From Rhodospirillaceae bacterium (GTDB taxonomy: Bacteria; Pseudomonadota; Alphaproteobacteria; Bin65), in assembly GCA_028819475.1 (NCBI GenBank), contig JAPPLJ010000023.1, forward strand, positions 1-64,000: 64,000 nucleotides of DNA, given 5' to 3'. This document shows positions 1 through 64,000 of this stretch, in pieces; the stretch's first letter is position 1; each line of letters opens with the position of its first letter. A program made the translations under genes and the position numbers. The notes beneath the pieces are model-generated. The model saw nothing but the letters and a program-made list of their open reading frames with translations, was not told the origin of the DNA and made no database searches.

Positions 1-305
1 GTCGGCAGGTTTGGCCATCATGGCCGACTTCATCTGGTTCTTGAGTAACGTGACCGCAGGAATTGCCCGGCGGTTTCGGGCCGCTCCGGGATTCCAAGGC
101 CCGGAAAACCGGCAATTCCGCCCGCCGCACCTGCCGGGCGGCCCGCCGCACAGGCCGGCTGGCAAACAATTGGCAAACGTCCCGGCGCCGCCGGCGCGCG
201 GATTCTGCCGCCGGATCGCCGGAACGCCCGCCGCGCCGGCAGCGAACGATTGGCAAAAAAACTTATGGAATTGCCTATAATCGTAAAAAATTATTTATAT
301 ATTTA
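1..305. other. Flank before the IS1595-type element, no gene seen
   Basis: GC-rich sequence that turns AT-rich from about 265 to 305, directly before the inverted repeat at 306. Open frames here are short and show no recognisable protein. The AT-rich stretch may be the insertion target or promoter DNA for the gene at 368. Confidence 0.4.
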
Positions 306-330
306 CGCGATTATCCCGTAGCGACAAGTA
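306..330 (+). repeat. Left terminal inverted repeat of the IS1595-type element
   Basis: Pairs with 3828-3852. The inner part runs into a short palindrome, GACAAG-TAT-CTTGTC (322-336), which could be a regulatory site for the gene at 368. The same 25 bases recur at 5431-5455 before a decayed copy of the same gene. Confidence 0.65.
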
Positions 331-367
331 TCTTGTCAAGTCAGCCTGACTCCGCTCTAATGGCGGA

Positions 368-2731
368 ATGGCGGATGACAGCGAATTTCGGGCATACCCC
401 TATATCCTGAAGGTTCTGGGGGACCTTGGCTGGGATACCAAGTCGCCGCGCCGCGGCGGGCAAGTCTACACCCAGGGCGAGTTCCGCCGCCACGATAGCC
501 TGCTGACCGACGCGCTGGGCCGGAAGGCCCCGGAGAACGTCGTCGTCATTCCGTGGGACGGCGGGCCGCGCTACTGGATCATCGAAGCGAAGCCGACGCA
601 CCGGGGCCTGAACAAGGCCCTAGGCGAGGCGCAGGGCTATGCCGACAGAGTGAACATCGTTGACGACCGCAGTACGGCGCGCTTCGCCACCGGGATCGCC
701 GGGACGCCCGATCAATCCTTCTACGTCAGAACGACCTATTGGGACGGCAGCGCGTGGCAGGAAGTGGCAATCAACAACTTCATGGCGACCGGCTTCCTGA
801 CGCTTGAACAATGCCTCAACATTCTCAGCCAGAACAGCCCGCGCATTCTCGATTACGACGTCAATCTCGATCTGTTCCTCGCCAAGGCGAACGACATCAA
901 CAAGACGTTGCACGCCAATGCGGTTGCCGCCCGAGACCGGGCGAAACTGGTCGCCGGGCTGCTTCTGGCGCTGGCCGAAGACAGCACGCTAAGGATCAAC
1001 CGGAGTCCGCGAACGCTGGTCGGAGACGTGAACTCGCGCATCGAGTCGCTGCTGGACAGGCACCGCAAGGTGGATTTCCTGCCAGAGGTCCAACTGAAAC
1101 TCCCGGCGAACAACGAGAATCACCGCAAGTATTGGTCGGCCATTGTCGAGACGATGCAGCACCTCCGGGAAATGAACATTCGGTCGGCGATCAACAGCGG
1201 GACCGATGCGCTGGGCCAGTTCTACGAGACGTTCCTGAAATACGCGAACGACGCGAGCGAAATGGGGATCGTCCTGACGCCGCGGCACATCACCCGGTTC
1301 GCGGTGTCCGTGCTGCACATCCAGCATGAGCACGCCATCTACGATCCGACGTGCGGGACCGGCGGGTTCCTGGTAGCCGCGCTCGATACGATCCGGGCGA
1401 GCCACCACGGCACGCATCCCGATGTGTACGACCGATTCCGCAACGACTTTCTGCACGGGATAGAGCAAGCCGACGATGTTTTCGGCCTGGCACTGGTCAA
1501 CATGATCTTCCGGGGCGATGGCAAGAGCCGCATTCACAACGGGAATTGCTTCGACAGCACATTCATTCGCCACAACGGCCGCATCGTCAGACTCCGCAAG
1601 GACGATCCGAGGCCGGAAGATGCCGTTCGGCCCTTTGCCCGCGTGCTGATGAATCCGCCCTTCGCGATGCCCGAACCCGAGCATGAGTTCGTCAATCATG
1701 CCTTGGAACAAACCCAAGCCGGGGGGCTGCTGTTCGCCATTCTCCCGAACGGCCCTATCACCGGGCAGACCGAAGGGTATCCGCAATGGCGCAAGGAGCT
1801 GGTGAAGCGGCACACCGTCAAGGCGGCGATCAAGATGCAGCGCAGCCTGTTTCACCCTTCGGCCGACAAAGTGACCTACGCGCTTATTCTCGAAGCGTGG
1901 CGCCCGCACAGGGCCGACGATGCTGTCTTTTTCGCGCATCTGTTCGACAACCTGAGCGCCAGCAGGCTGTCCAAGTGGGTCAACGTCTCGGAACGGCGGG
2001 ACAACGTGGACAGGCTGACAGCCGAATTGCGGATTTTCATGGCCGGGTCCACGGAGAATGTGTCTGAGATTCCGACCGAAAGCGGCGTCGGGACGCTGGA
2101 TCTGGAAACCTGCGACTTCGCGCCAGAAGCCTATCTGACCAACCCGCCCGACGCCGGGCCGACGCCACCGGAAGGGCTGTTCGTGGCGCTGACGCGGCGC
2201 GCGTTCCGATCCACTCGCGGCCCGATGCCAGTCCCGGAGCGGGTACAGGCATACGGACTCGATGACCTGTTCAACATCAAGCGCGGTGAGGTTGCAGCCG
2301 TCAAATACCTGCCGCGCGGAGACGTGCCGATCATTACGACGACCGAACAGGACAACGGCATCGAAGGGTATTACGCACTCGGAAGCACAGGTGTCATTCA
2401 CCGCGACGCCATCACCATCACCGTCAACGGCTCCGGCGGAAAGGCTTTCTGGCACCCCTATTCGTTTGCCGCGGTCGGCGATGTGCTGGTTTGCCAATGG
2501 CGACCGGGCCTGCCGACCGACTCGGCGTTCAAATTGTACGTCTGCGACGCGATCAACCGCAACGCATGGCGCTTCTCTTGGAGCAGGAAGGGCACGTTGG
2601 GGCGGCTACTCACCGATGTCCAGGTGGTCTTGCCTATGAAGGGCGATCGGATAGATTTCAGTTACATACGCCGGGCAATGAAGCGCGCGCAGGGATACGA
2701 CGCTTTGGTCGCGTTGTTGGATGAGGAATGA
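368..2731 (+). CDS. Single-chain nuclease / N6-adenine DNA methyltransferase / specificity protein
   Basis: A 787-residue protein. Residues 1-110 resemble the N-terminal nuclease domain of type I restriction subunits, with an IIEAK motif (E73, K75) fitting a PD-(D/E)xK core. Residues about 270-480 are an N6-adenine methyltransferase of the HsdM type: the SAM-binding DPTCGTGGF motif starts at D326 and the catalytic NPPF at N429. Residues from about 625 resemble a target-recognition domain. Having nuclease, methylase and specificity parts in one chain suggests a self-contained type IIG-like or fused type I system that marks DNA and cuts unmarked DNA. Its place inside IS1595 inverted repeats suggests it travels as cargo. 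The stop overlaps the next start (ATGA). Cleavage activity is inferred from one motif only; an orphan methylase with a degenerate nuclease is the alternative. Confidence 0.8.
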   Translation: MADDSEFRAYPYILKVLGDLGWDTKSPRRGGQVYTQGEFRRHDSLLTDALGRKAPENVVVIPWDGGPRYWIIEAKPTHRGLNKALGEAQGYADRVNIVDDRSTARFATGIAGTPDQSFYVRTTYWDGSAWQEVAINNFMATGFLTLEQCLNILSQNSPRILDYDVNLDLFLAKANDINKTLHANAVAARDRAKLVAGLLLALAEDSTLRINRSPRTLVGDVNSRIESLLDRHRKVDFLPEVQLKLPANNENHRKYWSAIVETMQHLREMNIRSAINSGTDALGQFYETFLKYANDASEMGIVLTPRHITRFAVSVLHIQHEHAIYDPTCGTGGFLVAALDTIRASHHGTHPDVYDRFRNDFLHGIEQADDVFGLALVNMIFRGDGKSRIHNGNCFDSTFIRHNGRIVRLRKDDPRPEDAVRPFARVLMNPPFAMPEPEHEFVNHALEQTQAGGLLFAILPNGPITGQTEGYPQWRKELVKRHTVKAAIKMQRSLFHPSADKVTYALILEAWRPHRADDAVFFAHLFDNLSASRLSKWVNVSERRDNVDRLTAELRIFMAGSTENVSEIPTESGVGTLDLETCDFAPEAYLTNPPDAGPTPPEGLFVALTRRAFRSTRGPMPVPERVQAYGLDDLFNIKRGEVAAVKYLPRGDVPIITTTEQDNGIEGYYALGSTGVIHRDAITITVNGSGGKAFWHPYSFAAVGDVLVCQWRPGLPTDSAFKLYVCDAINRNAWRFSWSRKGTLGRLLTDVQVVLPMKGDRIDFSYIRRAMKRAQGYDALVALLDEE

Positions 2732-2982
2732 CGATGGCGAGCAAGCCGCAGGCGGTCGCGCCGGACCCCAAACCGGCGAGCGAGGAACCGAGGGCAACCC
2801 CCAACAAGGTCGCCCGCGCCCTGCGCCAGACGGCGAGCAAATCGCAACAGGAAAACCGAGTAGATACGGGCTTGACCCGGCCCGACGGGAACCGGGACGC
2901 CTTCGCCGCTATGTTGCGGCAGGCCGTGCCCGACGAATCAGTTCCATCAGAAGCGGAAACATCAGATCGGGACGCTTCCTGA
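2728..2982 (+). CDS. Small charged protein coupled to the methyltransferase
   Basis: 84 residues, rich in Ala, Pro, Lys, Arg and Glu, with no recognised family. The start overlaps the methyltransferase stop as ATGA, which argues for translational coupling. A second in-frame ATG lies 6 bases on. The 3' end runs 74 bases into the end of the opposite-strand transposase gene, so the last residues are constrained by that gene. It may be an accessory part of the modification cargo. Function unknown. Confidence 0.5.
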   Translation: MTMASKPQAVAPDPKPASEEPRATPNKVARALRQTASKSQQENRVDTGLTRPDGNRDAFAAMLRQAVPDESVPSEAETSDRDAS

Positions 2983-3787
2983 CGTTGTGCCGAAAATCGA
3001 ACTCCGCGAGATACTTGGGCAGATGCTTCGCCGACACATGGATGTGCGTTCCCCGGATCGAACGCTTTAGCTGCGCCCAATAGCCTTCGATGCTGTTTGT
3101 GTGCGAGCCGCCGCGCACCCATTCCTGCGCTCCGTGATGCACCGTCCGGTGTGTGTAGCCTCGCAGGTGCAGCCCGCGGTAGGCGAACCATTCATCGGTG
3201 TGGACGACCGAGCCCTGCCGGACGTTCCTGACAATCTCCGGCTCGATGGTCCGCCGCTTGGCGTCGGGAACCACCTTGCTCTTGACCGGACCCTGCCGCT
3301 GTTTCAGCCCGACGACGACCGACTTGCCTTCGGCGCCGCGGCCGCGTTTGCCGGGCCGCTTGCCGCCAACGTAGGTTTCGTCCGCCTCGACCTCGCCGAA
3401 CAGGCCGGACACGTCCATGCCCGCCATCAGCTTGCGCAGTTCATGGCCTATCCGCCATGCCGTCTTGTAGGTCACGCCCAACTGGCGCTCCAGTTCCTTC
3501 GCGGCGACGCCATGCCGAGTCGTTGTGAACAGGTACATGGCAAAGAACCAGTCCCGGAGTGGCGTGCGGCTTTTCTCGAACGGCGTGCCGACGCAGGGGT
3601 AGACGTGCGCACCGCAGAACTGGCAGGCATAGGCCCGGCGCTTGGCGATCCGGTGATACTTGGTGTGCCGCTTGCACTCCCGGCAGAACGGGTTGTCGCC
3701 GTAGCGCAGTTCCATGATCTTCGCCAGGCAGGCGTCGTTGTCGGGATAATCGGCGTCGAACTGGCGGAAGGTGTAGGTCTGTGGCAT
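2909..3787 (-). CDS. IS1595-family transposase
   Basis: 292 residues, close to the usual family length. The N-terminus has a four-cysteine zinc-ribbon (CRECKRH and CQFCGAH, residues about 35-60). The DDE-type core shows EADETYVGGK, then HTDEWFAY, then NSIEGYWAQLKR. It would cut and join the element ends at 306 and 3852. The gene points away from the right inverted repeat and converges on the passenger genes, overlapping the small gene by 74 bases. It looks intact. Confidence 0.88.
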   Translation of the reverse strand: MPQTYTFRQFDADYPDNDACLAKIMELRYGDNPFCRECKRHTKYHRIAKRRAYACQFCGAHVYPCVGTPFEKSRTPLRDWFFAMYLFTTTRHGVAAKELERQLGVTYKTAWRIGHELRKLMAGMDVSGLFGEVEADETYVGGKRPGKRGRGAEGKSVVVGLKQRQGPVKSKVVPDAKRRTIEPEIVRNVRQGSVVHTDEWFAYRGLHLRGYTHRTVHHGAQEWVRGGSHTNSIEGYWAQLKRSIRGTHIHVSAKHLPKYLAEFDFRHNVRKRPDLMFPLLMELIRRARPAAT

Positions 3788-3827
3788 GGTGTTTTCTCCC
3801 TTGCCACAGATATGGGGATTCGTTATT

Positions 3828-3852
3828 TACTTGTCAAGAAGGGATAATCGCG
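3828..3852 (-). repeat. Right terminal inverted repeat of the IS1595-type element
   Basis: Its complement starts CGCGATTATCCC and ends GACAAGTA, matching the repeat at 306-330 at 20 or 21 of 25 positions. It lies about 40 bases before the transposase start and probably contains the transposase promoter. Confidence 0.65.
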
Positions 3853-3981
3853 AAGAAGAAATGCATCTGATCCGGCGCGCGCCCTTCGATACGCCCCGGC
3901 CCAGGGGCCGGGGCTACTCAGGGTGAAGTGAAGGGGAGAGAACTCACTCCAAACCCCTCATCCCGAGCAGGCGCGCCAGCG

Positions 3982-4030
3982 CCGTATCGAGGGGCCGTAT
4001 CGAGGGGCCGTATCGAGGGGCCGTATCGAG
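3982..4030. repeat. Tandem 13-bp repeat, 3.8 copies
   Basis: The unit CCGTATCGAGGGG occurs three times in full and once in part, head to tail, about 40 bases before the lipoprotein gene at 4072. Length change here could alter the leader of that gene. It lies just outside the element's right end. Confidence 0.85.
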
Positions 4031-4071
4031 CAGGCCCGTTTTCACCTGGCACACAAATAGGCGAGACCATT

Positions 4072-5091
4072 ATGAAATTCCTGACGCTTATCGCGCTTCT
4101 TTTGCTTTCGGCGACGGCCGGCTGTTCCGGCGGCCGTCCCGAGCCGCCGCCGATCCCGACCCCGACGCTTACGCCCGTCCCCCAACCGTTTCGCACGCAG
4201 ACGACCTTCGTCGACAAAGTCATCGGCGTCGACGTGCGCTACCATGACGGCCGGACCCGCACACTCGATTCCGTCCGAAACCTGGAGCGGTCGTGGGGGC
4301 TTTACCTCCCCCGACCCGCACAACCCAATCATTCCAGCCGCGAATGGTTGCTCACGGAAAACCACTACGACGGCAAAATTCTGCTCTACGCGGTCGTCTC
4401 GTGGAACGACGACGACCCTGCCGACTACCTCGCGGCCGGATGGTGGCTTGTCTACCCACCGGGCGTACCCTACTGGGACTTCGAATCCGCCACGCGCGGC
4501 GTCTATCTCGACGGCCCGGAACTCGACCCCGCCAGACCTCCCGACCTCCCCCTGGCCGGCACGGCCACCTACGTCGGTGGCGCCGGCGGCCTGTATACCT
4601 ACAATTACGGCCGCGCCTGGGGCGAGTTGGCCGGATCTTCCCAGATCACCGAATTCCAGGGGCGTCTCTCGTTGACCGCCGACTTCGAGCGCAACCGCCT
4701 CACTGGTTGCCTGGGGTGTGCCGCGCCGATAGGGACCGCACCCGGCCGCCACCTCTATCCGATCGTGTCCTGGCGGGACCCCGATGTCACCGCGTCGCCG
4801 GCTGACTACGACATCCGCTTTGCCGCCTCCTTCGGCGCCACCGGCGCATTCGAGGATACCGCGATCACCGTTACGCATCCCAAACGCACGGTCACGCGCG
4901 CCGCCGGGACGTGGCGCGGCCGGTTCTCGAACGTACCGGATGTCAACGGCCGCCCCCGCCGTGTGGTCGGCTCGACCGATGTTCACTTCGCCGAAGACGA
5001 CGGCTCGCGCGGACGCTTTACGGGCATCTTCGATGCGCTTACGCCCGCAACGGTCAAGCCCGATGACGGCAACGGGGGCAACGCGGACTGA
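4072..5091 (+). CDS. Secreted lipoprotein, possibly TbpB-like
   Basis: 339 residues. It starts with a signal peptide and a lipobox-like end (SATAGC), then a Pro-rich linker (residues about 22-40), so it should be a lipid-anchored envelope protein. The C-terminal third (AGTWRGRFSN, then GRFTGIFDAL) has the strand pattern of the TbpB-like beta-barrel found more clearly in the neighbours at 6564, 8143 and 9711, but it lacks the GAFGAKR ending. I chose the ATG at 4072 because it gives the signal peptide and follows AGGCGAG. An in-frame upstream extension to 3928 would run through the tandem repeat and is unlikely. Ligand unknown. Confidence 0.65.
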   Translation: MKFLTLIALLLLSATAGCSGGRPEPPPIPTPTLTPVPQPFRTQTTFVDKVIGVDVRYHDGRTRTLDSVRNLERSWGLYLPRPAQPNHSSREWLLTENHYDGKILLYAVVSWNDDDPADYLAAGWWLVYPPGVPYWDFESATRGVYLDGPELDPARPPDLPLAGTATYVGGAGGLYTYNYGRAWGELAGSSQITEFQGRLSLTADFERNRLTGCLGCAAPIGTAPGRHLYPIVSWRDPDVTASPADYDIRFAASFGATGAFEDTAITVTHPKRTVTRAAGTWRGRFSNVPDVNGRPRRVVGSTDVHFAEDDGSRGRFTGIFDALTPATVKPDDGNGGNAD

Positions 5092-5200
5092 GTAAGGCAG
5101 CGAGGTGAAACGGGGCACCGCTCTCGAAATCTTCAAGCGCGAGAATTGCTTTTGACGCCGGAATCGCGCGTCCGGCCTTTAGCCCCGTTCTTCAAAGGGT

Positions 5201-5230
5201 GGGGGCCGGACAAGGAGTCGTCCAGCCCCC
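5201..5230. terminator. Strong GC hairpin after the lipoprotein gene
   Basis: GGGGGC and GGAC pair with GTCC and GCCCCC around an 8-base loop. It lies about 110 bases past the lipoprotein stop. No clean T-run follows, so it may end transcription weakly or only protect the 3' end. Confidence 0.35.
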
Positions 5231-5330
5231 GGTCTTCCGTTTCGGTGTTCAATCGAAGAAGGAAGATAGATAATGTGAATTGCTGTCCCGATGCAGTCAA
5301 TAAATTTCCTTCAAAACACAGGCTGCGGTT

Positions 5331-5425
5331 CTAGTACGTCAGCTGGATCGCGCCGTCCTGGCCGTTGGTCGAGGGCACCCCGGAGGGGCTCGACGGCGCC
5401 CCGCCTGCGCCCGCAGTTGATAAAA
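5331..5425 (-). pseudogene. C-terminal scrap of a surface-type protein
   Basis: On the minus strand an open frame ends NGQDGAIQLTY and stop, preceded by a Gly/Ala/Ser/Pro-rich stretch. This resembles the tail of a secreted or surface protein. Upstream it runs straight into the repeat at 5431-5455, so the rest of the gene seems to have been cut off by the second IS1595-type insertion. Confidence 0.35.
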
Positions 5426-5430
5426 GGGAA

Positions 5431-5455
5431 CGCGATTATCCCGTAGCGACAAGTA
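5431..5455 (+). repeat. Second copy of the IS1595-type left inverted repeat
   Basis: The 25 bases match 306-330 from CGCGATTATCCC through GACAAGTA. The spacing to the following methyltransferase-like start (5514) is similar to that in the intact copy. It marks a second insertion of the same element. Confidence 0.65.
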
Positions 5456-5513
5456 AAATCGGATTGCCCTTATAGCAAGTACCGTAGTCCTCCCGTTCCG
5501 CTTCAATGCGGGT

Positions 5514-5655
5514 ATGGCGGGCGACAGCGAGTTTCGGGCCTATCCGTACATCCTTGAGGTGTTCAAGGGTTTGGGGTGTGACACCCGCAATCCGGCGCGG
5601 CGGGGGGGGGGGGGGCAGTCTACACCCAAGGCGAGTTCCGCCGCCACGGCGGAGC
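5514..5655 (+). pseudogene. N-terminal remnant of the nuclease-methyltransferase gene
   Basis: It starts MAGDSEFRAYPYILEV, against MADDSEFRAYPYILKV in the intact gene at 368, and the DNA stays alignable through the GEFRRH segment. The reading frame is broken at a run of 14 G (5602-5615) where the intact gene has only GGCGGG, and one A is missing just after it. After about 45 residues it joins abruptly to IS1595 transposase sequence, with the rest of the methyltransferase gone. This looks like a deletion or nested insertion in a second copy of the cargo element. Confidence 0.75.
5602..5615 (+). repeat. Homopolymeric G14 tract
   Basis: Fourteen consecutive G inside the methyltransferase remnant. 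Tracts of this length slip during replication. One more G would put the upstream ATG (5514) in frame with the long transposase frame ending at 6538. A sequencing or assembly error is a real alternative. Confidence 0.8.
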
Positions 5656-6538
5656 GGTACTTCATCGAGAAGCGATGGTCGAAGGGCGTCCGGTGCCCGC
5701 ATTCGGGCTGCGGATCGGACAACGTGCAGAGCGGCGCGAAGCACGCCACCATCCCTTCCGCTGCCGGAAGTGCCGCAAGCGGTTCTCGGTCAAGACCGGG
5801 ACTGTCATGGAAGCCTCGAACATCGGCTACCAGAACTGGGCGGTCGCCATCTACCTGTTCATGACCAGCCTCAAGAGCGTGTCCAGCATGAAACTGGCGC
5901 GGGAGCTCGGCATCACGCAGAAAGCGGCCTGGTTTCTCGCGCACCGCCTGCGCGACGCCTACAGGGCGGATACCGGCCTGTTCGGCGGGCCGGTCGAGGT
6001 CGACGAGGCATACATGGGCGGCCGGGAGAGCAACAAGCACGCGGACAAGAAGCTGCAGGCCGGCCGCGGCACGGTCGGCAAGAGCATCGTCGCCGGAGTG
6101 CGCGATCGCGTGACCGGGAAGGTCAGCGCCGAAGTCGTGCCGTACAACGACAGGCGGACGCTACAGAGTTTCGTGGAGCAGCGCGCCGTGATCGGCGCGA
6201 AGGTCTATACCGACGAGGCCGCGGCCTATCGGGAGATGCCCTATCATCGCCACGGAGCCGTCCGCCACGCCAGCGGCGAGTATGTCCGGGGCGAGGCGCA
6301 CACCCAGGGCATCGAAGCCTTCTGGGCGATGCTCAAGCGCGCCCACAAAAGCACCTTCCACAAGATCAGCCCGAAGCACCTGCAACGCTATGTGGACGAG
6401 TTCGCCGGGCGCCACAACGTGCGCGAACTGGACACCGCGGACCAGATGGGCGATATGGTGGCAGGGATGGTCGGCCGGCGGCTCAAATACGACGAACTGA
6501 CCGCGGACAACGAGCTGGCGAACGGCGCCCGAGGCTAA
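5655..6538 (+). pseudogene. Frameshifted IS1595-family transposase (second subgroup)
   Basis: The N-terminal part (ERYFIEKRWSKGVRCPHSGC) and the rest (FRCRKCRKRFSVKTGT onwards) lie in different frames. Adding one T near 5756 restores IPFRCRKC, as expected for the zinc ribbon. The DDE core is intact: EVDEAYMGGRE, YTDEAAAY and QGIEAFWAMLKR. The protein differs clearly from the transposase at 2909-3787. Its own start is missing, because it joins the methyltransferase remnant at about 5655. It is probably not translated into active enzyme. Confidence 0.75.
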
Positions 6539-6563
6539 AACGTCAACTGAACCAGGGGCGATC

Positions 6564-7460
6564 ATGAACAAATCCCTTGCCACTGCCTCGATCGCAGCGG
6601 TCCTCATGTGCGCCGCTTGCAGTGGCAGCGGATCGCCCGGCACGCCCCAGGCCGGCGCCATAGACCGCTCCGGCGCCGCCCGTCTAACCGCTGGCACGGC
6701 GCCGGTCGAGACCCCGAACGATCAGGAATCCCGATCCCCGGGGATTATCGCGCGCACGGACTCGCTCGTCGTCTCGACGCTGCACGGCCAGACCAATCAT
6801 CGCCTCCTACCGACCTTCGAGGCCGCTGCGTCCTGCTCGCGAGTGTCGTGCACCTGGACGGAGCCGACAAGCGGCTACAGCCCGGAGGCCAGCGTCGACG
6901 ACTCCGTTGCCTCTAGCGTCGATGCGACGGCCGTGGTGACGAAGAACGGCGTCACGATGCTGGAAAGCCGAGACGCCGATTTCCGAAACTACGGCGCATG
7001 GCTGAACCACAGCGCATTCGGCGTCACCGCGCTCAATTTCTCCGCTACCATCGCCGGAACCGGGATCAAGGGCATTGCCCGGTTTGCGACCGCGGGCGGC
7101 GACCTCAGCAGATCGCGCCCCGGCATCGTCGTGACCTGGAGGGGGTTGATGACCGCGATGCCCGTCTCCGGCGGCGCCAGAGGCAATGTCCTGCAAGGCG
7201 ACGCGCTGCTCACATACAAGACCGCGGGCAACTTGCTCGATGCCGAGTTCTCGAACATCGTGAACCTCGACCGCGGCCGCGCGCATGACGTGCCCGGCTT
7301 CCGGTTCCTCGGCGTGCCTGTCTCGGGCACCGGCACCTTCGCGGCTGGGAGCAAGGGCAACCGGATTCAGGGCGGGATATACGGCCCCGGCCACGCCGAG
7401 GCGGCAGGCATCGTTGAGCGAAGCGGGGTGATTGGCGCGTTCGGCGCGAAGCGGCAGTAG
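6564..7460 (+). CDS. TbpB-like lipoprotein
   Basis: 298 residues with a signal peptide and lipobox (LMCAAC at the cleavage site), then a Gly/Ser/Pro-rich linker. The C-terminus has the TbpB-like barrel signature: GGIYGPGHAEAAGIVERS followed by GAFGAKRQ and stop. Relatives of this domain in transferrin-binding protein B and other outer-membrane lipoproteins bind host or nutrient proteins, but the ligand here cannot be read. It starts 25 bases after the broken transposase. It is a paralogue of the products of 8143-9216 and 9711-11081. Confidence 0.75.
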   Translation: MNKSLATASIAAVLMCAACSGSGSPGTPQAGAIDRSGAARLTAGTAPVETPNDQESRSPGIIARTDSLVVSTLHGQTNHRLLPTFEAAASCSRVSCTWTEPTSGYSPEASVDDSVASSVDATAVVTKNGVTMLESRDADFRNYGAWLNHSAFGVTALNFSATIAGTGIKGIARFATAGGDLSRSRPGIVVTWRGLMTAMPVSGGARGNVLQGDALLTYKTAGNLLDAEFSNIVNLDRGRAHDVPGFRFLGVPVSGTGTFAAGSKGNRIQGGIYGPGHAEAAGIVERSGVIGAFGAKRQ

Positions 7461-7781
7461 ACGCAAAAGCGCCCCGCGGTTTGGCGACCGGGCGGGGCGG
7501 CGGTGCATCTGGGAAATGTAGCTTTATCCTCAACGTTTATACCCGAGGACAATACCCACGTCTACTGTTTTGTCACGTCGGAAGGCAGGTTCTCCAACCG
7601 ATTCGGATCGCGATACAAAGCGACAAAGAGCCGGTAATACTACCGCAGTTCCATCCGTTCCTCCCTCGACATCGGATGCCGAGCTGCTGGATGCGAAGCT
7701 CGCTTTAGACTTTCCTCCATTTCTTTGGGAATTATGTGGAAAAGTGCCGAAATAGGCTGGATTTCTCGACAGCACCGGCGC
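7461..7781. other. Gap between lipoprotein and small gene, no clear gene
   Basis: Lower GC than the neighbours. A 61-residue frame starting with TTG at 7570 on the plus strand (hydrophilic, ending LWELCGKVPK) is the only candidate and has no good ribosome site. I see no transposon ends. Confidence 0.3.
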
Positions 7782-7949
7782 TCAATTCGGCTTCGGCCGT
7801 TCGACGTACCGGATGCTAACGGGCTTCGTCAGCGCGTCGACCGCTTCCTCGAAGGTCGCGTCCACCAGCACATCTTCTTCCAGTTCAGCCTTGCTCGGCT
7901 GATAGGACGACTTCACGATCTCGACTTCGCGGGGCTGGGGCTTTGGCAT
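7782..7949 (-). CDS. Conserved-looking small acidic protein
   Basis: 55 residues, beginning MPKPQPREVEIVKSSY and containing AELEEDVLVDATFEEAVDAL and an RYVERPKPN end. The pattern resembles short hypothetical proteins I recall from alphaproteobacteria, with a short basic head and an acidic amphipathic helix. The ATG is preceded by GAGGACAG at good distance. An in-frame extension to 8129 looks unnatural. No signal peptide. Function unknown. Confidence 0.65.
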   Translation of the reverse strand: MPKPQPREVEIVKSSYQPSKAELEEDVLVDATFEEAVDALTKPVSIRYVERPKPN

Positions 7950-8142
7950 GGTCTGTCCTCCATCGAGCGCAGTACCTTGCCGTGATGGACTCGCCGCGGC
8001 AACCGCAGTAGGGTTGTCCGGCGACCATACCACAGACCCGAATGTCGGGTCGTAGTCGGGGCCGCTCACAATGTGTGGATGGTCGCATGGCTCGGCACCA
8101 ACCCCATATCCGGGTGCCATGCGAACCACGGGGGATCAACAC

Positions 8143-9216
8143 ATGACATCTTCGGATAGACGATTGGCCCGAACGGCGACCCTGGCCGTTGCAGCAACAT
8201 TCGCCCTGCTGACCCTTGCTGCCTGTGGCGGTGGTGGAGGCGGATCCACCTCGATGATGCCCCCCGGCGACGGGTCCGCAAACCCCCAGCCCACACCTGT
8301 AGTGCCGGTTAGCATTCTGGGACGGAGCATCGACGTGATCCACCTAGAACGAACAGACCTACACTCAACGTTGCGAAATTTTCCCGGGGTACTTCCCGTT
8401 CAAGGCACCGACCTTAGGGTCGACGGGAATGGTCCCTTGAGACGAAACTTAACTTGTCCAGGAATACCGCCAAGAGGAAACGAATGTACTCTTACGCATT
8501 ACACATTCGATGCAGCCGGAGGCGCAAGATACGCGGCCCGCGAGCATCCAACCGTCAACCTCGACCGTTCTATCGGCGACGTCATCCGTAACGAACTCAA
8601 CAATCTCAGACCCGTGAACGCGCTTCACGGAATCCGGATGTACGAAACAGACGTAACGGGAATAGGAATCCAAGCCCCAACAGAATCCTACGGAGGCTAT
8701 GGCGAGTGGATGTCCTTCCACGTAATCGGGCCAACACCGGCCGTGGCGGCGTCAGTCTTGACTAACGCAGGTCTCTTCACCATCGGCGCCGCCTCGTACG
8801 GAAACCTATATGTCGACCCCTCCGGCGACAGCAGACCGAAAGACTCCGCCATTTACGAAGGATCGATGGTAGGACGCGAACATGGGTGGCTAGGCGCCAA
8901 GGAGGTTCAAGGGAAATCCCAGGTCGCATACGATTTTTCTGCGGCCACAGTTGATGTTCTCCTAACTGAAATAGTCTACCGCGACACCCTGAGACCGACA
9001 GCGCACGATCAAAACGTGAGTTGGTTGAACATTCCCGTGAACAGGGACGCCTCTTTCTACATTCCTGGCCACGGCAACCACGCGGACAATCAAAATCCAC
9101 ATCCAAGCCGAGGCTACATAGACGGCGACTTTTACGGACCACAAGGGCAGGAGGTTTCCGGCGTATTTGAAACCAAATACATGGTGGGGGCCTTCGGAGC
9201 CAAACGGGGGAATTAG
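8143..9216 (+). CDS. TbpB-like lipoprotein with Gly-rich linker
   Basis: 357 residues. The signal peptide ends with the lipobox LAAC, followed by six Gly and a flexible linker. The C-terminus reads DFYGPQGQEVSGVFE and then GAFGAKRGN, the TbpB-like beta-barrel signature. The middle (residues about 60-250) is unlike its paralogues, as expected if it sets ligand specificity. Base composition from about 8350 to 9200 is more AT-rich than the surroundings, which may mean later acquisition of this domain. I chose ATG 8143 because it begins the signal peptide. It converges on the gene at 9711-11081 across a large palindrome. Confidence 0.78.
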   Translation: MTSSDRRLARTATLAVAATFALLTLAACGGGGGGSTSMMPPGDGSANPQPTPVVPVSILGRSIDVIHLERTDLHSTLRNFPGVLPVQGTDLRVDGNGPLRRNLTCPGIPPRGNECTLTHYTFDAAGGARYAAREHPTVNLDRSIGDVIRNELNNLRPVNALHGIRMYETDVTGIGIQAPTESYGGYGEWMSFHVIGPTPAVAASVLTNAGLFTIGAASYGNLYVDPSGDSRPKDSAIYEGSMVGREHGWLGAKEVQGKSQVAYDFSAATVDVLLTEIVYRDTLRPTAHDQNVSWLNIPVNRDASFYIPGHGNHADNQNPHPSRGYIDGDFYGPQGQEVSGVFETKYMVGAFGAKRGN

Positions 9217-9544
9217 CCCAAGCCCGGTACGCATCGTGATATTCCGAATTGCGTTGGTGCCTGCTGCTTCCTCTAGCGCCGTCTGGAAGCCGCGCGGCGG
9301 TTTGGGGACTGTCTCCTCTACAAGTGGGTGGTTGCCCCACCGCTCAAGCGCCGCTCGGGCTAAATACCGGTTGCAACACGGCTTTCATCGCCCGACGGCT
9401 TGAGCGGTCAGGAAGCGCGATTAGGACGCCCCTCGGGGCGGAGCGGCAGTAGAGTGTGGCGGAGCCTGACCGGCGATTGACGCATCAGATATTGCGCCTA
9501 GATTCGCCTCAGCCTCAAAATGCATGAAGCCGCGCCGGCGGCCC

Positions 9545-9651
9545 GGTTGCCCCGGTGGGTCAACAGGCACCTCCCACGCGGCTCCGCTCCACGTATCGCG
9601 GGGCGCTACGCGGAGCCGCGCGAGGCCCTCCTGTTGACTACCGGGACAACC
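9545..9651. repeat. 107-bp imperfect palindrome between convergent lipoprotein genes
   Basis: The left arm begins GGTTGCCCCGGT then GTCAACAGG. The right arm ends CCTGTTGAC then ACCGGG and ACAACC. GCGGCTCCGC pairs with GCGGAGCCGC near the middle. The arms are about 48 bases with a short loop. It could be a bidirectional terminator, a mobile palindromic unit, or both. Confidence 0.75.
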
Positions 9652-9660
9652 TCCGCAGGA

Positions 9661-9705
9661 GTCAATCTTCGACGCCGATCAGGGGTCAACTTTGAACGCC
9701 GATTG
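9661..9705. repeat. Pair of short direct repeats resembling an IS21-type end
   Basis: Two copies of a roughly 20-base motif: GTCAATCTTCGACGCCGAT at 9661 and GTCAACTTTGAACGCCGAT at 9685. Repeated motifs of this wording (GTCAA...GACGCCGAT) remind me of multiple terminal repeats in IS21-family ends. No transposase is nearby, so at best it is a solo end. Confidence 0.35.
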
Positions 9706-9710
9706 ACATT

Positions 9711-11081
9711 CTACTGCCGCCGCGCCCCGAACGCTGCGGTCAGATCGGTGCGTTCGACCGAACCGGCGACGCCTTGGTGCGCCGTGCCGTAGAATTGGCC
9801 GGTCACCGTGCCCTCGTCGCCTCCGGTGCTGTGCAGGTAATTGCCGTTCACCGAAACCGTGTAGCCGAGCTGGCCGGTTTTCCACTCGACGCCCGGCGTC
9901 GCGCCGAAGGCCGTTCCGTCCCGAGCCTGCGTTTCCGACCATGTTTGCAGGTTCGTGAAGTCCGCCCGACCAGTAAGCGTGCCCATGTTCACCGTCACTC
10001 GCGCGTCGCCGCCGATGACGCGCGGGCTCAGATCCACCTGAGCGGCACCATACAACTTGCCGTCCCAGGCCGCAGTGCCGGCGAGCGCCCGGTTACTGGC
10101 GAGGGCTGTGCCCGGTTCAGGACCCTCGGCCCAGGGCACGGGGAAGCCGTTGGTGTAGTTGACGCCGAACCGAACCGTACCACCACGCGTCGGCACGGTG
10201 CCGATCAGGTTGTGCGAGACGGTTGACCACACGCCTAGACTTTCGGCAGACAGGTCTTCAGGCTCTGCACCGTTGTCGAGGCGGGTGTAGGCAGCCCGCA
10301 AGGCCGCGCCGTCGATGTCCGGCAGGTTGCTCTCGATCGTTTCGTTTGTGTGTGCCAGGACCGACTTCGGGAACCTGTCGGCATCGGGGTGCGCGTACAG
10401 ACCTAGTGCGTGCAGAAGTTCGTGAACGACAACGCGGAATTTCCATTCTGGCGACGACAGATCGCGTGCCACCCATGCCCCAGACGCCCGCAAGCCCGTT
10501 CGTTCCCACCGCTGTTGAATCTGGTCGTAACGATGGTCGAAATCGAGAAGGGCAAGGCCGGCAGCCCCTTTGGCGTATCTGTCGCTGGGCGGAACTGGCT
10601 CCCCCACAAAGGACACAGCGATCTGTCCCTTGGGCAACCGGTCCACCGCATCATGCAGATGATCGATAATCTCTTGCTCAGTGACAGGAACTCCACCCGC
10701 CTGTGGCAGGTCGCTGCCAATCTTCACATGCCAGGCATATGGCAAATGCCGGTTGATCAGTCCAACTGCGTGGCGCAGCATCGCGCGCTCCCGTTCGGTG
10801 GCGCCGCTCAGGAGTCGCACGGTTGGCGGCGCGTCGAACCTCGCCAAAGTAGTGGGGTGCCCGCGCTCGGGGTCGGGATCGTCATGGGCGCTCTCCCACA
10901 GATAGCGCGCGACCCTGGCCGCGCTCGGATTGTCGGCTTTTTGGTGCAAAGCCACGGTGATGATTGGCCCAACGCCGGGCGTACGACCCGTGCTGCCACC
11001 TCCGCCACCGCCGCAGGCAGTGAGGGCAATCCCGGCAACGGCAAACAGCGCAATCGTTAGGCCGAATTGACTTGTTCTCAT
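9711..11081 (-). CDS. Lipoprotein with zinc-protease motif and TbpB-like barrel
   Basis: 456 residues. The signal peptide ends with lipobox LTAC followed by six Gly. Residues about 95-240 look like a metallopeptidase: H220-E-L-L-H224-A-L-G227, with another His at 231, one residue later than in the canonical metzincin HExxHxxGxxH. The SxM Met-turn expected downstream reads SVLAH instead. Residues about 330-456 form the TbpB-like barrel, with GQFYGTAHQGVAGSVE and AAFGARRQ. The protein should sit on the cell surface or in the periplasm as a lipid-anchored protease-like receptor. GGAGAA precedes the chosen ATG. Activity depends on zinc binding by the three His and is not proven. Confidence 0.75.
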   Translation of the reverse strand: MRTSQFGLTIALFAVAGIALTACGGGGGGSTGRTPGVGPIITVALHQKADNPSAARVARYLWESAHDDPDPERGHPTTLARFDAPPTVRLLSGATERERAMLRHAVGLINRHLPYAWHVKIGSDLPQAGGVPVTEQEIIDHLHDAVDRLPKGQIAVSFVGEPVPPSDRYAKGAAGLALLDFDHRYDQIQQRWERTGLRASGAWVARDLSSPEWKFRVVVHELLHALGLYAHPDADRFPKSVLAHTNETIESNLPDIDGAALRAAYTRLDNGAEPEDLSAESLGVWSTVSHNLIGTVPTRGGTVRFGVNYTNGFPVPWAEGPEPGTALASNRALAGTAAWDGKLYGAAQVDLSPRVIGGDARVTVNMGTLTGRADFTNLQTWSETQARDGTAFGATPGVEWKTGQLGYTVSVNGNYLHSTGGDEGTVTGQFYGTAHQGVAGSVERTDLTAAFGARRQ

Positions 11082-11170
11082 CGGTTTTCTCCGTCGATTC
11101 CCGGCACGGATTCGTGAAGGATGTCCGATGAAATAGGCGGTCATTCCCTCCCCTCCGTCCGGCTGCGCGG

Positions 11171-11974
11171 TCAGCAGCGAATTCCCGATAGACGCTTTCC
11201 CGACAGAAGCGCGCTATGATTATAATGTCGTATCACGCAATAGCGGAGCGACCCGCTCAGGAAAAAGCGTTCCACCCACATTTCGTGCCTCCTGCCACGG
11301 ATCATTGTGCCTCCCGTCTCCGTGAGAGATCCGCTTCCGCCTTTCCAGCTCACGGTACCCTTGCCCACGGCGACACCGCCTGCGCACGCCCCCGACCGCT
11401 TCAGCTTCGCCGTTGGAAAGTAGGTGAAATTGTGCTTATAGCAGCCGGGCTTGTTGGCGAGTTCGAGCCAGCAGTCGGCGCGCTGCCTGCCGGCGCATTT
11501 CGGCGACAGGTGCGCCACTGAACCGGAGTCCTGCTGTACCGGATCCTGGGAGCCCGTCCCGCCCTCCGGCTCGTGGCGTTCCGGTTCGCCGTCTTCCTCG
11601 ACGACCGTCGCCGTCACCGTGCAAGCGAAGCCGGTGAAATCCGCGATCCGCACCGGGCCGGAACCCTGGCACTTTTACGCCTCGCTGCGGAAATGATCGA
11701 CGCAAACCCCGGCCTGCTGCCGGAAGATCGGCAGGCAGCCCGGATACTTCCGGTCCTCCGTGTTGCTTACGAAGCTCGTATTCTGGCGGCACAGGGCGAT
11801 CTTGTTCCTGATCGCCTGCCGGCAGGCCTCGCGGACCTGCGAGAACTCGGTGTAGTAGACGCCGCCGATATCGCCGAATTTCGGCTTCAGTTCCTTGGCC
11901 AAGGCCGCCGGAGTGAACAGGGCGATAACCGGAACGACTGCAACCAATGGAGCGCAAATTCGAAGCATTCTCAT
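11171..11974 (-). pseudogene. Secreted Cys-rich protein split by an in-frame stop
   Basis: A signal peptide (MRMLRICAPLVAVV... ending PAALA) leads a Cys-containing domain that stops at TAA (11675-11677) after HFRSEA. The same frame then stays open as KCQGSGPVRIADFTGF and on for about 165 residues to 11171, with more spaced Cys. The uninterrupted frame of 268 codons, counting both stops, implies one original gene with a nonsense mutation. A GTG at 11653 could restart the second part but has no signal peptide. I do not recognise the family. Two separate genes is the less likely reading. Confidence 0.6.
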
Positions 11975-12247
11975 CTTCCGCCTCAATCGGTTAGCAAATT
12001 CTCGACGCGGCAACCGTACCGGCGCCGGCGCATGCGATGCAACGGTGCCGTCGAACTGTAGCGGTCGCCGGCCACCCGCGGCGGAACGCACACTCCGCTT
12101 CCGCTTTGCCCGCCCCTCTCCTCGACCCTCTCCCCCGGCCGGGAGAGGGGACCTCGTGCGTCAAACGCGGAACCCCTCCCTTAGCGGAGGGGGGCTATCA
12201 GGCCTGGCTCAGGGGAGGATTTTTGCTATCGGCGAGGGACAGGCCGC

Positions 12248-13860
12248 TTCTCCTCACAGGCTGGCGTAGACCGCCTCTTCGTAGGCGGCGTAGGTCGCCA
12301 TGAAGCGGTCTTCGACGAAGGGCAGCGACTGGGTCATGATGACCCCGGCGATGCCCTTGGCCGGATCGAGCCAGTAGTGGGTGTTGCACACGCCGGCCCA
12401 GCCGAGCGAGCCGGCGCTGCGCCGGTCGGGGATCGCCTCCTCGTTGCGCATGAAGGCGAAGCTGTGGGTCACCCGCGTGCCGGGGAACGGGTCGAAATCC
12501 GCCGTCACCGGCGGCGCGATCGTCACCATCTTCTCGAAGGCCAGCCCCTGCATGTGGTCCGCCGTCATCTCCGCGACCGCCTTCTTGGACAGGATGCGGT
12601 TGCCGTTCAGTTCGCCCCGGCGCAGCACCATGCGCAGGAAGCGCAGATAGTCCGGCGCGGTCGAATAGAGGTTGTGCCCCATGCCGTACATTTCCGGCTG
12701 CGACGGCGGCGCCAGCTCGAACGGGGCGAAGACGCCGTCCTCGCCGCGCGCCATCAGCTCGCACAGGTTGCCGGTCATGGCGTCGTCGAGCTCGAAGGCC
12801 GTGTTGGCCATGCCGAGCGGCTCGAAAATCTCCTCGCGGCAGAAGGCGTCGATGCGCCGGCCGTCCACCGCCTCGACGGCCTGGCCGAGCCAGTCGATGC
12901 CGACGCCGTAGCCCCAGCGCGTGCCCGGATCCGTCATCATCGGATAGAACAGCGACGCCTTGAGGCCGGACAGGATGGTCGGATGGCCGGTCGCCTCCAT
13001 GTAGCGGGCGACATCGCCGTTCCAGAACTCGTATTCCAGGCCGCTGGTGTGGGTCGCCAGGTGGCGCAGGGTGGCCCGGGTCTTCGGCGCGCGCATGACC
13101 GGCGTGTCGCCGTCGAAGCGGTCGAGCACCTGGACGTTCGCAAATTCCGGCAGGATGTCGTCGACCGGCGTGTCGAAGCGCATTTTCCCGCGGTCGATCA
13201 GGATCGTCGCGGCGACCGCGCCGATCGCCTTGGTCATCGAGAAGATGCGGAACACCGTGTCCTCGCCGGCCGCCCGGCCCGGCGCGGCCTCGCCGACGGC
13301 GCCGCTGTAGCGCACCCCGTCGGCGTCGCCGACCATGCCCACGGCGAACGGCACATCGTCCTGCGCCACCGCCCGTTCCAGAACCCCGTCCATGCCCGAC
13401 ATGCCGTTTCCTCCGCTTTGCCCGTTCCGCCGCTGTGGCGGCACCCGGCTACCGTACGACGAAAGCGCCGCCGGGGCGAGAAGGAAGGGGCGAGGGGGAA
13501 GGGATGGCGGCAGCCACAGGGGCCGGGGCCGAGGAGGCAATCGGGCCTTACGCCGTCACGATCTCAGGCGCGTGCGCTACCGGGAAATTCACCGAGCGGG
13601 CGACGAAGCACATCGCGCCCGCCTTTTCGTGCAGACGCTCCGCCGCCGCCGGGTCGCTGTCGCCGGTAATCGCCACCCGCGGCCGGAGCGTGACGCCGGT
13701 AAACTCGCCGGCGCCGTCGGCCTGGGTCTGCATCCTGCCCTCGGCGCGGTCCTCGTAGGCCGTGACGACGACCCCGGCGCTGGCGCACAGATGCAGGTAC
13801 CAGAGCATGTGGCAGGCCGAGAGCGCCGCCACCAGCAGGTCCTCCGGATTGTGCCGGTCG
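12248..13860. repeat. Direct duplication, copy 1 (hydrolase plus OsmC-like gene)
   Basis: Matches 62374-64000 in the same orientation, offset 50,126 bases within the hydrolase gene and 50,140 in the OsmC-like gene. By eye about 950 bases (12482-13428) show no mismatch, while both sides are clearly diverged. The copy continues past 13860, but the second copy leaves the window. Confidence 0.9.
12254..13402 (-). CDS. Serine hydrolase of the beta-lactamase / esterase EstB family
   Basis: 382 residues. The nucleophile motif is S55-M-T-K58 in FRIFSMTKAIGA, the SxxK of class C beta-lactamase-like hydrolases, with HTSGLEYEFW and RWGYGVGIDW further on. Relatives are esterases, D-amino-acid peptidases or transesterases; the substrate is unknown. 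No signal peptide, so probably cytoplasmic. The ATG at 13402 (MSGMDGV) is chosen because the second copy (63528) begins there and an upstream extension is low-complexity. The two copies differ at 8 residues, all in the last 85. Confidence 0.82.
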   Translation of the reverse strand: MSGMDGVLERAVAQDDVPFAVGMVGDADGVRYSGAVGEAAPGRAAGEDTVFRIFSMTKAIGAVAATILIDRGKMRFDTPVDDILPEFANVQVLDRFDGDTPVMRAPKTRATLRHLATHTSGLEYEFWNGDVARYMEATGHPTILSGLKASLFYPMMTDPGTRWGYGVGIDWLGQAVEAVDGRRIDAFCREEIFEPLGMANTAFELDDAMTGNLCELMARGEDGVFAPFELAPPSQPEMYGMGHNLYSTAPDYLRFLRMVLRRGELNGNRILSKKAVAEMTADHMQGLAFEKMVTIAPPVTADFDPFPGTRVTHSFAFMRNEEAIPDRRSAGSLGWAGVCNTHYWLDPAKGIAGVIMTQSLPFVEDRFMATYAAYEEAVYASL

Positions 13861-14018
13861 GCATCGCCCCGGTAGGCCGGATCGGCCGAGCCGCGGAGCA
13901 CCGGCTTGCCCGGGCAGGCGATGTCGTGCTCCCGGCCGTAGCCCCGGTAGCTGCGCGTGCCTTCGCCCCGGTTGCCCGTCCAGGTGACAGTCGCTGTGTA
14001 TTTGTGGTCCTTCGACAT
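13548..14018 (-). CDS. OsmC-family peroxide-stress protein
   Basis: 156 residues. It has the OsmC/Ohr fold signature with Cys in SACHMLWYLHL and GAMCFVARSV, and Glu in AYEDRAEG. Relatives reduce organic hydroperoxides through two reactive Cys. The start MSKDHKYTATV is preferred over the 6-residue longer form. It lies 145 bases upstream of the hydrolase gene on the same strand and is duplicated with it at 63688. The two copies differ here at more residues than in the hydrolase. Confidence 0.82.
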   Translation of the reverse strand: MSKDHKYTATVTWTGNRGEGTRSYRGYGREHDIACPGKPVLRGSADPAYRGDADRHNPEDLLVAALSACHMLWYLHLCASAGVVVTAYEDRAEGRMQTQADGAGEFTGVTLRPRVAITGDSDPAAAERLHEKAGAMCFVARSVNFPVAHAPEIVTA

Positions 14019-14323
14019 AGGTTCCCGCCCCCGCAATCAACCAAAATTCAAATTCTTCCGTGGATTCAATAAGTTAAAGGTGTAGGTGCTAATCACCTGC
14101 AACCAACCACAAATTCGCGTTGCCGTCCCCGGACGCCGGGCAGCCCGTCAAGCCGCTGTCTGGTCTTCACCATCCGAACACTTGTGGCCCGTTCGCCCGA
14201 AGGTGCCTGCGTTCGTCTCGAATAAACATGCAGCATTGATTGTTTGTTGAGGCGCGCATAAGATGCCGGCGCGCCGTCTCGGTGGCAGGCGGCGGACCGA
14301 GGCACTGAAAAACGGGACCAGAC
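14019..14323. other. Divergent control region between OsmC-like and TRAP genes
   Basis: Lower GC. AGGTG-CTAAT-CACCT (14086-14100) is a short inverted repeat, and AAACA...TGTTT spans about 14226-14250. Either could be an operator. No gene is seen. Confidence 0.3.
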
Positions 14324-14824
14324 ATGGCAGCACTGGACAAGCTGAGCGACCTCCTGATGCTCGTTGCAAAGCTGCTCGTTCTGGTCATGGCCCTGCACAT
14401 CGTCGTCGATATCCTGATTCGCGCATTCACGTCGATCTCCTTCGAAGGGACGATCGAGATCGCGTCCAACTACTATATGGTCGCCGTCATCACGCTACCC
14501 ATTGCGATCGTTCAAAGGAACAGGGGACACCTGATCGCCGAGGTCTTCACCCAAAGCCTGTCGGAACGCGCCAAGCAAGGCCTGGAGGCCGCGGGAAACA
14601 TCCTCATGGTCGTGTTTCTGTCCTTCATCGTCTGGCAATCCGCCCTCGATGCCATCGAAGCGACCGCCTACCGGGAGTATGTCGAGCTGACATACGTCTT
14701 CCTGTACATCTGGCCGACCAAGTGGTTCGTGCCGCTGGGTTTCGGGCTGATGACGGTCTATGCCTTCCTACAGGCGATTTCGGCTCTTGCGGCGCTCGCT
14801 GCCGATACCGACAGGCCAGGCTGA
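14324..14824 (+). CDS. TRAP transporter small permease (DctQ type)
   Basis: 166 residues with four hydrophobic membrane segments (residues about 10-35, 50-70, 90-115, 130-155), the normal size and topology of DctQ subunits. With the large permease at 14844 and the binding protein at 17158 it should form a sodium-driven TRAP importer for an organic acid. It lies 19 bases before the large permease gene, so the two are co-transcribed. Confidence 0.85.
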   Translation: MAALDKLSDLLMLVAKLLVLVMALHIVVDILIRAFTSISFEGTIEIASNYYMVAVITLPIAIVQRNRGHLIAEVFTQSLSERAKQGLEAAGNILMVVFLSFIVWQSALDAIEATAYREYVELTYVFLYIWPTKWFVPLGFGLMTVYAFLQAISALAALAADTDRPG

Positions 14825-14843
14825 AGCGTAGGGCGACGGTACC

Positions 14844-16151
14844 GTGTCGCCGTTGCTCCTGGGGCTGCTCGGTCTCGCGCTTATCCTGCTGCTGATCGCG
14901 CTACGCATCCCGATCGGTCTGGCGCTCGGCGTGGTCTCGTTCGGGGGGCTTGTTTCGCTGATCGGGTTCGATGCAGCGCTGGCGCTGGTCGGCCGCACGC
15001 CGTTCGAGTTCTCGGCGCAGTGGACCTTCACCGCGATCCCGATGTTCCTGTTGATGGGGACGATCGCCTACCGTTCCGGGATGACCGAAGCGCTCTACAG
15101 GGCGGCCCGGCTGTGGCTGGCTTTCCTGCCGGGCGGCCTTGCGGTCGCGACCAACTTCGCCTGTGCGGGCTTTGGCGCCGCATCGGGTTCGACTCTGGCG
15201 ACCACCGTCGCAATGGGCCGGATGGCGATCCCGGAAATGCTGCGCTATCGCTACGACCCGGGCTTGGCCTGCGGCGTGTGCGCCTGTGCGGGGACGCTCG
15301 GTTCTATCATTCCGCCCAGCATTCTCATGGTGCTCTACGGGATTTTCGCCGAACAATCGATTTCCAAGCTGTTCGTCGCCGGGATCTTCCCCGGTCTTCT
15401 GACCGCCGCGATCTATGCCGCGATGATCATCGGCCGCTGCAAGCTCAATCCGTCGCTCGCGCCGTCGGTCCAGGAAACGATCACCCTTGCCGAAAAACTC
15501 GACGCACTGAAGGAGGTCTGGCCGCTGCCCGTGCTGATCCTCGGCGTTATGGGCGGCATCTATGGCGGGCTGACGACGCCGACCGAGGCCGGCGCGCTGG
15601 GCGCCGCGCTCGCTTTCCTGATCGCGCTGTTCCAGAAGCGCATGTCGATCAAGGTGCTCAACGACAGCGTGACCGACGCCATACTCTCCACCGCGACGAT
15701 CTTCTTCGTCGCCCTGGGCGCGATCGTGCTGACCCAGTTCATGACCTTCAGCGGCGTGCCCGGCGCCATAGCCGATGTTGTGGGAAGCTGGGCGGTCAGC
15801 CCGCTGCTCCTGGTGATCGCCGCCTCGGTCATCTACCTGATTCTGGGCATGTTCCTGGATCCCCTGGGCATCCTGTTGCTGACCATCCCGGTTCTTCTGC
15901 CCCTGTTCAGCGCCTTCAATCTCGACCTGATCTGGTTAGGCATTCTGGCGATCAAATATATCGAGATCGGCCTGATGACGCCGCCGATCGGTCTGAACGT
16001 GTTCGTGGTGAAGTCGCTGGTCGGCGACCGGGTCGGCATGGGCGTCATCTTCAAGGGGGTGATGTGGTTCCTGGCCGCCGAAGCGGTCATCATGGTCCTC
16101 CTCATCGCATTTCCCGAGATTTCCCTGTTTCTGCCCGGACTCATGGACTGA
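14844..16151 (+). CDS. TRAP transporter large permease (DctM type)
   Basis: 435 residues with about 12 membrane segments. Family motifs include IPMFLLMGTIAYRSG, AAGFGAASGST-like GFGAASGSTLATT, and GSIIPPSILMVLYG. It starts at GTG 14844, just after the small permease. It forms the translocation channel for the solute delivered by the binding protein. No TRAP ATPase exists; the ion gradient drives transport. The binding protein gene is 1 kb away, separated by an opposite-strand gene. Confidence 0.92.
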   Translation: MSPLLLGLLGLALILLLIALRIPIGLALGVVSFGGLVSLIGFDAALALVGRTPFEFSAQWTFTAIPMFLLMGTIAYRSGMTEALYRAARLWLAFLPGGLAVATNFACAGFGAASGSTLATTVAMGRMAIPEMLRYRYDPGLACGVCACAGTLGSIIPPSILMVLYGIFAEQSISKLFVAGIFPGLLTAAIYAAMIIGRCKLNPSLAPSVQETITLAEKLDALKEVWPLPVLILGVMGGIYGGLTTPTEAGALGAALAFLIALFQKRMSIKVLNDSVTDAILSTATIFFVALGAIVLTQFMTFSGVPGAIADVVGSWAVSPLLLVIAASVIYLILGMFLDPLGILLLTIPVLLPLFSAFNLDLIWLGILAIKYIEIGLMTPPIGLNVFVVKSLVGDRVGMGVIFKGVMWFLAAEAVIMVLLIAFPEISLFLPGLMD

Positions 16152-16218
16152 TTTCGGCCGCGCCTCCTGTCGGCGTGTTCACAGGCCCGTTCGAGAGTCC
16201 GGACTTGCGGGCAGGTTT

Positions 16219-16911
16219 TTATGGCTTCGCGCCCACGTCATTGCGCCTGCCGCGGGCCCTGGCGTTGGCGTCGTTGAACGTGCCTTCCCTGGGCGCACCC
16301 AGACGCTCCATTTCCTTTTCGACCACGTCGCGCAGTTGTGGCGACAGGCCCTCGACCATGTCGAGGCCGCGCTCCAGCGCGGCCTTGCCGATATAGCCGA
16401 GCTGCGCCCTGGTCGAGGCGCTGCTCCTGGCCACCTCCGGCGGCAGGGGCCGAATGCCGTGGCCCAGCATGAACCGGTTCATCCAGTTGAAGATGCAGCA
16501 GACGGCGATGGCGTCGTGCAGGGCATATTCGTCCCATCCCGCCTCGAAGACCGCGTCGGCATCCGCCTGAGTCATCTTCGTCGGAGTCTCGGTCAGCTTG
16601 CGGACATAACGCAGAATCGGCTTGAGCTTGTCGTCGACCGGTGCGGTGTCGAGGTCCTCGAACAGGGCCGTGAAGACTTCCGGCTCCACGCCGTATTCGG
16701 CAGCAACTGCCTCATGGGCGCCGTAGCAATAGCCGCAGGCGTTTACGCCGGAAACATACGCACCGATCATCTCCCGCTCGGCGATGGTGAGCGGCGAGTC
16801 CCCGCGCATGATCCCATGAGCCAGAAAGGGCCAGACCCGGTAGCGTTCGAGGTGAAACCCCCACACGTGAATATGCCGGGCATCTTCCGGCAAAGACGGA
16901 AAGAACGCCAT
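16219..16911 (-). CDS. Peroxidase-related (AhpD / carboxymuconolactone decarboxylase-like) protein
   Basis: 230 residues. The CGYCYGAHEAV motif (CxxC with His three residues after the second Cys) is the redox centre of AhpD-like proteins, and LPEDARHIHVWGF marks the peroxidase-related subgroup. It may reduce peroxides made during catabolism. It sits between the TRAP permease and binding protein genes but on the opposite strand, ending 67 bases after the permease stop. AGAAGGGAG precedes the ATG. Confidence 0.8.
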   Translation of the reverse strand: MAFFPSLPEDARHIHVWGFHLERYRVWPFLAHGIMRGDSPLTIAEREMIGAYVSGVNACGYCYGAHEAVAAEYGVEPEVFTALFEDLDTAPVDDKLKPILRYVRKLTETPTKMTQADADAVFEAGWDEYALHDAIAVCCIFNWMNRFMLGHGIRPLPPEVARSSASTRAQLGYIGKAALERGLDMVEGLSPQLRDVVEKEMERLGAPREGTFNDANARARGRRNDVGAKP

Positions 16912-17102
16912 GGTGCAACTCCCTTCTGACAGATGTGCAGAAAATACGACAATGTCGTTGGACAGACACTCCTGACAACAAACTGCTTGAACGAACGCCG
17001 GAATTGCTTCCGAGCAAAGCCATCGCGTCCCGGCGCGCCTGTTCGCCTTCGATCGGACGGTGCGTTCGGAAACCGGTTTTCACACGCAATCGTTCGCGAT
17101 AT

Positions 17103-17132
17103 AAAAACATTCCATCGAACCTGAATGTTTTT
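17103..17132. promoter_or_regulatory. Perfect 10-bp inverted repeat upstream of the TRAP binding-protein gene
   Basis: AAAAACATTC and GAATGTTTTT are separated by 10 bases and end 26 bases before the ATG at 17158. This is a typical repressor operator layout. The TetR gene at 19691 is the nearest candidate regulator. Confidence 0.55.
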
Positions 17133-17157
17133 CAGGCGGATGCCAAGGGAGGAATCC

Positions 17158-18282
17158 ATGACTTTTCGTTGGAGATGCGCGATTGCCGGAACGGCGATCG
17201 CCGCGGCGGCGATATCCCCCGCGTCGGGGCCCGCTTTCGGCAAGGAACTGCGGTACGGCACGTTCGTGCCGTCCATCACGACTTTCGTCAAGGAAACCGT
17301 CAAGACATTCGACGGGATCGAGAAGGCGACGAATGGCTCGCTCTCTTTCAAGACTTTCCCGAACGGCGAGGTTGTCAAGTTCCGGACAGCGTTCAAGGGC
17401 ATCGCGAGCGGAATCGTCGATATGGCTCACGTCGTGTGGGTGATTCACCCGACGGAGATGCCCCGGGCCAGCCTTGCCGCCCAAGCCCTGGCGTTCTCGG
17501 ACAACGCCATATCCGCCGCGGGAGCGGTCGCCGAGTTTCACATGGTGACCTGTGAGGGCTGTCAGAAGGAATACGCGAAGGCCAAGGTGATGCCGCTCGG
17601 CGGCGAGGCCGCCGCCCGCTACGTCCTGATGTGCTCCAAAGAGTTCAAGAGCGTCGACGATCTCAAGGGTGTTCGGGTACGCGCGGTCGGCGCCATGGCG
17701 CGCTGGGCGAAAGAGCTCGGCATGATCCCGACACGGATCGCCTCCACCGAGGTCCTCCAGAGCATGCAGCGCGGCGTCATCCAATGCGCGCTCGGCCTCC
17801 TGCCCTGGCTGAGCGCGTACAGCCTGAAGGACGCCACCAAGCACATCATCGATACCCGCAAGGGCGGGGCACTCGGCGGCAGTTCGTGGTGGATCAACAC
17901 ACGGACCTGGGCGAAGCTGAGTGCGGCGCACAAAAAGGCGATGCTCGACGCTATGCCCGGCCACATTTTTCGGCTGGTGTCGCTCGGCATGGTCGCCGAG
18001 GCCGAGGATGCGCGGGAGAAGGCGGTCGCCGCCGGCATCAAGGTGACCGACGGCGGTCCGGCCTACCTCGCGAAATGGAAAGCGTTCGGCGCCAAGGAAC
18101 GCAACACCCTCGTGGCGCTGGCCAAGAGGCGCAAAATTGCGAATCCGGAGAATTTCGTCGATTCGATGATCGGCGTTTTCGACACCTGGAACAAGCTGAT
18201 GGCCGGCAAGAAAAACGATCGGGCGCACTTCGAGAACCTGATCCGCACCCGCGTCATCGCCAAGAGCCCGCTGCTGAAGTGA
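17158..18282 (+). CDS. TRAP transporter substrate-binding protein (DctP type)
   Basis: 374 residues. A signal peptide (residues 1-25, ending GPAFG) directs it to the periplasm. The DctP fold is supported by GVRVRAVGAMARWAKELG and STEVLQSMQRGVIQ. The substrate is not readable, but neighbouring hydrolases and a CoA ligase suggest an organic acid. GGGAGGAA stands at ideal distance from the ATG at 17158. An ATG at 17125 is rejected because it would hide the signal peptide. Confidence 0.88.
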   Translation: MTFRWRCAIAGTAIAAAAISPASGPAFGKELRYGTFVPSITTFVKETVKTFDGIEKATNGSLSFKTFPNGEVVKFRTAFKGIASGIVDMAHVVWVIHPTEMPRASLAAQALAFSDNAISAAGAVAEFHMVTCEGCQKEYAKAKVMPLGGEAAARYVLMCSKEFKSVDDLKGVRVRAVGAMARWAKELGMIPTRIASTEVLQSMQRGVIQCALGLLPWLSAYSLKDATKHIIDTRKGGALGGSSWWINTRTWAKLSAAHKKAMLDAMPGHIFRLVSLGMVAEAEDAREKAVAAGIKVTDGGPAYLAKWKAFGAKERNTLVALAKRRKIANPENFVDSMIGVFDTWNKLMAGKKNDRAHFENLIRTRVIAKSPLLK

Positions 18283-18379
18283 TCGACGCAACGGGCGACG
18301 AACCCGGTCTCCGGGCCGGTTTCCTGCGGTTCGCGGAAGCCGGCCCGTCAGCCGGAGCACTGGAACGGGACGCTAACCG

Positions 18380-19519
18380 ATGCGGCGAAGCACAGAAAAG
18401 ATCCTGACCACCCATGCCGGCAGCCTTCCGGGAGACGAGCCGCGGGACCCTGGCGCAAAGGACTACGAGGAAAAGCTGAAACCCTGCGTCGAGGAGGTCG
18501 TAGGCCGGCAGCGCGAGACCGGCATCGATATCGTCAACGAAGGGGAATACACCAAGGGCGGCGACTGGCTGTCCTTTATGGACGGCCGCCTGGGGGGCTG
18601 CGAGGTCCGCACGGACCAGCGGATCGAGAATCCCGCCCTGCTGGGCAAGGACCGGGAAGAGTTCGCCGAATTTTACAAGTACGCCACCGAGACGGGCACC
18701 ATTGCCGGCTACATGCCCGGCCGCAGGGCCGGCGGCCCGCGCCGCACATGGTTCTGCATCGAGCCTTTCGCCTATATCGGTCAGGCGGCGCTGCAGCGGG
18801 AGCTTGATATCGTGACAGCGACCGCCGGGACGGAAGACGTGTTCCTTACCTCCACTGCGCCGGCCAGTCTGGAGCCCTTCTATCGGAACGAATATTACGA
18901 GTCCCAGGAGGCTTTCCTGTTCGGCATGGCCGAGGCGCTGAAGACCGAGTATCGGGCCATAATCGACGCCGGGTTGATCCTGCAAATCGACGATGCTTGG
19001 GTGCCGGTCGCATGGGACCGCTGGGGCATGCCCATGGGGCTGGACGGTTACCGGGACTGGTGCCGTATCCGCATCGACGCTCTGAACCACGCGCTCGAAG
19101 GAATTCCCGAAGATCGTGTCCGCTACCATTTTTGCTGGGGCAGTTGGCGCGGGCCTCACGCCTTCGACATCGAGCTCAAGTACATTGTCGACATCATGCT
19201 GTCGGTGAACGCCGGGGCCTACCTGATCGAGGCTGCCAATCCCCGGCATGAGCACGAGTATGTCGTTTGGGACGATGTGAAGCTGCCCGAGGGCAGGATC
19301 CTCGTCCCGGGAGTGGTCGCCCATTCGACCGACCTCATCGAGCATCCGGAGCTTGTTGCCCAGCGCATCCGGCGGTTCGCCGAGCGGGTGGGCAGGGAAA
19401 ATGTGATGGCGGGAACCGATTGCGGCTTGGGAGGCCGGTCCCATCCGCAAATCGCCTGGGCGAAGCTGAAATCCCTGGTCGAGGGGGCGGCACTGGCCTC
19501 CCGGTCGTTGGGGTATTGA
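18380..19519 (+). CDS. MetE-like methyltransferase (cobalamin-independent methionine synthase family)
   Basis: 379 residues, the size of stand-alone C-terminal MetE-like proteins. It begins with ILTTHAGSLP as in this family. Likely zinc ligands are the His and Cys of YHFCWG, a Glu near IEAANPRHEHEY, and the Cys of GTDCGLGGR. Family members move methyl or alkyl groups to or from thiols (homocysteine or coenzyme M), and many of these shorter forms are catabolic. The gene follows the TRAP binding-protein gene by 97 bases on the same strand. Confidence 0.8.
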   Translation: MRRSTEKILTTHAGSLPGDEPRDPGAKDYEEKLKPCVEEVVGRQRETGIDIVNEGEYTKGGDWLSFMDGRLGGCEVRTDQRIENPALLGKDREEFAEFYKYATETGTIAGYMPGRRAGGPRRTWFCIEPFAYIGQAALQRELDIVTATAGTEDVFLTSTAPASLEPFYRNEYYESQEAFLFGMAEALKTEYRAIIDAGLILQIDDAWVPVAWDRWGMPMGLDGYRDWCRIRIDALNHALEGIPEDRVRYHFCWGSWRGPHAFDIELKYIVDIMLSVNAGAYLIEAANPRHEHEYVVWDDVKLPEGRILVPGVVAHSTDLIEHPELVAQRIRRFAERVGRENVMAGTDCGLGGRSHPQIAWAKLKSLVEGAALASRSLGY

Positions 19520-19690
19520 TTTGTGGCGGTCCCGAGCAGCCTCCACCCGTCTTAATGTTCGGGGCCCGAGCATGCTTCGAAACGGCGATCTCAAATTTTT
19601 GCCAGGGCCCGTTTCCGTGGTAAGGGCCGATTCGGCGCCGTCCGGCGCCGACGGTCGGACACGTCCGATGCGAGAGGAATCCTGACGCCT

Positions 19691-20347
19691 ATGGCAGAAG
19701 CGGCGACACGGCTGGAACCGGAAAAGAAAATCCGGCTGACCCAGGTGGAACGCAGCAGCCGCACCCGCGCGAAGCTGATTGCCGCGACGCTCGACTGCGT
19801 GCGCGACCTCGGCTACGCGAACGTGACGACCACGGCGATCGCCGAGCGCGCCGGCGTTTCGCGGGGCGCCATGCAGCATCAGTTCTCAACCCGCACAGAG
19901 CTGCTGCTCGCGGTCATGGACGAGGTGGTGGATCAGCTGCAGCAGCCATTGGCGGCCGGTCCCGGCAGCTCCGCGACCCTGGAGGAGCGGACGGCTCTGA
20001 TCGTCGACCGTTACTGGTCGGTCTTTTCGAGCGGGCGCCTGCAGACGATTGTGGATATCTGGCTGGGCGCGCGGTCCGACCCCGAGTTGTTCGGCCCGCT
20101 ACGATCGCACATGCGGGCGATATTCCGGGCGCGGGACCGGTACTGGCACGAATTTTTCGCGGATCTCGACATACCCAATGATCGTCTCTCGGTCGCGCAC
20201 GAACTGACCAGCGCGACTGCGAGGGGCCTGGCGCTACGCAAGACGTTCGACGAAAGCAGGACACGCGTGGGAACCCCGGTCGAGATCGAAGCCCTCAAGC
20301 TGTGCATCGTTGCAATCCTCAAGGGCGACGTCGCAATCGGGACCTGA
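19691..20347 (+). CDS. TetR-family transcriptional regulator
   Basis: 218 residues. The N-terminal helix-turn-helix (residues about 20-65) contains ATLDCVRDLGYANVTTTAIA and GVSRGAMQHQF. The C-terminal part is the ligand-binding helical domain. It probably represses nearby catabolic genes when the inducer is absent; the operator could be the inverted repeat at 17103-17132. It lies 171 bases after the MetE-like gene. Confidence 0.85.
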   Translation: MAEAATRLEPEKKIRLTQVERSSRTRAKLIAATLDCVRDLGYANVTTTAIAERAGVSRGAMQHQFSTRTELLLAVMDEVVDQLQQPLAAGPGSSATLEERTALIVDRYWSVFSSGRLQTIVDIWLGARSDPELFGPLRSHMRAIFRARDRYWHEFFADLDIPNDRLSVAHELTSATARGLALRKTFDESRTRVGTPVEIEALKLCIVAILKGDVAIGT

Positions 20348-20369
20348 TGTCTCTCGCCCGGCGTTTTGC

Positions 20370-21347
20370 CTATCGAAGCGGTCCGATGTATCTGCGGAGG
20401 AACGCGTTCGATTCCCGATTGACCTCTTTCTCTACATCATCGTCCACAAAGCCGTGCGCCTGACATTCGCAAATTCTTTGCGAAACCTCGACTCCAGCGT
20501 CGCGAAGCCGATTGGTATAGGCCGTCATCTCGTCCCTGAGAATTTCGAACTCTCCGTTGACGATCCGTGCCGGGGCGACGCCGCGAAGCGACGGCGCGAG
20601 GATCGGTGAGGCCTGCCACTCGAAGCGCTGCTCGGCGAACTCGAGATACTCTCCGATCACATAGAGATTCGAATCCCGGGTGAGGAGATATCCGTTCTGG
20701 AACTCGAAATGCGAGGCGTAATCGCAGCGCAGGTCTACAATCGTGAAATACAGGAATTGCACGGCGAGCGGCAGGCCGGCATCGCGGCACATGATGGCCA
20801 TGACCGCCGAAAAATTGCCGCCGGTACAGCCGCCGCCAATTCCGATCCTGTTCGCATCGCCCCCGATCGCGTCGGCGTTTTCGAAGACCCACTGCGTTAC
20901 AGCCCAACAATCGTCGATCGTCGCCGGGTATTTGTGCTCAGGTGCAACGCGAAAGTCGGGATGGACGACAACGCAGTCCAGTTCGCTGGCGCGCGTCCTT
21001 GCTTCGCTCAGATCGCCGAGGCCGCTGCGGCCGATAAATCCGCCGGCATGGAGATTGATATATATGCCGAAAGGCCCGTCCCCTTCCGGCGCGATCACCG
21101 CCGCGGGGATAGGTCCCGACGGGCCGGGTATCTTGATCGTTTCGACCGAACGGTTTTCCGGACCGCCCGCCGAGTCGACGGGCGCGTCGGCGTACGGGCG
21201 CAGGAGCTGCGGCCCCAGCTGCCTCAGGGCCCGCGGGTTCCGGAGGCTGTCCTCATACCGTTTTTTTCCCTCCGGCGTACACCGGGCGAGGTTCGCCTCG
21301 CGTCTTTCCGCCGAGGTCAGAATGCTGAAATCGGAAAGGTCGGCCAC
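20370..21347 (-). CDS. HSL-type alpha/beta hydrolase with Cys nucleophile
   Basis: 325 residues from the GTG at 21347, which is preceded by GGGAGAA; the frame is open further upstream but without a protein-like pattern. HAGG (100-103) replaces the usual HGGG oxyanion motif. The nucleophile motif GDSAGG reads GGCTGG, placing Cys at 174 instead of Ser. His follows in CQAHGF near the C-terminus, and the acid is probably a Glu in EILRDE. Relatives are carboxylesterases. Cys-nucleophile alpha/beta hydrolases such as dienelactone hydrolase exist, so it may act on a lactone or thioester-like substrate. Confidence 0.78.
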   Translation of the reverse strand: MADLSDFSILTSAERREANLARCTPEGKKRYEDSLRNPRALRQLGPQLLRPYADAPVDSAGGPENRSVETIKIPGPSGPIPAAVIAPEGDGPFGIYINLHAGGFIGRSGLGDLSEARTRASELDCVVVHPDFRVAPEHKYPATIDDCWAVTQWVFENADAIGGDANRIGIGGGCTGGNFSAVMAIMCRDAGLPLAVQFLYFTIVDLRCDYASHFEFQNGYLLTRDSNLYVIGEYLEFAEQRFEWQASPILAPSLRGVAPARIVNGEFEILRDEMTAYTNRLRDAGVEVSQRICECQAHGFVDDDVEKEVNRESNAFLRRYIGPLR

Positions 21348-21557
21348 AGCGCGTTCTCCCCTGCAAATTTTTCCGGTCTCATTATCGCTCGCGAAATCGC
21401 GGGCACACAGGCGCGCCCGCGGAATTTGTGTGTGTCCGGACCAGGCGAACAGCAAACATACTGATCGGTCCAACCCGCGCCCCGCGGCATGGATTGGGGA
21501 CGATCTTTCATCGCCGCCCGCGGTTTGGTTCCGAAGGGCAAGCATATCCGAACGGCT

Positions 21558-21586
21558 TGACACCCGCCATCCAAGAGCATAGCAAC
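21558..21586 (+). promoter_or_regulatory. Weak promoter candidate before the alpha/beta hydrolase operon
   Basis: TTGACA (21558-21563) is followed after 17 bases by TAGCAA, a poor -10. It lies about 90 bases before the ATG at 21677. The AT-rich stretch 21590-21630 may hold a better -10. Confidence 0.3.
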
Positions 21587-21676
21587 ATCCAATCAGTATT
21601 GCTTGTTTTTAACATTGTACCGCTTCGCCGTTTTGTCCGGCAATCGGCGATTGCGCGGTACAGCAAGGGATCGGCT

Positions 21677-22549
21677 ATGCCCTTTGCAGCGTCGGGCGAA
21701 GCGAAAATCTTTTACGACGTCGATGGAGACGGCCCGCCGCTGGTCTTTCTTCATGGCGGGGGCAGCAACGGCGCCGGATGGTGGCGGCAGATCGGGCATT
21801 TCCGGCAGACCCGTCGTTGCATCGTGATCGACAACCGGTGTTTCGGCCGGTCAGAGCCGGTCGACCCGTCGATCTACTGGCCGAAGCTGTTCGTCAACGA
21901 CGTCCTGGCGGTCCTGGACCGGTTGGACATTGCCGCCGCGCCGTTCGTCTGCCAATCGCTCGGGGGCTGGACCGGGCTGCGCCTGGCGCTGTCCCATCCC
22001 GACCGGATCACCCACCTGGTCGTCAGCAGTTCGCCGATGGGGATCGACAGCCGGGAGGCCATGGCCGATGCGCAGCGTTTTGCGCGGAGCGTCGGCAAGG
22101 AAGGGCAGGATATAGAAACGGCGGCGCTGGGTGCTTCGTTCCGGCAGCAGCATCCGGAACTGATCTGGCTCTATCGCCAGATCAGCGCCTTCAACCGGCT
22201 CAACGATCGCGGCGACGGCGGGCCGTTGCCCGTGCATGAACGAACCCGCCGCCTCTTTGCGCCGGACTATGTCGTCTCGAAGGAACGGCTTGCCGAGGTC
22301 GTCTGCCCGACGCTGCTCATCGCTGGCGCCGAGGACCGCATCGTCACATCCCGGACGGCAAAGGGCTTCGCTGACCTGATCCCCGGCGCCGAGTATGCGC
22401 AGATCGAAGGCGCGGGGCATTCGCCCTATTTCGAGACCCCGGAACGCTACAACGAAATCGTCTCGTCCTTCCTGGCGCGCCACGCGGCGACGGATCGAGG
22501 AAGGTTCGAAGCCGACGTGGCGCCGGAAAGGGGAACCGAACAGGCGTGA
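21677..22549 (+). CDS. Alpha/beta hydrolase (meta-cleavage-product hydrolase-like)
   Basis: 290 residues. It has the oxyanion segment LVFLHGGGSNG, nucleophile Ser in VCQSLGGW, acid Asp in AGAEDRIV and His in GAGHSPYFE, a full catalytic triad. Relatives cleave C-C bonds of ring-fission products or hydrolyse esters. AAGGGA precedes the ATG at 21677. The stop overlaps the GTG start of the CoA-ligase gene, so the two are translated together. Confidence 0.82.
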   Translation: MPFAASGEAKIFYDVDGDGPPLVFLHGGGSNGAGWWRQIGHFRQTRRCIVIDNRCFGRSEPVDPSIYWPKLFVNDVLAVLDRLDIAAAPFVCQSLGGWTGLRLALSHPDRITHLVVSSSPMGIDSREAMADAQRFARSVGKEGQDIETAALGASFRQQHPELIWLYRQISAFNRLNDRGDGGPLPVHERTRRLFAPDYVVSKERLAEVVCPTLLIAGAEDRIVTSRTAKGFADLIPGAEYAQIEGAGHSPYFETPERYNEIVSSFLARHAATDRGRFEADVAPERGTEQA

Positions 22550-24624
22550 CCGGCAACAGCATCCGTAAGATGATGGGCGCGCGGTCGATCGCGATCGTGG
22601 GTGCTTCGGAGCGCAATCCGTGGAGCACGACGATATTCGAGGGCCTTCGGACGACGGGATTCCCGGGCCCGGTGTTCCCGCTGAATGCGAATCGGGACGA
22701 GGTGTGGGGTGCAAAATGCTACCGCGCTTTCGCCGATCTTCCCGAAACTCCCGACCATGCCGCAATTTTTCTGCATGCCGAGGCGGCGATTGAGCAGGTG
22801 CGGTACGCGGCTGAGGCCGGCGTGGGGAGCGCGACACTCATTGCCGCCGGGTTCGGCGAGGCCGACGACGAAGAAGGCAAGGCCCGGCGCGAAGCGTTGC
22901 GGGCTGCCTTAGAGGGCCGGGACTTTCGCCTGTGCGGCCCCAATTGCATGGGTTTCGTCGCCCCGCGCGAGCGTATTCTGACCTTCCCGCACCCGCGCCT
23001 GGCCGGCGAGATCGTTCCCGGTAACCTGGGGTTCGTTTCTCAGAGCGGCGGCAACTTGCAGTTCTTCCTGCTCGCCGGCGCCGAACGCGGGCTCGGCATC
23101 AGTTATGCCGTAGCGAGCGGCAACGAGCTTGATCTCGATCTGGCCGATTATCTGAACTTCATGATCGAGGACGAGGCAACGGCCGCGGTCTGCCTTTTCA
23201 TCGAAGGGGTGCGCCGGCCTGCGGAATTCCTGCGGGCGTGCAAAAGAGCCTACGCCCGCCGCAAGCCGATCATCGTGCTGAAGACGGGACGAACGCAAGA
23301 GTCGGCCGAAGCCGCCCGCTCTCACACTGGTGCGGTGGCCGGCGACGACCGGGTGTTCGACGCCGTTTGCGACCGGTACCGGCTGATCCGCGTCGATTCG
23401 CTGGACGAGATGCTCGAGATCGCCCTGTGCGTCGCGCACGGCCGGCTGCCGCGCGGTAAGCGGACGTTTTTCGTCACCCTGTCGGGTGGCATGAAGGAAC
23501 TGATCCTAGACGAGACCGCGCGCCGGGACGTGGCGATGGCGTCGATCGCGCCGGCAACGGGCGTCGAAATCGCGCCGCGGCTGCTCGAAGACACCGCGAT
23601 CGAGAATCCGCTCGATCTCGGCGCTGCCGGTTTTCGCGACGAAGGGAATTTCGCGGAAATCTGCCGCTCGATCGCTGCCGACCGGAGCGTCGATCTGTTG
23701 GCGGTGCACGGCCTGCTGCCCAGGGTGAAGAACGAACCGCCGGTACAGGATCCGAAGACTTTCCGACAACTGGTCGAGACCGCGGACATTCCGGTCATCG
23801 GCATGTCGCGGATCGGACACTCGGTCAACGACCGGGGGCGCAAGTTTCGTGAGGCGGCGGGGATGCCGTTCCTGCAGGGCATTCCCGGCGCGATGTCCGC
23901 GGTCAAGGCTCTCGCGTCATACAGTGTTGAACGTGAAATTCCCGACACGCTTCAGGGGCGGGGGGAGCCGTCCGGTCCGCCGCCGTCCAAGGATGAATTG
24001 CGCAGGCTTCTGGTTGACCATGGCGTGCCGCTGCCCCTCGGCGGAATCGCGACGTCGGCAGATGAGGCTGCCGAGATCGCCGACCGGCTCGGCTATCCGG
24101 TGGCGGTCAAGCTGGACTCGCGAAAGATCCTGCACAAGACGGAAGCCGGCGGTGTCGCATTGAACCTCCGGTCGGACGTTGAAGTCCGTGCCGCCGCGTC
24201 GTCCATGTCGAAAAGGGCGGCGGCCGCCGCCGGCGCAGATGCGGTTGACGGTTTCCTGATTCAGCGGATGGTCAAGGGTCTCGAAATGATGATCGGCTTC
24301 CGCGAAGACCCGCAATTCGGCCCCTTCGCACTGATCGGCTTCGGCGGCGTCCTAGTCGAATTGCTCGACGATGTTGCGCTGCGCCTCCTGCCGCTGTCCG
24401 AGGCATGTGTGCGCGACATGTTGCGCTCGCTGAAAGGCGCCAAATTGCTGGACGGTCATCGCGGAACGGCGCCCAGGGACACCGACGCCCTCGTCCGTAC
24501 CGCCCTGGCGCTCGAACGGGCGTTTCTGACGTGCCGGAATACGGTTCGGGACCTGGAAGCGAACCCGGTCATCGTCGGCGAAGCCGGCGAGGGCGTCTGG
24601 GCGGTCGATGTCCGCGCCACTTGA
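22546..24624 (+). CDS. NDP-forming acyl-CoA synthetase (alpha-beta fusion)
   Basis: 692 residues. The N-terminal CoA-binding domain has IVGASERNPWSTTIFEGL. The succinyl-CoA-synthetase-like part has the SQSGG motif and the phospho-His segment RSHTGAVAGDD. The C-terminal ATP-grasp domain has VKLDSRKILHKTEAGGVALN. It makes acyl-CoA from a free acid and CoA using ATP, giving ADP and phosphate. It starts at GTG overlapping the previous stop. In this island it may activate the imported or released acid. Confidence 0.88.
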   Translation: MTGNSIRKMMGARSIAIVGASERNPWSTTIFEGLRTTGFPGPVFPLNANRDEVWGAKCYRAFADLPETPDHAAIFLHAEAAIEQVRYAAEAGVGSATLIAAGFGEADDEEGKARREALRAALEGRDFRLCGPNCMGFVAPRERILTFPHPRLAGEIVPGNLGFVSQSGGNLQFFLLAGAERGLGISYAVASGNELDLDLADYLNFMIEDEATAAVCLFIEGVRRPAEFLRACKRAYARRKPIIVLKTGRTQESAEAARSHTGAVAGDDRVFDAVCDRYRLIRVDSLDEMLEIALCVAHGRLPRGKRTFFVTLSGGMKELILDETARRDVAMASIAPATGVEIAPRLLEDTAIENPLDLGAAGFRDEGNFAEICRSIAADRSVDLLAVHGLLPRVKNEPPVQDPKTFRQLVETADIPVIGMSRIGHSVNDRGRKFREAAGMPFLQGIPGAMSAVKALASYSVEREIPDTLQGRGEPSGPPPSKDELRRLLVDHGVPLPLGGIATSADEAAEIADRLGYPVAVKLDSRKILHKTEAGGVALNLRSDVEVRAAASSMSKRAAAAAGADAVDGFLIQRMVKGLEMMIGFREDPQFGPFALIGFGGVLVELLDDVALRLLPLSEACVRDMLRSLKGAKLLDGHRGTAPRDTDALVRTALALERAFLTCRNTVRDLEANPVIVGEAGEGVWAVDVRAT

Positions 24625-24688
24625 AGCGTCTTCGGATTTTCCTGCTGGCACTGGCCAGAGACCGCCTCGTCAATTACCCCGGTGGAGC

Positions 24689-25666
24689 ATGATCGCATCT
24701 GAACCGCCCGCGCTCACCCGCATCGACGTCCATCACCATGTCGTGCCCGATTTCTACGTCGAGGCTTTGGCGCGCGTTGGGGTGACTGGAGGCGGCGGCG
24801 CGCCGTTGCCTGTGGATTGGACAGCCGACAGAGCATTGGAGGTGATGAATCGGCACGGTATCGCGATGGCCATCGCCTCGATCTCGGCGCCCGGCGTGCA
24901 TTTCGGCGATCCAGCTTCGGCGCAGCAGCTGGCGCGGCGCTGCAACGAGTTCGTCGCCGAACTGGCGGACCGGTATCCGGGCCGATTCGGCGGCTTCGCA
25001 ATACTGCCCCTGCCCGACGTCGACGCGTCTCTCAAAGAGCTCGAATACGCGCTCGACACGCTTCGCCTCGATGGCGTTATCCTGCTGTCGAGCATCCGGG
25101 GCGGTTACCGGCCCGCCGCGCCGCGCTTCGCGGATCTGTTCGACGAGCTCAATCGTCGGCGGTCAATCGTCTTTCTCCACCCGGACCGGCTTCCCGAAGA
25201 CCAGGATGCGCACAGCCCGGTGCCGCCGTATTTGGTCGATTTCGTTTACGACACGACCCGGGCGGTGGCGGAGCTGATCTATTCGGGCACCCTTCACAGG
25301 ACACCCGAAGTCGACCTGATTGTCGCCCATGCCGGCGGGACCGTGCCCTACATCGCCTGGCGCCTGGTCCAGCTCGAGAAGCGGCCGCAGTATCGCGACC
25401 GGTTGCCCGAAGGCGTGATGCACTATCTGAGACGGTTCTACTACGACACCGCCCTGTCGGCGTCGCGCTACCCCCTGAGTTGTCTGCGAGAACTCGCGGG
25501 GCCGTCCAAGATACTCTTCGGTTCGGATTATGCCTTCGTTCCGGAAGCGGTCGTTGAAGCAAGCGTTCGGCGCCTGAAAGAATATCGAGGATTCGACGAT
25601 ACCAGCCTCGCCGATGTCGAGCAGGGTAATGCCAAGCGGCTGTTCCGTCGGTTCGATGCCGGGTAG
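24689..25666 (+). CDS. Amidohydrolase-family decarboxylase (ACMSD-like)
   Basis: 325 residues. Metal ligands fit the family: HHH in RIDVHHHVVPD near the N-terminus, His in IVAHAGGTVPY, and Asp in LFGSDYAFVP. Relatives decarboxylate aromatic or muconate-type acids without oxygen (ACMS decarboxylase, LigW). The ATG at 24689 follows GGTGGAG. It is the last gene of the hydrolase / CoA-ligase / amidohydrolase run, 64 bases after the ligase stop. Confidence 0.82.
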   Translation: MIASEPPALTRIDVHHHVVPDFYVEALARVGVTGGGGAPLPVDWTADRALEVMNRHGIAMAIASISAPGVHFGDPASAQQLARRCNEFVAELADRYPGRFGGFAILPLPDVDASLKELEYALDTLRLDGVILLSSIRGGYRPAAPRFADLFDELNRRRSIVFLHPDRLPEDQDAHSPVPPYLVDFVYDTTRAVAELIYSGTLHRTPEVDLIVAHAGGTVPYIAWRLVQLEKRPQYRDRLPEGVMHYLRRFYYDTALSASRYPLSCLRELAGPSKILFGSDYAFVPEAVVEASVRRLKEYRGFDDTSLADVEQGNAKRLFRRFDAG

Positions 25667-26310
25667 GAGCCCCACGGCGTTCGGCAGCCGCACCTAGCCC
25701 CCACGGATCGAACGAAATCAAGAGTAGGCTCACTGAGCAATTTCAAGGCGGCGTGCCGAACGACGGCTGAGAATCGCTGATTGGACCTGTTCGGCAATAG
25801 CGGCACATACTCATGCGCTGTCCTTGTTGAACGTGGAGAACCGGCGCAGTCATGGGCTAACTCGTGGGCGCAATCGACAAGCCCGGAATTTGATGAGGGG
25901 TTCACAATTCCTAGGGCTACAGACGTTCGAGGCATCATCGGGAAGTCTGGTGGCGATACATCCAGGATACAATAACTTCATTAATCATACTGTTAAAAAG
26001 GCTCAGATTAGGATCTCAATCAATTGCCGGTCTCCGTGGTTGCGAGCCCCCGCTCAAAAGGTCGTAACGATCTCGCGGACCGTTCCTTGCCCAACAAAAA
26101 ATAGTCGTGTTGGGCAAAACTGCCCCTTGGGCCGCTCCTGGCCGCTGAGCCCGGTGGGCGGGACCGCGTGAGCGTCTTGCGGGCCGCCGATCGGCCCGGC
26201 AAATCTTTGGTCATGCTTGACCCAGAGGGCGCAGATCTGATCGCCGGGCATCGGCCCGGGTGACAGTCGTGGTGCAGGTGCGGTTCCTGCCCGTGACCCC
26301 GTCTCCACGC
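25667..26310. other. Gap with a possible decayed oxidoreductase tail
   Basis: No intact gene. On the minus strand near 26054-26100 a frame ends GTVREIVTTF and stop, resembling the end of the next gene's product (DVFGKIVATF and stop). This may be a scrap of a duplicated 3' end. 25690-26050 is lower in GC and unexplained. Confidence 0.35.
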
Positions 26311-27333
26311 TCAGAACGTCGCAACGATCTTGCCGAACACGTCGCGGTTGCGGAGGCGTTCGATAGCGGCCGGGAAGTCCGCCAGGGCGATCTCGCTGTC
26401 GATGACGGGCAGGAGGCCGGCCGCCATCTTGTCCAGGCTCTCCCGGCAGTTGCGAACCGACGAGCCGAACGAGCCGATGATCCTGAGCTGCTGCTGGAAC
26501 AGCGCATAGAGGTTGGTCGGCGCCGAGATGCCGCTGGTCGAGCCGCAGGTCACCAGCCGGCCGCCGCGCTTCAGCGAAAGCAGGCTGCCGGGCCAGGTGT
26601 CCGGCCCGACATGCTCGAACACGACGTCGACGCCCTGCCGGCCGGTCAGCCGCCGGACCCGGCCCTCGAAGCGCTCTTCGCGATAGTCGATGACATGATC
26701 GGCGCTGAGCGCGGCGGCCTTCTCGGCCTTGTCCGCGCTGCCGACCGTCGTGATGACCGTGCAGCCGATCGCCTTCGCCATGCGGATCGCGGTCGAGCCG
26801 ATGCCGCTGCCGCCGGCGTGGACCAGGATGGTCTCGCCCGGCTCCAGCTGCGCGTTGTCGAACAGCATGTGCTGCACCGTGGCGAAGGTGACGGTCGTGC
26901 AGGCCGCCTGCACTGCGCTCACGCCGTCCGGGACCTTCAGCACCCGCGCCGCCGGGGCGACGAGCCGTTCGCGGGCCAGCCCGTCGACATGGAAGCCCAT
27001 GATGCCGCCGATTTCCTCGCACAGGTTTTCCTGCCCGGCCCTGCAGCGCCGGCAGGCGCCGCAGAACAGTCCCGGATAGACGATGGCGAGATCGCCGGGC
27101 CGGACATGATCGACGCCGGGCCCGACCGCCTCGACGACGCCCGAGCCCTCGACGCCGACGATCAGCGGCAGCGCCCGCTTGGCGAAGGCCATGCCGCGCA
27201 CGCCGAACAGGTCGATATGGTTGAGCGACAGGGCCTGCATGCGCAGCAGCACCTCGCCGTCGCCGGGCGGCGGCGGATCGGCGACCTCGTCGAAGCTCAA
27301 CTGCTCTTCCTCGATCAGGCGCAGGGCACGCAT
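26311..27333 (-). CDS. Zinc-type alcohol dehydrogenase / quinone oxidoreductase
   Basis: 340 residues. The GroES-like N-terminal half holds the structural-zinc Cys set CGACRRCRAGQENLC (residues about 95-110). The Rossmann half has VHAGGSGIGSTAIRMAK for NAD(P) binding. The ATG at 27333 follows GAGGA. The frame continues much further upstream over the recombinase gene, but that part is not coding. It lies between the catabolic island and the recombinases. Substrate unknown. Confidence 0.85.
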   Translation of the reverse strand: MRALRLIEEEQLSFDEVADPPPPGDGEVLLRMQALSLNHIDLFGVRGMAFAKRALPLIVGVEGSGVVEAVGPGVDHVRPGDLAIVYPGLFCGACRRCRAGQENLCEEIGGIMGFHVDGLARERLVAPAARVLKVPDGVSAVQAACTTVTFATVQHMLFDNAQLEPGETILVHAGGSGIGSTAIRMAKAIGCTVITTVGSADKAEKAAALSADHVIDYREERFEGRVRRLTGRQGVDVVFEHVGPDTWPGSLLSLKRGGRLVTCGSTSGISAPTNLYALFQQQLRIIGSFGSSVRNCRESLDKMAAGLLPVIDSEIALADFPAAIERLRNRDVFGKIVATF

Positions 27334-27404
27334 CCGTATTCCTCTAATGGTGGACCGGTCGTGGATGTGGCGGCGACCCGACGGACGGGCAATGGCTGCA
27401 ATTG

Positions 27405-28691
27405 TCACGAGGCCGGGACGAGATCGGCCCGGTCGATCTTCTGCCGGATCATCGCGTCGACCGCCGACTCGGAGATATGGCCGTAATGGAGTTCCGTGGT
27501 CATGCTGGAATAGTGGCCGAGCTGCCGCGCCACCACCGCCGGCGGCACGCCGCCGGCGGTCAGGAAGCTCGCATAGGAACTGCGCAGGGCCCGGAAGGTG
27601 ACCGGCTCCGGCCAGCGGATGCGGTGTAGTTCCTTCCTCAGCTGGTTGCCGGCGCGCTGCACGGTCCAGGGCGCCCCAAGCGGATTGCGGAACACCGGCG
27701 CGCCGTGGGCCTTGCCCTCCGCATGGCCGGCGAAGAATGCCGTGCCGCGGCTTGTCAGCGCGACCCCGCGGGCGGTCCGCTTCTTCGTGTCGATGACGAC
27801 GATCTTGCGATGGTCGGCCAGGACCCGCTCCGGGGTCAGGCCGACGATCTCGCCGATGCGGGCGCCCGAGTGCCAGACCGCCTCGACCAGATGGCGCACC
27901 GGCGGATCGAGCGCACCGATCAGCATCTCGATCTCTTCGGGCTCGAATACCGGCGGCCGGTAGCGGCCGAGGTATGGGAGAAGCCGGACGCCGCGCCAGC
28001 CGATCGAGGAGTCGATCAGGCCGTGCAGATGGGCATGGTCGAGCGCGTTCTTGAGCGCCACCAGGTGATTGTCGGCCGTCTTCCTGCGCCTCCGGATCGC
28101 CTCGAACAGTGCGCTGCCGGTCTCGACTTCGCTGATATGCGGGAAGCGGACGGCAGAGTCCCAGGCCGGTGTCGCGGCGATCCGGTCGCGCCACCGGACG
28201 ATGTCCCGCTGCTCGAGCTGGGCGAGCGGCAGGGACCCGAGCTCCGCACCGAGATAGCGCCGGTAGGTCGTGCGGTAGGGATTAAGCGGCAGACCGGCCC
28301 TGCGGCGCCACTCCAGCCAGTCCCAGAAGGCGTGACGCACCGTATAGGCGCCGCCTGCCTCGGGCGGCGCCAGAGGGGGATGCCGGTGCCGCCGCCAGTC
28401 CCGGCCGGTGGCCTGGGCTTCGGCGCACCACAGCTTGACCCGGCCCAGCGCCTGGTCGAAGGTCAGGCGCTCGAGGCCGGGCCGGTCGCAGGGCGAGTCG
28501 GCGGCGACGCCGACGATCTTCCTGCGCCTCGCGCCGTCCGGCCACTGGAATCGGGCGTGCCAGGTCCAGGCGCCCCGCTTGGCGAAGCCGATCGACCGGT
28601 GACTGGCGAAGGTGAGCCAATAGGGATCGGGGCGCGCGGCGAGTTTCCGCCGGACCGCGCGGTCCGCGATATCGAACTGTTCTTCTCTCAT
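27405..28691 (-). CDS. Tyrosine recombinase A (divergent pair)
   Basis: 428 residues. An N-terminal arm-like domain (PYWLTFASHRSIGF, WHARFQWPDG) is followed by a SAM-like core-binding part and a catalytic domain with Arg in HSGARIGEIVGL, FRALRSSYAS where most enzymes have HxLR, the LGHYSSMTT segment, and the Tyr in LHYGHIS. The first box-II His is therefore changed to Arg, which may weaken catalysis. The gene starts 21 bases from the start of recombinase B on the opposite strand, and their N-terminal domains are related. Confidence 0.8.
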   Translation of the reverse strand: MREEQFDIADRAVRRKLAARPDPYWLTFASHRSIGFAKRGAWTWHARFQWPDGARRRKIVGVAADSPCDRPGLERLTFDQALGRVKLWCAEAQATGRDWRRHRHPPLAPPEAGGAYTVRHAFWDWLEWRRRAGLPLNPYRTTYRRYLGAELGSLPLAQLEQRDIVRWRDRIAATPAWDSAVRFPHISEVETGSALFEAIRRRRKTADNHLVALKNALDHAHLHGLIDSSIGWRGVRLLPYLGRYRPPVFEPEEIEMLIGALDPPVRHLVEAVWHSGARIGEIVGLTPERVLADHRKIVVIDTKKRTARGVALTSRGTAFFAGHAEGKAHGAPVFRNPLGAPWTVQRAGNQLRKELHRIRWPEPVTFRALRSSYASFLTAGGVPPAVVARQLGHYSSMTTELHYGHISESAVDAMIRQKIDRADLVPAS

Positions 28692-28712
28692 GCCGCAGAC
28701 GCTCTCCTCCCG

Positions 28713-29984
28713 GTGACCAAACGGCACGCTTCTCCGGCTCCGCGCGGCAGGCGCGTGCGCACCGCTGCGGTCGATCTCTCCGATCCCTGGGAGATCGACT
28801 CGCTGCCGCCCCGGACCGAACCCTACTGGATGGCGCTCGGCCGCGGCCGCGCCCTTGGCCTCTCGATCTGCACCGGGACCGGGCGTCCGCTGAAATGGCA
28901 TGCCCGCCTCCGCCTGAAGGACGGCGGCGGCTACCGCAAGAAACGACTCGGCCCCTACGGCTTCCTGTCGCACGAAGACGCGACCTGGCTGGCCCGGCGC
29001 TGGTTCGAAAAAGAGGCCGCATCCGCCGTTCCGGAAGACCGGCCCGAACCGGCCTTCCGGCTCCTGGACGTTCCGTCGGGCGACGATGCCTACAGGGTTG
29101 CCCACGCCCTCAACGACTATCTCCGCCGCCATGCACCCTCGGGCCGAACGTCGAGGAACGAGTTCAACATCGCGAAGCGGGTCGCCCGCCATCTCGGCGC
29201 TGTCCCGCTGTGCAATCTCCGGGCCGAAGACATCGCGCGCTGGCTGTCGACGGCGCTCGCCAAACCGGCGCAGACGAAGCGTAACCAGGACCTTCATCCG
29301 CTCGAGCGGGTGCGCCGGCGCAAGGCGACCCTCAACCGCCAGCTCGCCCTGCTGCGCGCCGCGCTCACCCTCGCCTTCGTCAACCGCCGGATCGACTCGG
29401 ACGCCGAATGGCGCCGGGTCGGCTACTTCCGGCACGCCCAGGCCCCGGCGCCGAAGGCGATCTCCCCGGAGGCCATCGACGTCCTGCGCGGCAACGCCCC
29501 GCCGGAACTGCGGCGGTTGATCGACGCTGCGCTCCATACCGGATGCCGGTTCGGCGAACTGTCCAACCTTCGCTGCCGGGACCTGATCGCAGCGACACGC
29601 AAGCTCGTCGTGCCGCCGGCCAAACGCAGCCCGGGCCGCACCGTCGTCCTGTCCGAAGCCGGATGGCGGTTCCTGGAGGCGCTCAGGGTCAACCGGGCAG
29701 AGGACGACTGGCTGGTCCGGCGCGCCGACGGCCGCAAATGGACCCGCTCCACCATGTGGGGACAGCTCTACGCCGCGGCGCAACAAGACGAACGCACCAG
29801 GGGGATCAGCTTCCACAGGCTGCGCCATACCTACGCCACCCGGATCCGCGACGCCGGCATGCCGCTCCAGTTGATCGCCCGCCAGCTCGGCCACAAGTGG
29901 CTGCGCACCACCGAGCACTACTATGTCGGCGTCGACCGGGAGATCGCCGATGAGGTCATCCGCAAGGTGCTGTCGGAACTCTAG
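28713..29984 (+). CDS. Tyrosine recombinase B (divergent pair)
   Basis: 423 residues from GTG 28713; the exact start is uncertain because the frame is open far upstream and no strong ribosome site is seen. The catalytic set is complete: Arg in HTGCRFGELSNL, HRLRHTYAT, LGHKWLRTTEHYY with the Tyr nucleophile. The N-terminal part (EPYWMALGRGRALGLS, KWHARLRLKDG) parallels recombinase A. It probably integrates or inverts a DNA segment, perhaps together with A. Confidence 0.8.
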   Translation: MTKRHASPAPRGRRVRTAAVDLSDPWEIDSLPPRTEPYWMALGRGRALGLSICTGTGRPLKWHARLRLKDGGGYRKKRLGPYGFLSHEDATWLARRWFEKEAASAVPEDRPEPAFRLLDVPSGDDAYRVAHALNDYLRRHAPSGRTSRNEFNIAKRVARHLGAVPLCNLRAEDIARWLSTALAKPAQTKRNQDLHPLERVRRRKATLNRQLALLRAALTLAFVNRRIDSDAEWRRVGYFRHAQAPAPKAISPEAIDVLRGNAPPELRRLIDAALHTGCRFGELSNLRCRDLIAATRKLVVPPAKRSPGRTVVLSEAGWRFLEALRVNRAEDDWLVRRADGRKWTRSTMWGQLYAAAQQDERTRGISFHRLRHTYATRIRDAGMPLQLIARQLGHKWLRTTEHYYVGVDREIADEVIRKVLSEL

Positions 29985-30247
29985 CCGCCGGCACCCGGAC
30001 GGGTCAGATCCCTGAGCGGCACATCCGAGGCGGCGGCACGCCCGCTGCGCATCCGGGGACATCCAGACCGACGGTTCGGAACCGATTATTGTCAATTCAT
30101 TCTATTCAGACTGAATTGATTGCTGCTCGTCCCCGATTGCCATCGGGACTGCCGCCAGCTCTTCCCGCCCTTCCGTCGGGAACTGCCCTGGGGTCCGATC
30201 GGATACCTTGTCGACGCAGGCCGGCAGTCAGCGAACTCCCACTAGAT

Positions 30248-30470
30248 TCAGCCCCGTGCTGCGGCGCGGGCTTCGCGGTGGCGCTCCCAGCGCGGCTGGC
30301 GGCAGATGTTGCCGAGGAACTCCAGCACCGTGTGCGCGGCGAGGTAGGAAGTGACGCCGGTCCCGACGTCCAGGGTCGGATTGACCTCGACGAGATCGAG
30401 CCTGCCACGGTGCAGTGCTCGGCGATGGCGGCGAGGGTGTCGCGGTTCGGCGGGGGCGGGCCGAGCTGCG
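30248..30470 (-). pseudogene. C-terminal remnant of an agmatinase/arginase-family gene
   Basis: The frame RDTLAAIAEHCTVAG shifts by one base into LDLVEVNPTLDVGTGV, SYLAAHTVLEFLG and QPRW, the typical ending of ureohydrolases. Adding one C near 30408 joins them. Metal-binding and catalytic parts upstream are gone, replaced by the G-rich repeat. It is a dead fragment cut by insertion of the neighbouring element. Confidence 0.65.
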
Positions 30471-30489
30471 GGGCCGGGGCGCTGCAGGG

Positions 30490-30800
30490 GCGGGCAAGAA
30501 TTACCCAAAGTTTGGGTATTTTGGGTTCGGCGCGCCGGCGACGGCGCACCAGGTTTGGGGCGGGGCGGGGTTGGGGTCGGGCGGAATTCCCAAAGTTTGG
30601 GAAATCTCCCGGCCTTTGCGGGTGGCCGGGCGGGGGGCTGCCTGTTCGCCCGTCAAATTGGCGGAATCCTGGGTGCGGGATTGGGTCGGGGACAGTGCGC
30701 CAAGTCGGGACGCGGGCGGGGGTCAATTTCCCACGGAGCGCCGCCCGGCCCGGAACCGCAATCCGGCCCTCTCACAGCGCAGCCAGCCTTTTCCCGACGC
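30490..30800 (+). repeat. G-rich hairpin repeat, copy A
   Basis: Contains hairpin 1 (TACCCAAA-G-TTTGGGTA, 30502-30518), hairpin 2 (TTCCCAAA-G-TTTGGGAA, 30587-30603) and a conserved block starting GGGGGTCAATTTCCCAC at 30718. It aligns with 33200-33520 (copy B), where hairpin 1 has different bases that still pair. Confidence 0.65.
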
Positions 30801-31015
30801 CCAGTCCCGGCCGATCGGACCGCCGCGCCCTTGGTCGCGGACGCCGGCGCCCCGTTTTCGGGCACAGAGAGAGGAGGTCCAGCCTGCCGGCGGAGTGAGG
30901 CCGGCGCCCGGTGAGGGCAACCGCGCCGCGTTCCCGTCCTTCCGGAACACCAGATGGCCGACCCCGACACGATCTCCGCCGACTACGCGCTGTGCCCGAG
31001 CGAATTCGCCGAGTC

Positions 31016-31442
31016 CTAGGTGGTGGGTAAGTATGAAACTCGTTTCTTGTAGGGCCTGCGTGGGCCGGGCTTCGGGGCAGCGTCCTTGATCAACCGCTTA
31101 AGGTGGACGCCGATCTCCTTGAGGTCCTCCCGCGGCACCCGCGACAGCGCGACCTCGAGCGGGTTGTCGACCACGTCTTCGTTCTTGTAGAGCCCCTTGA
31201 GGCGCGAGATCAGGTCGATGATCTTGCTCTGGTCGATGAAGCCGAAGTTCCAGGATCCGGAGTTCTCGTTGAAATTCAGCCGAATCAGCGCGCCGGTCGG
31301 CGCCCCCGGCCAATTCTCCGGCGCCTTTACCGTCTTGGCCCTCGAACATGTCGGCATGCCGGACGTTGAGCACCCCCTGAAGCCGCTCCACCATCGTCTC
31401 AACATCCGCCGACGAACTTGTGCGGCCGACAAGATCCGACAT
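31016..31442 (-). pseudogene. Small protein of the repeat-flanked operon, frameshifted
   Basis: The N-terminal part (MSDLVGRTSSSADVETMVER, LNVRHADMFEG) and the C-terminal part (APTGALIRLNFNENSGSW, IIDLISRLKGLYKNEDVVDN) are both protein-like but lie in different frames; the shift falls near 31335. Together they would give about 140 residues with an N-terminal helix and a Lys/Arg-rich tail, perhaps nucleic-acid binding. It starts 8 bases after the stop of the 31450 gene. Family unknown. A sequencing error at the shift is possible. Confidence 0.5.
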
Positions 31443-31449
31443 CAGGCCG

Positions 31450-32355
31450 TCAAGGTCGGTACGCTGGTCCGTGGCTGAATATCTCCGCCATACCCAGGGC
31501 GCGATCGAGCCGCGCCCGGGTGGCGCCCTCAGGGCCGGCCTCCCAAAGCCCGGCGATCTCGCGCCAGGTCATCCCCTCCGCCTTGAGCCCGTAAGCCCGG
31601 ACGAAACGCTCGATCAGCGACGTCTCGGCCGCCGAAAACGGCACCAGGCGCTCGCCGAAGCGATCGAACATGTCGTCGACCAGAAAATTGGAAATGTTGT
31701 CGTCGTGCCGGGCATGGGCCCGCCGCCGGCCTTCCCGCCGGTCCGCAGTCGCGCCGCCCAGCTCGTTCTTGTTGCCCGCTGGCGCCCCGAACCACGGAAG
31801 CATCATCGCCAGCCGTAACGCATAGCAGGTCGAGATCCGCATCGGACGCTTCAAATCGGTCTCGGTCCGATCCGCCTTCCTCTTGTTCACCTGCCTCGTA
31901 TATAGCGCCGGCACTCGCACCCGCAGATACTCGTCCGGCCAGACGTACTGGCACTGCCGCCACAACTCCACCTCGTCCAGCGCAAGCAACACATCGAGGT
32001 CGTCGCAGGCCTCCGCATAGCCGTCTTCGCCATACTCCGTCGAAGCCAGCCCCATCGCCGCCGTCACCGAGGCCGCATACACCGGCTTTCCGAAACTGCG
32101 GTGGCCGCCCAGCCGGCGCAAACGGAACGGCAGGAGACGGACCGCCCCGGGCTGGCCCTGGAGAAGATCGACCCGGTGCTCCTTCCGCATGATGCGATGG
32201 CGCCGGTGAAGCTGCCGCAACACAGCCCCGGCCGCGTCCGGAGAAAAAACCAGACCCTCCACCCGGCCCGGGAACCAGGCGCCCGAACCCGAACCCGACC
32301 GCGGGTCGCTCTCCGCAACCTCCGTCACAACCGACCAGGGCAGAACCGAACTCAA
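31450..32355 (-). CDS. Unknown protein of the repeat-flanked operon
   Basis: 301 residues with no family I recognise. The central part (WPDEYLRVRVPALYT, RISTCYALRLAMMLPWFG) and the C-terminal part (FGERLVPFSAAETSLIERFV, EGMTWREIAGLWEAG, a possible helix-turn-helix) look like a folded soluble protein. It begins at TTG that overlaps the stop of the ribbon-helix-helix gene (TTGA), so it is coupled to it. Operon position and flanking repeats suggest a replication or maintenance role, but this is inference. Confidence 0.55.
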   Translation of the reverse strand: MSSVLPWSVVTEVAESDPRSGSGSGAWFPGRVEGLVFSPDAAGAVLRQLHRRHRIMRKEHRVDLLQGQPGAVRLLPFRLRRLGGHRSFGKPVYAASVTAAMGLASTEYGEDGYAEACDDLDVLLALDEVELWRQCQYVWPDEYLRVRVPALYTRQVNKRKADRTETDLKRPMRISTCYALRLAMMLPWFGAPAGNKNELGGATADRREGRRRAHARHDDNISNFLVDDMFDRFGERLVPFSAAETSLIERFVRAYGLKAEGMTWREIAGLWEAGPEGATRARLDRALGMAEIFSHGPAYRP

Positions 32356-32624
32356 CGCCCGCCCCCGATCAACGCATCCCGCCGCACCTGAGCCTCCCGG
32401 GCCTCACGCTGCAAACGAGCCGTCCGCGCATCCTGGCCCTCCTCCAAAACGGACAATTTGTCCGTTTTCGACGATGCCGAAAATCTCTTCAAGTGACGAT
32501 CCACCACCGCCTCAACCACCGCCGACTTCGTCACCCCAAACCGGAACGCCGCCGCCTCGACACGCGATACCAGCCCCTCCGAAAGCGTCAGATAAACCCG
32601 GGCCTTCTCAGCGCTGATCGCCAT
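32352..32624 (-). CDS. Ribbon-helix-helix (CopG/Arc-like) DNA-binding protein
   Basis: 90 residues. The N-terminal part KARVYLTLSEGLVSRVEAAA then FGVTKSAVVEAVVDRHL has one beta-strand and two helices, the RHH pattern of plasmid copy-control and antitoxin repressors. The tail is charged and helical. The ATG at 32624 follows GGGAGA; a TTG six bases upstream is the alternative. Direct repeats at 32643-32671 lie just upstream and probably form its own operator. Confidence 0.7.
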   Translation of the reverse strand: MAISAEKARVYLTLSEGLVSRVEAAAFRFGVTKSAVVEAVVDRHLKRFSASSKTDKLSVLEEGQDARTARLQREAREAQVRRDALIGGGR

Positions 32625-32642
32625 CCCCAATCTCCCGTCCCC

Positions 32643-32671
32643 GGGGTGTCACACCTATGGGGTGTCACACC
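32643..32671. promoter_or_regulatory. Two 13-bp direct repeats, likely RHH-protein operator
   Basis: GGGGTGTCACACC occurs at 32643-32655 and 32659-32671, a 16-base period. Each copy is itself nearly palindromic. The site lies 19-47 bases before the start of the ribbon-helix-helix gene, a usual place for autoregulation. Confidence 0.6.
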
Positions 32672-34581
32672 CTGGAACCTCCGCGCGCGAGGCCGTCCCG
32701 AAGAGGGATGCGGGGAGACCATGGGTCCCTCCGCTGGAAAATCCGAATTCCGGCATCCCCCCGCCCGGCGCCGGTTTCGCTGGTCCCATTTTGGCCTTTT
32801 CCCCACCGTGAGCGGCGGCAGTGCCGCGGTCCATATGCGCGCTAATGGGGCTTATCGCTCATTTGTCAAGCCTGCCGACCGCGCGGCGCGCCTTCATTTC
32901 GCGCCGCGAAGCCGCTCCCCTCGCCCTCCTCGCCCTATTCAGCCCTACAGGCGTGGGGACAGTGTGAGTTAGAGGCGGGGGCAGCGTGGGGATGAGCGGG
33001 GCGAGCGGGTTGAGCGTGGGTTGAGGCGGTGGCGGGGCGGATGTGGGTGGGGATGAGGCGGCGTTTTCAGGGGATGGGGACTGGATTGGTGGGGAGGTTT
33101 GACCGGGCCGGCCACGGATGGGCGGGGGGTGGGTGGGATCGACCGGACCGGATCGGCGGGCGGGACCGGGATGGGGCGGGGCTGCGGCCGAGCTGCAGGC
33201 GGACGAGGCGAAAATAGTTCCAAATTGGAACTATTTTTGGTTTGGGGCGTGGCGTAGATTGTGGACTTGGCGGGTTTGGGGGTGGCCGGCGGGCGGGTTC
33301 GGTTTCGGGCCGGAGGCGAGGCGGGCCGACCGGATCGGCGCGGGGCGGGACAGAAATTCCCCTCGATCTGGGGAATTTTGGTTACCGCGACCGGGCCGGG
33401 GGACGGTGCGCTAGGTTGGGGCGCGGGTGGGGGTCAATTTCCCACAGAGCGCCGCCCAGCCCGGAACCACATTCCGGCCTTCTCGCAGCACAGTCGACCT
33501 CTTCCCGGCTCAGTCGGAGTCTGGCGTGCGGTGTCCATGGCCCCACCCCACCCCGATTCGGCCGCCCGCGCGAGGCCCGGGAAGGGAGACGCGGGGAGAC
33601 CATGGGTCCCTCCCACGACCAAACCGAAATCGGGATCGCCCCCCGCCGATCGCCGGCCAAATGGTCCCATATTCGGGTTTTCGCCATCGGGGATGCCGGC
33701 TTGGTGCAGTCCGCCCGGTTTCGGTGGCGTCGCCGGGGTGGCAGCGGGCGGAATCGGGGCGGATCGGTCTGGGACGGGCGGTCCTGCCGGTGCTGTCGCC
33801 GCCTTCGCGGTCGATAGCTCGTGCCGTGACCCACGATCGAGGCTAGAGCGGCCGTCACGCGGTGGGAGATCGGGGGTTGGCGGGCGGATCGGGCCGGTTT
33901 GTGCGTCGCCTGCACCGAACCGGGAGGGCGGACCGGCCGTCAACGGTGCGCCGGGCGTGCCAGCGGCGGCGCAGGACGGCCGGAACGGCGTTCCGACAGT
34001 GGAAGATACCCTCGAAACCCCGCACGGCGGCTCAGCGGCGCTGAATCGGGGCGCTGGCGCGGTCCTGTGGCACTGGGCCGGAGGAGCTGATCGACCGGGG
34101 TAGGGGAAGCGCGCCCCGGCAGAGCCGAGTTCGGCTACGGAAGCCGCCCGAAGGCTCCACCGCGGTTCATGCTCGCCAACCGGGACCGGCGGCACCGGTC
34201 GCGGCGGCGCGTATGTTGTCGGGACGCGGGCCGGATGAAGCACGGTCCGACCGGCGCGTCAATGCCCTACCCCACCCCGCAGCGGAGGCGCCCGAGCCGG
34301 GGCCGGGTGTCGGTCGGGAAGCGGACCAGGGCCGGGCGCAAATCGGCGCAAACCAGCAGAAAACCGCCGAATTTGGACTCCTTTCAGTGGTTCTCGTCGC
34401 CTTCGCGGCCGATTGCCTGTGCCGTTGTCCGCGAGCGCGGCCAGAGCAGCGCCGGAAAAGGAAGGGGCGACCGGAGCTGCCCAATTCTCTACCCTACCCC
34501 ATCCAGATACGAGGGGCAGTTCTCGATAAGTGGCGTGGGTGTGCCGTCGATGACGGTCTTGGGGTGCTGGCCGTCGAAGGT
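32672..34581. other. G-rich repeat region without clear genes
   Basis: Holds copy B of the hairpin repeat (33181-33520) and two related blocks. One block is near 32690-32800 and again at 33580-33680, both with GGGAGACCATGGGTCCCTC and a later TGGTCCCAT. The other is near 33800-33850 and again at 34400-34450 (CCTTCGCGG...TGCCGT). Frames are long only because stop codons are rare in this base composition. Confidence 0.55.
33181..33520 (+). repeat. G-rich hairpin repeat, copy B
   Basis: Hairpin 1 is AAAATAGTTCCAA-A-TTGGAACTATTTT (33211-33237), perfectly paired. Hairpin 2 is AAATTCCCC / GGGGAATTT (33354-33378) with a 7-base loop. The block GGGGGTCAATTTCCCAC near 33429 continues about 80 bases in common with copy A. 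Confidence 0.7.
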
Positions 34582-34728
34582 TCACCGGGCGCGGCCGGCA
34601 GCGGCTTCACGGCGCAGCACCGCCAGCACGGCGGCGGTCGCGGCCGAGTCGAGCGTCCAGAGATTGATGACCCGGTGATGATCGGCCGGATCGTGCAGTT
34701 CGAGGCAGAGGCCGTCCCGCCGCTTCAT
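34582..34728 (-). CDS. Small protein, third gene of an integrase operon
   Basis: 48 residues, starting MKRRDGLCLELHDPADHHRV and containing NLWTLDSAATAAVLAVL. Its ATG overlaps the stop of the gene before it (ATGA), which supports real translation despite the short length. Family unknown. It may be an excisionase-type helper or an unrelated cargo gene. Confidence 0.5.
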   Translation of the reverse strand: MKRRDGLCLELHDPADHHRVINLWTLDSAATAAVLAVLRREAAAGRAR

Positions 34729-34901
34729 CGGGCCGGCTCCAGTCTGGCGTTGATCGCCTTGATCTGCGCCAGTGCATCGGCTGTCGCTTCGGCCGTGTCG
34801 GCATGGTGCGCGACCGTGGCGAGCGCCACGATGCGGTGCGCATCGGGCAGGGTATGGCCGAGGGCGACCTGTTCGGCGACGCGGTTTCGAGTGCGCTGCA
34901 T
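34725..34901 (-). CDS. Small helical protein behind an integrase
   Basis: 58 residues from MQRTRNRVAEQVALGHTLPD, mostly helical, with HRIVALATVAHHADTAEATA. It lies 16 bases after the integrase stop and overlaps the next gene by ATGA. Its size and place fit a recombination directionality factor, but no winged-helix motif is clear. Confidence 0.5.
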   Translation of the reverse strand: MQRTRNRVAEQVALGHTLPDAHRIVALATVAHHADTAEATADALAQIKAINARLEPAR

Positions 34902-34917
34902 GGGGATTCCCTTCGGT

Positions 34918-35832
34918 CTAGAGGTATTTGGCGACGGCGCCGCGCTTGGCCTTCGCACCGGCAGCGTAGTGCGCGACCATCCGGGCGGTCTTCCATCCGC
35001 CGGACAGCATGACTTCGGTTGTTGACGCCCCGCGCGCCGTCAATTCGCTGGCGTGGCCGATCCGCCCGGAATGGGCCGTCACGCCCTCGATGCCGGCAGC
35101 CCGCGCTGCGGCGGTGAAGCGGCGGCCGATGGATTGGGCGTTCAGGCCAGCGCGACCGCCACGGCCGCGCCCCGTGCCGGTGACGAACACCTTGTCCGTT
35201 GGCGCCGCGTCTTTCGGTCGGATCGCAGCGAGCGCACCAGCCGCGCCGTTCTTGACCAGCCGGATGTCGGTTTCCTCGCCGTTCTGATCGGTCTTCTTGC
35301 TTCGGACCCGAATGAGCATCGCGCCGGGGACATCGGCTGCCGGCTCGATGTCGCGCCATTCGAGCGCAGCGGCTTCCGAGCGCCGCAGCGCCGCCTGAAA
35401 CAGCACGCCGGCGATTGCTGCATCCTTCGTCCGTCCTTCCTTGCGGGCGATGGCGATGATCTCCGCGACCTGTTCGGCGGTGATTGCCCGCGCCCGGCCC
35501 CTGCCTCTGTCGGCATGGTCGCGGCGGGCGATCCTGAGTGCGTCGGCCGTCATGGAGCCGCGCGGGCTCGGCCAGCCGGCGACCCTGGCGAGGAAGGCGG
35601 CGGCGGCGGCGGCCTGTCCTATCGAAGCCGGAGCCATGCCGTCCGCGGCGAGCGCCCGGACATGCTCGGCAAGCGTCGCATCGGTGAGTGGCCGGCCATC
35701 AAGGAAGCGTTCGAGGCGGGCGAGTGCCGACCGATAGACTCGGCGGGTGCTCGGTGCGCGGGCTTCAAGCGCCAGCGCAGCGGCCGTGCGGCGGTCGGCA
35801 GGCAGGGTCGCGAGGGCGAGAGCGGTTGTCAT
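34918..35832 (-). CDS. Tyrosine recombinase C (site-specific integrase)
   Basis: 304 residues. The N-terminal SAM-like domain (RVYRSALARLERFLDG) leads to the catalytic domain: Arg in ALRRSEAAALEW, HSGRIGHASELTARG as the HxxR box, GGWKTARMVAHYAAG with the Tyr. It resembles the XerC-like integrases of plasmids and small islands. It leads a three-gene operon and is divergent from 35959-37048. An inverted repeat (35850-35867) lies just upstream of its ATG. Confidence 0.85.
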   Translation of the reverse strand: MTTALALATLPADRRTAAALALEARAPSTRRVYRSALARLERFLDGRPLTDATLAEHVRALAADGMAPASIGQAAAAAAFLARVAGWPSPRGSMTADALRIARRDHADRGRGRARAITAEQVAEIIAIARKEGRTKDAAIAGVLFQAALRRSEAAALEWRDIEPAADVPGAMLIRVRSKKTDQNGEETDIRLVKNGAAGALAAIRPKDAAPTDKVFVTGTGRGRGGRAGLNAQSIGRRFTAAARAAGIEGVTAHSGRIGHASELTARGASTTEVMLSGGWKTARMVAHYAAGAKAKRGAVAKYL

Positions 35833-35849
35833 GGTATTGGCTCTATCAA

Positions 35850-35867
35850 CGATAACTGTAATTATCG
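35850..35867. promoter_or_regulatory. Inverted repeat in the integrase-Toprim divergent promoter
   Basis: CGATAA-CTGTAA-TTATCG, a perfect 6-bp inverted repeat 18 bases from the integrase start, in an AT-rich stretch (35840-35940) within GC-rich surroundings. Likely a repressor or recombinase control site. Confidence 0.45.
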
Positions 35868-35958
35868 GTGAAATTTAGAGTCGCCCGACCCGTTGTCAAG
35901 ATGCATAAAATGTTCAATATTGGTTCTAGTGTTTCATGTTGACCCCAAAGGGGCGGAA

Positions 35959-36183
35959 ATGACGGCTGATGACCGAAAACCGCGACGACGCAGCGGGGTT
36001 TTGATGCCGGCGCCGCCAGCCAACGACAACGGCGCCCCGATGATCCTATTCGCCCGGGTCTTCGAGCGGCAGGCCGCGCGAGCGACCAGCCCGTACGAGC
36101 GCAACCTGAAACTGAAACTGGCCGCGAAGGCCCGGGAGCTAGCCGGCACCCGCGGCGCCGAGGCGGGGGACCATGCCGAGTAG
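35959..36183 (+). CDS. Small basic protein before the Toprim gene
   Basis: 74 residues from MTADDRKPRRRSGVLMPAPP, with a basic head and a charged C-terminal helix (ERNLKLKLAAKARELAG). GGGCGGA precedes the ATG. Its 3' end overlaps the next gene by 11 bases, so the two are co-translated. Family unknown; probably nucleic-acid binding. Confidence 0.55.
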   Translation: MTADDRKPRRRSGVLMPAPPANDNGAPMILFARVFERQAARATSPYERNLKLKLAAKARELAGTRGAEAGDHAE

Positions 36184-37048
36184 CCTGCGGCACCGATGGA
36201 CTGCAGCCGCTCTCGCGGTGCTCGACGGGCAGATCGTCGATGTGCTTGCCGCCGATCACCCGCAAAGCGTTCGACATGTCTTTTACCGCATGACCGATCC
36301 CAGGTTGGCGGCACCGGTCGAGAAAACCGAAAATGGCTACCAGCGCGTGCAGCGCCGCTGCCTGGCGCTCCGGCGCTCCGGTTCCATCCCCTACGGCTGG
36401 ATTGCCGACGCGACGCGGCGCGGGTTCCATGTGTCGACTTTCAACGGCCAGGCCGACTTCATCCGGCGGATGCAGGGGCTTTACCGGCAAAACCTGTGGA
36501 CCGACGACCTGCCGCGAGTCGAAGTGTGGTGCGAATCCCGGTCGATCGCCGGCGTGCTTCAGGACGATTGCCAAGCCTTGGCGGTCTCACTCTTCCCGAG
36601 CGGAGGGTTCGCTTCCGCAACGCTTTGCTACGAGGCTGCGGAAGACATCAACTGGCGCCGGCCGCCCCGGGCAGTGGTCATCTATGTCGGCGACTACGAT
36701 CCCGCCGGCGTGCTGATCGATCGGTCGATCGAGATGGAACTCCGCCAACATCTCGAGGTCGAGCTCGATTTCCGGCGCGTCGCGATCAACGAGGGTCAGA
36801 TTGCCGAATACGACCTCCCGACGAAGCCGCGGAAGGGAACCGAGCGGCGGCGTCTGGACATCGCGGCGACAGTCGAGGCCGAGGCCATGCCGGCAAACGT
36901 GCTGCGCGGGATCGTCCGCGACGCGGTTGAAGGCTACCTGCCGGCGGGCGCACTGGACGTCGCCCGCGAAGCCGAGGAAAGCGAGCGAGAGGGGTTGCAA
37001 TTTCTCGCCGATGCGATCGAGCAGGCCGAGGAGGAGGGCATTTTATGA
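36173..37048 (+). CDS. Toprim-domain protein, topoisomerase VI-A/Spo11-like
   Basis: 291 residues. The N-terminal half looks like a DNA-binding winged-helix (SVRHVFYRMTDPRL, GYQRVQRRCLALRRSGSIP). The C-terminal half has a Toprim signature: Glu in RVEVWCESRSIAG and DxD in VVIYVGDYDPAGV. This fold binds DNA and metal in topoisomerase VI subunit A and related plasmid or phage proteins. A catalytic Tyr is not obvious; Tyr38 in HVFYRM is the best candidate. Its stop overlaps the primase-like gene (ATGA). Confidence 0.65.
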   Translation: MPSSLRHRWTAAALAVLDGQIVDVLAADHPQSVRHVFYRMTDPRLAAPVEKTENGYQRVQRRCLALRRSGSIPYGWIADATRRGFHVSTFNGQADFIRRMQGLYRQNLWTDDLPRVEVWCESRSIAGVLQDDCQALAVSLFPSGGFASATLCYEAAEDINWRRPPRAVVIYVGDYDPAGVLIDRSIEMELRQHLEVELDFRRVAINEGQIAEYDLPTKPRKGTERRRLDIAATVEAEAMPANVLRGIVRDAVEGYLPAGALDVAREAEESEREGLQFLADAIEQAEEEGIL

Positions 37049-37479
37049 GGCAGGCCCGTTATAGCGGGCCGGCGCCGGCGCTTGGCCTGAAGCGCCGCGG
37101 CCGCGAGCTTACCGGCCTGTGTCCGGGGAGCGGCGGTACGGATCGGTTCCGGGTCCACTTGGACGACCGGCGGGCCGGACAGTTCTTCTGCTGCCGGTGC
37201 TGCCCGGACGGCACGGCCGGCGCCGGTTCGATGCGCCGGTTCGTCCTTCGTCGCGCGGCGCTTTTTCGGCCGCCGCCGACCCGCGTGATTCTGGGTGTCT
37301 GCCACTTTCATTCTCACAGCCAACTCGTCTCGATTGCCCCTCCGAAACCGGCCCAGACCGTGTGGCAACGGTGTCGGAAGCGACAAGACCGGAGAGAAAG
37401 GTTGGACGGTGAGCGTCGGAGCGGAGGCGCACGGGATCTATCCCGGCGAGGAGCCGGGACAGATCTTCGCCGAGGATAG
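37045..37479 (+). pseudogene. Truncated primase-like zinc-finger gene
   Basis: The first 55 residues (LTGLCPGSGGTDRFRVHLDD then FFCCRCCPDGTAGAG) match the CHC2-type zinc ribbon that opens phage and plasmid primases (usually CPFCGG...CxxC). After that the sequence turns into low-complexity Arg/Pro-rich frame with no primase core. The second Cys of the first pair is Ser. Start overlaps the Toprim stop as ATGA. It is probably the 5' remnant of a replication gene cut by deletion. Confidence 0.5.
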
Positions 37480-37671
37480 GCCGGACGGAGCCGCGCCATC
37501 GCTTTCGGCGGCCGGGGCGCAAGGACGGTATCGGTCCTTCGGTTCGCCCCCGGCTTGCAGTTGCTTCAACGGGAACCTCCCGCCGTGTCACCCGCTCTGC
37601 ACCGCCCGCCTTCGCGATCGCCGCTTGATGCTGTCGCTCTCGTTTCGGCAAGTTAGATCTCGGGCCGGCCT

Positions 37672-37700
37672 TTGACACATCCCCTGGTGGGCCGATACTT
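37672..37700 (+). promoter_or_regulatory. Sigma-70-like promoter candidate
   Basis: TTGACA (37672-37677) is followed after 16-17 bases by GATACT/ATACTT. Downstream there is no clear gene on this strand before the hairpin at 37837-37854, so it may drive a short untranslated RNA of about 150 bases. Confidence 0.4.
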
Positions 37701-37826
37701 GCATCCCACACGCCAGCGTCTTATGACTGTCCCGTTCCCGACAGCACTACATCCCGCCCATGTGGGTCGCGGCTGGCCAAGCCGGTCAGGCCGCGGCCCG
37801 CACCCCCGCGGAAAGGTTGGACAACC

Positions 37827-37854
37827 CGCGAAATTCCCCTTTGTTTTCAAAGGG
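37827..37854. repeat. Palindromic repeat, inverted copy of 38978-39000
   Basis: CCCTTTG-TTTT-CAAAGGG hairpin with flanking CGCGAAATTC. Its complement closely matches CTTTGAAAACAAAGGAATTT next to the tRNA fragment at 39005. Confidence 0.55.
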
Positions 37855-37947
37855 TCGATTTTGGGGGTTGGACAAGCTAAGTGCTTGAAGGCAAAGGAAA
37901 CCGCCACTCCATGGCGTTCTCCCATAGATCGCCCCTTTCCGCCCTGC

Positions 37948-38793
37948 CTAGCCGCCATCCCCGAACCGGCTTCGATACCGGCACACCGACCGGGCCACAT
38001 ACCGGCACACCGACCGGGCCACGGACCGGACGCGGCCCACCTTCAACGGTTCGCACAACAGCCCGTTCAATCGCTCCGCCTCCCGGAATACCGCTGCATC
38101 CGGCAATTGCCGCACCGCTCGAAGCCCGGTCCAAGCCATCAGCGAGTCGAACAGGCCGGTGGTGTTGCGCGGACCGACCGCCTCGGGCAGCCGGGCGGAA
38201 GGCGGAGGGCCTGAAGCGGTCTGCGTGTTCCAAGAAGGTTGACGCAACACCCGGGGGAGCGACCGGCGCAGGGCGGTCCAAAATCCGCGGCCGCCGCGGG
38301 CGCGGCTGGCAATTCGCGAAATGGTCGAGGGGTTGAGGCCAGTATGGCGCGCGACCTGGCGAACGGTGTAGTGCCCCCGGTTGATCCAGCGCGCGATCCG
38401 CGCGTCGCGTTCGTAAGTCCGGTGTCGGCGGACGCATCCCGATTTCACGCCGCGCCGGTGCTGGGCCAGCGAGCTGGTATCGAGCCACCAGGGCCGACGG
38501 TACGGCGAGGGAGCCGGGACATACCCGCCCGCCGGGGCACCCCTGCTCGCCGGCTTGGCCTTGGCGACGATGGCGGAAAGCATCCGGTCCTGTCCGGCGG
38601 TCGTTCCCCGCTCGCTCCAATGGCGGGCGATGGAACGGACGCATCCGGCGTCCCGATCGCTCAAGGCGCCGCGCTCGACCAAACGGACGGCGGCGGCAAC
38701 GAGGTCGTAGCCTCGCAGGCCGGCGCGCGAGCGGATGTTTCCGCCCGATTCGCGGGATTTGGCGGGCGGTGGATTTTTTGCTATCCTGACCAT
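37948..38793 (-). CDS. Helix-turn-helix protein of the island end
   Basis: 281 residues. A helix-turn-helix (RWINRGHYTVRQVARHTGLN then STISRIASRARG, residues about 135-170) resembles Hin/resolvase-type DNA-binding segments. The rest is Arg-rich and not recognised. The last 30 residues come from a 24-bp tandem duplication (37975-38022) that repeats RSVCRYVA. It may regulate excision or replication of the island. The start is uncertain because the ATG at 38793 overlaps a promoter on the other strand. Confidence 0.5.
   Translation of the reverse strand: MVRIAKNPPPAKSRESGGNIRSRAGLRGYDLVAAAVRLVERGALSDRDAGCVRSIARHWSERGTTAGQDRMLSAIVAKAKPASRGAPAGGYVPAPSPYRRPWWLDTSSLAQHRRGVKSGCVRRHRTYERDARIARWINRGHYTVRQVARHTGLNPSTISRIASRARGGRGFWTALRRSLPRVLRQPSWNTQTASGPPPSARLPEAVGPRNTTGLFDSLMAWTGLRAVRQLPDAAVFREAERLNGLLCEPLKVGRVRSVARSVCRYVARSVCRYRSRFGDGG
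37975..38022. repeat. 24-bp tandem duplication inside the helix-turn-helix gene
   Basis: Two exact head-to-tail copies, each beginning ATACCGGCACACCG, keep the frame and add eight residues to the protein C-terminus. Confidence 0.8.
38759..38787 (+). promoter_or_regulatory. Promoter of the candidate small RNA
   Basis: TTGGCG (38759-38764), 17 bases, TATCCT (38782-38787). Spacing is ideal for sigma-70 and transcription would start near 38794. Confidence 0.45.
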
Positions 38794-38868
38794 TGATGAC
38801 GCTCTCTATTGGGGTGGGCTGTCCTCTAAAGATTGCCCCGTCGGTCGATGCCGGCGGGGCGTTTTTTG
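38794..38868 (+). ncRNA. Candidate small RNA with its own promoter and terminator
   Basis: About 75 bases between the promoter at 38759 and a rho-independent terminator at 38835-38867. No ORF with a ribosome site fits inside. It is divergent from the helix-turn-helix gene and close to the tRNA fragment. An antisense or phage-type regulatory RNA is plausible; no family is recognised. Confidence 0.4.
38835..38867 (+). terminator. Rho-independent terminator
   Basis: GCCCCGTCGG pairs with CCGGCGGGGC around a TCGATG loop and is followed by G and six T. A textbook intrinsic terminator. Confidence 0.8.
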
Positions 38869-38977
38869 TGGGCCGCGCCGTCTGTATGAGATTGCGGAAG
38901 GGACCGAAAAAGTTTAACAGTCCGCCCGCAAACCCTTTATTTTCAATGGGCGCATTTGAGGCGGAATTTGTAAATCC

Positions 38978-39000
38978 GCTTTGAAAACAAAGGAATTTGC
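38978..39000. repeat. Palindromic repeat beside the tRNA fragment
   Basis: CTTTGAAAACAAAGG followed by AATTTGCG, the inverted counterpart of 37827-37854. It lies 4 bases before the tRNA-like segment. A looser relative (CCCTTTATTTTCAATGGG) sits at about 38933. Confidence 0.55.
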
Positions 39001-39004
39001 GCCG

Positions 39005-39050
39005 CCTCTTAATCAGCGGGTCCGGGGTTCGAGTCCCCGATCGTCCTCCA
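39005..39050 (+). other. 3' tRNA fragment, probable attachment site of an integrated island
   Basis: The segment has a T-arm (CGGGG-TTCGAGT-CCCCG), a 7-base acceptor strand and a CCA end, preceded by CTCTTAATCAGC as in an anticodon loop and stem. The 5' half of a tRNA is missing and the upstream bases do not pair as one. Such 3' tRNA copies are left when tyrosine recombinases integrate into tRNA genes. The CTCTTAA loop suggests Lys (CUU), but this is uncertain. Confidence 0.6.
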
Positions 39051-39769
39051 ATGTTTTCAATGACTTAGGTGGCACTCTCTAAGCTCTGAGTGTTTCGGGT
39101 AAGCAACGGGTAAGCAGCGGGTAAGCATTGTCGGGTGCACCAAGTGTCGTCCCGAAGGCCAAAGTCGGCGGCCTGATAGTCGGCCGCTTGCTGGCGTAAT
39201 CCTGCAGAGGGCCCCTTGGGGACGGACTGCTCCTGGCGGCTGACCTGACCGCCAAGCGCAGTCACATCCGGTGCAGGGACGTCAAACAACAGCATCAGCG
39301 TGCTCAGCTTGTGCAGGAGGGCGACCGGCTGCATCGCCTGCACGTTGGCGAAGTTTAGGACAGACGCCGGGCGATGATGCCAGAGAACGGTGGGCGCAGG
39401 TCTGCATCGACGAGTTTCGACCTCGCCGTCTCGACCGAGATCTCGGGCCTGGCGACCGCCTCGCTCTGCGCGGCTACCTCGTCCTTCAAGACTCTGGAGC
39501 GGGCCTTGAGCAACTATTGCTGCCTACGCGGACGTTCGCATATATGCGAGTTACAGCAGTATGGTCGCGGCCGTCCAAGAGAATCCGCCTAACTGATTGA
39601 TCCATTTGACTTTCCCTAATTGCTTCGCACCGATCCTGGCGCGTCCGTCATCGTGCCGCAACCGATCGAATTCAGCCTCGCGACGACGCTTGGAATTTCA
39701 TGACCTCGTCAACGGAATTTCGGCCTCCACCTAGGACCCGCCGGTCACGGATCCCAGACCACAGAAACG
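39051..39769. other. Stretch between the tRNA fragment and an integrase remnant
   Basis: Starts with three near-repeats of GGGTAAGCA (39098-39126). Short frames on both strands are not convincing as genes. Probably decayed mobile DNA. Confidence 0.35.
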
Positions 39770-39946
39770 AACACTAAACGATCTACGGCACAGTTACGCC
39801 AGCGGCGGCCTGCTGGTCGGCGAGGGGCTGTTGATGATCGGCAAGTTGCTGGGCCACACCGACGTACACATGACGACTCGCTACGCCCAATTCGCCAACG
39901 ACCCACTCAAGTCCGCCGTCAACCGGATTGCGGATGTCGCCGGGTA
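39770..39946 (+). pseudogene. C-terminal remnant of a tyrosine recombinase
   Basis: Reads LNDLRHSYASGG, then MIGKLLGHTDVHMTTRYAQF and a short tail to TAG. These are box II (HxLRHSYAS with the first His now Asn), LGH and the catalytic Tyr region of phage-type integrases. All upstream domains are missing. It sits 0.7 kb from the tRNA fragment, as expected for the scar of an older integration. Confidence 0.7.
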
Positions 39947-40295
39947 GTCGAAGCCCCATACCGGATGGCCTCCTCGAAGGCGGAAGGAGTCCACGAGAGA
40001 GCCTCGAAGCCAGACGACGACAGTCGACAGGCGATCGCAGGCCACAGGATCAGCCCGCAGTCGCGCAAGTAGTTGCCGGTTTCCCGCAGGCACCTTGCGA
40101 AGACTTCGACGACGCCATTCCGCTTGGCCCCGTCGGCCGGGAGCGGACCGGACCGCGCCACCCATCTCCCGATATGTTCGGTTCGAGACGCCTGACCGCC
40201 CGTGCAACCGCCATCAGGTCGTCCCGCCTGTTTTCGTGCGCCATGACACTGTCGAACTCGTCCGACATCGACGTCCCCACGTCCGTCACCGGCAA
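39947..40295. other. Gap before the creatinine locus
   Basis: Contains short GC-rich frames on both strands, none with a recognisable domain. No terminator is clear. Confidence 0.3.
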
Positions 40296-40748
40296 TCAGT
40301 CTTCAGCAATGTCTTCTGCCCAGAGTTCGGGCCGTTCCTCGATGAACCGGGTCATGAGGGCGATGCAGTCCGGATCGTCGGCAACGATCACCTCGACGCC
40401 GCGTTCGCGCAGGAACGCCTCGTTGCCGCCGAAGGTGGCATTCTCGGCGATAACGACCCGGGGTATGCCGAACTGGACGATGGTGCCCGCGCACATCATG
40501 CAGGGCGAGAGCGAGGTGTAGAGGGTGGTGTCGCGGTAGGTCCGTTGCCGGCCCGCCTTGCGCAGCGCATCCATCTCGCCGTGCGCGATGGGATCGCCCT
40601 GCTGCACACGCTGGTTCCGGCCTTGCGCGACAACCCTTTCGCCGCGCGCCAGCACGGAGCCGATCGGGCAGCCGCCCTCGTCGAACCCGGCCTTGGCTTC
40701 CTCGTAGGCGATACGCAGCATCCTGCGGTCGGTGTCGGTCAGGCTCAT
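40296..40748 (-). CDS. Cytosine deaminase-type nucleoside deaminase (FCY1-like)
   Basis: 150 residues. The zinc site is clear: HGEMDALR (His and catalytic Glu) and SPCMMCAGTI (PCxxC). The protein also follows yeast cytosine deaminase closely outside the site: GGCPIGSVL, TLYTSLSPC, FGIPRVVIAEN, FIEERPELWAEDI. It should deaminate cytosine or a similar cyclic compound. It lies 88 bases after the ABC ATPase gene on the same strand and is probably in that operon. Because creatininase and creatinase lie in the same locus, creatinine or a related ring amide is a possible substrate, but this is inference. Confidence 0.85.
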   Translation of the reverse strand: MSLTDTDRRMLRIAYEEAKAGFDEGGCPIGSVLARGERVVAQGRNQRVQQGDPIAHGEMDALRKAGRQRTYRDTTLYTSLSPCMMCAGTIVQFGIPRVVIAENATFGGNEAFLRERGVEVIVADDPDCIALMTRFIEERPELWAEDIAED

Positions 40749-40836
40749 TCCTGCGGTCCTTCATGGTGGGGAAGCTGTTCGGGACGGATGTCACGGCCTT
40801 GGGCGGAAAGGACGTCCAGTTGATAGGCGTCTCCGG

Positions 40837-41892
40837 TCAGCCTTCGGCCAGGACGTGGCCGGCATCGGCCGGCCAGCTGAGATGGAACCGGCCGCCGGCG
40901 TCCAAGTTGAGGTCGCCCAGCGCACGTTCCGGGAGCTGGGCCTTCAGCTCGGTCCCGTCCGCCGCTTCCAGAAACAGGGTCACCGTCGCACCGACGAATT
41001 CCTCGGAAATCAGCGTGCACGGAATCGCGCCCTCGGACGGCGTACGGCCGATCCGGACCAGGTCGGCGGCGACGACCAGGGTCGCAGGTTCATCCACCGC
41101 CGGCAGGCCGGCGGCAGGGAAGGTGCCGAGCGCCGTTTCGATCGCGTCGCCGCGGCTGGTGCCGCTCAGGATATTGTTCCGGCCCACGAACTCAGCGACG
41201 AAGCGGTTCGCCGGCGCCCGATAGATCTCACGCGGCTCGCCGACCTGGACGATGCGGCCCTGGGACATGATCACGACCCGGTCGGCAAGGGCGAAGGCCT
41301 CGGATTGCGAATGCGTGACGTAGACGAAGGTGATGCCGAGTTCGCGTTGCAGGCGCGTCAGCACGCCCTGCATGCGAATGATCAGATGGGCGTCCAGCGC
41401 CGACAACGGCTCGTCGAGCAACAGGATCTGCGGCTCCGTCACCAGCGCGCGCGCCAGGGCCACGCGCTGGCGCTGTCCGCCCGACAGGGTCTCGACATTA
41501 CGGTCGGCGAATTCGCCGATCTCCAGCCGTTCCAGCCATTGCACCGCACGCCGCCGCCGCTCGGCGGCGCCGATCCCGCGCATCCTGAGCCCGAATTCGA
41601 CATTCTCCCGCGCGTTGAGGAACGGAAACAGTGCCAGCGACTGCCAGACCATCGGCGTATCGCGCTCGTGAACCGGCACGGCATTCATCAGCCGTCCGCC
41701 GATGCGAACCTCGCCCTCGGTCGGCACCTCCAGTCCGGCGATCATCCGCAGCGTCGTCGTCTTGCCGCAGCCCGACGGGCCCATGATCGCTACGAATTCG
41801 CCCGCTGCAATTTCCAGGTCCAGACGGTGCACGGCCGTGAAGTCCCCGAACCGTTTGACCACGCCTGAGAGGATGACGAGCGGCTCTGTCAT
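40837..41892 (-). CDS. ABC transporter ATPase (PotA type)
   Basis: 351 residues. Walker A is GPSGCGKTT, the signature is LSGGQRQRVALARAL, Walker B is ILLLDEPLSALD. The C-terminal TOBE-like domain (residues about 270-351) marks the PotA/CysA group. It powers uptake by the two permeases encoded just upstream, and its ATG overlaps the permease stop (ATGA). GTTTIV-type maltose motifs are absent. Confidence 0.92.
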   Translation of the reverse strand: MTEPLVILSGVVKRFGDFTAVHRLDLEIAAGEFVAIMGPSGCGKTTTLRMIAGLEVPTEGEVRIGGRLMNAVPVHERDTPMVWQSLALFPFLNARENVEFGLRMRGIGAAERRRRAVQWLERLEIGEFADRNVETLSGGQRQRVALARALVTEPQILLLDEPLSALDAHLIIRMQGVLTRLQRELGITFVYVTHSQSEAFALADRVVIMSQGRIVQVGEPREIYRAPANRFVAEFVGRNNILSGTSRGDAIETALGTFPAAGLPAVDEPATLVVAADLVRIGRTPSEGAIPCTLISEEFVGATVTLFLEAADGTELKAQLPERALGDLNLDAGGRFHLSWPADAGHVLAEG

Positions 41893-42677
41893 GTGCGGCT
41901 GATCCGGGAGATGAAGAAGACCTGGGCGAGGACCACCAGCGTGATCGAGGTCAGGAACACCAGCGACCCGATGGCGTTCACCTGCGGGTCGATATTGCCC
42001 TGAACGATCTCGAGGATGATCACCGGCACGGTCTTGTTCAGACCGCTTACGAACCACGCGACCACGAACTCGTCGAAGGAAACGGCGGCGGTCAGGCAGG
42101 CGGCGGAGATAATGGCCGGCCGGCAGAACGGCAGGATGACCGACCGCAGCGCTTTCCACTCGGAAGAGCCCAGGTTCCAGGCCGCCGCTTCGAGGTTCGG
42201 ATCGATCTGGTTCAGACGCAGGCGGATGATCGCCATGGCGAAGGGCGCCGTCAGGACGGAGTGGGCGATGATAATCGACCAGAGCTGGCCCGACGCCCCG
42301 ATCCAGGACAGCCAGGCCAGCATGGCGAGCGCCATGATGATCAGGGGAATCGTCGGCGGCAGCAGGATCAGCGCCAGATACGGCCCCTTGAAGCGGAAGT
42401 TGTAGCGATAGTCGGTATAGGCGGTCGCGAAGCCCAGTGTCGTCGCGATAACGGAGGTCGAGAGCGACACGACGATCGAGGTGCGGGCGGCCTCGCCGAT
42501 CTCGGGGTCCGCAAAGATCGTGTCGTACCAGCGGGTGGTGAACGAGCCCAACGGGATCGTGGGAAACCGGTCCGAGTTGAACGAGAAGACGACCGAAGCG
42601 AGGATCGGCGCGAAGATGAAGACGAAGACCAGCAGCAGCCAGCCGAGCAGAAGGGCGGTCGCGATCCGGGCGCTCAT
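41889..42677 (-). CDS. ABC transporter permease (PotC type)
   Basis: 262 residues with six membrane segments. The cytoplasmic coupling loop has the EAAWNLGSSEWKALRSVILP form of the EAA motif. It pairs with the permease encoded immediately upstream, overlapping it by 4 bases, and overlaps the ATPase gene downstream by ATGA. Start MSARIATALLLG at 42677. Confidence 0.9.
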   Translation of the reverse strand: MSARIATALLLGWLLLVFVFIFAPILASVVFSFNSDRFPTIPLGSFTTRWYDTIFADPEIGEAARTSIVVSLSTSVIATTLGFATAYTDYRYNFRFKGPYLALILLPPTIPLIIMALAMLAWLSWIGASGQLWSIIIAHSVLTAPFAMAIIRLRLNQIDPNLEAAAWNLGSSEWKALRSVILPFCRPAIISAACLTAAVSFDEFVVAWFVSGLNKTVPVIILEIVQGNIDPQVNAIGSLVFLTSITLVVLAQVFFISRISRT

Positions 42678-43510
42678 GCCGCCGACCTCTTGCGATAGGC
42701 CAGCCAGATGGCGGTCGCCGCGATCGCGAAGAGCGTGAGCATCATCATGACGGCGACGACGGCCGCACGCGGCCATTGCTGACCGGATTTCGTGGTGTCG
42801 ATGATCAATATCGGCAGCGTCGGCGGTTTGGACCCGCCCAGGTAATAGGGCGCGACGAAGTCGCCGAACGACAGGATGAAGCAGAACAGCGCCGCGATGA
42901 TGAGCCCGGTCATCGCCAGGGGCACGATCACGGCGAACAGCGTGCGCGCGGGCGGGCAGCCCAGGTTGCGCGCGGCCTGGACCAGGTTCCGGTCGATGTT
43001 CGCCAGGGCGATGGTCTGCAGGATTACGACCAGCGGCAACAACAGGGTCAGATAACCGACGATGGTGCCGACCGGCGTGTTGAGCAATGTGTACGGGCCA
43101 AGGCCGACGGTGCCGAGACCGGCGTTGATCACCCCCGATTCCGCCAGGATCACATACCAGGAGAAGGTGCGCACCAGATAGGAGGTGAAGAACGGGATGA
43201 TGAGAAGAAAGATCGCCCAGCGCCGCGTCGCCTCCGAGACCCGGAAGGCCAGGGCAAAAGCCGCGGGAAATGCGACCAGCGTCGCCACCACCGTGACCGA
43301 GGCCGCCAGGCCCAGCGTGTACCAGTAGCTGTCCCACACATAACCCCGGGTCAGCATCCGCGCCCAGTTCTTGAGCTCGAACGCCTCCTCCATGCGATAG
43401 TTCTTCACCAGGAAGAAACTCATCGCGATCATGAAAAACAGGGGGCCGAGGAAGAAGAGCCCCTGCCACACGATGATCGGAAGCCGGAAGGCGAGCGCGA
43501 ACCGGTTCAT
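42674..43510 (-). CDS. ABC transporter permease (PotB type)
   Basis: 278 residues with six membrane segments. The EAA-like loop reads QAARNLGCPPARTLFAVIVP. It forms the membrane channel with the PotC-type subunit. It starts 147 bases after the binding-protein stop. Confidence 0.9.
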   Translation of the reverse strand: MNRFALAFRLPIIVWQGLFFLGPLFFMIAMSFFLVKNYRMEEAFELKNWARMLTRGYVWDSYWYTLGLAASVTVVATLVAFPAAFALAFRVSEATRRWAIFLLIIPFFTSYLVRTFSWYVILAESGVINAGLGTVGLGPYTLLNTPVGTIVGYLTLLLPLVVILQTIALANIDRNLVQAARNLGCPPARTLFAVIVPLAMTGLIIAALFCFILSFGDFVAPYYLGGSKPPTLPILIIDTTKSGQQWPRAAVVAVMMMLTLFAIAATAIWLAYRKRSAA

Positions 43511-43657
43511 GACGCGCGCCCGGACATGCGGAAGGGGCGTTGCGGGTTCAAGGCCGCCACGCCCTGGCCGAACCGCCCGCGGATGATCTCGGCGGGCAGC
43601 CCCTCAATTGTAGCGTCCGGGACCCGGCCGGAGGTCCCGGACGCGACCGCTCCGAAA

Positions 43658-44806
43658 TCAGGCGTTCTTGTATTCGGACCAGAAGTCGTTCCAATCCTCG
43701 AGCGACTGTTTGACCGGAATGTTGCGGTAGTGGATGCGGCCGTTCTTGATCAGGGCGATCGGGTCCATCGGGTTCCCGTTCACCTGGTTGGTCCGCTCGG
43801 CCTCTGCCCGATCCGCGGCAACCAGCGCCGCGCGGCCGCCCTTGGTGATGCAGTTGGCAGGATAGGCGGCCATCTGGGCCGATTTCACCTGGCCCTCGGG
43901 GCTCAGCATGTACTGGATGAATTTCTTGACGATGCCTGCCTTGGACGAGCCCTTGCCGATGCAATAGCTCTCGGTCCACTGGATGCCGCCCTCCTTCGGA
44001 ATGACCGAAGCGACCGGTGCACCGTCTTTTTGCAGGACCCCCGTGATCCAGTCGCCGATGCCGCACATGGCCAGCATCTCGCCGTTCTTCAGGCTGTTGA
44101 AGGTGCCGCCGTAGTCGAAGAAACCGCCGACCTGCGGGCGCAGGCTCATGGTGGTCTTCTGCACCGCCTTCCATTTCTTGTCGTCGAGATCCCAAAGTCC
44201 CGCACCGTTGCCGTTATAGAGGCTCATCATGCCCAGAGTGGGAAGGTGCCAGTCGAAGTGTCCGACCTTGCCCTTCACCTCGGGCTTCCAGAAGCACTTG
44301 TAACTCATCGCTTCTTCGGCCGAGATCGCCTTCGTATTGTAGCTGACGCCCAGGTGCCCGAACCGCACCATCATCGAGAACAGCTTGTCGCCGTCCCAGT
44401 GTCCCGGGAACTTCGTGAAGTCGTCGTGCAGCATATCGTCGAACGGGTAGTCGTTCGGGTCCAGTGGCTCGATGTAGCCGGCCGCGTTCAACTGCTGCAC
44501 GAACTCGGCGTCCGAGAGGATGACATCGTAGGTGCCCGGGGGCGACTGGGCGATCAGCGCCAGCATGTTGTCGCCACCGGCGTAATATTTGGGCTTGAAC
44601 TTCACATTGTTGGCTTTCTCGAAAGCGCCGACAATGTCGGGCTCGCCATGACCGTACCATGCGAGCATGTTGACCTCGGTCGGCGCCGCCGATGCCCGGC
44701 TGACGACATACGGCGCCGCCAGCGCACCGCCGACCGCAGCCGCTGTTCCATGCAGAAACCGCCGGCGGGTGACGAGGGTTCTCGAGCTTGGATTTCGCTC
44801 TGACAT
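43658..44806 (-). CDS. ABC transporter substrate-binding protein (PotD/PotF-like), Tat-exported
   Basis: 382 residues from MSERNPSSRT. A twin-arginine signal (TRRRFLHGTAAAVGG) suggests folded export to the periplasm. The body follows the polyamine-binding class (VNMLAWYGHGEPDIV, YDVILSDAEFVQQL, EGGIQWTESYCIGKG). The acidic pocket residues of true polyamine binders cannot be checked by eye, so the substrate is open; creatinine or creatine is suggested by the locus. GGAGATGG precedes the ATG. It leads the importer operon. Confidence 0.88.
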   Translation of the reverse strand: MSERNPSSRTLVTRRRFLHGTAAAVGGALAAPYVVSRASAAPTEVNMLAWYGHGEPDIVGAFEKANNVKFKPKYYAGGDNMLALIAQSPPGTYDVILSDAEFVQQLNAAGYIEPLDPNDYPFDDMLHDDFTKFPGHWDGDKLFSMMVRFGHLGVSYNTKAISAEEAMSYKCFWKPEVKGKVGHFDWHLPTLGMMSLYNGNGAGLWDLDDKKWKAVQKTTMSLRPQVGGFFDYGGTFNSLKNGEMLAMCGIGDWITGVLQKDGAPVASVIPKEGGIQWTESYCIGKGSSKAGIVKKFIQYMLSPEGQVKSAQMAAYPANCITKGGRAALVAADRAEAERTNQVNGNPMDPIALIKNGRIHYRNIPVKQSLEDWNDFWSEYKNA

Positions 44807-44923
44807 ATCGCCATCTCCTGTCTGATTCGTTGGAGGCACCGATACAACCCGCTACGAATGTTGGTAACGACGGAACCTCCTTTGTTGCAGGATATGGGCG
44901 ACCCTTGTATTCTAATAATTTAT

Positions 44924-44948
44924 TGTCCTAATGCTGCCATTAAGGACA
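44924..44948. promoter_or_regulatory. Inverted repeat upstream of the importer operon
   Basis: TGTCCTAAT-GCTGCC-ATTAAGGACA, imperfect by one base, lies about 120 bases before the binding-protein ATG in AT-rich DNA. It may be the LysR site for the operon or the end of the lysR transcript. Confidence 0.45.
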
Positions 44949-45018
44949 TTTATGATATTCCGGCCGGGCCCCGATTTCGGTATCCCGTTAGCGAATCGGG
45001 GCCGCTGTCGGGGCGGCC

Positions 45019-45945
45019 CTAGCGGCGCTCGGCCCGTCTGAAATCCGGTTCTCCGGCGTCGTCCAGGCTGGAGATGATGTGGTTGACCAGGCGAACGCCG
45101 GCCTCGGTCTGGCGGGGGTGCTTGTAGTAGAGGCCGACCCGGATATCGGCGAGCGCGGGGAAACCGTCCCGCTTCGACAATATCTTCATGCCGTCGAGAA
45201 AGGTCCTGTTGGTCAGCGCGCTCACGCCCAGCCCGGCCAGAACGGCGTTCTGAAGACCGGATATGCCGGGGCTGCAATAGGCGACCTGCCAGTCGCGCTG
45301 AGCCGAATTCAGGGCCTGCATGATCCGGTTCCGGTACTCGCAGCCCTCCGGGTGCACGACGATCGGAAGCGGTTGCCTCTTGTGTACGGTGCTTTTCGCG
45401 GCGGTCACCCAGATCGGCCGTTCCACCCACGCCCTGGCAAGGTACTGGGCAACCCCCTCGCTCGTCATGGCGATGACGATGTCGAGCTCGTCCTTCCTGA
45501 GATCGTCGAGAAGTTCGCGGCTCAACTCGCAGCGGATCTCCAGCCTGACCTCCGGGTGGCCGGCGGCATACTCGGTCATCATTCTCTGAAGAAACGCCAC
45601 CGCATAGTCGGTCGGCAGTCCGACCCGGAGCGTTCCCGCGGCGTTCCGGCTTGTGAACCGGGCGACCGCTTCGTCGTTCAGGCAAAGGATCTGGCGCGCA
45701 TAAACGGCCAGCATTTCTCCCTGCTCGGTCAGCTGCAGGTTGCGGCCGACCAGATGAACGAGCTTGGCGTCGACCATCTGCTCGAGGCGGCGCATCTGCA
45801 GGCTGATCGCGGGCTGCGTCCGCCCCAGGACCGTGCCGGCCTTGGTGAAGCCGCCGAGGTCGATGACCGTAACGAAGGTGCGGAGCAGTTCGGTCGGAAG
45901 GTTCGGATTGCCCAGGACTGCCTCCCGGCATGATTTGGCGTGCAA
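45019..45945 (-). CDS. LysR-family transcriptional regulator
   Basis: 308 residues. The N-terminal winged helix-turn-helix (LLRTFVTVIDLGGFTKAGTV then RTQPAISLQMRRLE) is typical; the rest is the PBP2-like effector domain. It lies between the importer operon (same strand, downstream) and the divergent creatininase gene and probably controls both. The TTG at 45945 has no good ribosome site, so the real start may be elsewhere in the first 15 codons. Confidence 0.87.
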   Translation of the reverse strand: MHAKSCREAVLGNPNLPTELLRTFVTVIDLGGFTKAGTVLGRTQPAISLQMRRLEQMVDAKLVHLVGRNLQLTEQGEMLAVYARQILCLNDEAVARFTSRNAAGTLRVGLPTDYAVAFLQRMMTEYAAGHPEVRLEIRCELSRELLDDLRKDELDIVIAMTSEGVAQYLARAWVERPIWVTAAKSTVHKRQPLPIVVHPEGCEYRNRIMQALNSAQRDWQVAYCSPGISGLQNAVLAGLGVSALTNRTFLDGMKILSKRDGFPALADIRVGLYYKHPRQTEAGVRLVNHIISSLDDAGEPDFRRAERR

Positions 45946-45951
45946 ATGAAC

Positions 45952-45966
45952 TTATAAGAACTATAA
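45952..45966. promoter_or_regulatory. LysR-type box between lysR and the creatininase gene
   Basis: TTATA-AGAAC-TATAA, a 5-bp inverted repeat containing T-N11-A, lies in the AT-rich divergent gap 7 bases from the lysR start and 68 from the creatininase ATG. Confidence 0.45.
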
Positions 45967-46033
45967 ATTTCGGTGATCGATTTCTCAAGCCTATCCTTGC
46001 CGGCGTCGGCGTGTCGATGTGCAGGGATGATCG

Positions 46034-46840
46034 ATGTCAGGGCAAAGCGTATTCGCCTACGAGCTGACGTGGCCCGAATACGACCGTCTCGTGCGCGGCG
46101 GGGACACGCCCATGGTGATCCCCGTCGGCGCGCTCGAACAGCACGGCCACCATATGCCGATGCATGTGGATGTGCTCCTGCCGAACGAGTTCGCGCGGCG
46201 CGTCGCGGAGAAGGTCGGTGCGCTGGTCGCCCAGCCTTTCACCTACGGCTACAAGTCCCATCCGAAATCCGGCGGCGGCAACCATCTGCCGGGCACGACC
46301 AGCCTCGACGGCGCCACGCTGGTGAGCGCCCTGAAGGACGTGATCAAGGAGTTCGTGCGCCACGGGGTCCGCAAGCTGGCGATCATGAACGGGCACTATG
46401 AGAATTCCTGGTTCATCGTCGAAGGTGTGGACATTGCGCTGCGCGAATTGCGCTGGGACGGGATCCGGGACGTGAAAATCGTCGTCCTGTCGTACTGGGA
46501 CTTCGTCACCGACGCGACGATCGAGCAGCTCTACCCCGACGGTTTCACGGGCTGGGATCTGGAACACGGCGGCGTCCTGGAGACATCGCTGATGCTGACG
46601 CTCTTTCCGGACCTCGTTCAAATGGACAAGATGGTCGATCACGCGCCGGCGAGCTTTCCGCCCTACGACGTCTATCCGGTCAACCCGGACTGGATCCCGG
46701 CCAGCGGAACGCTCTCCTCGCCGAAGAATGCGAGCAAGGAAAAGGGCGACATACTGCTTGAGGTCTGCACCAGGGGCATCGTCGAGGCCCTGACCGCGGA
46801 GTTCGCCCTCGAGCCGAAGGCAAGAGCCTCAACCGCCTGA
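46034..46840 (+). CDS. Creatininase (creatinine amidohydrolase)
   Basis: 268 residues, the normal size. It follows the Pseudomonas enzyme closely: GALEQHGHHMP and VDVLLPNEF carry the metal ligands (Glu, His, Asp), with GGGNHLPGTTSLDGATL, NGHYENSWFIVEG and WDLEHGGVLETSLML. It hydrolyses creatinine to creatine using two divalent metals, in the cytoplasm. It is divergent from lysR and convergent with the creatinase gene, 111 bases away. Confidence 0.93.
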   Translation: MSGQSVFAYELTWPEYDRLVRGGDTPMVIPVGALEQHGHHMPMHVDVLLPNEFARRVAEKVGALVAQPFTYGYKSHPKSGGGNHLPGTTSLDGATLVSALKDVIKEFVRHGVRKLAIMNGHYENSWFIVEGVDIALRELRWDGIRDVKIVVLSYWDFVTDATIEQLYPDGFTGWDLEHGGVLETSLMLTLFPDLVQMDKMVDHAPASFPPYDVYPVNPDWIPASGTLSSPKNASKEKGDILLEVCTRGIVEALTAEFALEPKARASTA

Positions 46841-46951
46841 AGCCGCGAGCGCGCTGCGGCTTCGATGGCGGGGTTCCGGCCGCCGTCGCGGGCGCCATGT
46901 CCTGCAAGCCGCGCATGCACCGGCTCCCGGCGCCGCGCCTTGTCCGGGAAT

Positions 46952-48166
46952 TCAGTTCCGGATGATGTTGTGTTCCGGGCCGAAGGGGAAGCCGGTGATG
47001 TTCTCGGCGCCGTCTTCGGTCACGACCAGGATGTCGTGCTCCCGGTAGCCGCCGGCGCCGGGCGCGCCCTCCGGAACCATGATCATCGGCTCCATCGACA
47101 CGACCATGCCGGGTTTGAGCACCGTCTCCACGTCCTCGCGCAGCTCCACCCCGGCTTCGCGGCCGTAGTAGTGGCAAAGCACCCCGAAGGAGTGGCCATA
47201 GCCGAATGAACGGTATTTGAGCAGGTCGTGGCTCCGGTAGATCTCGTTGAGTTCCTTCGCGATCTCGCCGCAGCGCGCACCGGGCCCGATCAGCGCGAGT
47301 CCGGCGCGGTGGACGTCGCAGTTGATCTCCCACAAGCGCAGATGCTCGTCCGAGGCGCGGTCGCAGAACAACGTGCGCTCCAGCGCCGTGTAATAGCCGA
47401 AGATCATCGGGAAGCAGTTGAGGCTCAGGATGTCCCCCGGCCGGATGACCCGGTTGGTGACCGGATTGTGCGCCCCGTCGGTGTTGATGCCGGACTGGAA
47501 CCAGGTCCAGGTGTCCATCAGCTCGACGAAGGGGAAGCTCCTTGCGATTTCCCGTATCATCGCGTTGGTGGAGGCGATCGCCACTTCGTGCTCGGGCACG
47601 CCGGCCTTGATCGTCTCGGCGCAGGCCCAGCCGCCCACGTCGCAAATTCGCGCGCCCTCCCTGATGAGCGCGATCTCTTCGTCGGACTTGACGGTCCGCG
47701 TCCACATGGATTGCGCGCCGGCGTCGACGAACTCGACGCCCGGAAGCGCTTCTTCCAGTTGCCGCCGGTAGTCGAGATGGATGTGATCGAACTCGATGCC
47801 GAGGCGCTTGACCCCGTCGGTGAGTTGCCGGATGGCGCGGAAGAAGTTGTCGCGCCGCCAGTCGGTGTAGGTGATGTTGCGGCCGAAGCCGCGGCGCCAG
47901 GGCTGCCCGCCGTCGATTCCGGCGGAGATCGTCGTCGCCGTCTCCTGGTCGATGACGAGGCCGTATTTGCGGCCGAAATAGCAGTAGAGCCAGCCGGAAT
48001 AGTAGTTGATGCAGTGGTGGGAGGTGAACAGAACGGCATCGACATCGTTGTCCGCCATCCAGGGGCGAATCGAGTCCTGACGCCGCTGCATTTCGGCGTC
48101 CGAAAACGGGGAATACTCCTTCTCGCCGTTGTGCCACTCCATGACGTGCAACATGTCGTCAGACAT
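46952..48166 (-). CDS. Creatinase (creatine amidinohydrolase)
   Basis: 404 residues, as in Pseudomonas creatinase. Landmark segments shared with that enzyme are NYYSGWLYCYFGR, DGGQPWRR, ELMDTWTWFQSGINTDGAHN, SLNCFPMIFGYYTALERTLF, GYGHSFGVLCHYYGREAG and SMEPMIMVPEG. It has the pita-bread fold of M24 peptidases but cleaves creatine to sarcosine and urea. GGAGGA precedes the ATG at 48166. Sarcosine oxidase/dehydrogenase and urease are not in the window. Confidence 0.93.
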   Translation of the reverse strand: MSDDMLHVMEWHNGEKEYSPFSDAEMQRRQDSIRPWMADNDVDAVLFTSHHCINYYSGWLYCYFGRKYGLVIDQETATTISAGIDGGQPWRRGFGRNITYTDWRRDNFFRAIRQLTDGVKRLGIEFDHIHLDYRRQLEEALPGVEFVDAGAQSMWTRTVKSDEEIALIREGARICDVGGWACAETIKAGVPEHEVAIASTNAMIREIARSFPFVELMDTWTWFQSGINTDGAHNPVTNRVIRPGDILSLNCFPMIFGYYTALERTLFCDRASDEHLRLWEINCDVHRAGLALIGPGARCGEIAKELNEIYRSHDLLKYRSFGYGHSFGVLCHYYGREAGVELREDVETVLKPGMVVSMEPMIMVPEGAPGAGGYREHDILVVTEDGAENITGFPFGPEHNIIRN

Positions 48167-48441
48167 GGCTATCCTCCGTCGTTTCCCCGGATACATCGCG
48201 ACCGGCGGCCGGGCGGAATACTAGTGCGCCGACATGCATCAGATAAATTTATTCCTGAAATGATTGCATAAGCGAATGACATGAAAACCCTTCAACTCCC
48301 CGCTGCCTCCATACCCCAGCGGCAGCGGACTTGTGCCCCGCGCGCAACGGCACGCGGTCCGGGCGCGGCGCCCGAAGCCCGATAGTCTCGCTAGCATCAT
48401 CGATGCGGTTCCGGAGACGGACTCAGACCGTAAGCGATGGA
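48167..48441. other. Gap between creatinase and the IS110-type element
   Basis: Contains the creatinase promoter region and a GC-rich stretch (48290-48400). No gene is seen. Confidence 0.4.
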
Positions 48442-48518
48442 GTGGACGCCCCTCCCGACGGCATCGCAATGTGCCAAGTTGACGGTGTCGTAAACGCCAA
48501 GAGAGGAAAGGGGCGTCC

Positions 48519-49541
48519 ATGGAACAGGTTAGCATGATCGGGGTCGATCTGGCGAAGAACAGCTTTCAGCTTCACGGTGCGCGGCCCGATGGATCGGTTG
48601 CGTTCCGGAAGAAGCTGAGCCGGGCGAAGATGCTGGAGTTTCTGGATTCGCAGCCGCGCTGCGCGGTGGTGATGGAGGCCTGCGCCAGCGCTCATTACTG
48701 GGGGCGGGAGATCGGCGCTCTGGGCCACTCGGTGAGGCTGATTCCCCCGCAATATGCCAAGCCCTACGTCAAGCGTCAGAAGAACGACGCCGCGGATGCC
48801 GAGGCGATCTGCGAGGCGGCGTCGCGTCCGACGATGAGTTTCGTTGCGGTCAAGACGGCGGAGCAGCAGGGTCGGGTGATGCTGTTCCGAACCCGCGATT
48901 TGCTGGTGCGCCAGCGCACCCAGACGATCAACGCGCTGCGCGGCCATCTGGCGGAGTTCGGCGTGGTTGCGGCCCAGGGTCCCGCTCATGTCGACCGCCT
49001 GGCGTTGGCGCTCGAGGATCCGGACTCGGGCCTGCCGGACGCGGTCCGCGAGTTGGGCAGCCTGCTGTTCGAACAGGTCGCCGGCTTCAACGCGAAGATC
49101 GAGGGCCTGGAGAAGGAAATCCATGCGAGCGCGCGGCAGGATGCTGAGGCGCGGCGCCTGATGAGCGTGCCGGGAATCGGCCCGATCACGGCGATGGCAA
49201 TCCAGGCTTTCGCACCGCCGATGGAGGGCTTCCGGCGCGGCCGGGACTTCGCCGCCTGGCTCGGCCTGGTGCCGCGCCAGCACTCGACCGGTGGCAAGCC
49301 GCGGCTGGGCAAGATATCGAAGATGGGCCAGCGCGACTTGAGACGGCTCTTGATCACGGGCGCGATGGCGGTCGTCCGCTGGGCGGTTCGGCGGGGCCGG
49401 ACGAGCGACCCGTGGCTCGCCAGGATGCTGATGCGCAAACCGCGCATGCTGGTCGCCGTGGCGCTGGCCAACCGGATGGCGCGCATCGTGTGGGCGCTGA
49501 TGACGAAGAAGGAGAGTTACCGAGCTCCCGCAGCCGCTTGA
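48519..49541 (+). CDS. IS110-family transposase
   Basis: 340 residues. The N-terminal RuvC-like DEDD domain starts GVDLAKNSFQLHG (first Asp), followed by VVMEACASAHYW (Glu) and KNDAADAEAICEA (Asp pair). The C-terminal transposase_20 domain has SVPGIGPITAMAI and a conserved Ser in RQHSTGGKPRLG. GAGAGGAAAGGGG precedes the ATG. It looks intact. Confidence 0.93.
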   Translation: MEQVSMIGVDLAKNSFQLHGARPDGSVAFRKKLSRAKMLEFLDSQPRCAVVMEACASAHYWGREIGALGHSVRLIPPQYAKPYVKRQKNDAADAEAICEAASRPTMSFVAVKTAEQQGRVMLFRTRDLLVRQRTQTINALRGHLAEFGVVAAQGPAHVDRLALALEDPDSGLPDAVRELGSLLFEQVAGFNAKIEGLEKEIHASARQDAEARRLMSVPGIGPITAMAIQAFAPPMEGFRRGRDFAAWLGLVPRQHSTGGKPRLGKISKMGQRDLRRLLITGAMAVVRWAVRRGRTSDPWLARMLMRKPRMLVAVALANRMARIVWALMTKKESYRAPAAA

Positions 49542-49795
49542 GAGGCGGCAAAGCGGGTAGCTGTCGGGGACGCGGGCAGGTCTTAGGAAAGGCAAGGGCA
49601 AACGGTCAATCGAGACGGGATCGGGAAAACCAGCTTCCGGATGCGGAGCTTTCGAGCTCGCGTAAGCGATATGGACCCGGTCCGCGCATCTCCATGAGGG
49701 CCCGCGGCGTGTGACGTGCCGCATTGAGAGGCCGGACACACGACAGCACCTGACCGCATGCGCTGAGCCGACCGAAGAAAATGCTTGCGTCAAAC
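49542..49795 (+). ncRNA. Candidate bridge-RNA region of the IS110-type element
   Basis: A 254-base noncoding stretch between the transposase stop and the right inverted repeat. In IS110-family elements a structured bridge RNA is encoded in the long noncoding end, and in the IS1111 subgroup this is the 3' side, as here. I cannot fold it or identify the target and donor loops by eye. Confidence 0.4.
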
Positions 49796-50158
49796 GGGGC
49801 GTCCACACACGACGCCCTTTTGCCATTGCACCCTCTACCGCGCCATCCCCAGGTTGAATTCGGCGAGGCGGCGGTCGAGGTCGGTGGGCAAGGCGGTGAG
49901 GTCGCCTTCTCCTGCAGGATCCTAGCGCATTCCAGCGCCCGGTTCGTCAAGGCCTGTCACCGGGAAATGATTAAGACTTTCTTCGACGGCAATGTCAGCG
50001 CATCCGCCCATTTCGGCAGGGCCCCGCCTTCGGTGCAGTCATGTTCTACAGGTAGAGTCGAGGACTGGCGCGCCAGTTGTAGGGTCCCGTGGCAGTTCCG
50101 TCGCTTTCGCTCCGGGCCTCAGTCCGGCTCCCGTGACCGCGTTTCCAGTCCCCGCTCA

Positions 50159-50195
<37 letters not shown>

Positions 50196-50203
50196 GGACG
50201 AGA

Positions 50204-51544
50204 TCATGCCTTCGCACTCGGAAAGCTCACCGTCTTCCGCGTCAGGTGCACGAGGCCGTACTCGTTCCACAGCCTCTCGTCCGGGAAGCGCACAAAGCCC
50301 CCGGACCGCACCTTATGCTTTCGACAGAGCCACTGGCGTAGCCGCCTGACCGCATGCTGGTTGACCGCGCTGTAGGCCGGGCTGACATGTCCGAGGCTGA
50401 AGTAGTTCGCCCAACCGACGATAGTCCGGTTCAGGCGTTCCACCATGTCCTCCGGCGACCTCAACCCGTAGCGTGGCGTTGTCAGCTCGCTGACTGTGCG
50501 GCAGATGCTTTGGACGCTCGCCTTGGTGGGTCGGGTTCCGATGTAGGACCCCTTCCCGGTCGGGCGATAGATGCGTCCGATGCGGTAGCCGAGGAACTCG
50601 AACATGTCCTCCGGGCACCGCACGCATCGGGTTTTCCGTTCGTTGACCGGGAGCTTCAGACCCGCCATGAGCCGCTCGACCGCCGCCAGCATTTCCGCCG
50701 CCGGGGCCTTGCCGAGCACACAGAGAGCGTCGGCGTAATTCACGATTTCCGAACGGAAGCGCCGGGCGAAGCCCAGCGCCTTCCAGCCCAGTATGAAGCG
50801 CCGCATGTAGAGGTTACTGGCCAGCGGCGAGACCGGCGCCCCTTGCGGAGTGCCTTTGCGCTCTCTGCGCGCCCGGTTCGTGCGGCGCTTGCCGCCCTTG
50901 CCGTCGTCCTCCTCCACCGGCATTTCCAGCCACGCTTTGATGAGCTTGAGCATCCGCCCGTCGCTGATGCGCCGGGCGAAGCTTTTGAGAAGCTCGGCAT
51001 GGGGGATTTCGCCGAAATAGTTGGACAAATCGCAATCGACCACCTCGTTGTGCCCCCTGTGTAGGAGGCGAACGACACGTTCCACCGCGTCGTGGGCGCT
51101 CCGCCCCGGCCTGTAGGCGTGCTGCTCCGGTTGCAGGTCCGCTTCGAAAATCGGCTCAAGCACGAGCAAGGCCGATGTCTGCGCTACCCGGTCCCGTATG
51201 CAGGGAATGCCCAAGGGCCGGAGCTTGCCGGGCTGCTTCTTCGGGATGAGCACCTGCCGTACCGGCTTCGGTGTGTACGTCCCATCCTTCAGTTCCCGCG
51301 CCAGTTCCCCAAGCCAGCGCCCCACGCCGTACGACTCGATGGCCGCAAAGGTCTCTCCGTCCGCCCCGGCGGACCCGCCATTCCGGCGGACCCGCCTCCA
51401 GGCTTCGGCGAGAAAGTCCTCGCGCCACACCTTGTCGATCAACGCATGGAAACGCCGGTCGGGTTCTTCCTTAGCTTTCGCATGTAATACGGTCTGGAGT
51501 CGCCGGACCTTTTCTGACCCTGGTAGGCTTTCGCCAGTGGTCAT
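50204..51544 (-). CDS. Group II intron reverse transcriptase / maturase with altered active site
   Basis: 446 residues. Reverse-transcriptase blocks are clear: QVLIPKKQPGKLRPLGIPC, EADLQPEQHAYRPGRSAHDA, VVDCDLSNYFGEIPH, RKGTPQGAPVSPLASNLYM. The catalytic YADD motif reads YADA (270-273), replacing the second Asp. The maturase domain X follows (SPEDMVERLNRTIVGWANYF). No clear endonuclease domain ends the protein. GGAGGAAAGG precedes the ATG. Splicing help may persist, but DNA synthesis is doubtful. Confidence 0.9.
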   Translation of the reverse strand: MTTGESLPGSEKVRRLQTVLHAKAKEEPDRRFHALIDKVWREDFLAEAWRRVRRNGGSAGADGETFAAIESYGVGRWLGELARELKDGTYTPKPVRQVLIPKKQPGKLRPLGIPCIRDRVAQTSALLVLEPIFEADLQPEQHAYRPGRSAHDAVERVVRLLHRGHNEVVDCDLSNYFGEIPHAELLKSFARRISDGRMLKLIKAWLEMPVEEDDGKGGKRRTNRARRERKGTPQGAPVSPLASNLYMRRFILGWKALGFARRFRSEIVNYADALCVLGKAPAAEMLAAVERLMAGLKLPVNERKTRCVRCPEDMFEFLGYRIGRIYRPTGKGSYIGTRPTKASVQSICRTVSELTTPRYGLRSPEDMVERLNRTIVGWANYFSLGHVSPAYSAVNQHAVRRLRQWLCRKHKVRSGGFVRFPDERLWNEYGLVHLTRKTVSFPSAKA

Positions 51545-52033
51545 GCCTTTCCTCCTTCACGCATTGCTCTCGAACCAGGGCTCCTTCCCTCCACCGGCAT
51601 TACCCGGCTTCCGCGGTAATACGAGCCCATCCGCCACCCTGCCGGCCCGGCCTGCCCCTCGCGGGGTTCCGGTTGGCGCGTGCACGCCACCGACAGGGCT
51701 TCCCGTGTTGCTACCGTTCCCCTCTTCCATGCGTGCCGCCGCCACTACCCCGGCGGAACCGGCCGGTGCTCGCGTCGCTCGCTTCCCGTCCGGTGGCAGC
51801 CTTCCCCGAAAAACAGGCGGGTCGGCTTCCGCATTACACGTTTCGAGGCCTGCTCAGCGTTCACTCGCGTTGCGGCCCGCATGGTCGCTGGGTCGCCCAA
51901 GGCGACCCGTTACATCGGAGTGCTTCAGGCCATGTCGTTGCCTCCATCACCCGCTCCGATTGCTTCCGGCTGGAGCGACAGTTGCCGGGCGGGATTCGCA
52001 CCCGCTGGGGAGCGGCGCCTTTCCACGGCGCAC

Positions 52034-52357
52034 TGTTTTATTTCAGTTCGTCGGGATCGCGTCGGTTCCAGGCGAGGCACGAAAAGCCGTTCTTGTTCAG
52101 CGCGTTACGGCAGTGCGCACGCTGCCGGTCTGTACCCGGTCTTCATCCCGGAAGCGGATGAATGCAAACTGCTGGGCACGACTGACCTTGTATGACCTTG
52201 TCGGCGGAATGTGGAGCACCCCCGGCATTTGACCCGACGCTGGTCTCGCGGTGCAAGAGTTGCCTTGGCTATCCCCGACGAAATCGGTGTGATCGATTAG
52301 CTGGATGGCTTCAAGAGCCGGTATCGGTCGCCCCGCAAATCCTGCGATGTGTACTCT
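52034..52357. other. 5' exon side of the group II intron, no intact gene
   Basis: Just upstream of the intron on the minus strand a short frame ends GFSCLAWNRRDPDELK and stop before the intron starts, perhaps the tail of an interrupted or decayed gene. Nothing else is clear. Confidence 0.35.
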
Positions 52358-53881
52358 TCAAGCAACGTGGCCATTCCAAACCAGCGGCTCGTTCGTTTCG
52401 GAGTCCATGACTCCGTCCAGAATTGGCGGAGACCCCGCGTCAGCCTTTGCCTGATCGAGTTGATGTTGTGTTAAGCCGCGAGCCGGAGATGCAGAACCGC
52501 GCATCCAATCGTGCGAAAAGTCAGTGCCGCTCAAGATGGCATTGACAAGATTCGCGCCGGTCAGATCTGCCTTACCGAGATTTGCGCCTGCCAAGTTTGC
52601 CTTGGTCAGCTCGGCCCCGTGCAGGTCCGCACCTGCGCCGCCGAGATTGGCGTTGCTCAAATCGGCTCCGCCTAGCTTTGCATCTCTCAAACTTGCCGCC
52701 CTGAGATCCGCTCCACTCAAGTTCGCACCACCAAGATGAGCAGCATCGAGCTTGGCGCCCCCCATCGATGCCCCGCGCATGTCCGCACCGCCCAACTCCG
52801 CTCCTCGTAGGTCCGCTCCTTCCAATTGAACACCCACCAATCTCGACGGGAACAGGCTTCCCTTCCAAAGATTCTGTCCCACAAGATCGACGAGACCGAG
52901 ATTGGCATCTCGTAGATCCGCTCCGCCCAACCTAGCGGCAGATAAGTTGACCCGCCTCATGTCGGCGCCGCGAAAATTGGCGCCATGCATGTTGGCGGCT
53001 GACAAATCAGCGCCTGGGAGAACAGCGTTGGCGAAACAGGCTTGCCAGCCCCGTACACGCCGCAAATCCGCCATTGTGAAGTCGAAGTTCGAAAAGTTCG
53101 CACTGTGGAAGATAAGACCGGGCAGGCAGGCATCGGCGAGATTCATCCTGAACCCCTCCGCGCTTTCCAAGGCGATCTGCGCTTCGCTCCGCTGAGCAAT
53201 CTGGCTCATCACCGCCTCGATGTCTTTTGCCAGTTCGGGAACTGGTCCGACTCTCCGATCGGCGACGAAGAATGGACCGTAATGCTCTGCTGGCGCTGAC
53301 TCGAACCATGGCGCATCGTCCTGGCCCGTTTCATCTTCATCCTCTTCAGCATCGCCCGCATCGCCCACATCTGGTTCGCGCTGTTCTTCATCTTCGGGCG
53401 TTTCCGAATCTTCCGGTGATCCGACGCGTTCCTCCGCTTCTCCTCTAGTCCGGTCGACGACAAACGCCGAAAAGAGCTGCATGATCGGTATGTGCAAACT
53501 ATCCGGATATTCCCTTGCGAGGCGAGCCAGTGCGTGAATGCCACCTATGCGGACCGACCCGATATCGGCATTGCCCAGCATTTCGGCACCCTTCTGAAAC
53601 CGGTCGTTCAACAACATCTGCACCGCGGTATCCGACTGGCGGCGTGTCGCATCCGCTTGATGTTCGGCCACGGTGCTGCGCCAAATTGCAAGGGGAAGGC
53701 CGATTGCAGCAGCGAGGATCAAGCCGAGGTTGCGAAGCGTTGTACTGGCGGACTCCCCGCCGGTCAGCCATACAGGACAGGTAACCCAGACAACGCCCGT
53801 TGCGATGATAAAAACCACCGTCCATGCCGCAATCCACCACGGCAACGGAATCCGACTGAATAAGCTGCGCATCTGTCTCAA
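52358..53881 (-). CDS. Membrane-anchored pentapeptide-repeat protein
   Basis: 507 residues. Two membrane segments lie at residues about 15-35 and 48-65, followed by a soluble helical part (ADATRRQSDTAVQMLLNDRF, the type often seen before pentapeptide repeats) and an acidic stretch (residues 155-190). From about residue 260 on come many A(D/N)LxG five-residue repeats, such as LSAANMHGANFRGADMRR and GANLSGADLRAASLRDA, which form a right-handed quadrilateral beta-helix. The role is unknown; it sits at the edge of the defence island. Confidence 0.82.
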   Translation of the reverse strand: MRQMRSLFSRIPLPWWIAAWTVVFIIATGVVWVTCPVWLTGGESASTTLRNLGLILAAAIGLPLAIWRSTVAEHQADATRRQSDTAVQMLLNDRFQKGAEMLGNADIGSVRIGGIHALARLAREYPDSLHIPIMQLFSAFVVDRTRGEAEERVGSPEDSETPEDEEQREPDVGDAGDAEEDEDETGQDDAPWFESAPAEHYGPFFVADRRVGPVPELAKDIEAVMSQIAQRSEAQIALESAEGFRMNLADACLPGLIFHSANFSNFDFTMADLRRVRGWQACFANAVLPGADLSAANMHGANFRGADMRRVNLSAARLGGADLRDANLGLVDLVGQNLWKGSLFPSRLVGVQLEGADLRGAELGGADMRGASMGGAKLDAAHLGGANLSGADLRAASLRDAKLGGADLSNANLGGAGADLHGAELTKANLAGANLGKADLTGANLVNAILSGTDFSHDWMRGSASPARGLTQHQLDQAKADAGSPPILDGVMDSETNEPLVWNGHVA

Positions 53882-54253
53882 TCGCGTTACGCCTCCGCTC
53901 TAGGCCAACACTTGCTGATATTGCCGTGAATCGGAAATCCGGTCATCTCACTTCCTGCGATGTCCCCGCATCTCGTCACCCGTCGCGCGCCCTTCCCTGG
54001 GCATCCATTTCGCTTTCCCCTGTCCCAAAGATGCCCTATTTCGGCCGCTGCCCAAGACGCTTCGCCACAACAGGCCCAGACGCGTTCAACCCCCAGCCCC
54101 TCAACTTCAGATCCCGACACAACCAGCACCGAACGTCCAACCTGGACCCTCGCAGAAGAAACCGACAAACGCTGCCCAGTTTCAACAACTCGATCTAACA
54201 CTCTCTTCTTTCCATCTCGTCAGGGACGAGCATGGTTGGCTCTGTCGTTCCCA
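53882..54253. other. Gap between pentapeptide and HEPN-like genes
   Basis: Lower GC, with no gene having a ribosome site or recognisable product. It probably holds the promoter for the 52358-53881 gene. Confidence 0.35.
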
Positions 54254-55681
54254 CTATTCACTAGGATGGCGAAAGAACAGCCGACTCAACTCAGAGATCA
54301 CGGCGGGATACGTGCCCAATGTGCGCCCCGCTTCTGTAGCCTGTAGCTCACGCTCCGCCATTTCCGCATTGGGAACAACGTGAAACACGGAATTGCGGAA
54401 GTGTCTGTGCGCCACTTCCCTTCCCGGAATGGCCAGATATTCTTCCAATGCTTCGCTTCTGAAGTCTGGGTTCTTTGCTGCCGCTTCACGATACAACCTT
54501 AGCGGTTCGTAAAGTAACGCCATCATGGAGGTAAGCGGTGCAAGCAATTCCTTCGCCCTCTGCAAACCTGCAATTTTACGTACATCACCTAGGGGCACCA
54601 TCGGAGCATCCGGCGCCACAATACCTCCATGAGGAAATGTTCGGAACACATGCACGGTTTCATTCAAAAGCACATAAGTAGCAAACAGCAATCTCGTGAG
54701 CGGATACATCGCTCTGAACAAGTGGGCTTCGTGCCTGCTTCCAAGATCTAGGGATTGCGGTCCTTCTTCAAAGCCCGGCTCTGCGAGCTTCAATACGAGC
54801 GCAGAGCCAGGAAACGGGGTTTGGTTTTCTTCTGGATCTATAGGAGGATAATACCGTTCGGGCGCGGAAGGGCTAATCTCATAAGTGCACTGTGCGATAC
54901 GGAGTGCAGCATCGTGCTCCTGTTTGTTGGGTCTCCATGAACGGATAGCCTCCGGAATTTGACCTATTCTATGTGTAAATCTGTCTATCGACTTCTTCCA
55001 CTCCTTCATTCCATCTGGGTCGTGGCATTCTGTCATACGTTCCGCAACCCATGGAAATGCCCAGAGGGCGCAGTACATTCTTTGCACTTCCGGAAGTCTT
55101 GCTAGCTCCTGCTGGAATAATGCGATGAGCTTTTGCCGTATTCGTTCCAAATAAGCGTCGAACTCCACTTGTATTTCGAATGTGACGTTATACGAGTCCT
55201 TTGTCCTTAAGAAGGCTCTTTGTGCTACTTCGTGGTTGCCGGTCGGGTGCAAAAAAGAATCTCGAAACTCACCGAGCGTGGCAACGACATCCGCATGCCG
55301 CGCGATGCAATCGTCCATATCTTTGTCCTTGTAAAACGTCCGTTTCGAGCTTGTATCCTGATAGAATTTTATGCTAGCGTAGAATAGACACAGATAAATC
55401 TGTATTGGTACAAAAGTTGCAATGACCAAGGTGTTTCTGTTGACCTGAGAATTCTCTAGCTTCTGATCCTCAAGCATTTTAGTTGCGACATCTTCAAATC
55501 CATCTTCGGTTAGACCTTCCGAATAGCCGCAGGATACTTTGGCCCGATGTCGATGCGCTAAATTGCGAACAGCTATCTGTCGTATGCCTTCAACGAACGT
55601 ATTCCGGTGATACAGTGCGTCTCGGTATGGCGCTGTAGCAGCTTCAAGTCCCGCAATATCTAAGTCGCAAATGTCGGTCAT
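54254..55681 (-). CDS. Unknown protein with two HEPN-like ribonuclease motifs
   Basis: 475 residues from the ATG at 55681 (GGAG six bases before); ATGs at 55696 and 55738 are alternatives. Two segments fit the Rx4H motif of HEPN ribonucleases: R140-D-S-F-L-H145 in GEFRDSFLHPTGN and R429-N-S-V-F-H434 in HFRNSVFHVVP. Both sit in predicted helical surroundings. The GC content is lower than in neighbouring genes, a sign of transfer. It lies 160 bases downstream of the WYL regulator gene of the CBASS locus on the same strand, so it could be a co-regulated defence effector. The whole family is not one I recognise. Confidence 0.6.
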   Translation of the reverse strand: MTDICDLDIAGLEAATAPYRDALYHRNTFVEGIRQIAVRNLAHRHRAKVSCGYSEGLTEDGFEDVATKMLEDQKLENSQVNRNTLVIATFVPIQIYLCLFYASIKFYQDTSSKRTFYKDKDMDDCIARHADVVATLGEFRDSFLHPTGNHEVAQRAFLRTKDSYNVTFEIQVEFDAYLERIRQKLIALFQQELARLPEVQRMYCALWAFPWVAERMTECHDPDGMKEWKKSIDRFTHRIGQIPEAIRSWRPNKQEHDAALRIAQCTYEISPSAPERYYPPIDPEENQTPFPGSALVLKLAEPGFEEGPQSLDLGSRHEAHLFRAMYPLTRLLFATYVLLNETVHVFRTFPHGGIVAPDAPMVPLGDVRKIAGLQRAKELLAPLTSMMALLYEPLRLYREAAAKNPDFRSEALEEYLAIPGREVAHRHFRNSVFHVVPNAEMAERELQATEAGRTLGTYPAVISELSRLFFRHPSE

Positions 55682-55844
55682 GTTGGCTCCACTCATTTTC
55701 CTGAACCACTTGTCGTTGCTTTCAAAAGCGTTATACAATCGAGCTCATCGAGTCATCCCAATAGCGCAAGCAGAATGGAGCGAATTCCTGGTACAGGTTG
55801 TATACGCAGAACGCGGATATCTGAGCTCTGTGCCGTGTACAATG

Positions 55845-56732
55845 TCATTTATTCGAGGTTAGTTTTTTTGAAGCTGCTCTTGCGTCTCGAATCGCAATCT
55901 CCACTTCTTCAAGATTTTCAAGTCTGATCTGGGCCCTAGAGGGAGAAAGCTCATTGAGATCAAGGTTCATCCGTTTAACGAAATAGTAAGCTAGTGCCAG
56001 GCGAACTTCGATCTCTCGAAGGCCATCTCGCATATCGTAATCCCTTTGAACTGCCTGGCTCTGTTCTTCCGTCAAGCTTGGGTGAGGAATAAGCCTCAAC
56101 TTGATCCTCTCGCTCCATTCGAGATCATGCTCGGCTTGAAACGTGACCGGCTTCAATCTGCCCAGTCGCTCAATCCGAGTTAGCACAAAGTCCCGAAACT
56201 CCTGCCGCTCGCAGCACCATGCACGGGCGTGCCATCGATGGCCGTCGAATGCGATGGCGTGCGGGGCGATGTTCCGCCAGCGTGAGTTCGTCAACGACTG
56301 GTAACGCACCGATAGTGCCCGATGTGACCGGATGGCCTCCAAGACCCTCCGCAGTACCTCGGCACGAACATCTCTGCCGATTTCGGGCGCAATGTCTGCA
56401 GCCGGCATTTCACTGAACCAAAGGTTCTCGCGTCCAAGTACGCCGCTAGCCCATGCACGGAGCTGAAGCAGCAACTGATTGGCAGAGACGTTAAGAAATC
56501 GGGGCTTGATATCCTTAGAAGCGATGTATCGCTTTTGCGTGGCGTCGTACTCGATGTTGCCGCCCGCGAGCTCCCGGTAGTGCCGCAGGTCTACGGAGGC
56601 CTGTGGCGTCGATATATCGAACCGTTTTTCGAGATCGTTCCGGTTGAGGCGGCCCTCCCAGAACAACCGCCATTCGATGAACTCAAGCCGCGGTATGAGG
56701 TTCCGACCTGGCTGCTCAGCGGGATCGGGCAT
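55845..56732 (-). CDS. WYL-domain transcriptional regulator (CapW-like)
   Basis: 295 residues. An N-terminal winged helix-turn-helix (RLEFIEWRLFWEGRLNRNDL, ISTPQASVDLRHYRE) is followed by a WYL ligand-binding domain (residues about 130-200: ALSVRYQSLTNSRWRNIAPH, FDGHRWHARAWC, FRDFVLTRIERLG) and a C-terminal extension. CapW proteins with this layout repress CBASS operons until infection. The gene is divergent from the CBASS operon, and a palindrome in the gap (56758-56776) lies over the operon promoter. Confidence 0.85.
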   Translation of the reverse strand: MPDPAEQPGRNLIPRLEFIEWRLFWEGRLNRNDLEKRFDISTPQASVDLRHYRELAGGNIEYDATQKRYIASKDIKPRFLNVSANQLLLQLRAWASGVLGRENLWFSEMPAADIAPEIGRDVRAEVLRRVLEAIRSHRALSVRYQSLTNSRWRNIAPHAIAFDGHRWHARAWCCERQEFRDFVLTRIERLGRLKPVTFQAEHDLEWSERIKLRLIPHPSLTEEQSQAVQRDYDMRDGLREIEVRLALAYYFVKRMNLDLNELSPSRAQIRLENLEEVEIAIRDARAASKKLTSNK

Positions 56733-56752
56733 GGTATGACCCCTATTGCTTC

Positions 56753-56783
56753 TTGACGGGTATAGCAGCTATACCCATATACT
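56753..56783 (+). promoter_or_regulatory. CBASS operon promoter
   Basis: TTGACG (56753-56758) as -35 with CATATA (17 bases on) or TATACT (19 bases on) as -10. The palindromic operator fills the space between them, so bound repressor would block polymerase. The CD-NTase ATG is about 80 bases downstream. Confidence 0.6.
56758..56776. promoter_or_regulatory. Palindromic operator, probable CapW-type site
   Basis: GGGTATAG-CAG-CTATACCC, perfect 8-bp arms with a 3-base centre. A looser second site (TATA-CTGTC-TATA) follows at about 56778-56790. It lies 26 bases before the WYL gene start. Confidence 0.7.
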
Positions 56784-56864
56784 GTCTATACGGTCAATGC
56801 GACTTGCGGACCTCAGCCTCGGGTCAACTCGCTGTCGCGACCATCCGGGATTCTGGAGACCCAA

Positions 56865-57830
56865 ATGAGCCGGGACCACATATCGCATCGCGAGATCGCA
56901 CAGTTTGCCGCCGATCGCGTCAACCTGCCAAGGGCTAAGGCGCAAGAATACCGCGCGCAAGCACGCCGATTGCGAGAGAAGCTCGAAGACTACCTCGACG
57001 AGCATCCCGACTTCACGCTGCGGAAGATGCTGCTCTCCGGAAGCCTGGCAAAGGGAACCGCACTCCGCTCCCTGAACGACATCGACGTCGCCTGCTATGT
57101 GAGCGGGGCCGAAGCGCCTACGGACGTCGAGGAGCTCCTGGAGTATATCGCCGAACGCCTCCGCAAGGCATTTCCCAATTTCTCGCCGGATCAGGTGCAG
57201 CCCCAGACCTACTCCGTCACCGTCTCCTTCAGGGGTACAGGGCTGGACGTCGACGTCGTGCCGATCCTCTACGACGGAGACCCACAGTGGTACGGCAATC
57301 TCGTGAGCCAAGACGACGGCTCGTTTCTGAAGACCAGCATCCCGCTGCATCTCGAGTTCGCCGGAAAACGCAAGAAAGCGCAGGAGACACACTTCGCGCA
57401 GGTCGTTCGGCTCGCAAAGTTCTGGACTCGTCGTATGAAGCTCGAACAGGACGGGTTCCGCTTCAAGTCTTTCATGGTCGAGATGATCCTAGCCAAGCTG
57501 TGCGACGACGGTTTGGACTTCAGCGACTATCCCGAGGCGTTGCAGCACTTCTTCACCTACGTCACCCGCTCTGATCTCCGCGAACGCATCGTGTTTCCCG
57601 ATTATTACAAGCCCTCCACGGTGGGCCACCTCGACGATGAGGTCCAGATCATCGATCCGGTGAACGCCGAGAACAATGTCGCTCGCCTGTACACGTCGGA
57701 GAACGCCGACGCGATCGCTGACGCGGCGGACGCCGCCGGCGACGCCATCGACGCGGCTCTCCGCGCCCCAACCAAACAGCTGACCGTTGCCTACTGGCAG
57801 AAGGTCTTCGGCTCAGCCTTCCAAGCCTGA
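56865..57830 (+). CDS. CD-NTase (cGAS/DncV-like nucleotidyltransferase) of CBASS
   Basis: 321 residues. The active site is GSLAKGT (59-65) with D72 and D74 in NDIDVACY and a third carboxylate in GLDVDVVP (D128/D130). The helical C-terminal half (FKSFMVEMILAKLCDDGLDF) fits the family. On phage infection such enzymes make cyclic oligonucleotides that switch on an effector. With HORMA and TRIP13 genes next to it, it belongs to the CdnC/D-type group of type III CBASS. The exact product is not predictable by eye; SAVED effectors usually bind cyclic tri- or dinucleotides. Confidence 0.9.
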   Translation: MSRDHISHREIAQFAADRVNLPRAKAQEYRAQARRLREKLEDYLDEHPDFTLRKMLLSGSLAKGTALRSLNDIDVACYVSGAEAPTDVEELLEYIAERLRKAFPNFSPDQVQPQTYSVTVSFRGTGLDVDVVPILYDGDPQWYGNLVSQDDGSFLKTSIPLHLEFAGKRKKAQETHFAQVVRLAKFWTRRMKLEQDGFRFKSFMVEMILAKLCDDGLDFSDYPEALQHFFTYVTRSDLRERIVFPDYYKPSTVGHLDDEVQIIDPVNAENNVARLYTSENADAIADAADAAGDAIDAALRAPTKQLTVAYWQKVFGSAFQA

Positions 57831-57839
57831 GGTCGATCC

Positions 57840-58355
57840 ATGTTCGATACCTACGCCATCACCGAAAGCGCGACCTTCACGGTCACGCATGCCCGCCACA
57901 TGGCGGCGAAAGTCGCTACCGATCTCAAGCGCATGCAGCGCCTCTACGATTCTCCCAGCGACGCGGACATCGACGCCTACGAGGCCGAGGTAATCGCATT
58001 GCTGAAGGCGGGTTACCTCGGAACGGTTTGGTACGGCTTTAGACGAGATGGGCTCTGGATCGAGCCGACCATCAAATACACGCCGCGTGAGCTGTACGGC
58101 GCATCCGCAAGCGACGATGACCCCGGAAGGATCCGCCGCGGCGCAAACGTCTCCGGAGCCGACTTTTACAGCTACCTCACCTACAGCTCTTCTTGGAACA
58201 GCCTGACGGCGTATGAGCAGGATGCGTTCAAGAGGACCCTGCCGTTCTATCGCCGCGGCGCCGCTGAACCGGCGGTCTACGGCTATATTTCCCATGACAG
58301 GACGTATTCCTCGGGTTCACGAGCCCTCGATCGGTCCAGCGTGCGGAGCTACTGA
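57840..58355 (+). CDS. Bacterial HORMA-domain protein (Cap7)
   Basis: 171 residues. The sequence fits bacterial HORMA family 1: ESATFTVTHARHMAAKVATD at the N-terminus, YLGTVWYGFRRDG, DDDPGRIRRGANVSGADFYS in the middle, and a C-terminal safety-belt-like end with DRTYSSGSRAL. In type III CBASS the HORMA protein senses infection and activates the CD-NTase. It begins 9 bases after the CD-NTase stop. Its stop overlaps the ATPase start (TGATG). Confidence 0.82.
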   Translation: MFDTYAITESATFTVTHARHMAAKVATDLKRMQRLYDSPSDADIDAYEAEVIALLKAGYLGTVWYGFRRDGLWIEPTIKYTPRELYGASASDDDPGRIRRGANVSGADFYSYLTYSSSWNSLTAYEQDAFKRTLPFYRRGAAEPAVYGYISHDRTYSSGSRALDRSSVRSY

Positions 58356-59302
58356 TGACCAACAAGCCGTCTGTCGACGAACTCTTCGAACGGCGGATCA
58401 CATATCCCGACGTCGATACCCGGGAGCGTCTTGGCCAACTCGTCGGGCTGGATGAACAGAAGAGCCGGCTGACCAAAATCCTTGCCCTCCTCGTCAACCC
58501 GAACGGTCTTCAAGACTGGGCACGGCGGCATCAACAAGGGGCCGGGCACTTGATCGATGCGGTACTTCGACGGCCGCCCCTAGTCGTCCTCGCCGGAGAT
58601 GTCGGTTCTGGAAAAACTGAACTTGCCGAAACGATCGGCGATGCCGTGGCACGCCAGGAAGACATCGACATCACGCTATTTCCTCTGAGCCTGTCCACTC
58701 GTGGACAGGGGCGGGTCGGCGAAATGACCCAGCTTCTCTCAGCGGCCTTCGACCACACGGTCAACGAAGCCATCAAGCTGAAATCGAGGTCTGGACAAGC
58801 ACGCGGTGCTGTCATCCTGCTCGTCGACGAGGCCGACGCGCTCGCCCAGTCGCGGGAGGCTTCGCAAATGCATCACGAAGACCGCGCCGGAGTGAACGCG
58901 TTCATCCGCGGCATCGATCGGATCGCCAACGCTAGGCTCCCCGCGGCGGTCATAATGTGCACCAACCGCCTCGACGCCCTAGATCCGGCTGTCCGCCGAC
59001 GAGCGGCAGACATCCTCCCGTTCTCGCGCCCGAACGAAGAGCAACGCGCGTTCGTTCTGTCTACAAGGCTTGAGCCGATCGGTCTGGACCGTCAGTATAT
59101 CGAGGCCCTTGTGTCAGCCACTGGGCCGATCCGAGACGCGCGCCAATACGGCTTTACCTTCTCCGATCTCCTACAGCGTCTGCTCCCGGCGCTCGTTCTC
59201 GATGCATATCCCTCGCGTCCCATCGATGGTGCCCGCGCCGTCGAAATCGCTCAGTCCATGCAACCGACGCCTCCGTTTCAAGACGGCAAAGCAGCCTTGT
59301 GA
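58355..59302 (+). CDS. TRIP13/Pch2-like AAA+ ATPase (Cap6)
   Basis: 315 residues. Walker A is GDVGSGKT (81-88), Walker B is ILLVDEADAL (from 154), sensor 1 is AAVIMCTNR, and an arginine-finger region follows in DPAVRRRAADI. In CBASS it unfolds the activated HORMA protein and keeps the system off without infection. The spacing to neighbours shows co-translation with the HORMA gene and close coupling to the effector gene. Confidence 0.88.
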   Translation: MTNKPSVDELFERRITYPDVDTRERLGQLVGLDEQKSRLTKILALLVNPNGLQDWARRHQQGAGHLIDAVLRRPPLVVLAGDVGSGKTELAETIGDAVARQEDIDITLFPLSLSTRGQGRVGEMTQLLSAAFDHTVNEAIKLKSRSGQARGAVILLVDEADALAQSREASQMHHEDRAGVNAFIRGIDRIANARLPAAVIMCTNRLDALDPAVRRRAADILPFSRPNEEQRAFVLSTRLEPIGLDRQYIEALVSATGPIRDARQYGFTFSDLLQRLLPALVLDAYPSRPIDGARAVEIAQSMQPTPPFQDGKAAL

Positions 59303-59312
59303 GGACAATGCG

Positions 59313-60842
59313 ATGACACAGGCTGTCGCCATCCGTCGCGACGGAGATACCTTCCAAGCGCGTCAGTTCTGGCTTCGAGCCGCACGTCTCCTCGACCCCA
59401 GGAGCCCCGTCACCCGTGTCGGCTTCGAAAGCGGCCCTAAGAGCTTTGACGACATATGGGTGGAGTACGAGCCAGGCCGTCAACCTCAGGCCCATGATGG
59501 AGCGCTGCTTCGACGCGAACATCTTCAGTGCAAATGGCACGTCGCGCCCGGGACGTATGGGTACGCCGACCTTGTCGACCCAGAATTCATCAATGCTAAC
59601 ACGCGCTCGCTGCTTCAGCGCGCGCATGATGCCCAGTTGGCCCATGCGCCTGACGGTACCGGAGCACGCTTCAAGCTCGTCACAAACTGGCAGATCGATC
59701 GCAGCGACCCTCTTGGTCCAATGATAAACAACCGCTCCGGCAGTATGCGCTTGGAGCGACTCTATGGCTCCAAGACGGACAGCAGCAAGGCTGGCGCTGT
59801 CCGAAAGTCGTGGCGCGAACACCTGGGAATCGACGAAGACGATTTACGAGTACTGGCGAATACCCTTGCTTTCAGTCACACTTCCGAGACGCTCGACGGT
59901 CTCCGCGAGCGCCTCGACGAAGTTTTTGACACGGTAGGCCTGGTACGAATCCCGCCGAACCAGAGCGCACTGATATACGATGACATTGTTTTCCATTGGA
60001 TGGCACAGGGCCGCCAAGACTTCGATCCCACGACCTTTCGGGAGGCCTGTGCGCGAGAAGACCTGCTCGGCCAATCCCAGGGTCGTCGACGTGTTTATGG
60101 CGTTAAGTCTTTTGAACACGCCTTTGATCGTCTTGAAGATCGCTGCGACGGGGTTATCGATTTCGTGCCGATATTCAACGAACGATACATTCGAAACGAT
60201 AGTGATTGGGAAGGCGAAATATATCCGAAGCTGGAAACGTTCTTGAAGAACGCAGCCAAGGCGCAGCCGAGACTGCGCCTCGCGCTCGACGCCCATACCA
60301 CCCTCGCGTTTGCAGCCGGCTCAATCCTCAATATCAAGTCTGGTCGCCATGTCGAGTTGGAGCAGCGAACTCTTGGACGGCGCCTGTGGGCAGCCGATGA
60401 CATGCCCCCAGATTCCGGTTGGCCCACACTCGACAGCTCCTCAGCAGATCTTTGCGCAGACCAAGACGATCTCGCTGTTGCCCTTGGAATCACTCACGAC
60501 ATCGTGGACCATGTGCGGCGCTACATCGACGTGCGACTGCATTCGGTTGGCAGGCTGCTCAGCCTCATACCCACGACGCGGCAAAGTGCACAGGTAGTAG
60601 CCAGTGGTCGACACGCATTCGACTTGGTTCAAGTAGCTAAGGATGCAATCCAGAGAGCGAAATTAAAGAAGTCTCAATCCGCTACTACGCATGTCTTCAT
60701 CGCGGCGCCGAACGCCTTAACATTTTTCCTGGGTCAACAGCAGCCATTACTCGGCCGGGTTCGAATATATGAATTCGACTTCGAAGGCGAACGTGGGGGA
60801 TCCTATACAGCTTCCTTAACGCTTCCTTTATCGCGTCGCTAG
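59313..60842 (+). CDS. SAVED-domain effector with N-terminal nuclease domain (Cap4-like)
   Basis: 509 residues from the ATG at 59313, preceded by GAGGA. The N-terminal part has E39, D46/D47 and Q72-C-K74 (GFESGPKSFDDIWVEY and HLQCKWH), a PD-(D/E)xK-like set as in the DUF4297 nuclease of Cap4. The C-terminal half is a SAVED domain (LRLALDAHTTLAFAAGS, HVFIAAPNALTFFLGQQ, FEGERGGSYTASLTLP) that should bind the cyclic oligonucleotide and assemble the nuclease. It would degrade DNA and kill or stall the infected cell. It is the last gene of the operon. Confidence 0.82.
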   Translation: MTQAVAIRRDGDTFQARQFWLRAARLLDPRSPVTRVGFESGPKSFDDIWVEYEPGRQPQAHDGALLRREHLQCKWHVAPGTYGYADLVDPEFINANTRSLLQRAHDAQLAHAPDGTGARFKLVTNWQIDRSDPLGPMINNRSGSMRLERLYGSKTDSSKAGAVRKSWREHLGIDEDDLRVLANTLAFSHTSETLDGLRERLDEVFDTVGLVRIPPNQSALIYDDIVFHWMAQGRQDFDPTTFREACAREDLLGQSQGRRRVYGVKSFEHAFDRLEDRCDGVIDFVPIFNERYIRNDSDWEGEIYPKLETFLKNAAKAQPRLRLALDAHTTLAFAAGSILNIKSGRHVELEQRTLGRRLWAADDMPPDSGWPTLDSSSADLCADQDDLAVALGITHDIVDHVRRYIDVRLHSVGRLLSLIPTTRQSAQVVASGRHAFDLVQVAKDAIQRAKLKKSQSATTHVFIAAPNALTFFLGQQQPLLGRVRIYEFDFEGERGGSYTASLTLPLSRR

Positions 60843-61143
60843 CCGCGCATTCGGCTCTCATATTGATGGCATGTCGGAAATTCTTGTCGATATCTGCTGC
60901 TCGCTAACCGACGTTACTGGCAATGGACTAAAGAATTGATCACAATATTGGTACTATTGGTCAAACATTTCTCTGACCACCTCAAGCGCCTTGTCTATTT
61001 CACTTATTCCTCCGGTAAGCTACCCAAACCCTTGCCACGAATTCCTGAAGTAAATCCGCAAGAAAAGTAGCTTCCTTTACCTTCTGCGCAACCGCGACTA
61101 TATCATCCATCATCAAAAATCCCTGCTAGTGCGAACTTAAGAA
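60843..61143. other. Gap after the CBASS operon, no gene seen
   Basis: AT-rich compared with the window and without a protein-like frame. No strong hairpin with T-run is visible after the SAVED gene stop. Confidence 0.35.
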
Positions 61144-61503
61144 TTACTTCCCCGTGGTCCCAGAACCCCCGCTACCAAAATAGAAGCCTACCACTGTCCC
61201 GGCGATCCCCGTCAATGCTGCGACAACTTCCGTAAAGCGAGTACCAGTCGGTATCGCTGCTCCACCGAATACGAGAAAAATAACGAAGGAGCCCACGACA
61301 GTCAGCGCCAACATGGATCTCACAGAACCTTGGGGAAGAGCTAAACCCTTGAGAGCAACGTTGTCGGAGTTCTTTGCCTTCCATATGGCATAAATCGGAA
61401 GAGCAATAAGTACAAGTAGTAGCAATACTCCTTCAGCGATCAGCAAAGGCAAAATACTGCCCATTTCAATCGCGGTACTACTTGCTGTGTCTGTTTTTTC
61501 CAT
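61144..61503 (-). CDS. Small three-segment membrane protein
   Basis: 119 residues with hydrophobic segments at about 15-42, 62-82 and 92-112. The pattern LPQGSVRSMLALTVVGSFV then VAALTGIAGTVVGFYFGS recalls conserved hypothetical membrane proteins of unknown role. Convergent with the CBASS operon. Its place next to the defence genes may be coincidental. Confidence 0.65.
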   Translation of the reverse strand: MEKTDTASSTAIEMGSILPLLIAEGVLLLLVLIALPIYAIWKAKNSDNVALKGLALPQGSVRSMLALTVVGSFVIFLVFGGAAIPTGTRFTEVVAALTGIAGTVVGFYFGSGGSGTTGK

Positions 61504-62373
61504 TGCGATACATCCTTGCCGTACGGTAGCTTCGCTCTACCTGTTTGGGAAAACTAATAGACTTGGTAAACAAACGCCTTGTCAAGCAGTATCAGTTCAA
61601 AGTACACCCCAGATTGTACTCACCCATCATAGATTCGCCGAATACGCTTGACAGTGGCGTTCCTTCTAGTTTCGTCGTCTATTCCGTAGCTGGCCCAGTG
61701 ACCTCGTGTCGAACTGACGGCGCCACTGAATTTCTGTAGCCAAGGACAGTTGGGTTGCGCTGGGTTCGTCATCGTATCGTAACCGCGTGATTTCAAATTG
61801 AGGTCACTCTGCGGCGGCCTTCACCCGACTTCAATTCCACACCCCTCCACTATCTTCTTGCCTCATACGCAATCAACCGGGGAGGCGGGGCACGAACAAG
61901 CCCGCAACCGGCGGATCGGTAAGGTTTCTCGGCAACGAGGCTCGGCAACGGCAGGAGGGTTGGTCATCGTATAGATACCTGGTGGAATCAAAGTCTGAAG
62001 TATCCATTGCGTCTGCTGTCGAAATCAACAATGCGCCGAAGCTCACAGGCGTCCCGCAATGATCGACCAAGCCTGTGCGGGAACGCGCTTCCGTGCCCCT
62101 GCGCGTCCATGTTTCTGCCTGTTCTGTCATGGCGCGCCGGCCGCGGCCGGGTTGCCCGTCGCAATCCCAAGCCAGGCCTTGATTCTCCGGTCTGCCCGAA
62201 TGAACGAGCGGCGCCGGCGGTCTTCGCACCGAAAGCACATGGTTTCAACCTGCTGTCCCTCGCTGGCTTCGCATGTCCCGGGTCTCCGACCGAACCCGTT
62301 CATGCGGCATTTCGAGAGTTCACTGCATCCCTCAGCGGCTTGCCGGCCCTGAATATCGGCTTCGTGCTTCCGA
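61504..62373. other. Region without a clear gene before the second duplication
   Basis: The first half is low in GC and the second half GC-rich. Frames such as 61873-62238 (minus) have no recognisable domain. It ends where similarity to 12248 begins. It may hold the junction that brought the duplicate here. Confidence 0.35.
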
Positions 62374-62379
62374 TTCTCC

Positions 62380-63528
62380 TCACAGGCTGGCGTAGACCGC
62401 TTGTTCGTAGGCGGCGTAGGTCGCCATGAAGCGCGCTTCGACGAAGGGCAGCGACTGGGTCATGATGACCGCGGCGACGCCCCTGGCCGGGTCGAGCCAG
62501 TAATGGGTGTTGCACACGCCGGCCCAGCTCAGCGAGCCGGCGCTGCGCCGGCCGGGGATCGCCTCCTCGTTGCGCATGAAGGCGAAGCTGTGGGTCACCT
62601 TCGTGCCGGGGAACGGGTCGAAATCCGCCGTCACCGGCGGCGCGATCGTCACCATCTTCTCGAAGGCCAGCCCCTGCATGTGGTCCGCCGTCATCTCCGC
62701 GACCGCCTTCTTGGACAGGATGCGGTTGCCGTTCAGTTCGCCCCGGCGCAGCACCATGCGCAGGAAGCGCAGATAGTCCGGCGCGGTCGAATAGAGGTTG
62801 TGCCCCATGCCGTACATTTCCGGCTGCGACGGCGGCGCCAGCTCGAACGGGGCGAAGACGCCGTCCTCGCCGCGCGCCATCAGCTCGCACAGGTTGCCGG
62901 TCATGGCGTCGTCGAGCTCGAAGGCCGTGTTGGCCATGCCGAGCGGCTCGAAAATCTCCTCGCGGCAGAAGGCGTCGATGCGCCGGCCGTCCACCGCCTC
63001 GACGGCCTGGCCGAGCCAGTCGATGCCGACGCCGTAGCCCCAGCGCGTGCCCGGATCCGTCATCATCGGATAGAACAGCGACGCCTTGAGGCCGGACAGG
63101 ATGGTCGGATGGCCGGTCGCCTCCATGTAGCGGGCGACATCGCCGTTCCAGAACTCGTATTCCAGGCCGCTGGTGTGGGTCGCCAGGTGGCGCAGGGTGG
63201 CCCGGGTCTTCGGCGCGCGCATGACCGGCGTGTCGCCGTCGAAGCGGTCGAGCACCTGGACGTTCGCAAATTCCGGCAGGATGTCGTCGACCGGCGTGTC
63301 GAAGCGCATTTTCCCGCGGTCGATCAGGATCGTCGCGGCGACCGCGCCGATCGCCTTGGTCATCGAGAAGATGCGGAACACCGTGTCCTCGCCGGCCGCC
63401 CGGCCCGGCGCGGCCTCGCCGACGGCGCCGCTGTAGCGCACCCCGTCGGCGTCGCCGACCATGCCCACGGCGAACGGCACATCGTCCTGCGCCACCGCCC
63501 GTTCCAGAACCCCGTCCATGCCCGACAT
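62380..63528 (-). CDS. Serine hydrolase, second copy
   Basis: 382 residues, the paralogue of the 12254-13402 product with the same S55-M-T-K58 nucleophile motif. Eight residue differences all fall in the last 85 residues (for example FPGTK for FPGTR, AIPGRR for AIPDRR). Residues 1-297 look identical. The frame is intact. Confidence 0.82.
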   Translation of the reverse strand: MSGMDGVLERAVAQDDVPFAVGMVGDADGVRYSGAVGEAAPGRAAGEDTVFRIFSMTKAIGAVAATILIDRGKMRFDTPVDDILPEFANVQVLDRFDGDTPVMRAPKTRATLRHLATHTSGLEYEFWNGDVARYMEATGHPTILSGLKASLFYPMMTDPGTRWGYGVGIDWLGQAVEAVDGRRIDAFCREEIFEPLGMANTAFELDDAMTGNLCELMARGEDGVFAPFELAPPSQPEMYGMGHNLYSTAPDYLRFLRMVLRRGELNGNRILSKKAVAEMTADHMQGLAFEKMVTIAPPVTADFDPFPGTKVTHSFAFMRNEEAIPGRRSAGSLSWAGVCNTHYWLDPARGVAAVIMTQSLPFVEARFMATYAAYEQAVYASL

Positions 63529-63687
63529 GCCGTTTCCTCCGCTTTGCCCGATCCGCCCTTGCGGCGGCGTCCGCTTACGGTACGACGAAAGCGGCCTAAG
63601 GGCGAGAGGATAGGGGCGAGGGGGAAGGGGCGACGGAGAAGGGACGGCGGCAGCCAGAGGGGCCGGGGCCCAAGGGGGAATCGAGCC

Positions 63688-64000
63688 TTACGCCGTCACG
63701 ATCTCCGGCGCGTGCTCGACCGGGAAGTTGACCGAGCGGGCGATGAAGCACATCGCGCCCGCCTTTTCGTGCAGCCGTTCCGCCATTGCCGGATCGCTGT
63801 CGCCGGTTATCGTCACCCGCGGCCGGAGCGTGACGCCGGTAAACTCGCCGGCGCCGTCGGCATGGGTCCGCATCGTGCCCTCGGCGCGGTCCTCGTAGGC
63901 CGTGACGACGACCCTGGCGCTGGCGCACAGATGCAGGTACCAGAGCATGTGGCAGGCCGAGAGCGCGGCCACCAGCAGGTCCTCCGGATTGTGCCGGTCG
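63688..64000 (-). CDS. OsmC-like protein, second copy (partial at window end)
   Basis: The C-terminal 103 residues of the copy of 13548-14018 are present. The Cys in SACHMLWYLHL and GAMCFIARSV is conserved. It differs from copy 1 at several residues (THADG for TQADG, PAMAER for PAAAER). The N-terminus lies beyond 64000. Confidence 0.8.
   Translation of the reverse strand, partial: DRHNPEDLLVAALSACHMLWYLHLCASARVVVTAYEDRAEGTMRTHADGAGEFTGVTLRPRVTITGDSDPAMAERLHEKAGAMCFIARSVNFPVEHAPEIVTA

Follow-up and report, generated by a model that had tools for sequence, protein, structure and literature searches.

We asked whether the locus at positions 306 to 3852 of the window (the whole 64,000-nucleotide stretch analysed, which is the start of a 90-kb contig in a host genome of 4.48 Mb and 72 contigs) is an insertion sequence that moves a complete restriction-modification-specificity (R-M-S) gene along with its transposase. 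The host bacterium is probably a sponge symbiont, and the record of a sister species, 'MAG: Rhodospirillaceae bacterium isolate SB0661_bin_7', is one that we take to be sponge-derived. Two other genomes are referred to throughout: the sister species that carries the copy L027 (contig VXNK01000093.1, also G185:C125) and a third genome, also a sister (G385). The parts of the element are as follows.

298-305, no strand: left target sequence TATATTTA, without a right-hand counterpart; G385 is without the element from 305 on
306-330, plus strand: left terminal inverted repeat, matching the end of L027 at 1660, which is abutted there by the 8-bp duplication
368-2731, plus strand: single-chain R-M-S passenger of 787 aa, matched by PF02384, PF01420 and the type I M and IIG models
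368-847, plus strand: predicted N-terminal nuclease domain (residues 1-160), PE(N)...E73-A-K75, from the motif and a PD-(D/E)XK-typical element order
1178-2002, plus strand: N6-adenine methylase domain (residues 271-545), PF02384, with DPTCGTGGF and NPPF conserved in the alignment
2225-2728, plus strand: single target-recognition domain (residues 620-787), PF01420 and PADLOC Specificity_II, the fastest-evolving part
2728-2982, plus strand: short ORF of 84 aa, possibly accessory, that overlaps the R-M gene at its stop and the transposase gene at its 3' end
2909-3787, minus strand: IS1595-family transposase of 292 aa, convergent with the passenger, PF12762, PF12760 and NF033547
3828-3852, minus strand: right terminal inverted repeat, the same end being found in L027 at 5208

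Comparison of the two terminal repeats showed that they are identical at 21 of 25 positions (chance of about 1e-9 for two given 25-mers), which bears out the initial annotation in placing both the transposase and the 787-residue protein between 25-bp inverted repeats and agrees with the 20-30 bp or so of IS1595 ends. The transposase has the complete DDE_Tnp_IS1595 domain of this family (PF12762, positions 2-153 of 153, E 2e-43) as well as its N-terminal zinc ribbon (PF12760), and it scores over the cut-off of NF033547. The 8-bp target duplication of IS1595 elements was searched for at both ends of the window element and none was found (left TATATTTA, right AAGAAGAA), while that of the sister copy L027 is perfect (AAAATAAA). 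Beyond the right end, positions 3880-4030 hold a repeat that occurs in several places in the genus and contains CGCCCTTCGATACGCCCC as well as 13-bp units GCCGTATCGAGGG in tandem. Farther on, the ORFs at 6564-7460 and 8071-9216 have lipoprotein-like starts and a common C-terminal GAFGAKR, and are probably paralogues.

The 787-aa ORF contains EAK at residues 73-75, DPTCGTGGF at 326-334 and NPPF at 429-432, and Pfam placed PF02384 (N6_Mtase) at residues 279-523 and PF01420 (Methylase_S) at 623-710 (E 1e-4), in agreement with the motifs and the specificity-like tail noted beforehand. The type I M and IIG models of PADLOC both matched the protein, and a search of plasmid and phage collections returned relatives of the methylase part only. 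Pfam found no helicase domain in the protein and the element holds no second R-M gene; the R subunit with a helicase motor of type I systems (HsdM/S/R) is thus missing, while the nuclease, N6 methylase and specificity parts of a type IIG enzyme are present on one chain, with the nuclease assigned by motif and secondary structure only. E-x-K is present in all 13 sequences having a nuclease part (EAK in 12 and ECK in one), and E73 and K75 are nearly invariant in the alignment of passenger relatives. The first acidic residue of the nuclease motif in the window family is a glutamate (PEN) in place of the usual aspartate; the distant relative L034 has the canonical PD...EAK.

An AlphaFold model based upon a 14-sequence alignment reached a pLDDT of 80 and a pTM of 0.73 (pLDDT of 56 with a 6-sequence alignment), and in it PE and EAK lie on consecutive strands, after which come a helix and a further strand. 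The model matched type I M subunits (5ybb, Z 27.2), BsaXI (Z 22.8) and BpuSI (Z 18.1), the matches starting at about residue 163 and residues 1-162 being barely covered by the structure search. Like BpuSI (3s1s), BsaXI (8w0p) and DrdV (7lo5), whose folds it matches, the passenger has a helical connector, an N6 methylase and target recognition, with an N-terminal nuclease region ahead; it differs from them in having one recognition domain only, a length of 787 aa, PEN for PD, and 11-20% identity over the aligned parts. Judging from motifs and the predicted fold, the passenger is most likely type IIG-like, with a single recognition domain.

We then compared the window and L027 by the Nei-Gojobori method. 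The whole R-M-S gene had a dN/dS ratio of 0.069; within it the ratio was 0.027 in the methylase, 0.051 in the nuclease part and 0.156 in residues 546-787 (linker and recognition domain). The transposase gave 0.114 and the 84-aa ORF 0.35. By this measure the passenger is under purifying selection and would thus have been retained as a working protein, nuclease included; the fastest change falls in the recognition part, as would be expected of specificity domains.

On these grounds of motifs, fold and selection, the single target-recognition domain would read a short site, the N6 methylase would mark an adenine there, and the N-terminal PE/EAK nuclease would cut unmarked DNA nearby. One transposase would act on the 25-bp end repeats, the R-M-S gene moves along with it, as comparison of genomes shows, and the single-chain form would suit a small element since one gene holds all the functions. 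The element would probably gain, because the gene would protect the cell from phage and plasmid DNA, and the gene may make its own loss costly. We infer restriction and addiction by the passenger, and a combined effect of defence and addiction is plausible.

We examined the cargo of the seven other IS1595 loci of the host genome whose repeats match at 21/22 or better and whose 8-bp duplication is exact.

L062, L063, L065 and L068: N6_N4 methylase fused to HNH
L067: methylase related to the HNH-fused ones, with a C-terminal stretch that is Mrr-like by eye, without a Pfam match
L064: methylase and XcyI-type nuclease
L017, 2415-3029: likely membrane protein of 204 aa, no R-M; perfect repeats and duplication TCATGACA

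Six of these seven elements therefore carry a methylase with a nuclease, and the transposase of the seventh, L017, is 51% identical to that of the window. With the window element included, the host genome has seven IS1595 R-M elements of at least three unrelated R-M kinds. Among 26 elements with exact duplications from the sister and other Alphaproteobacteria, R-M cargo was found in one (L080), the others carrying trypsin-like, RelA/SpoT, proteasome-like and other proteins. The difference between 6/7 and 1/26 gave p ~4e-5 in a Fisher test, in a comparison sample that is not strictly random and with five of the six host cargo methylases related to each other, so that we read the enrichment as local amplification and diversification, and not as a general rate. 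The cargo of L080 (4199-5811, sister species, exact duplication AAAAGAAA) is a C5 methylase with a GIY-YIG nuclease, and that of L111 (5852-7030) is a RelA/SpoT-domain protein. The ends of another locus, L118, probably match by coincidence, being GC-rich and accompanied by a partial transposase, and this locus is not among the 26.

The cargo might serve mainly to stabilise the transposon selfishly, by addiction, and not as a defence gene: one host has several elements that differ in R-M cargo and would resist loss, and classical type II R-M systems can kill after gene loss. However, when both activities lie on one chain they are lost and diluted together, which weakens such killing, and we regard a chiefly selfish role as unlikely. 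Somewhat less likely again is a passenger that is in effect a methylase only, with an N-terminal domain that no longer cuts and with DNA marking that serves to regulate transposition or to protect against other R-M systems. Mobile elements often carry orphan methylases, and the glutamate of PEN stands where an aspartate is usual, but the dN/dS of 0.051 for the nuclease part, the near invariance of E73 and K75, and the pairing of methylases with HNH or XcyI nucleases in other IS1595 elements of the host argue against this reading.

Evidence that the passenger moves with its transposase came from the sister genomes, most of the genomes compared being MAGs in which assembly or binning error is possible at single loci. 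L027 is a 3.55-kb unit that is 92.6% identical to the window element; bar a few bases, homology does not extend past either repeat, and AAAATAAA flanks the unit on each side as a perfect 8-bp duplication. Its flanks match the window at ~26067-26305 and onward, which places the L027 copy at another site. G385 has the left flank of the window at 89% identity and no element, the homology stopping exactly at base 305 and resuming at 3879. The right flank of the window belongs to a repeat family, about 26 bp of it differ from the empty site of G385, and the right-hand duplication is lacking; the window copy was therefore likely rearranged after its insertion. The window element, L027 and the empty site of G385 together present one unit at different sites with exact ends, as in a transporter IS. 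The unit of repeats and both genes flanked by an 8-bp duplication, which had been proposed as a check, was thus found at L027, while the window copy has the unit without the duplication.

Relatives of the R-M-S gene were found in three further IS1595 elements (L028, L052 and L059), with two gene orders overall. In L028, from a Gammaproteobacterium, the gene is 58% identical to that of the window and sits immediately downstream of an IS1595 transposase other than the window's, between 36-bp repeats (89%; 21/22) with TTTAAATA duplicated on both sides; a frameshift at 6831-7374 splits this gene at the start of the recognition domain. L052, on a viral-collection contig, has a gene that is 36% identical in the gene order of L028, with repeats of 22/22 and a duplication of 7/8 (AAGAATTA/AAGAATTT). 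L059 (genome G928, of the same class as L028) has a gene that is 47% identical in the gene order of the window and a transposase that is 66% identical to the window's; its 26-bp repeats agree at 81%, and no exact duplication flanks them. No IS1595 transposase was found in the flanking sequence examined for the relatives L030, L033/L008 and L053-L057. The viral-collection loci L053, L055 and L056 encode a nuclease-methylase (~600 aa) and a recognition protein as separate ORFs.

An ordinary IS inserted beside a resident chromosomal R-M gene, with the left repeat coming from another event, would agree with the lack of a target duplication at the window copy and with gene relatives that have no IS1595 transposase nearby (L030, L033/L008), but the same ends at another place with an exact 8-bp duplication in L027, the empty site in G385, and the repeat pattern of L028 and L052 with other transposase branches make it very improbable. 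Transposase and R-M-S gene have thus moved together as far as sequence comparison can establish it, in agreement with the initial annotation, which draws support from the L027 copy, from the site that is empty in G385 and from independent IS1595 elements whose cargo is related; methylase relatives always separate from such repeats and transposases would speak against it, and those of L027, L028, L052 and L059 lie in IS1595 elements.

The transposases of the window, L027 and L059 form a clade with support of 97/97, in a tree that includes L107 and not L095, whose row is a 44-aa fragment. In contrast, forcing the R-M-S genes of the same three elements into a clade costs 103 log-likelihood units and was rejected (p-AU 8e-99), L059 being grouped with L030 in the R-M-S tree. 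The discordance of the trees indicates that the histories of transposase and cargo are partly separate and supports, at the level of these phylogenies, a swapping of cargo between IS1595 lineages. We therefore favour, at a probability of roughly 85%, the reading of 306-3852 as a transporter IS of the IS1595 family that moves a type IIG-like R-M-S passenger, with exchange of cargo between lineages.

A second, decayed copy lies downstream and has the following parts.

5431-5455, plus strand: left repeat of the decayed element, identical at 25 of 25 positions
5514-5648, plus strand: relic of a diverged R-M-S gene (its first codons), ~135 bp, 72-76% identical
5649-6538, plus strand: transposase lacking its N-terminus, from another IS1595 branch, joined at ~5649 and grouping with the transposases of L028, L062, L064 and L065

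The first copy has 62 bp between the start of the repeat and the ATG and the second has 83 bp, so the earlier statement that the decayed copy keeps this distance does not hold, and this copy is moreover joined to another transposase. A search to base 12000 for TATAATTCCC-like ends as the right end of the 5649-6538 transposase found none. From its composition, the second copy is a hybrid scar of two elements and would show that earlier R-M-S elements were present at this locus.

A short ORF follows the R-M-S gene in all five IS1595-borne cases (window, L027, L059, L028 and L052), and no similar ORF was seen after its non-IS relatives. In the L028/L062 branch such ORFs bear the motif (A/G)TPE..A.A with unrelated cargo (L028, L062-L065 in variants, L069, L081 and L103), and in the window branch F..LL..A ends the last ORF, also with protease cargo (L095 and L107). 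Pfam gave no family for the small ORFs tested, the 84-aa ORF of the window included. Judging by this recurrence, the small ORF may encode an accessory protein of the element. Small basic ORFs independent of cargo are located at 7328-7468 of L028, 3506-3685 of L064, 4450-4608 of L069, in L081 and L103, and at 2728-2982 of the window. A conserved protein of 133-147 aa is encoded directly 3' of the IS1595 transposase, whether or not a methylase lies behind it, in L062 (6360-6785), L065 (7580-8005), L099 (5853-6296) and L104 (5977-6378).

More tentatively, and at somewhat less than even odds, IS1595 transposons might be shuttles dedicated to R-M enzymes that are compact and often single-chain, swapping cargo between lineages and accumulating different R-M elements in one symbiont genome, with a cargo-independent small protein, marked by (A/G)TPE..A.A or F..LL..A according to the branch, that serves the element and not its cargo.

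Transporter IS (tIS) with IS1595 transposases are known, such as MTnSag1/tISSag10 and tISCpe8 (PMC5704250; also PMC9330008), and PMC5704250 cites Siguier 2009. Like the window element, these have an IS1595 DDE transposase, repeats of ~25 bp, a target duplication and an internal passenger; they are mobilizable resistance elements, whereas the passenger of the window element is a single-chain R-M-S gene, and its host has six further elements with R-M cargo. Tn7-like transposons also spread R-M and other defence genes as cargo (PMC8649781), but they are larger, multi-gene and based upon another transposase system, compared with 3.5 kb, one transposase and one R-M gene here. Our literature search, the reach of which excluded the founding papers (Siguier 2009 and the 2014 IS review), found no description of R-M cargo, recurrent or otherwise, in IS1595 elements. 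IS1595 elements with passengers are thus already known and the recurrent R-M cargo is the apparently new part. Some IS elements have been mentioned as having methyltransferase genes as passengers, and we have lowered our claim of novelty for this reason.

The mobility of R-M genes is known, but most descriptions concern large islands, plasmids and phages. A complete R-M enzyme is here moved by an element of 3.5 kb that has a single transposase and whose sister copy shows exact ends together with an 8-bp duplication, and the six more host elements with DNA-marking and DNA-cutting cargo make simple jumping genes look like an overlooked vehicle of bacterial immune genes. Sponge-associated microbes are reported to be rich in defence genes (PMC5099237), and elements like 306-3852 would physically link mobile elements to this defence repertoire in a testable way. 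As small natural constructs, the IS1595 R-M elements would allow one to ask whether the host gains from R-M cargo or the element alone does.
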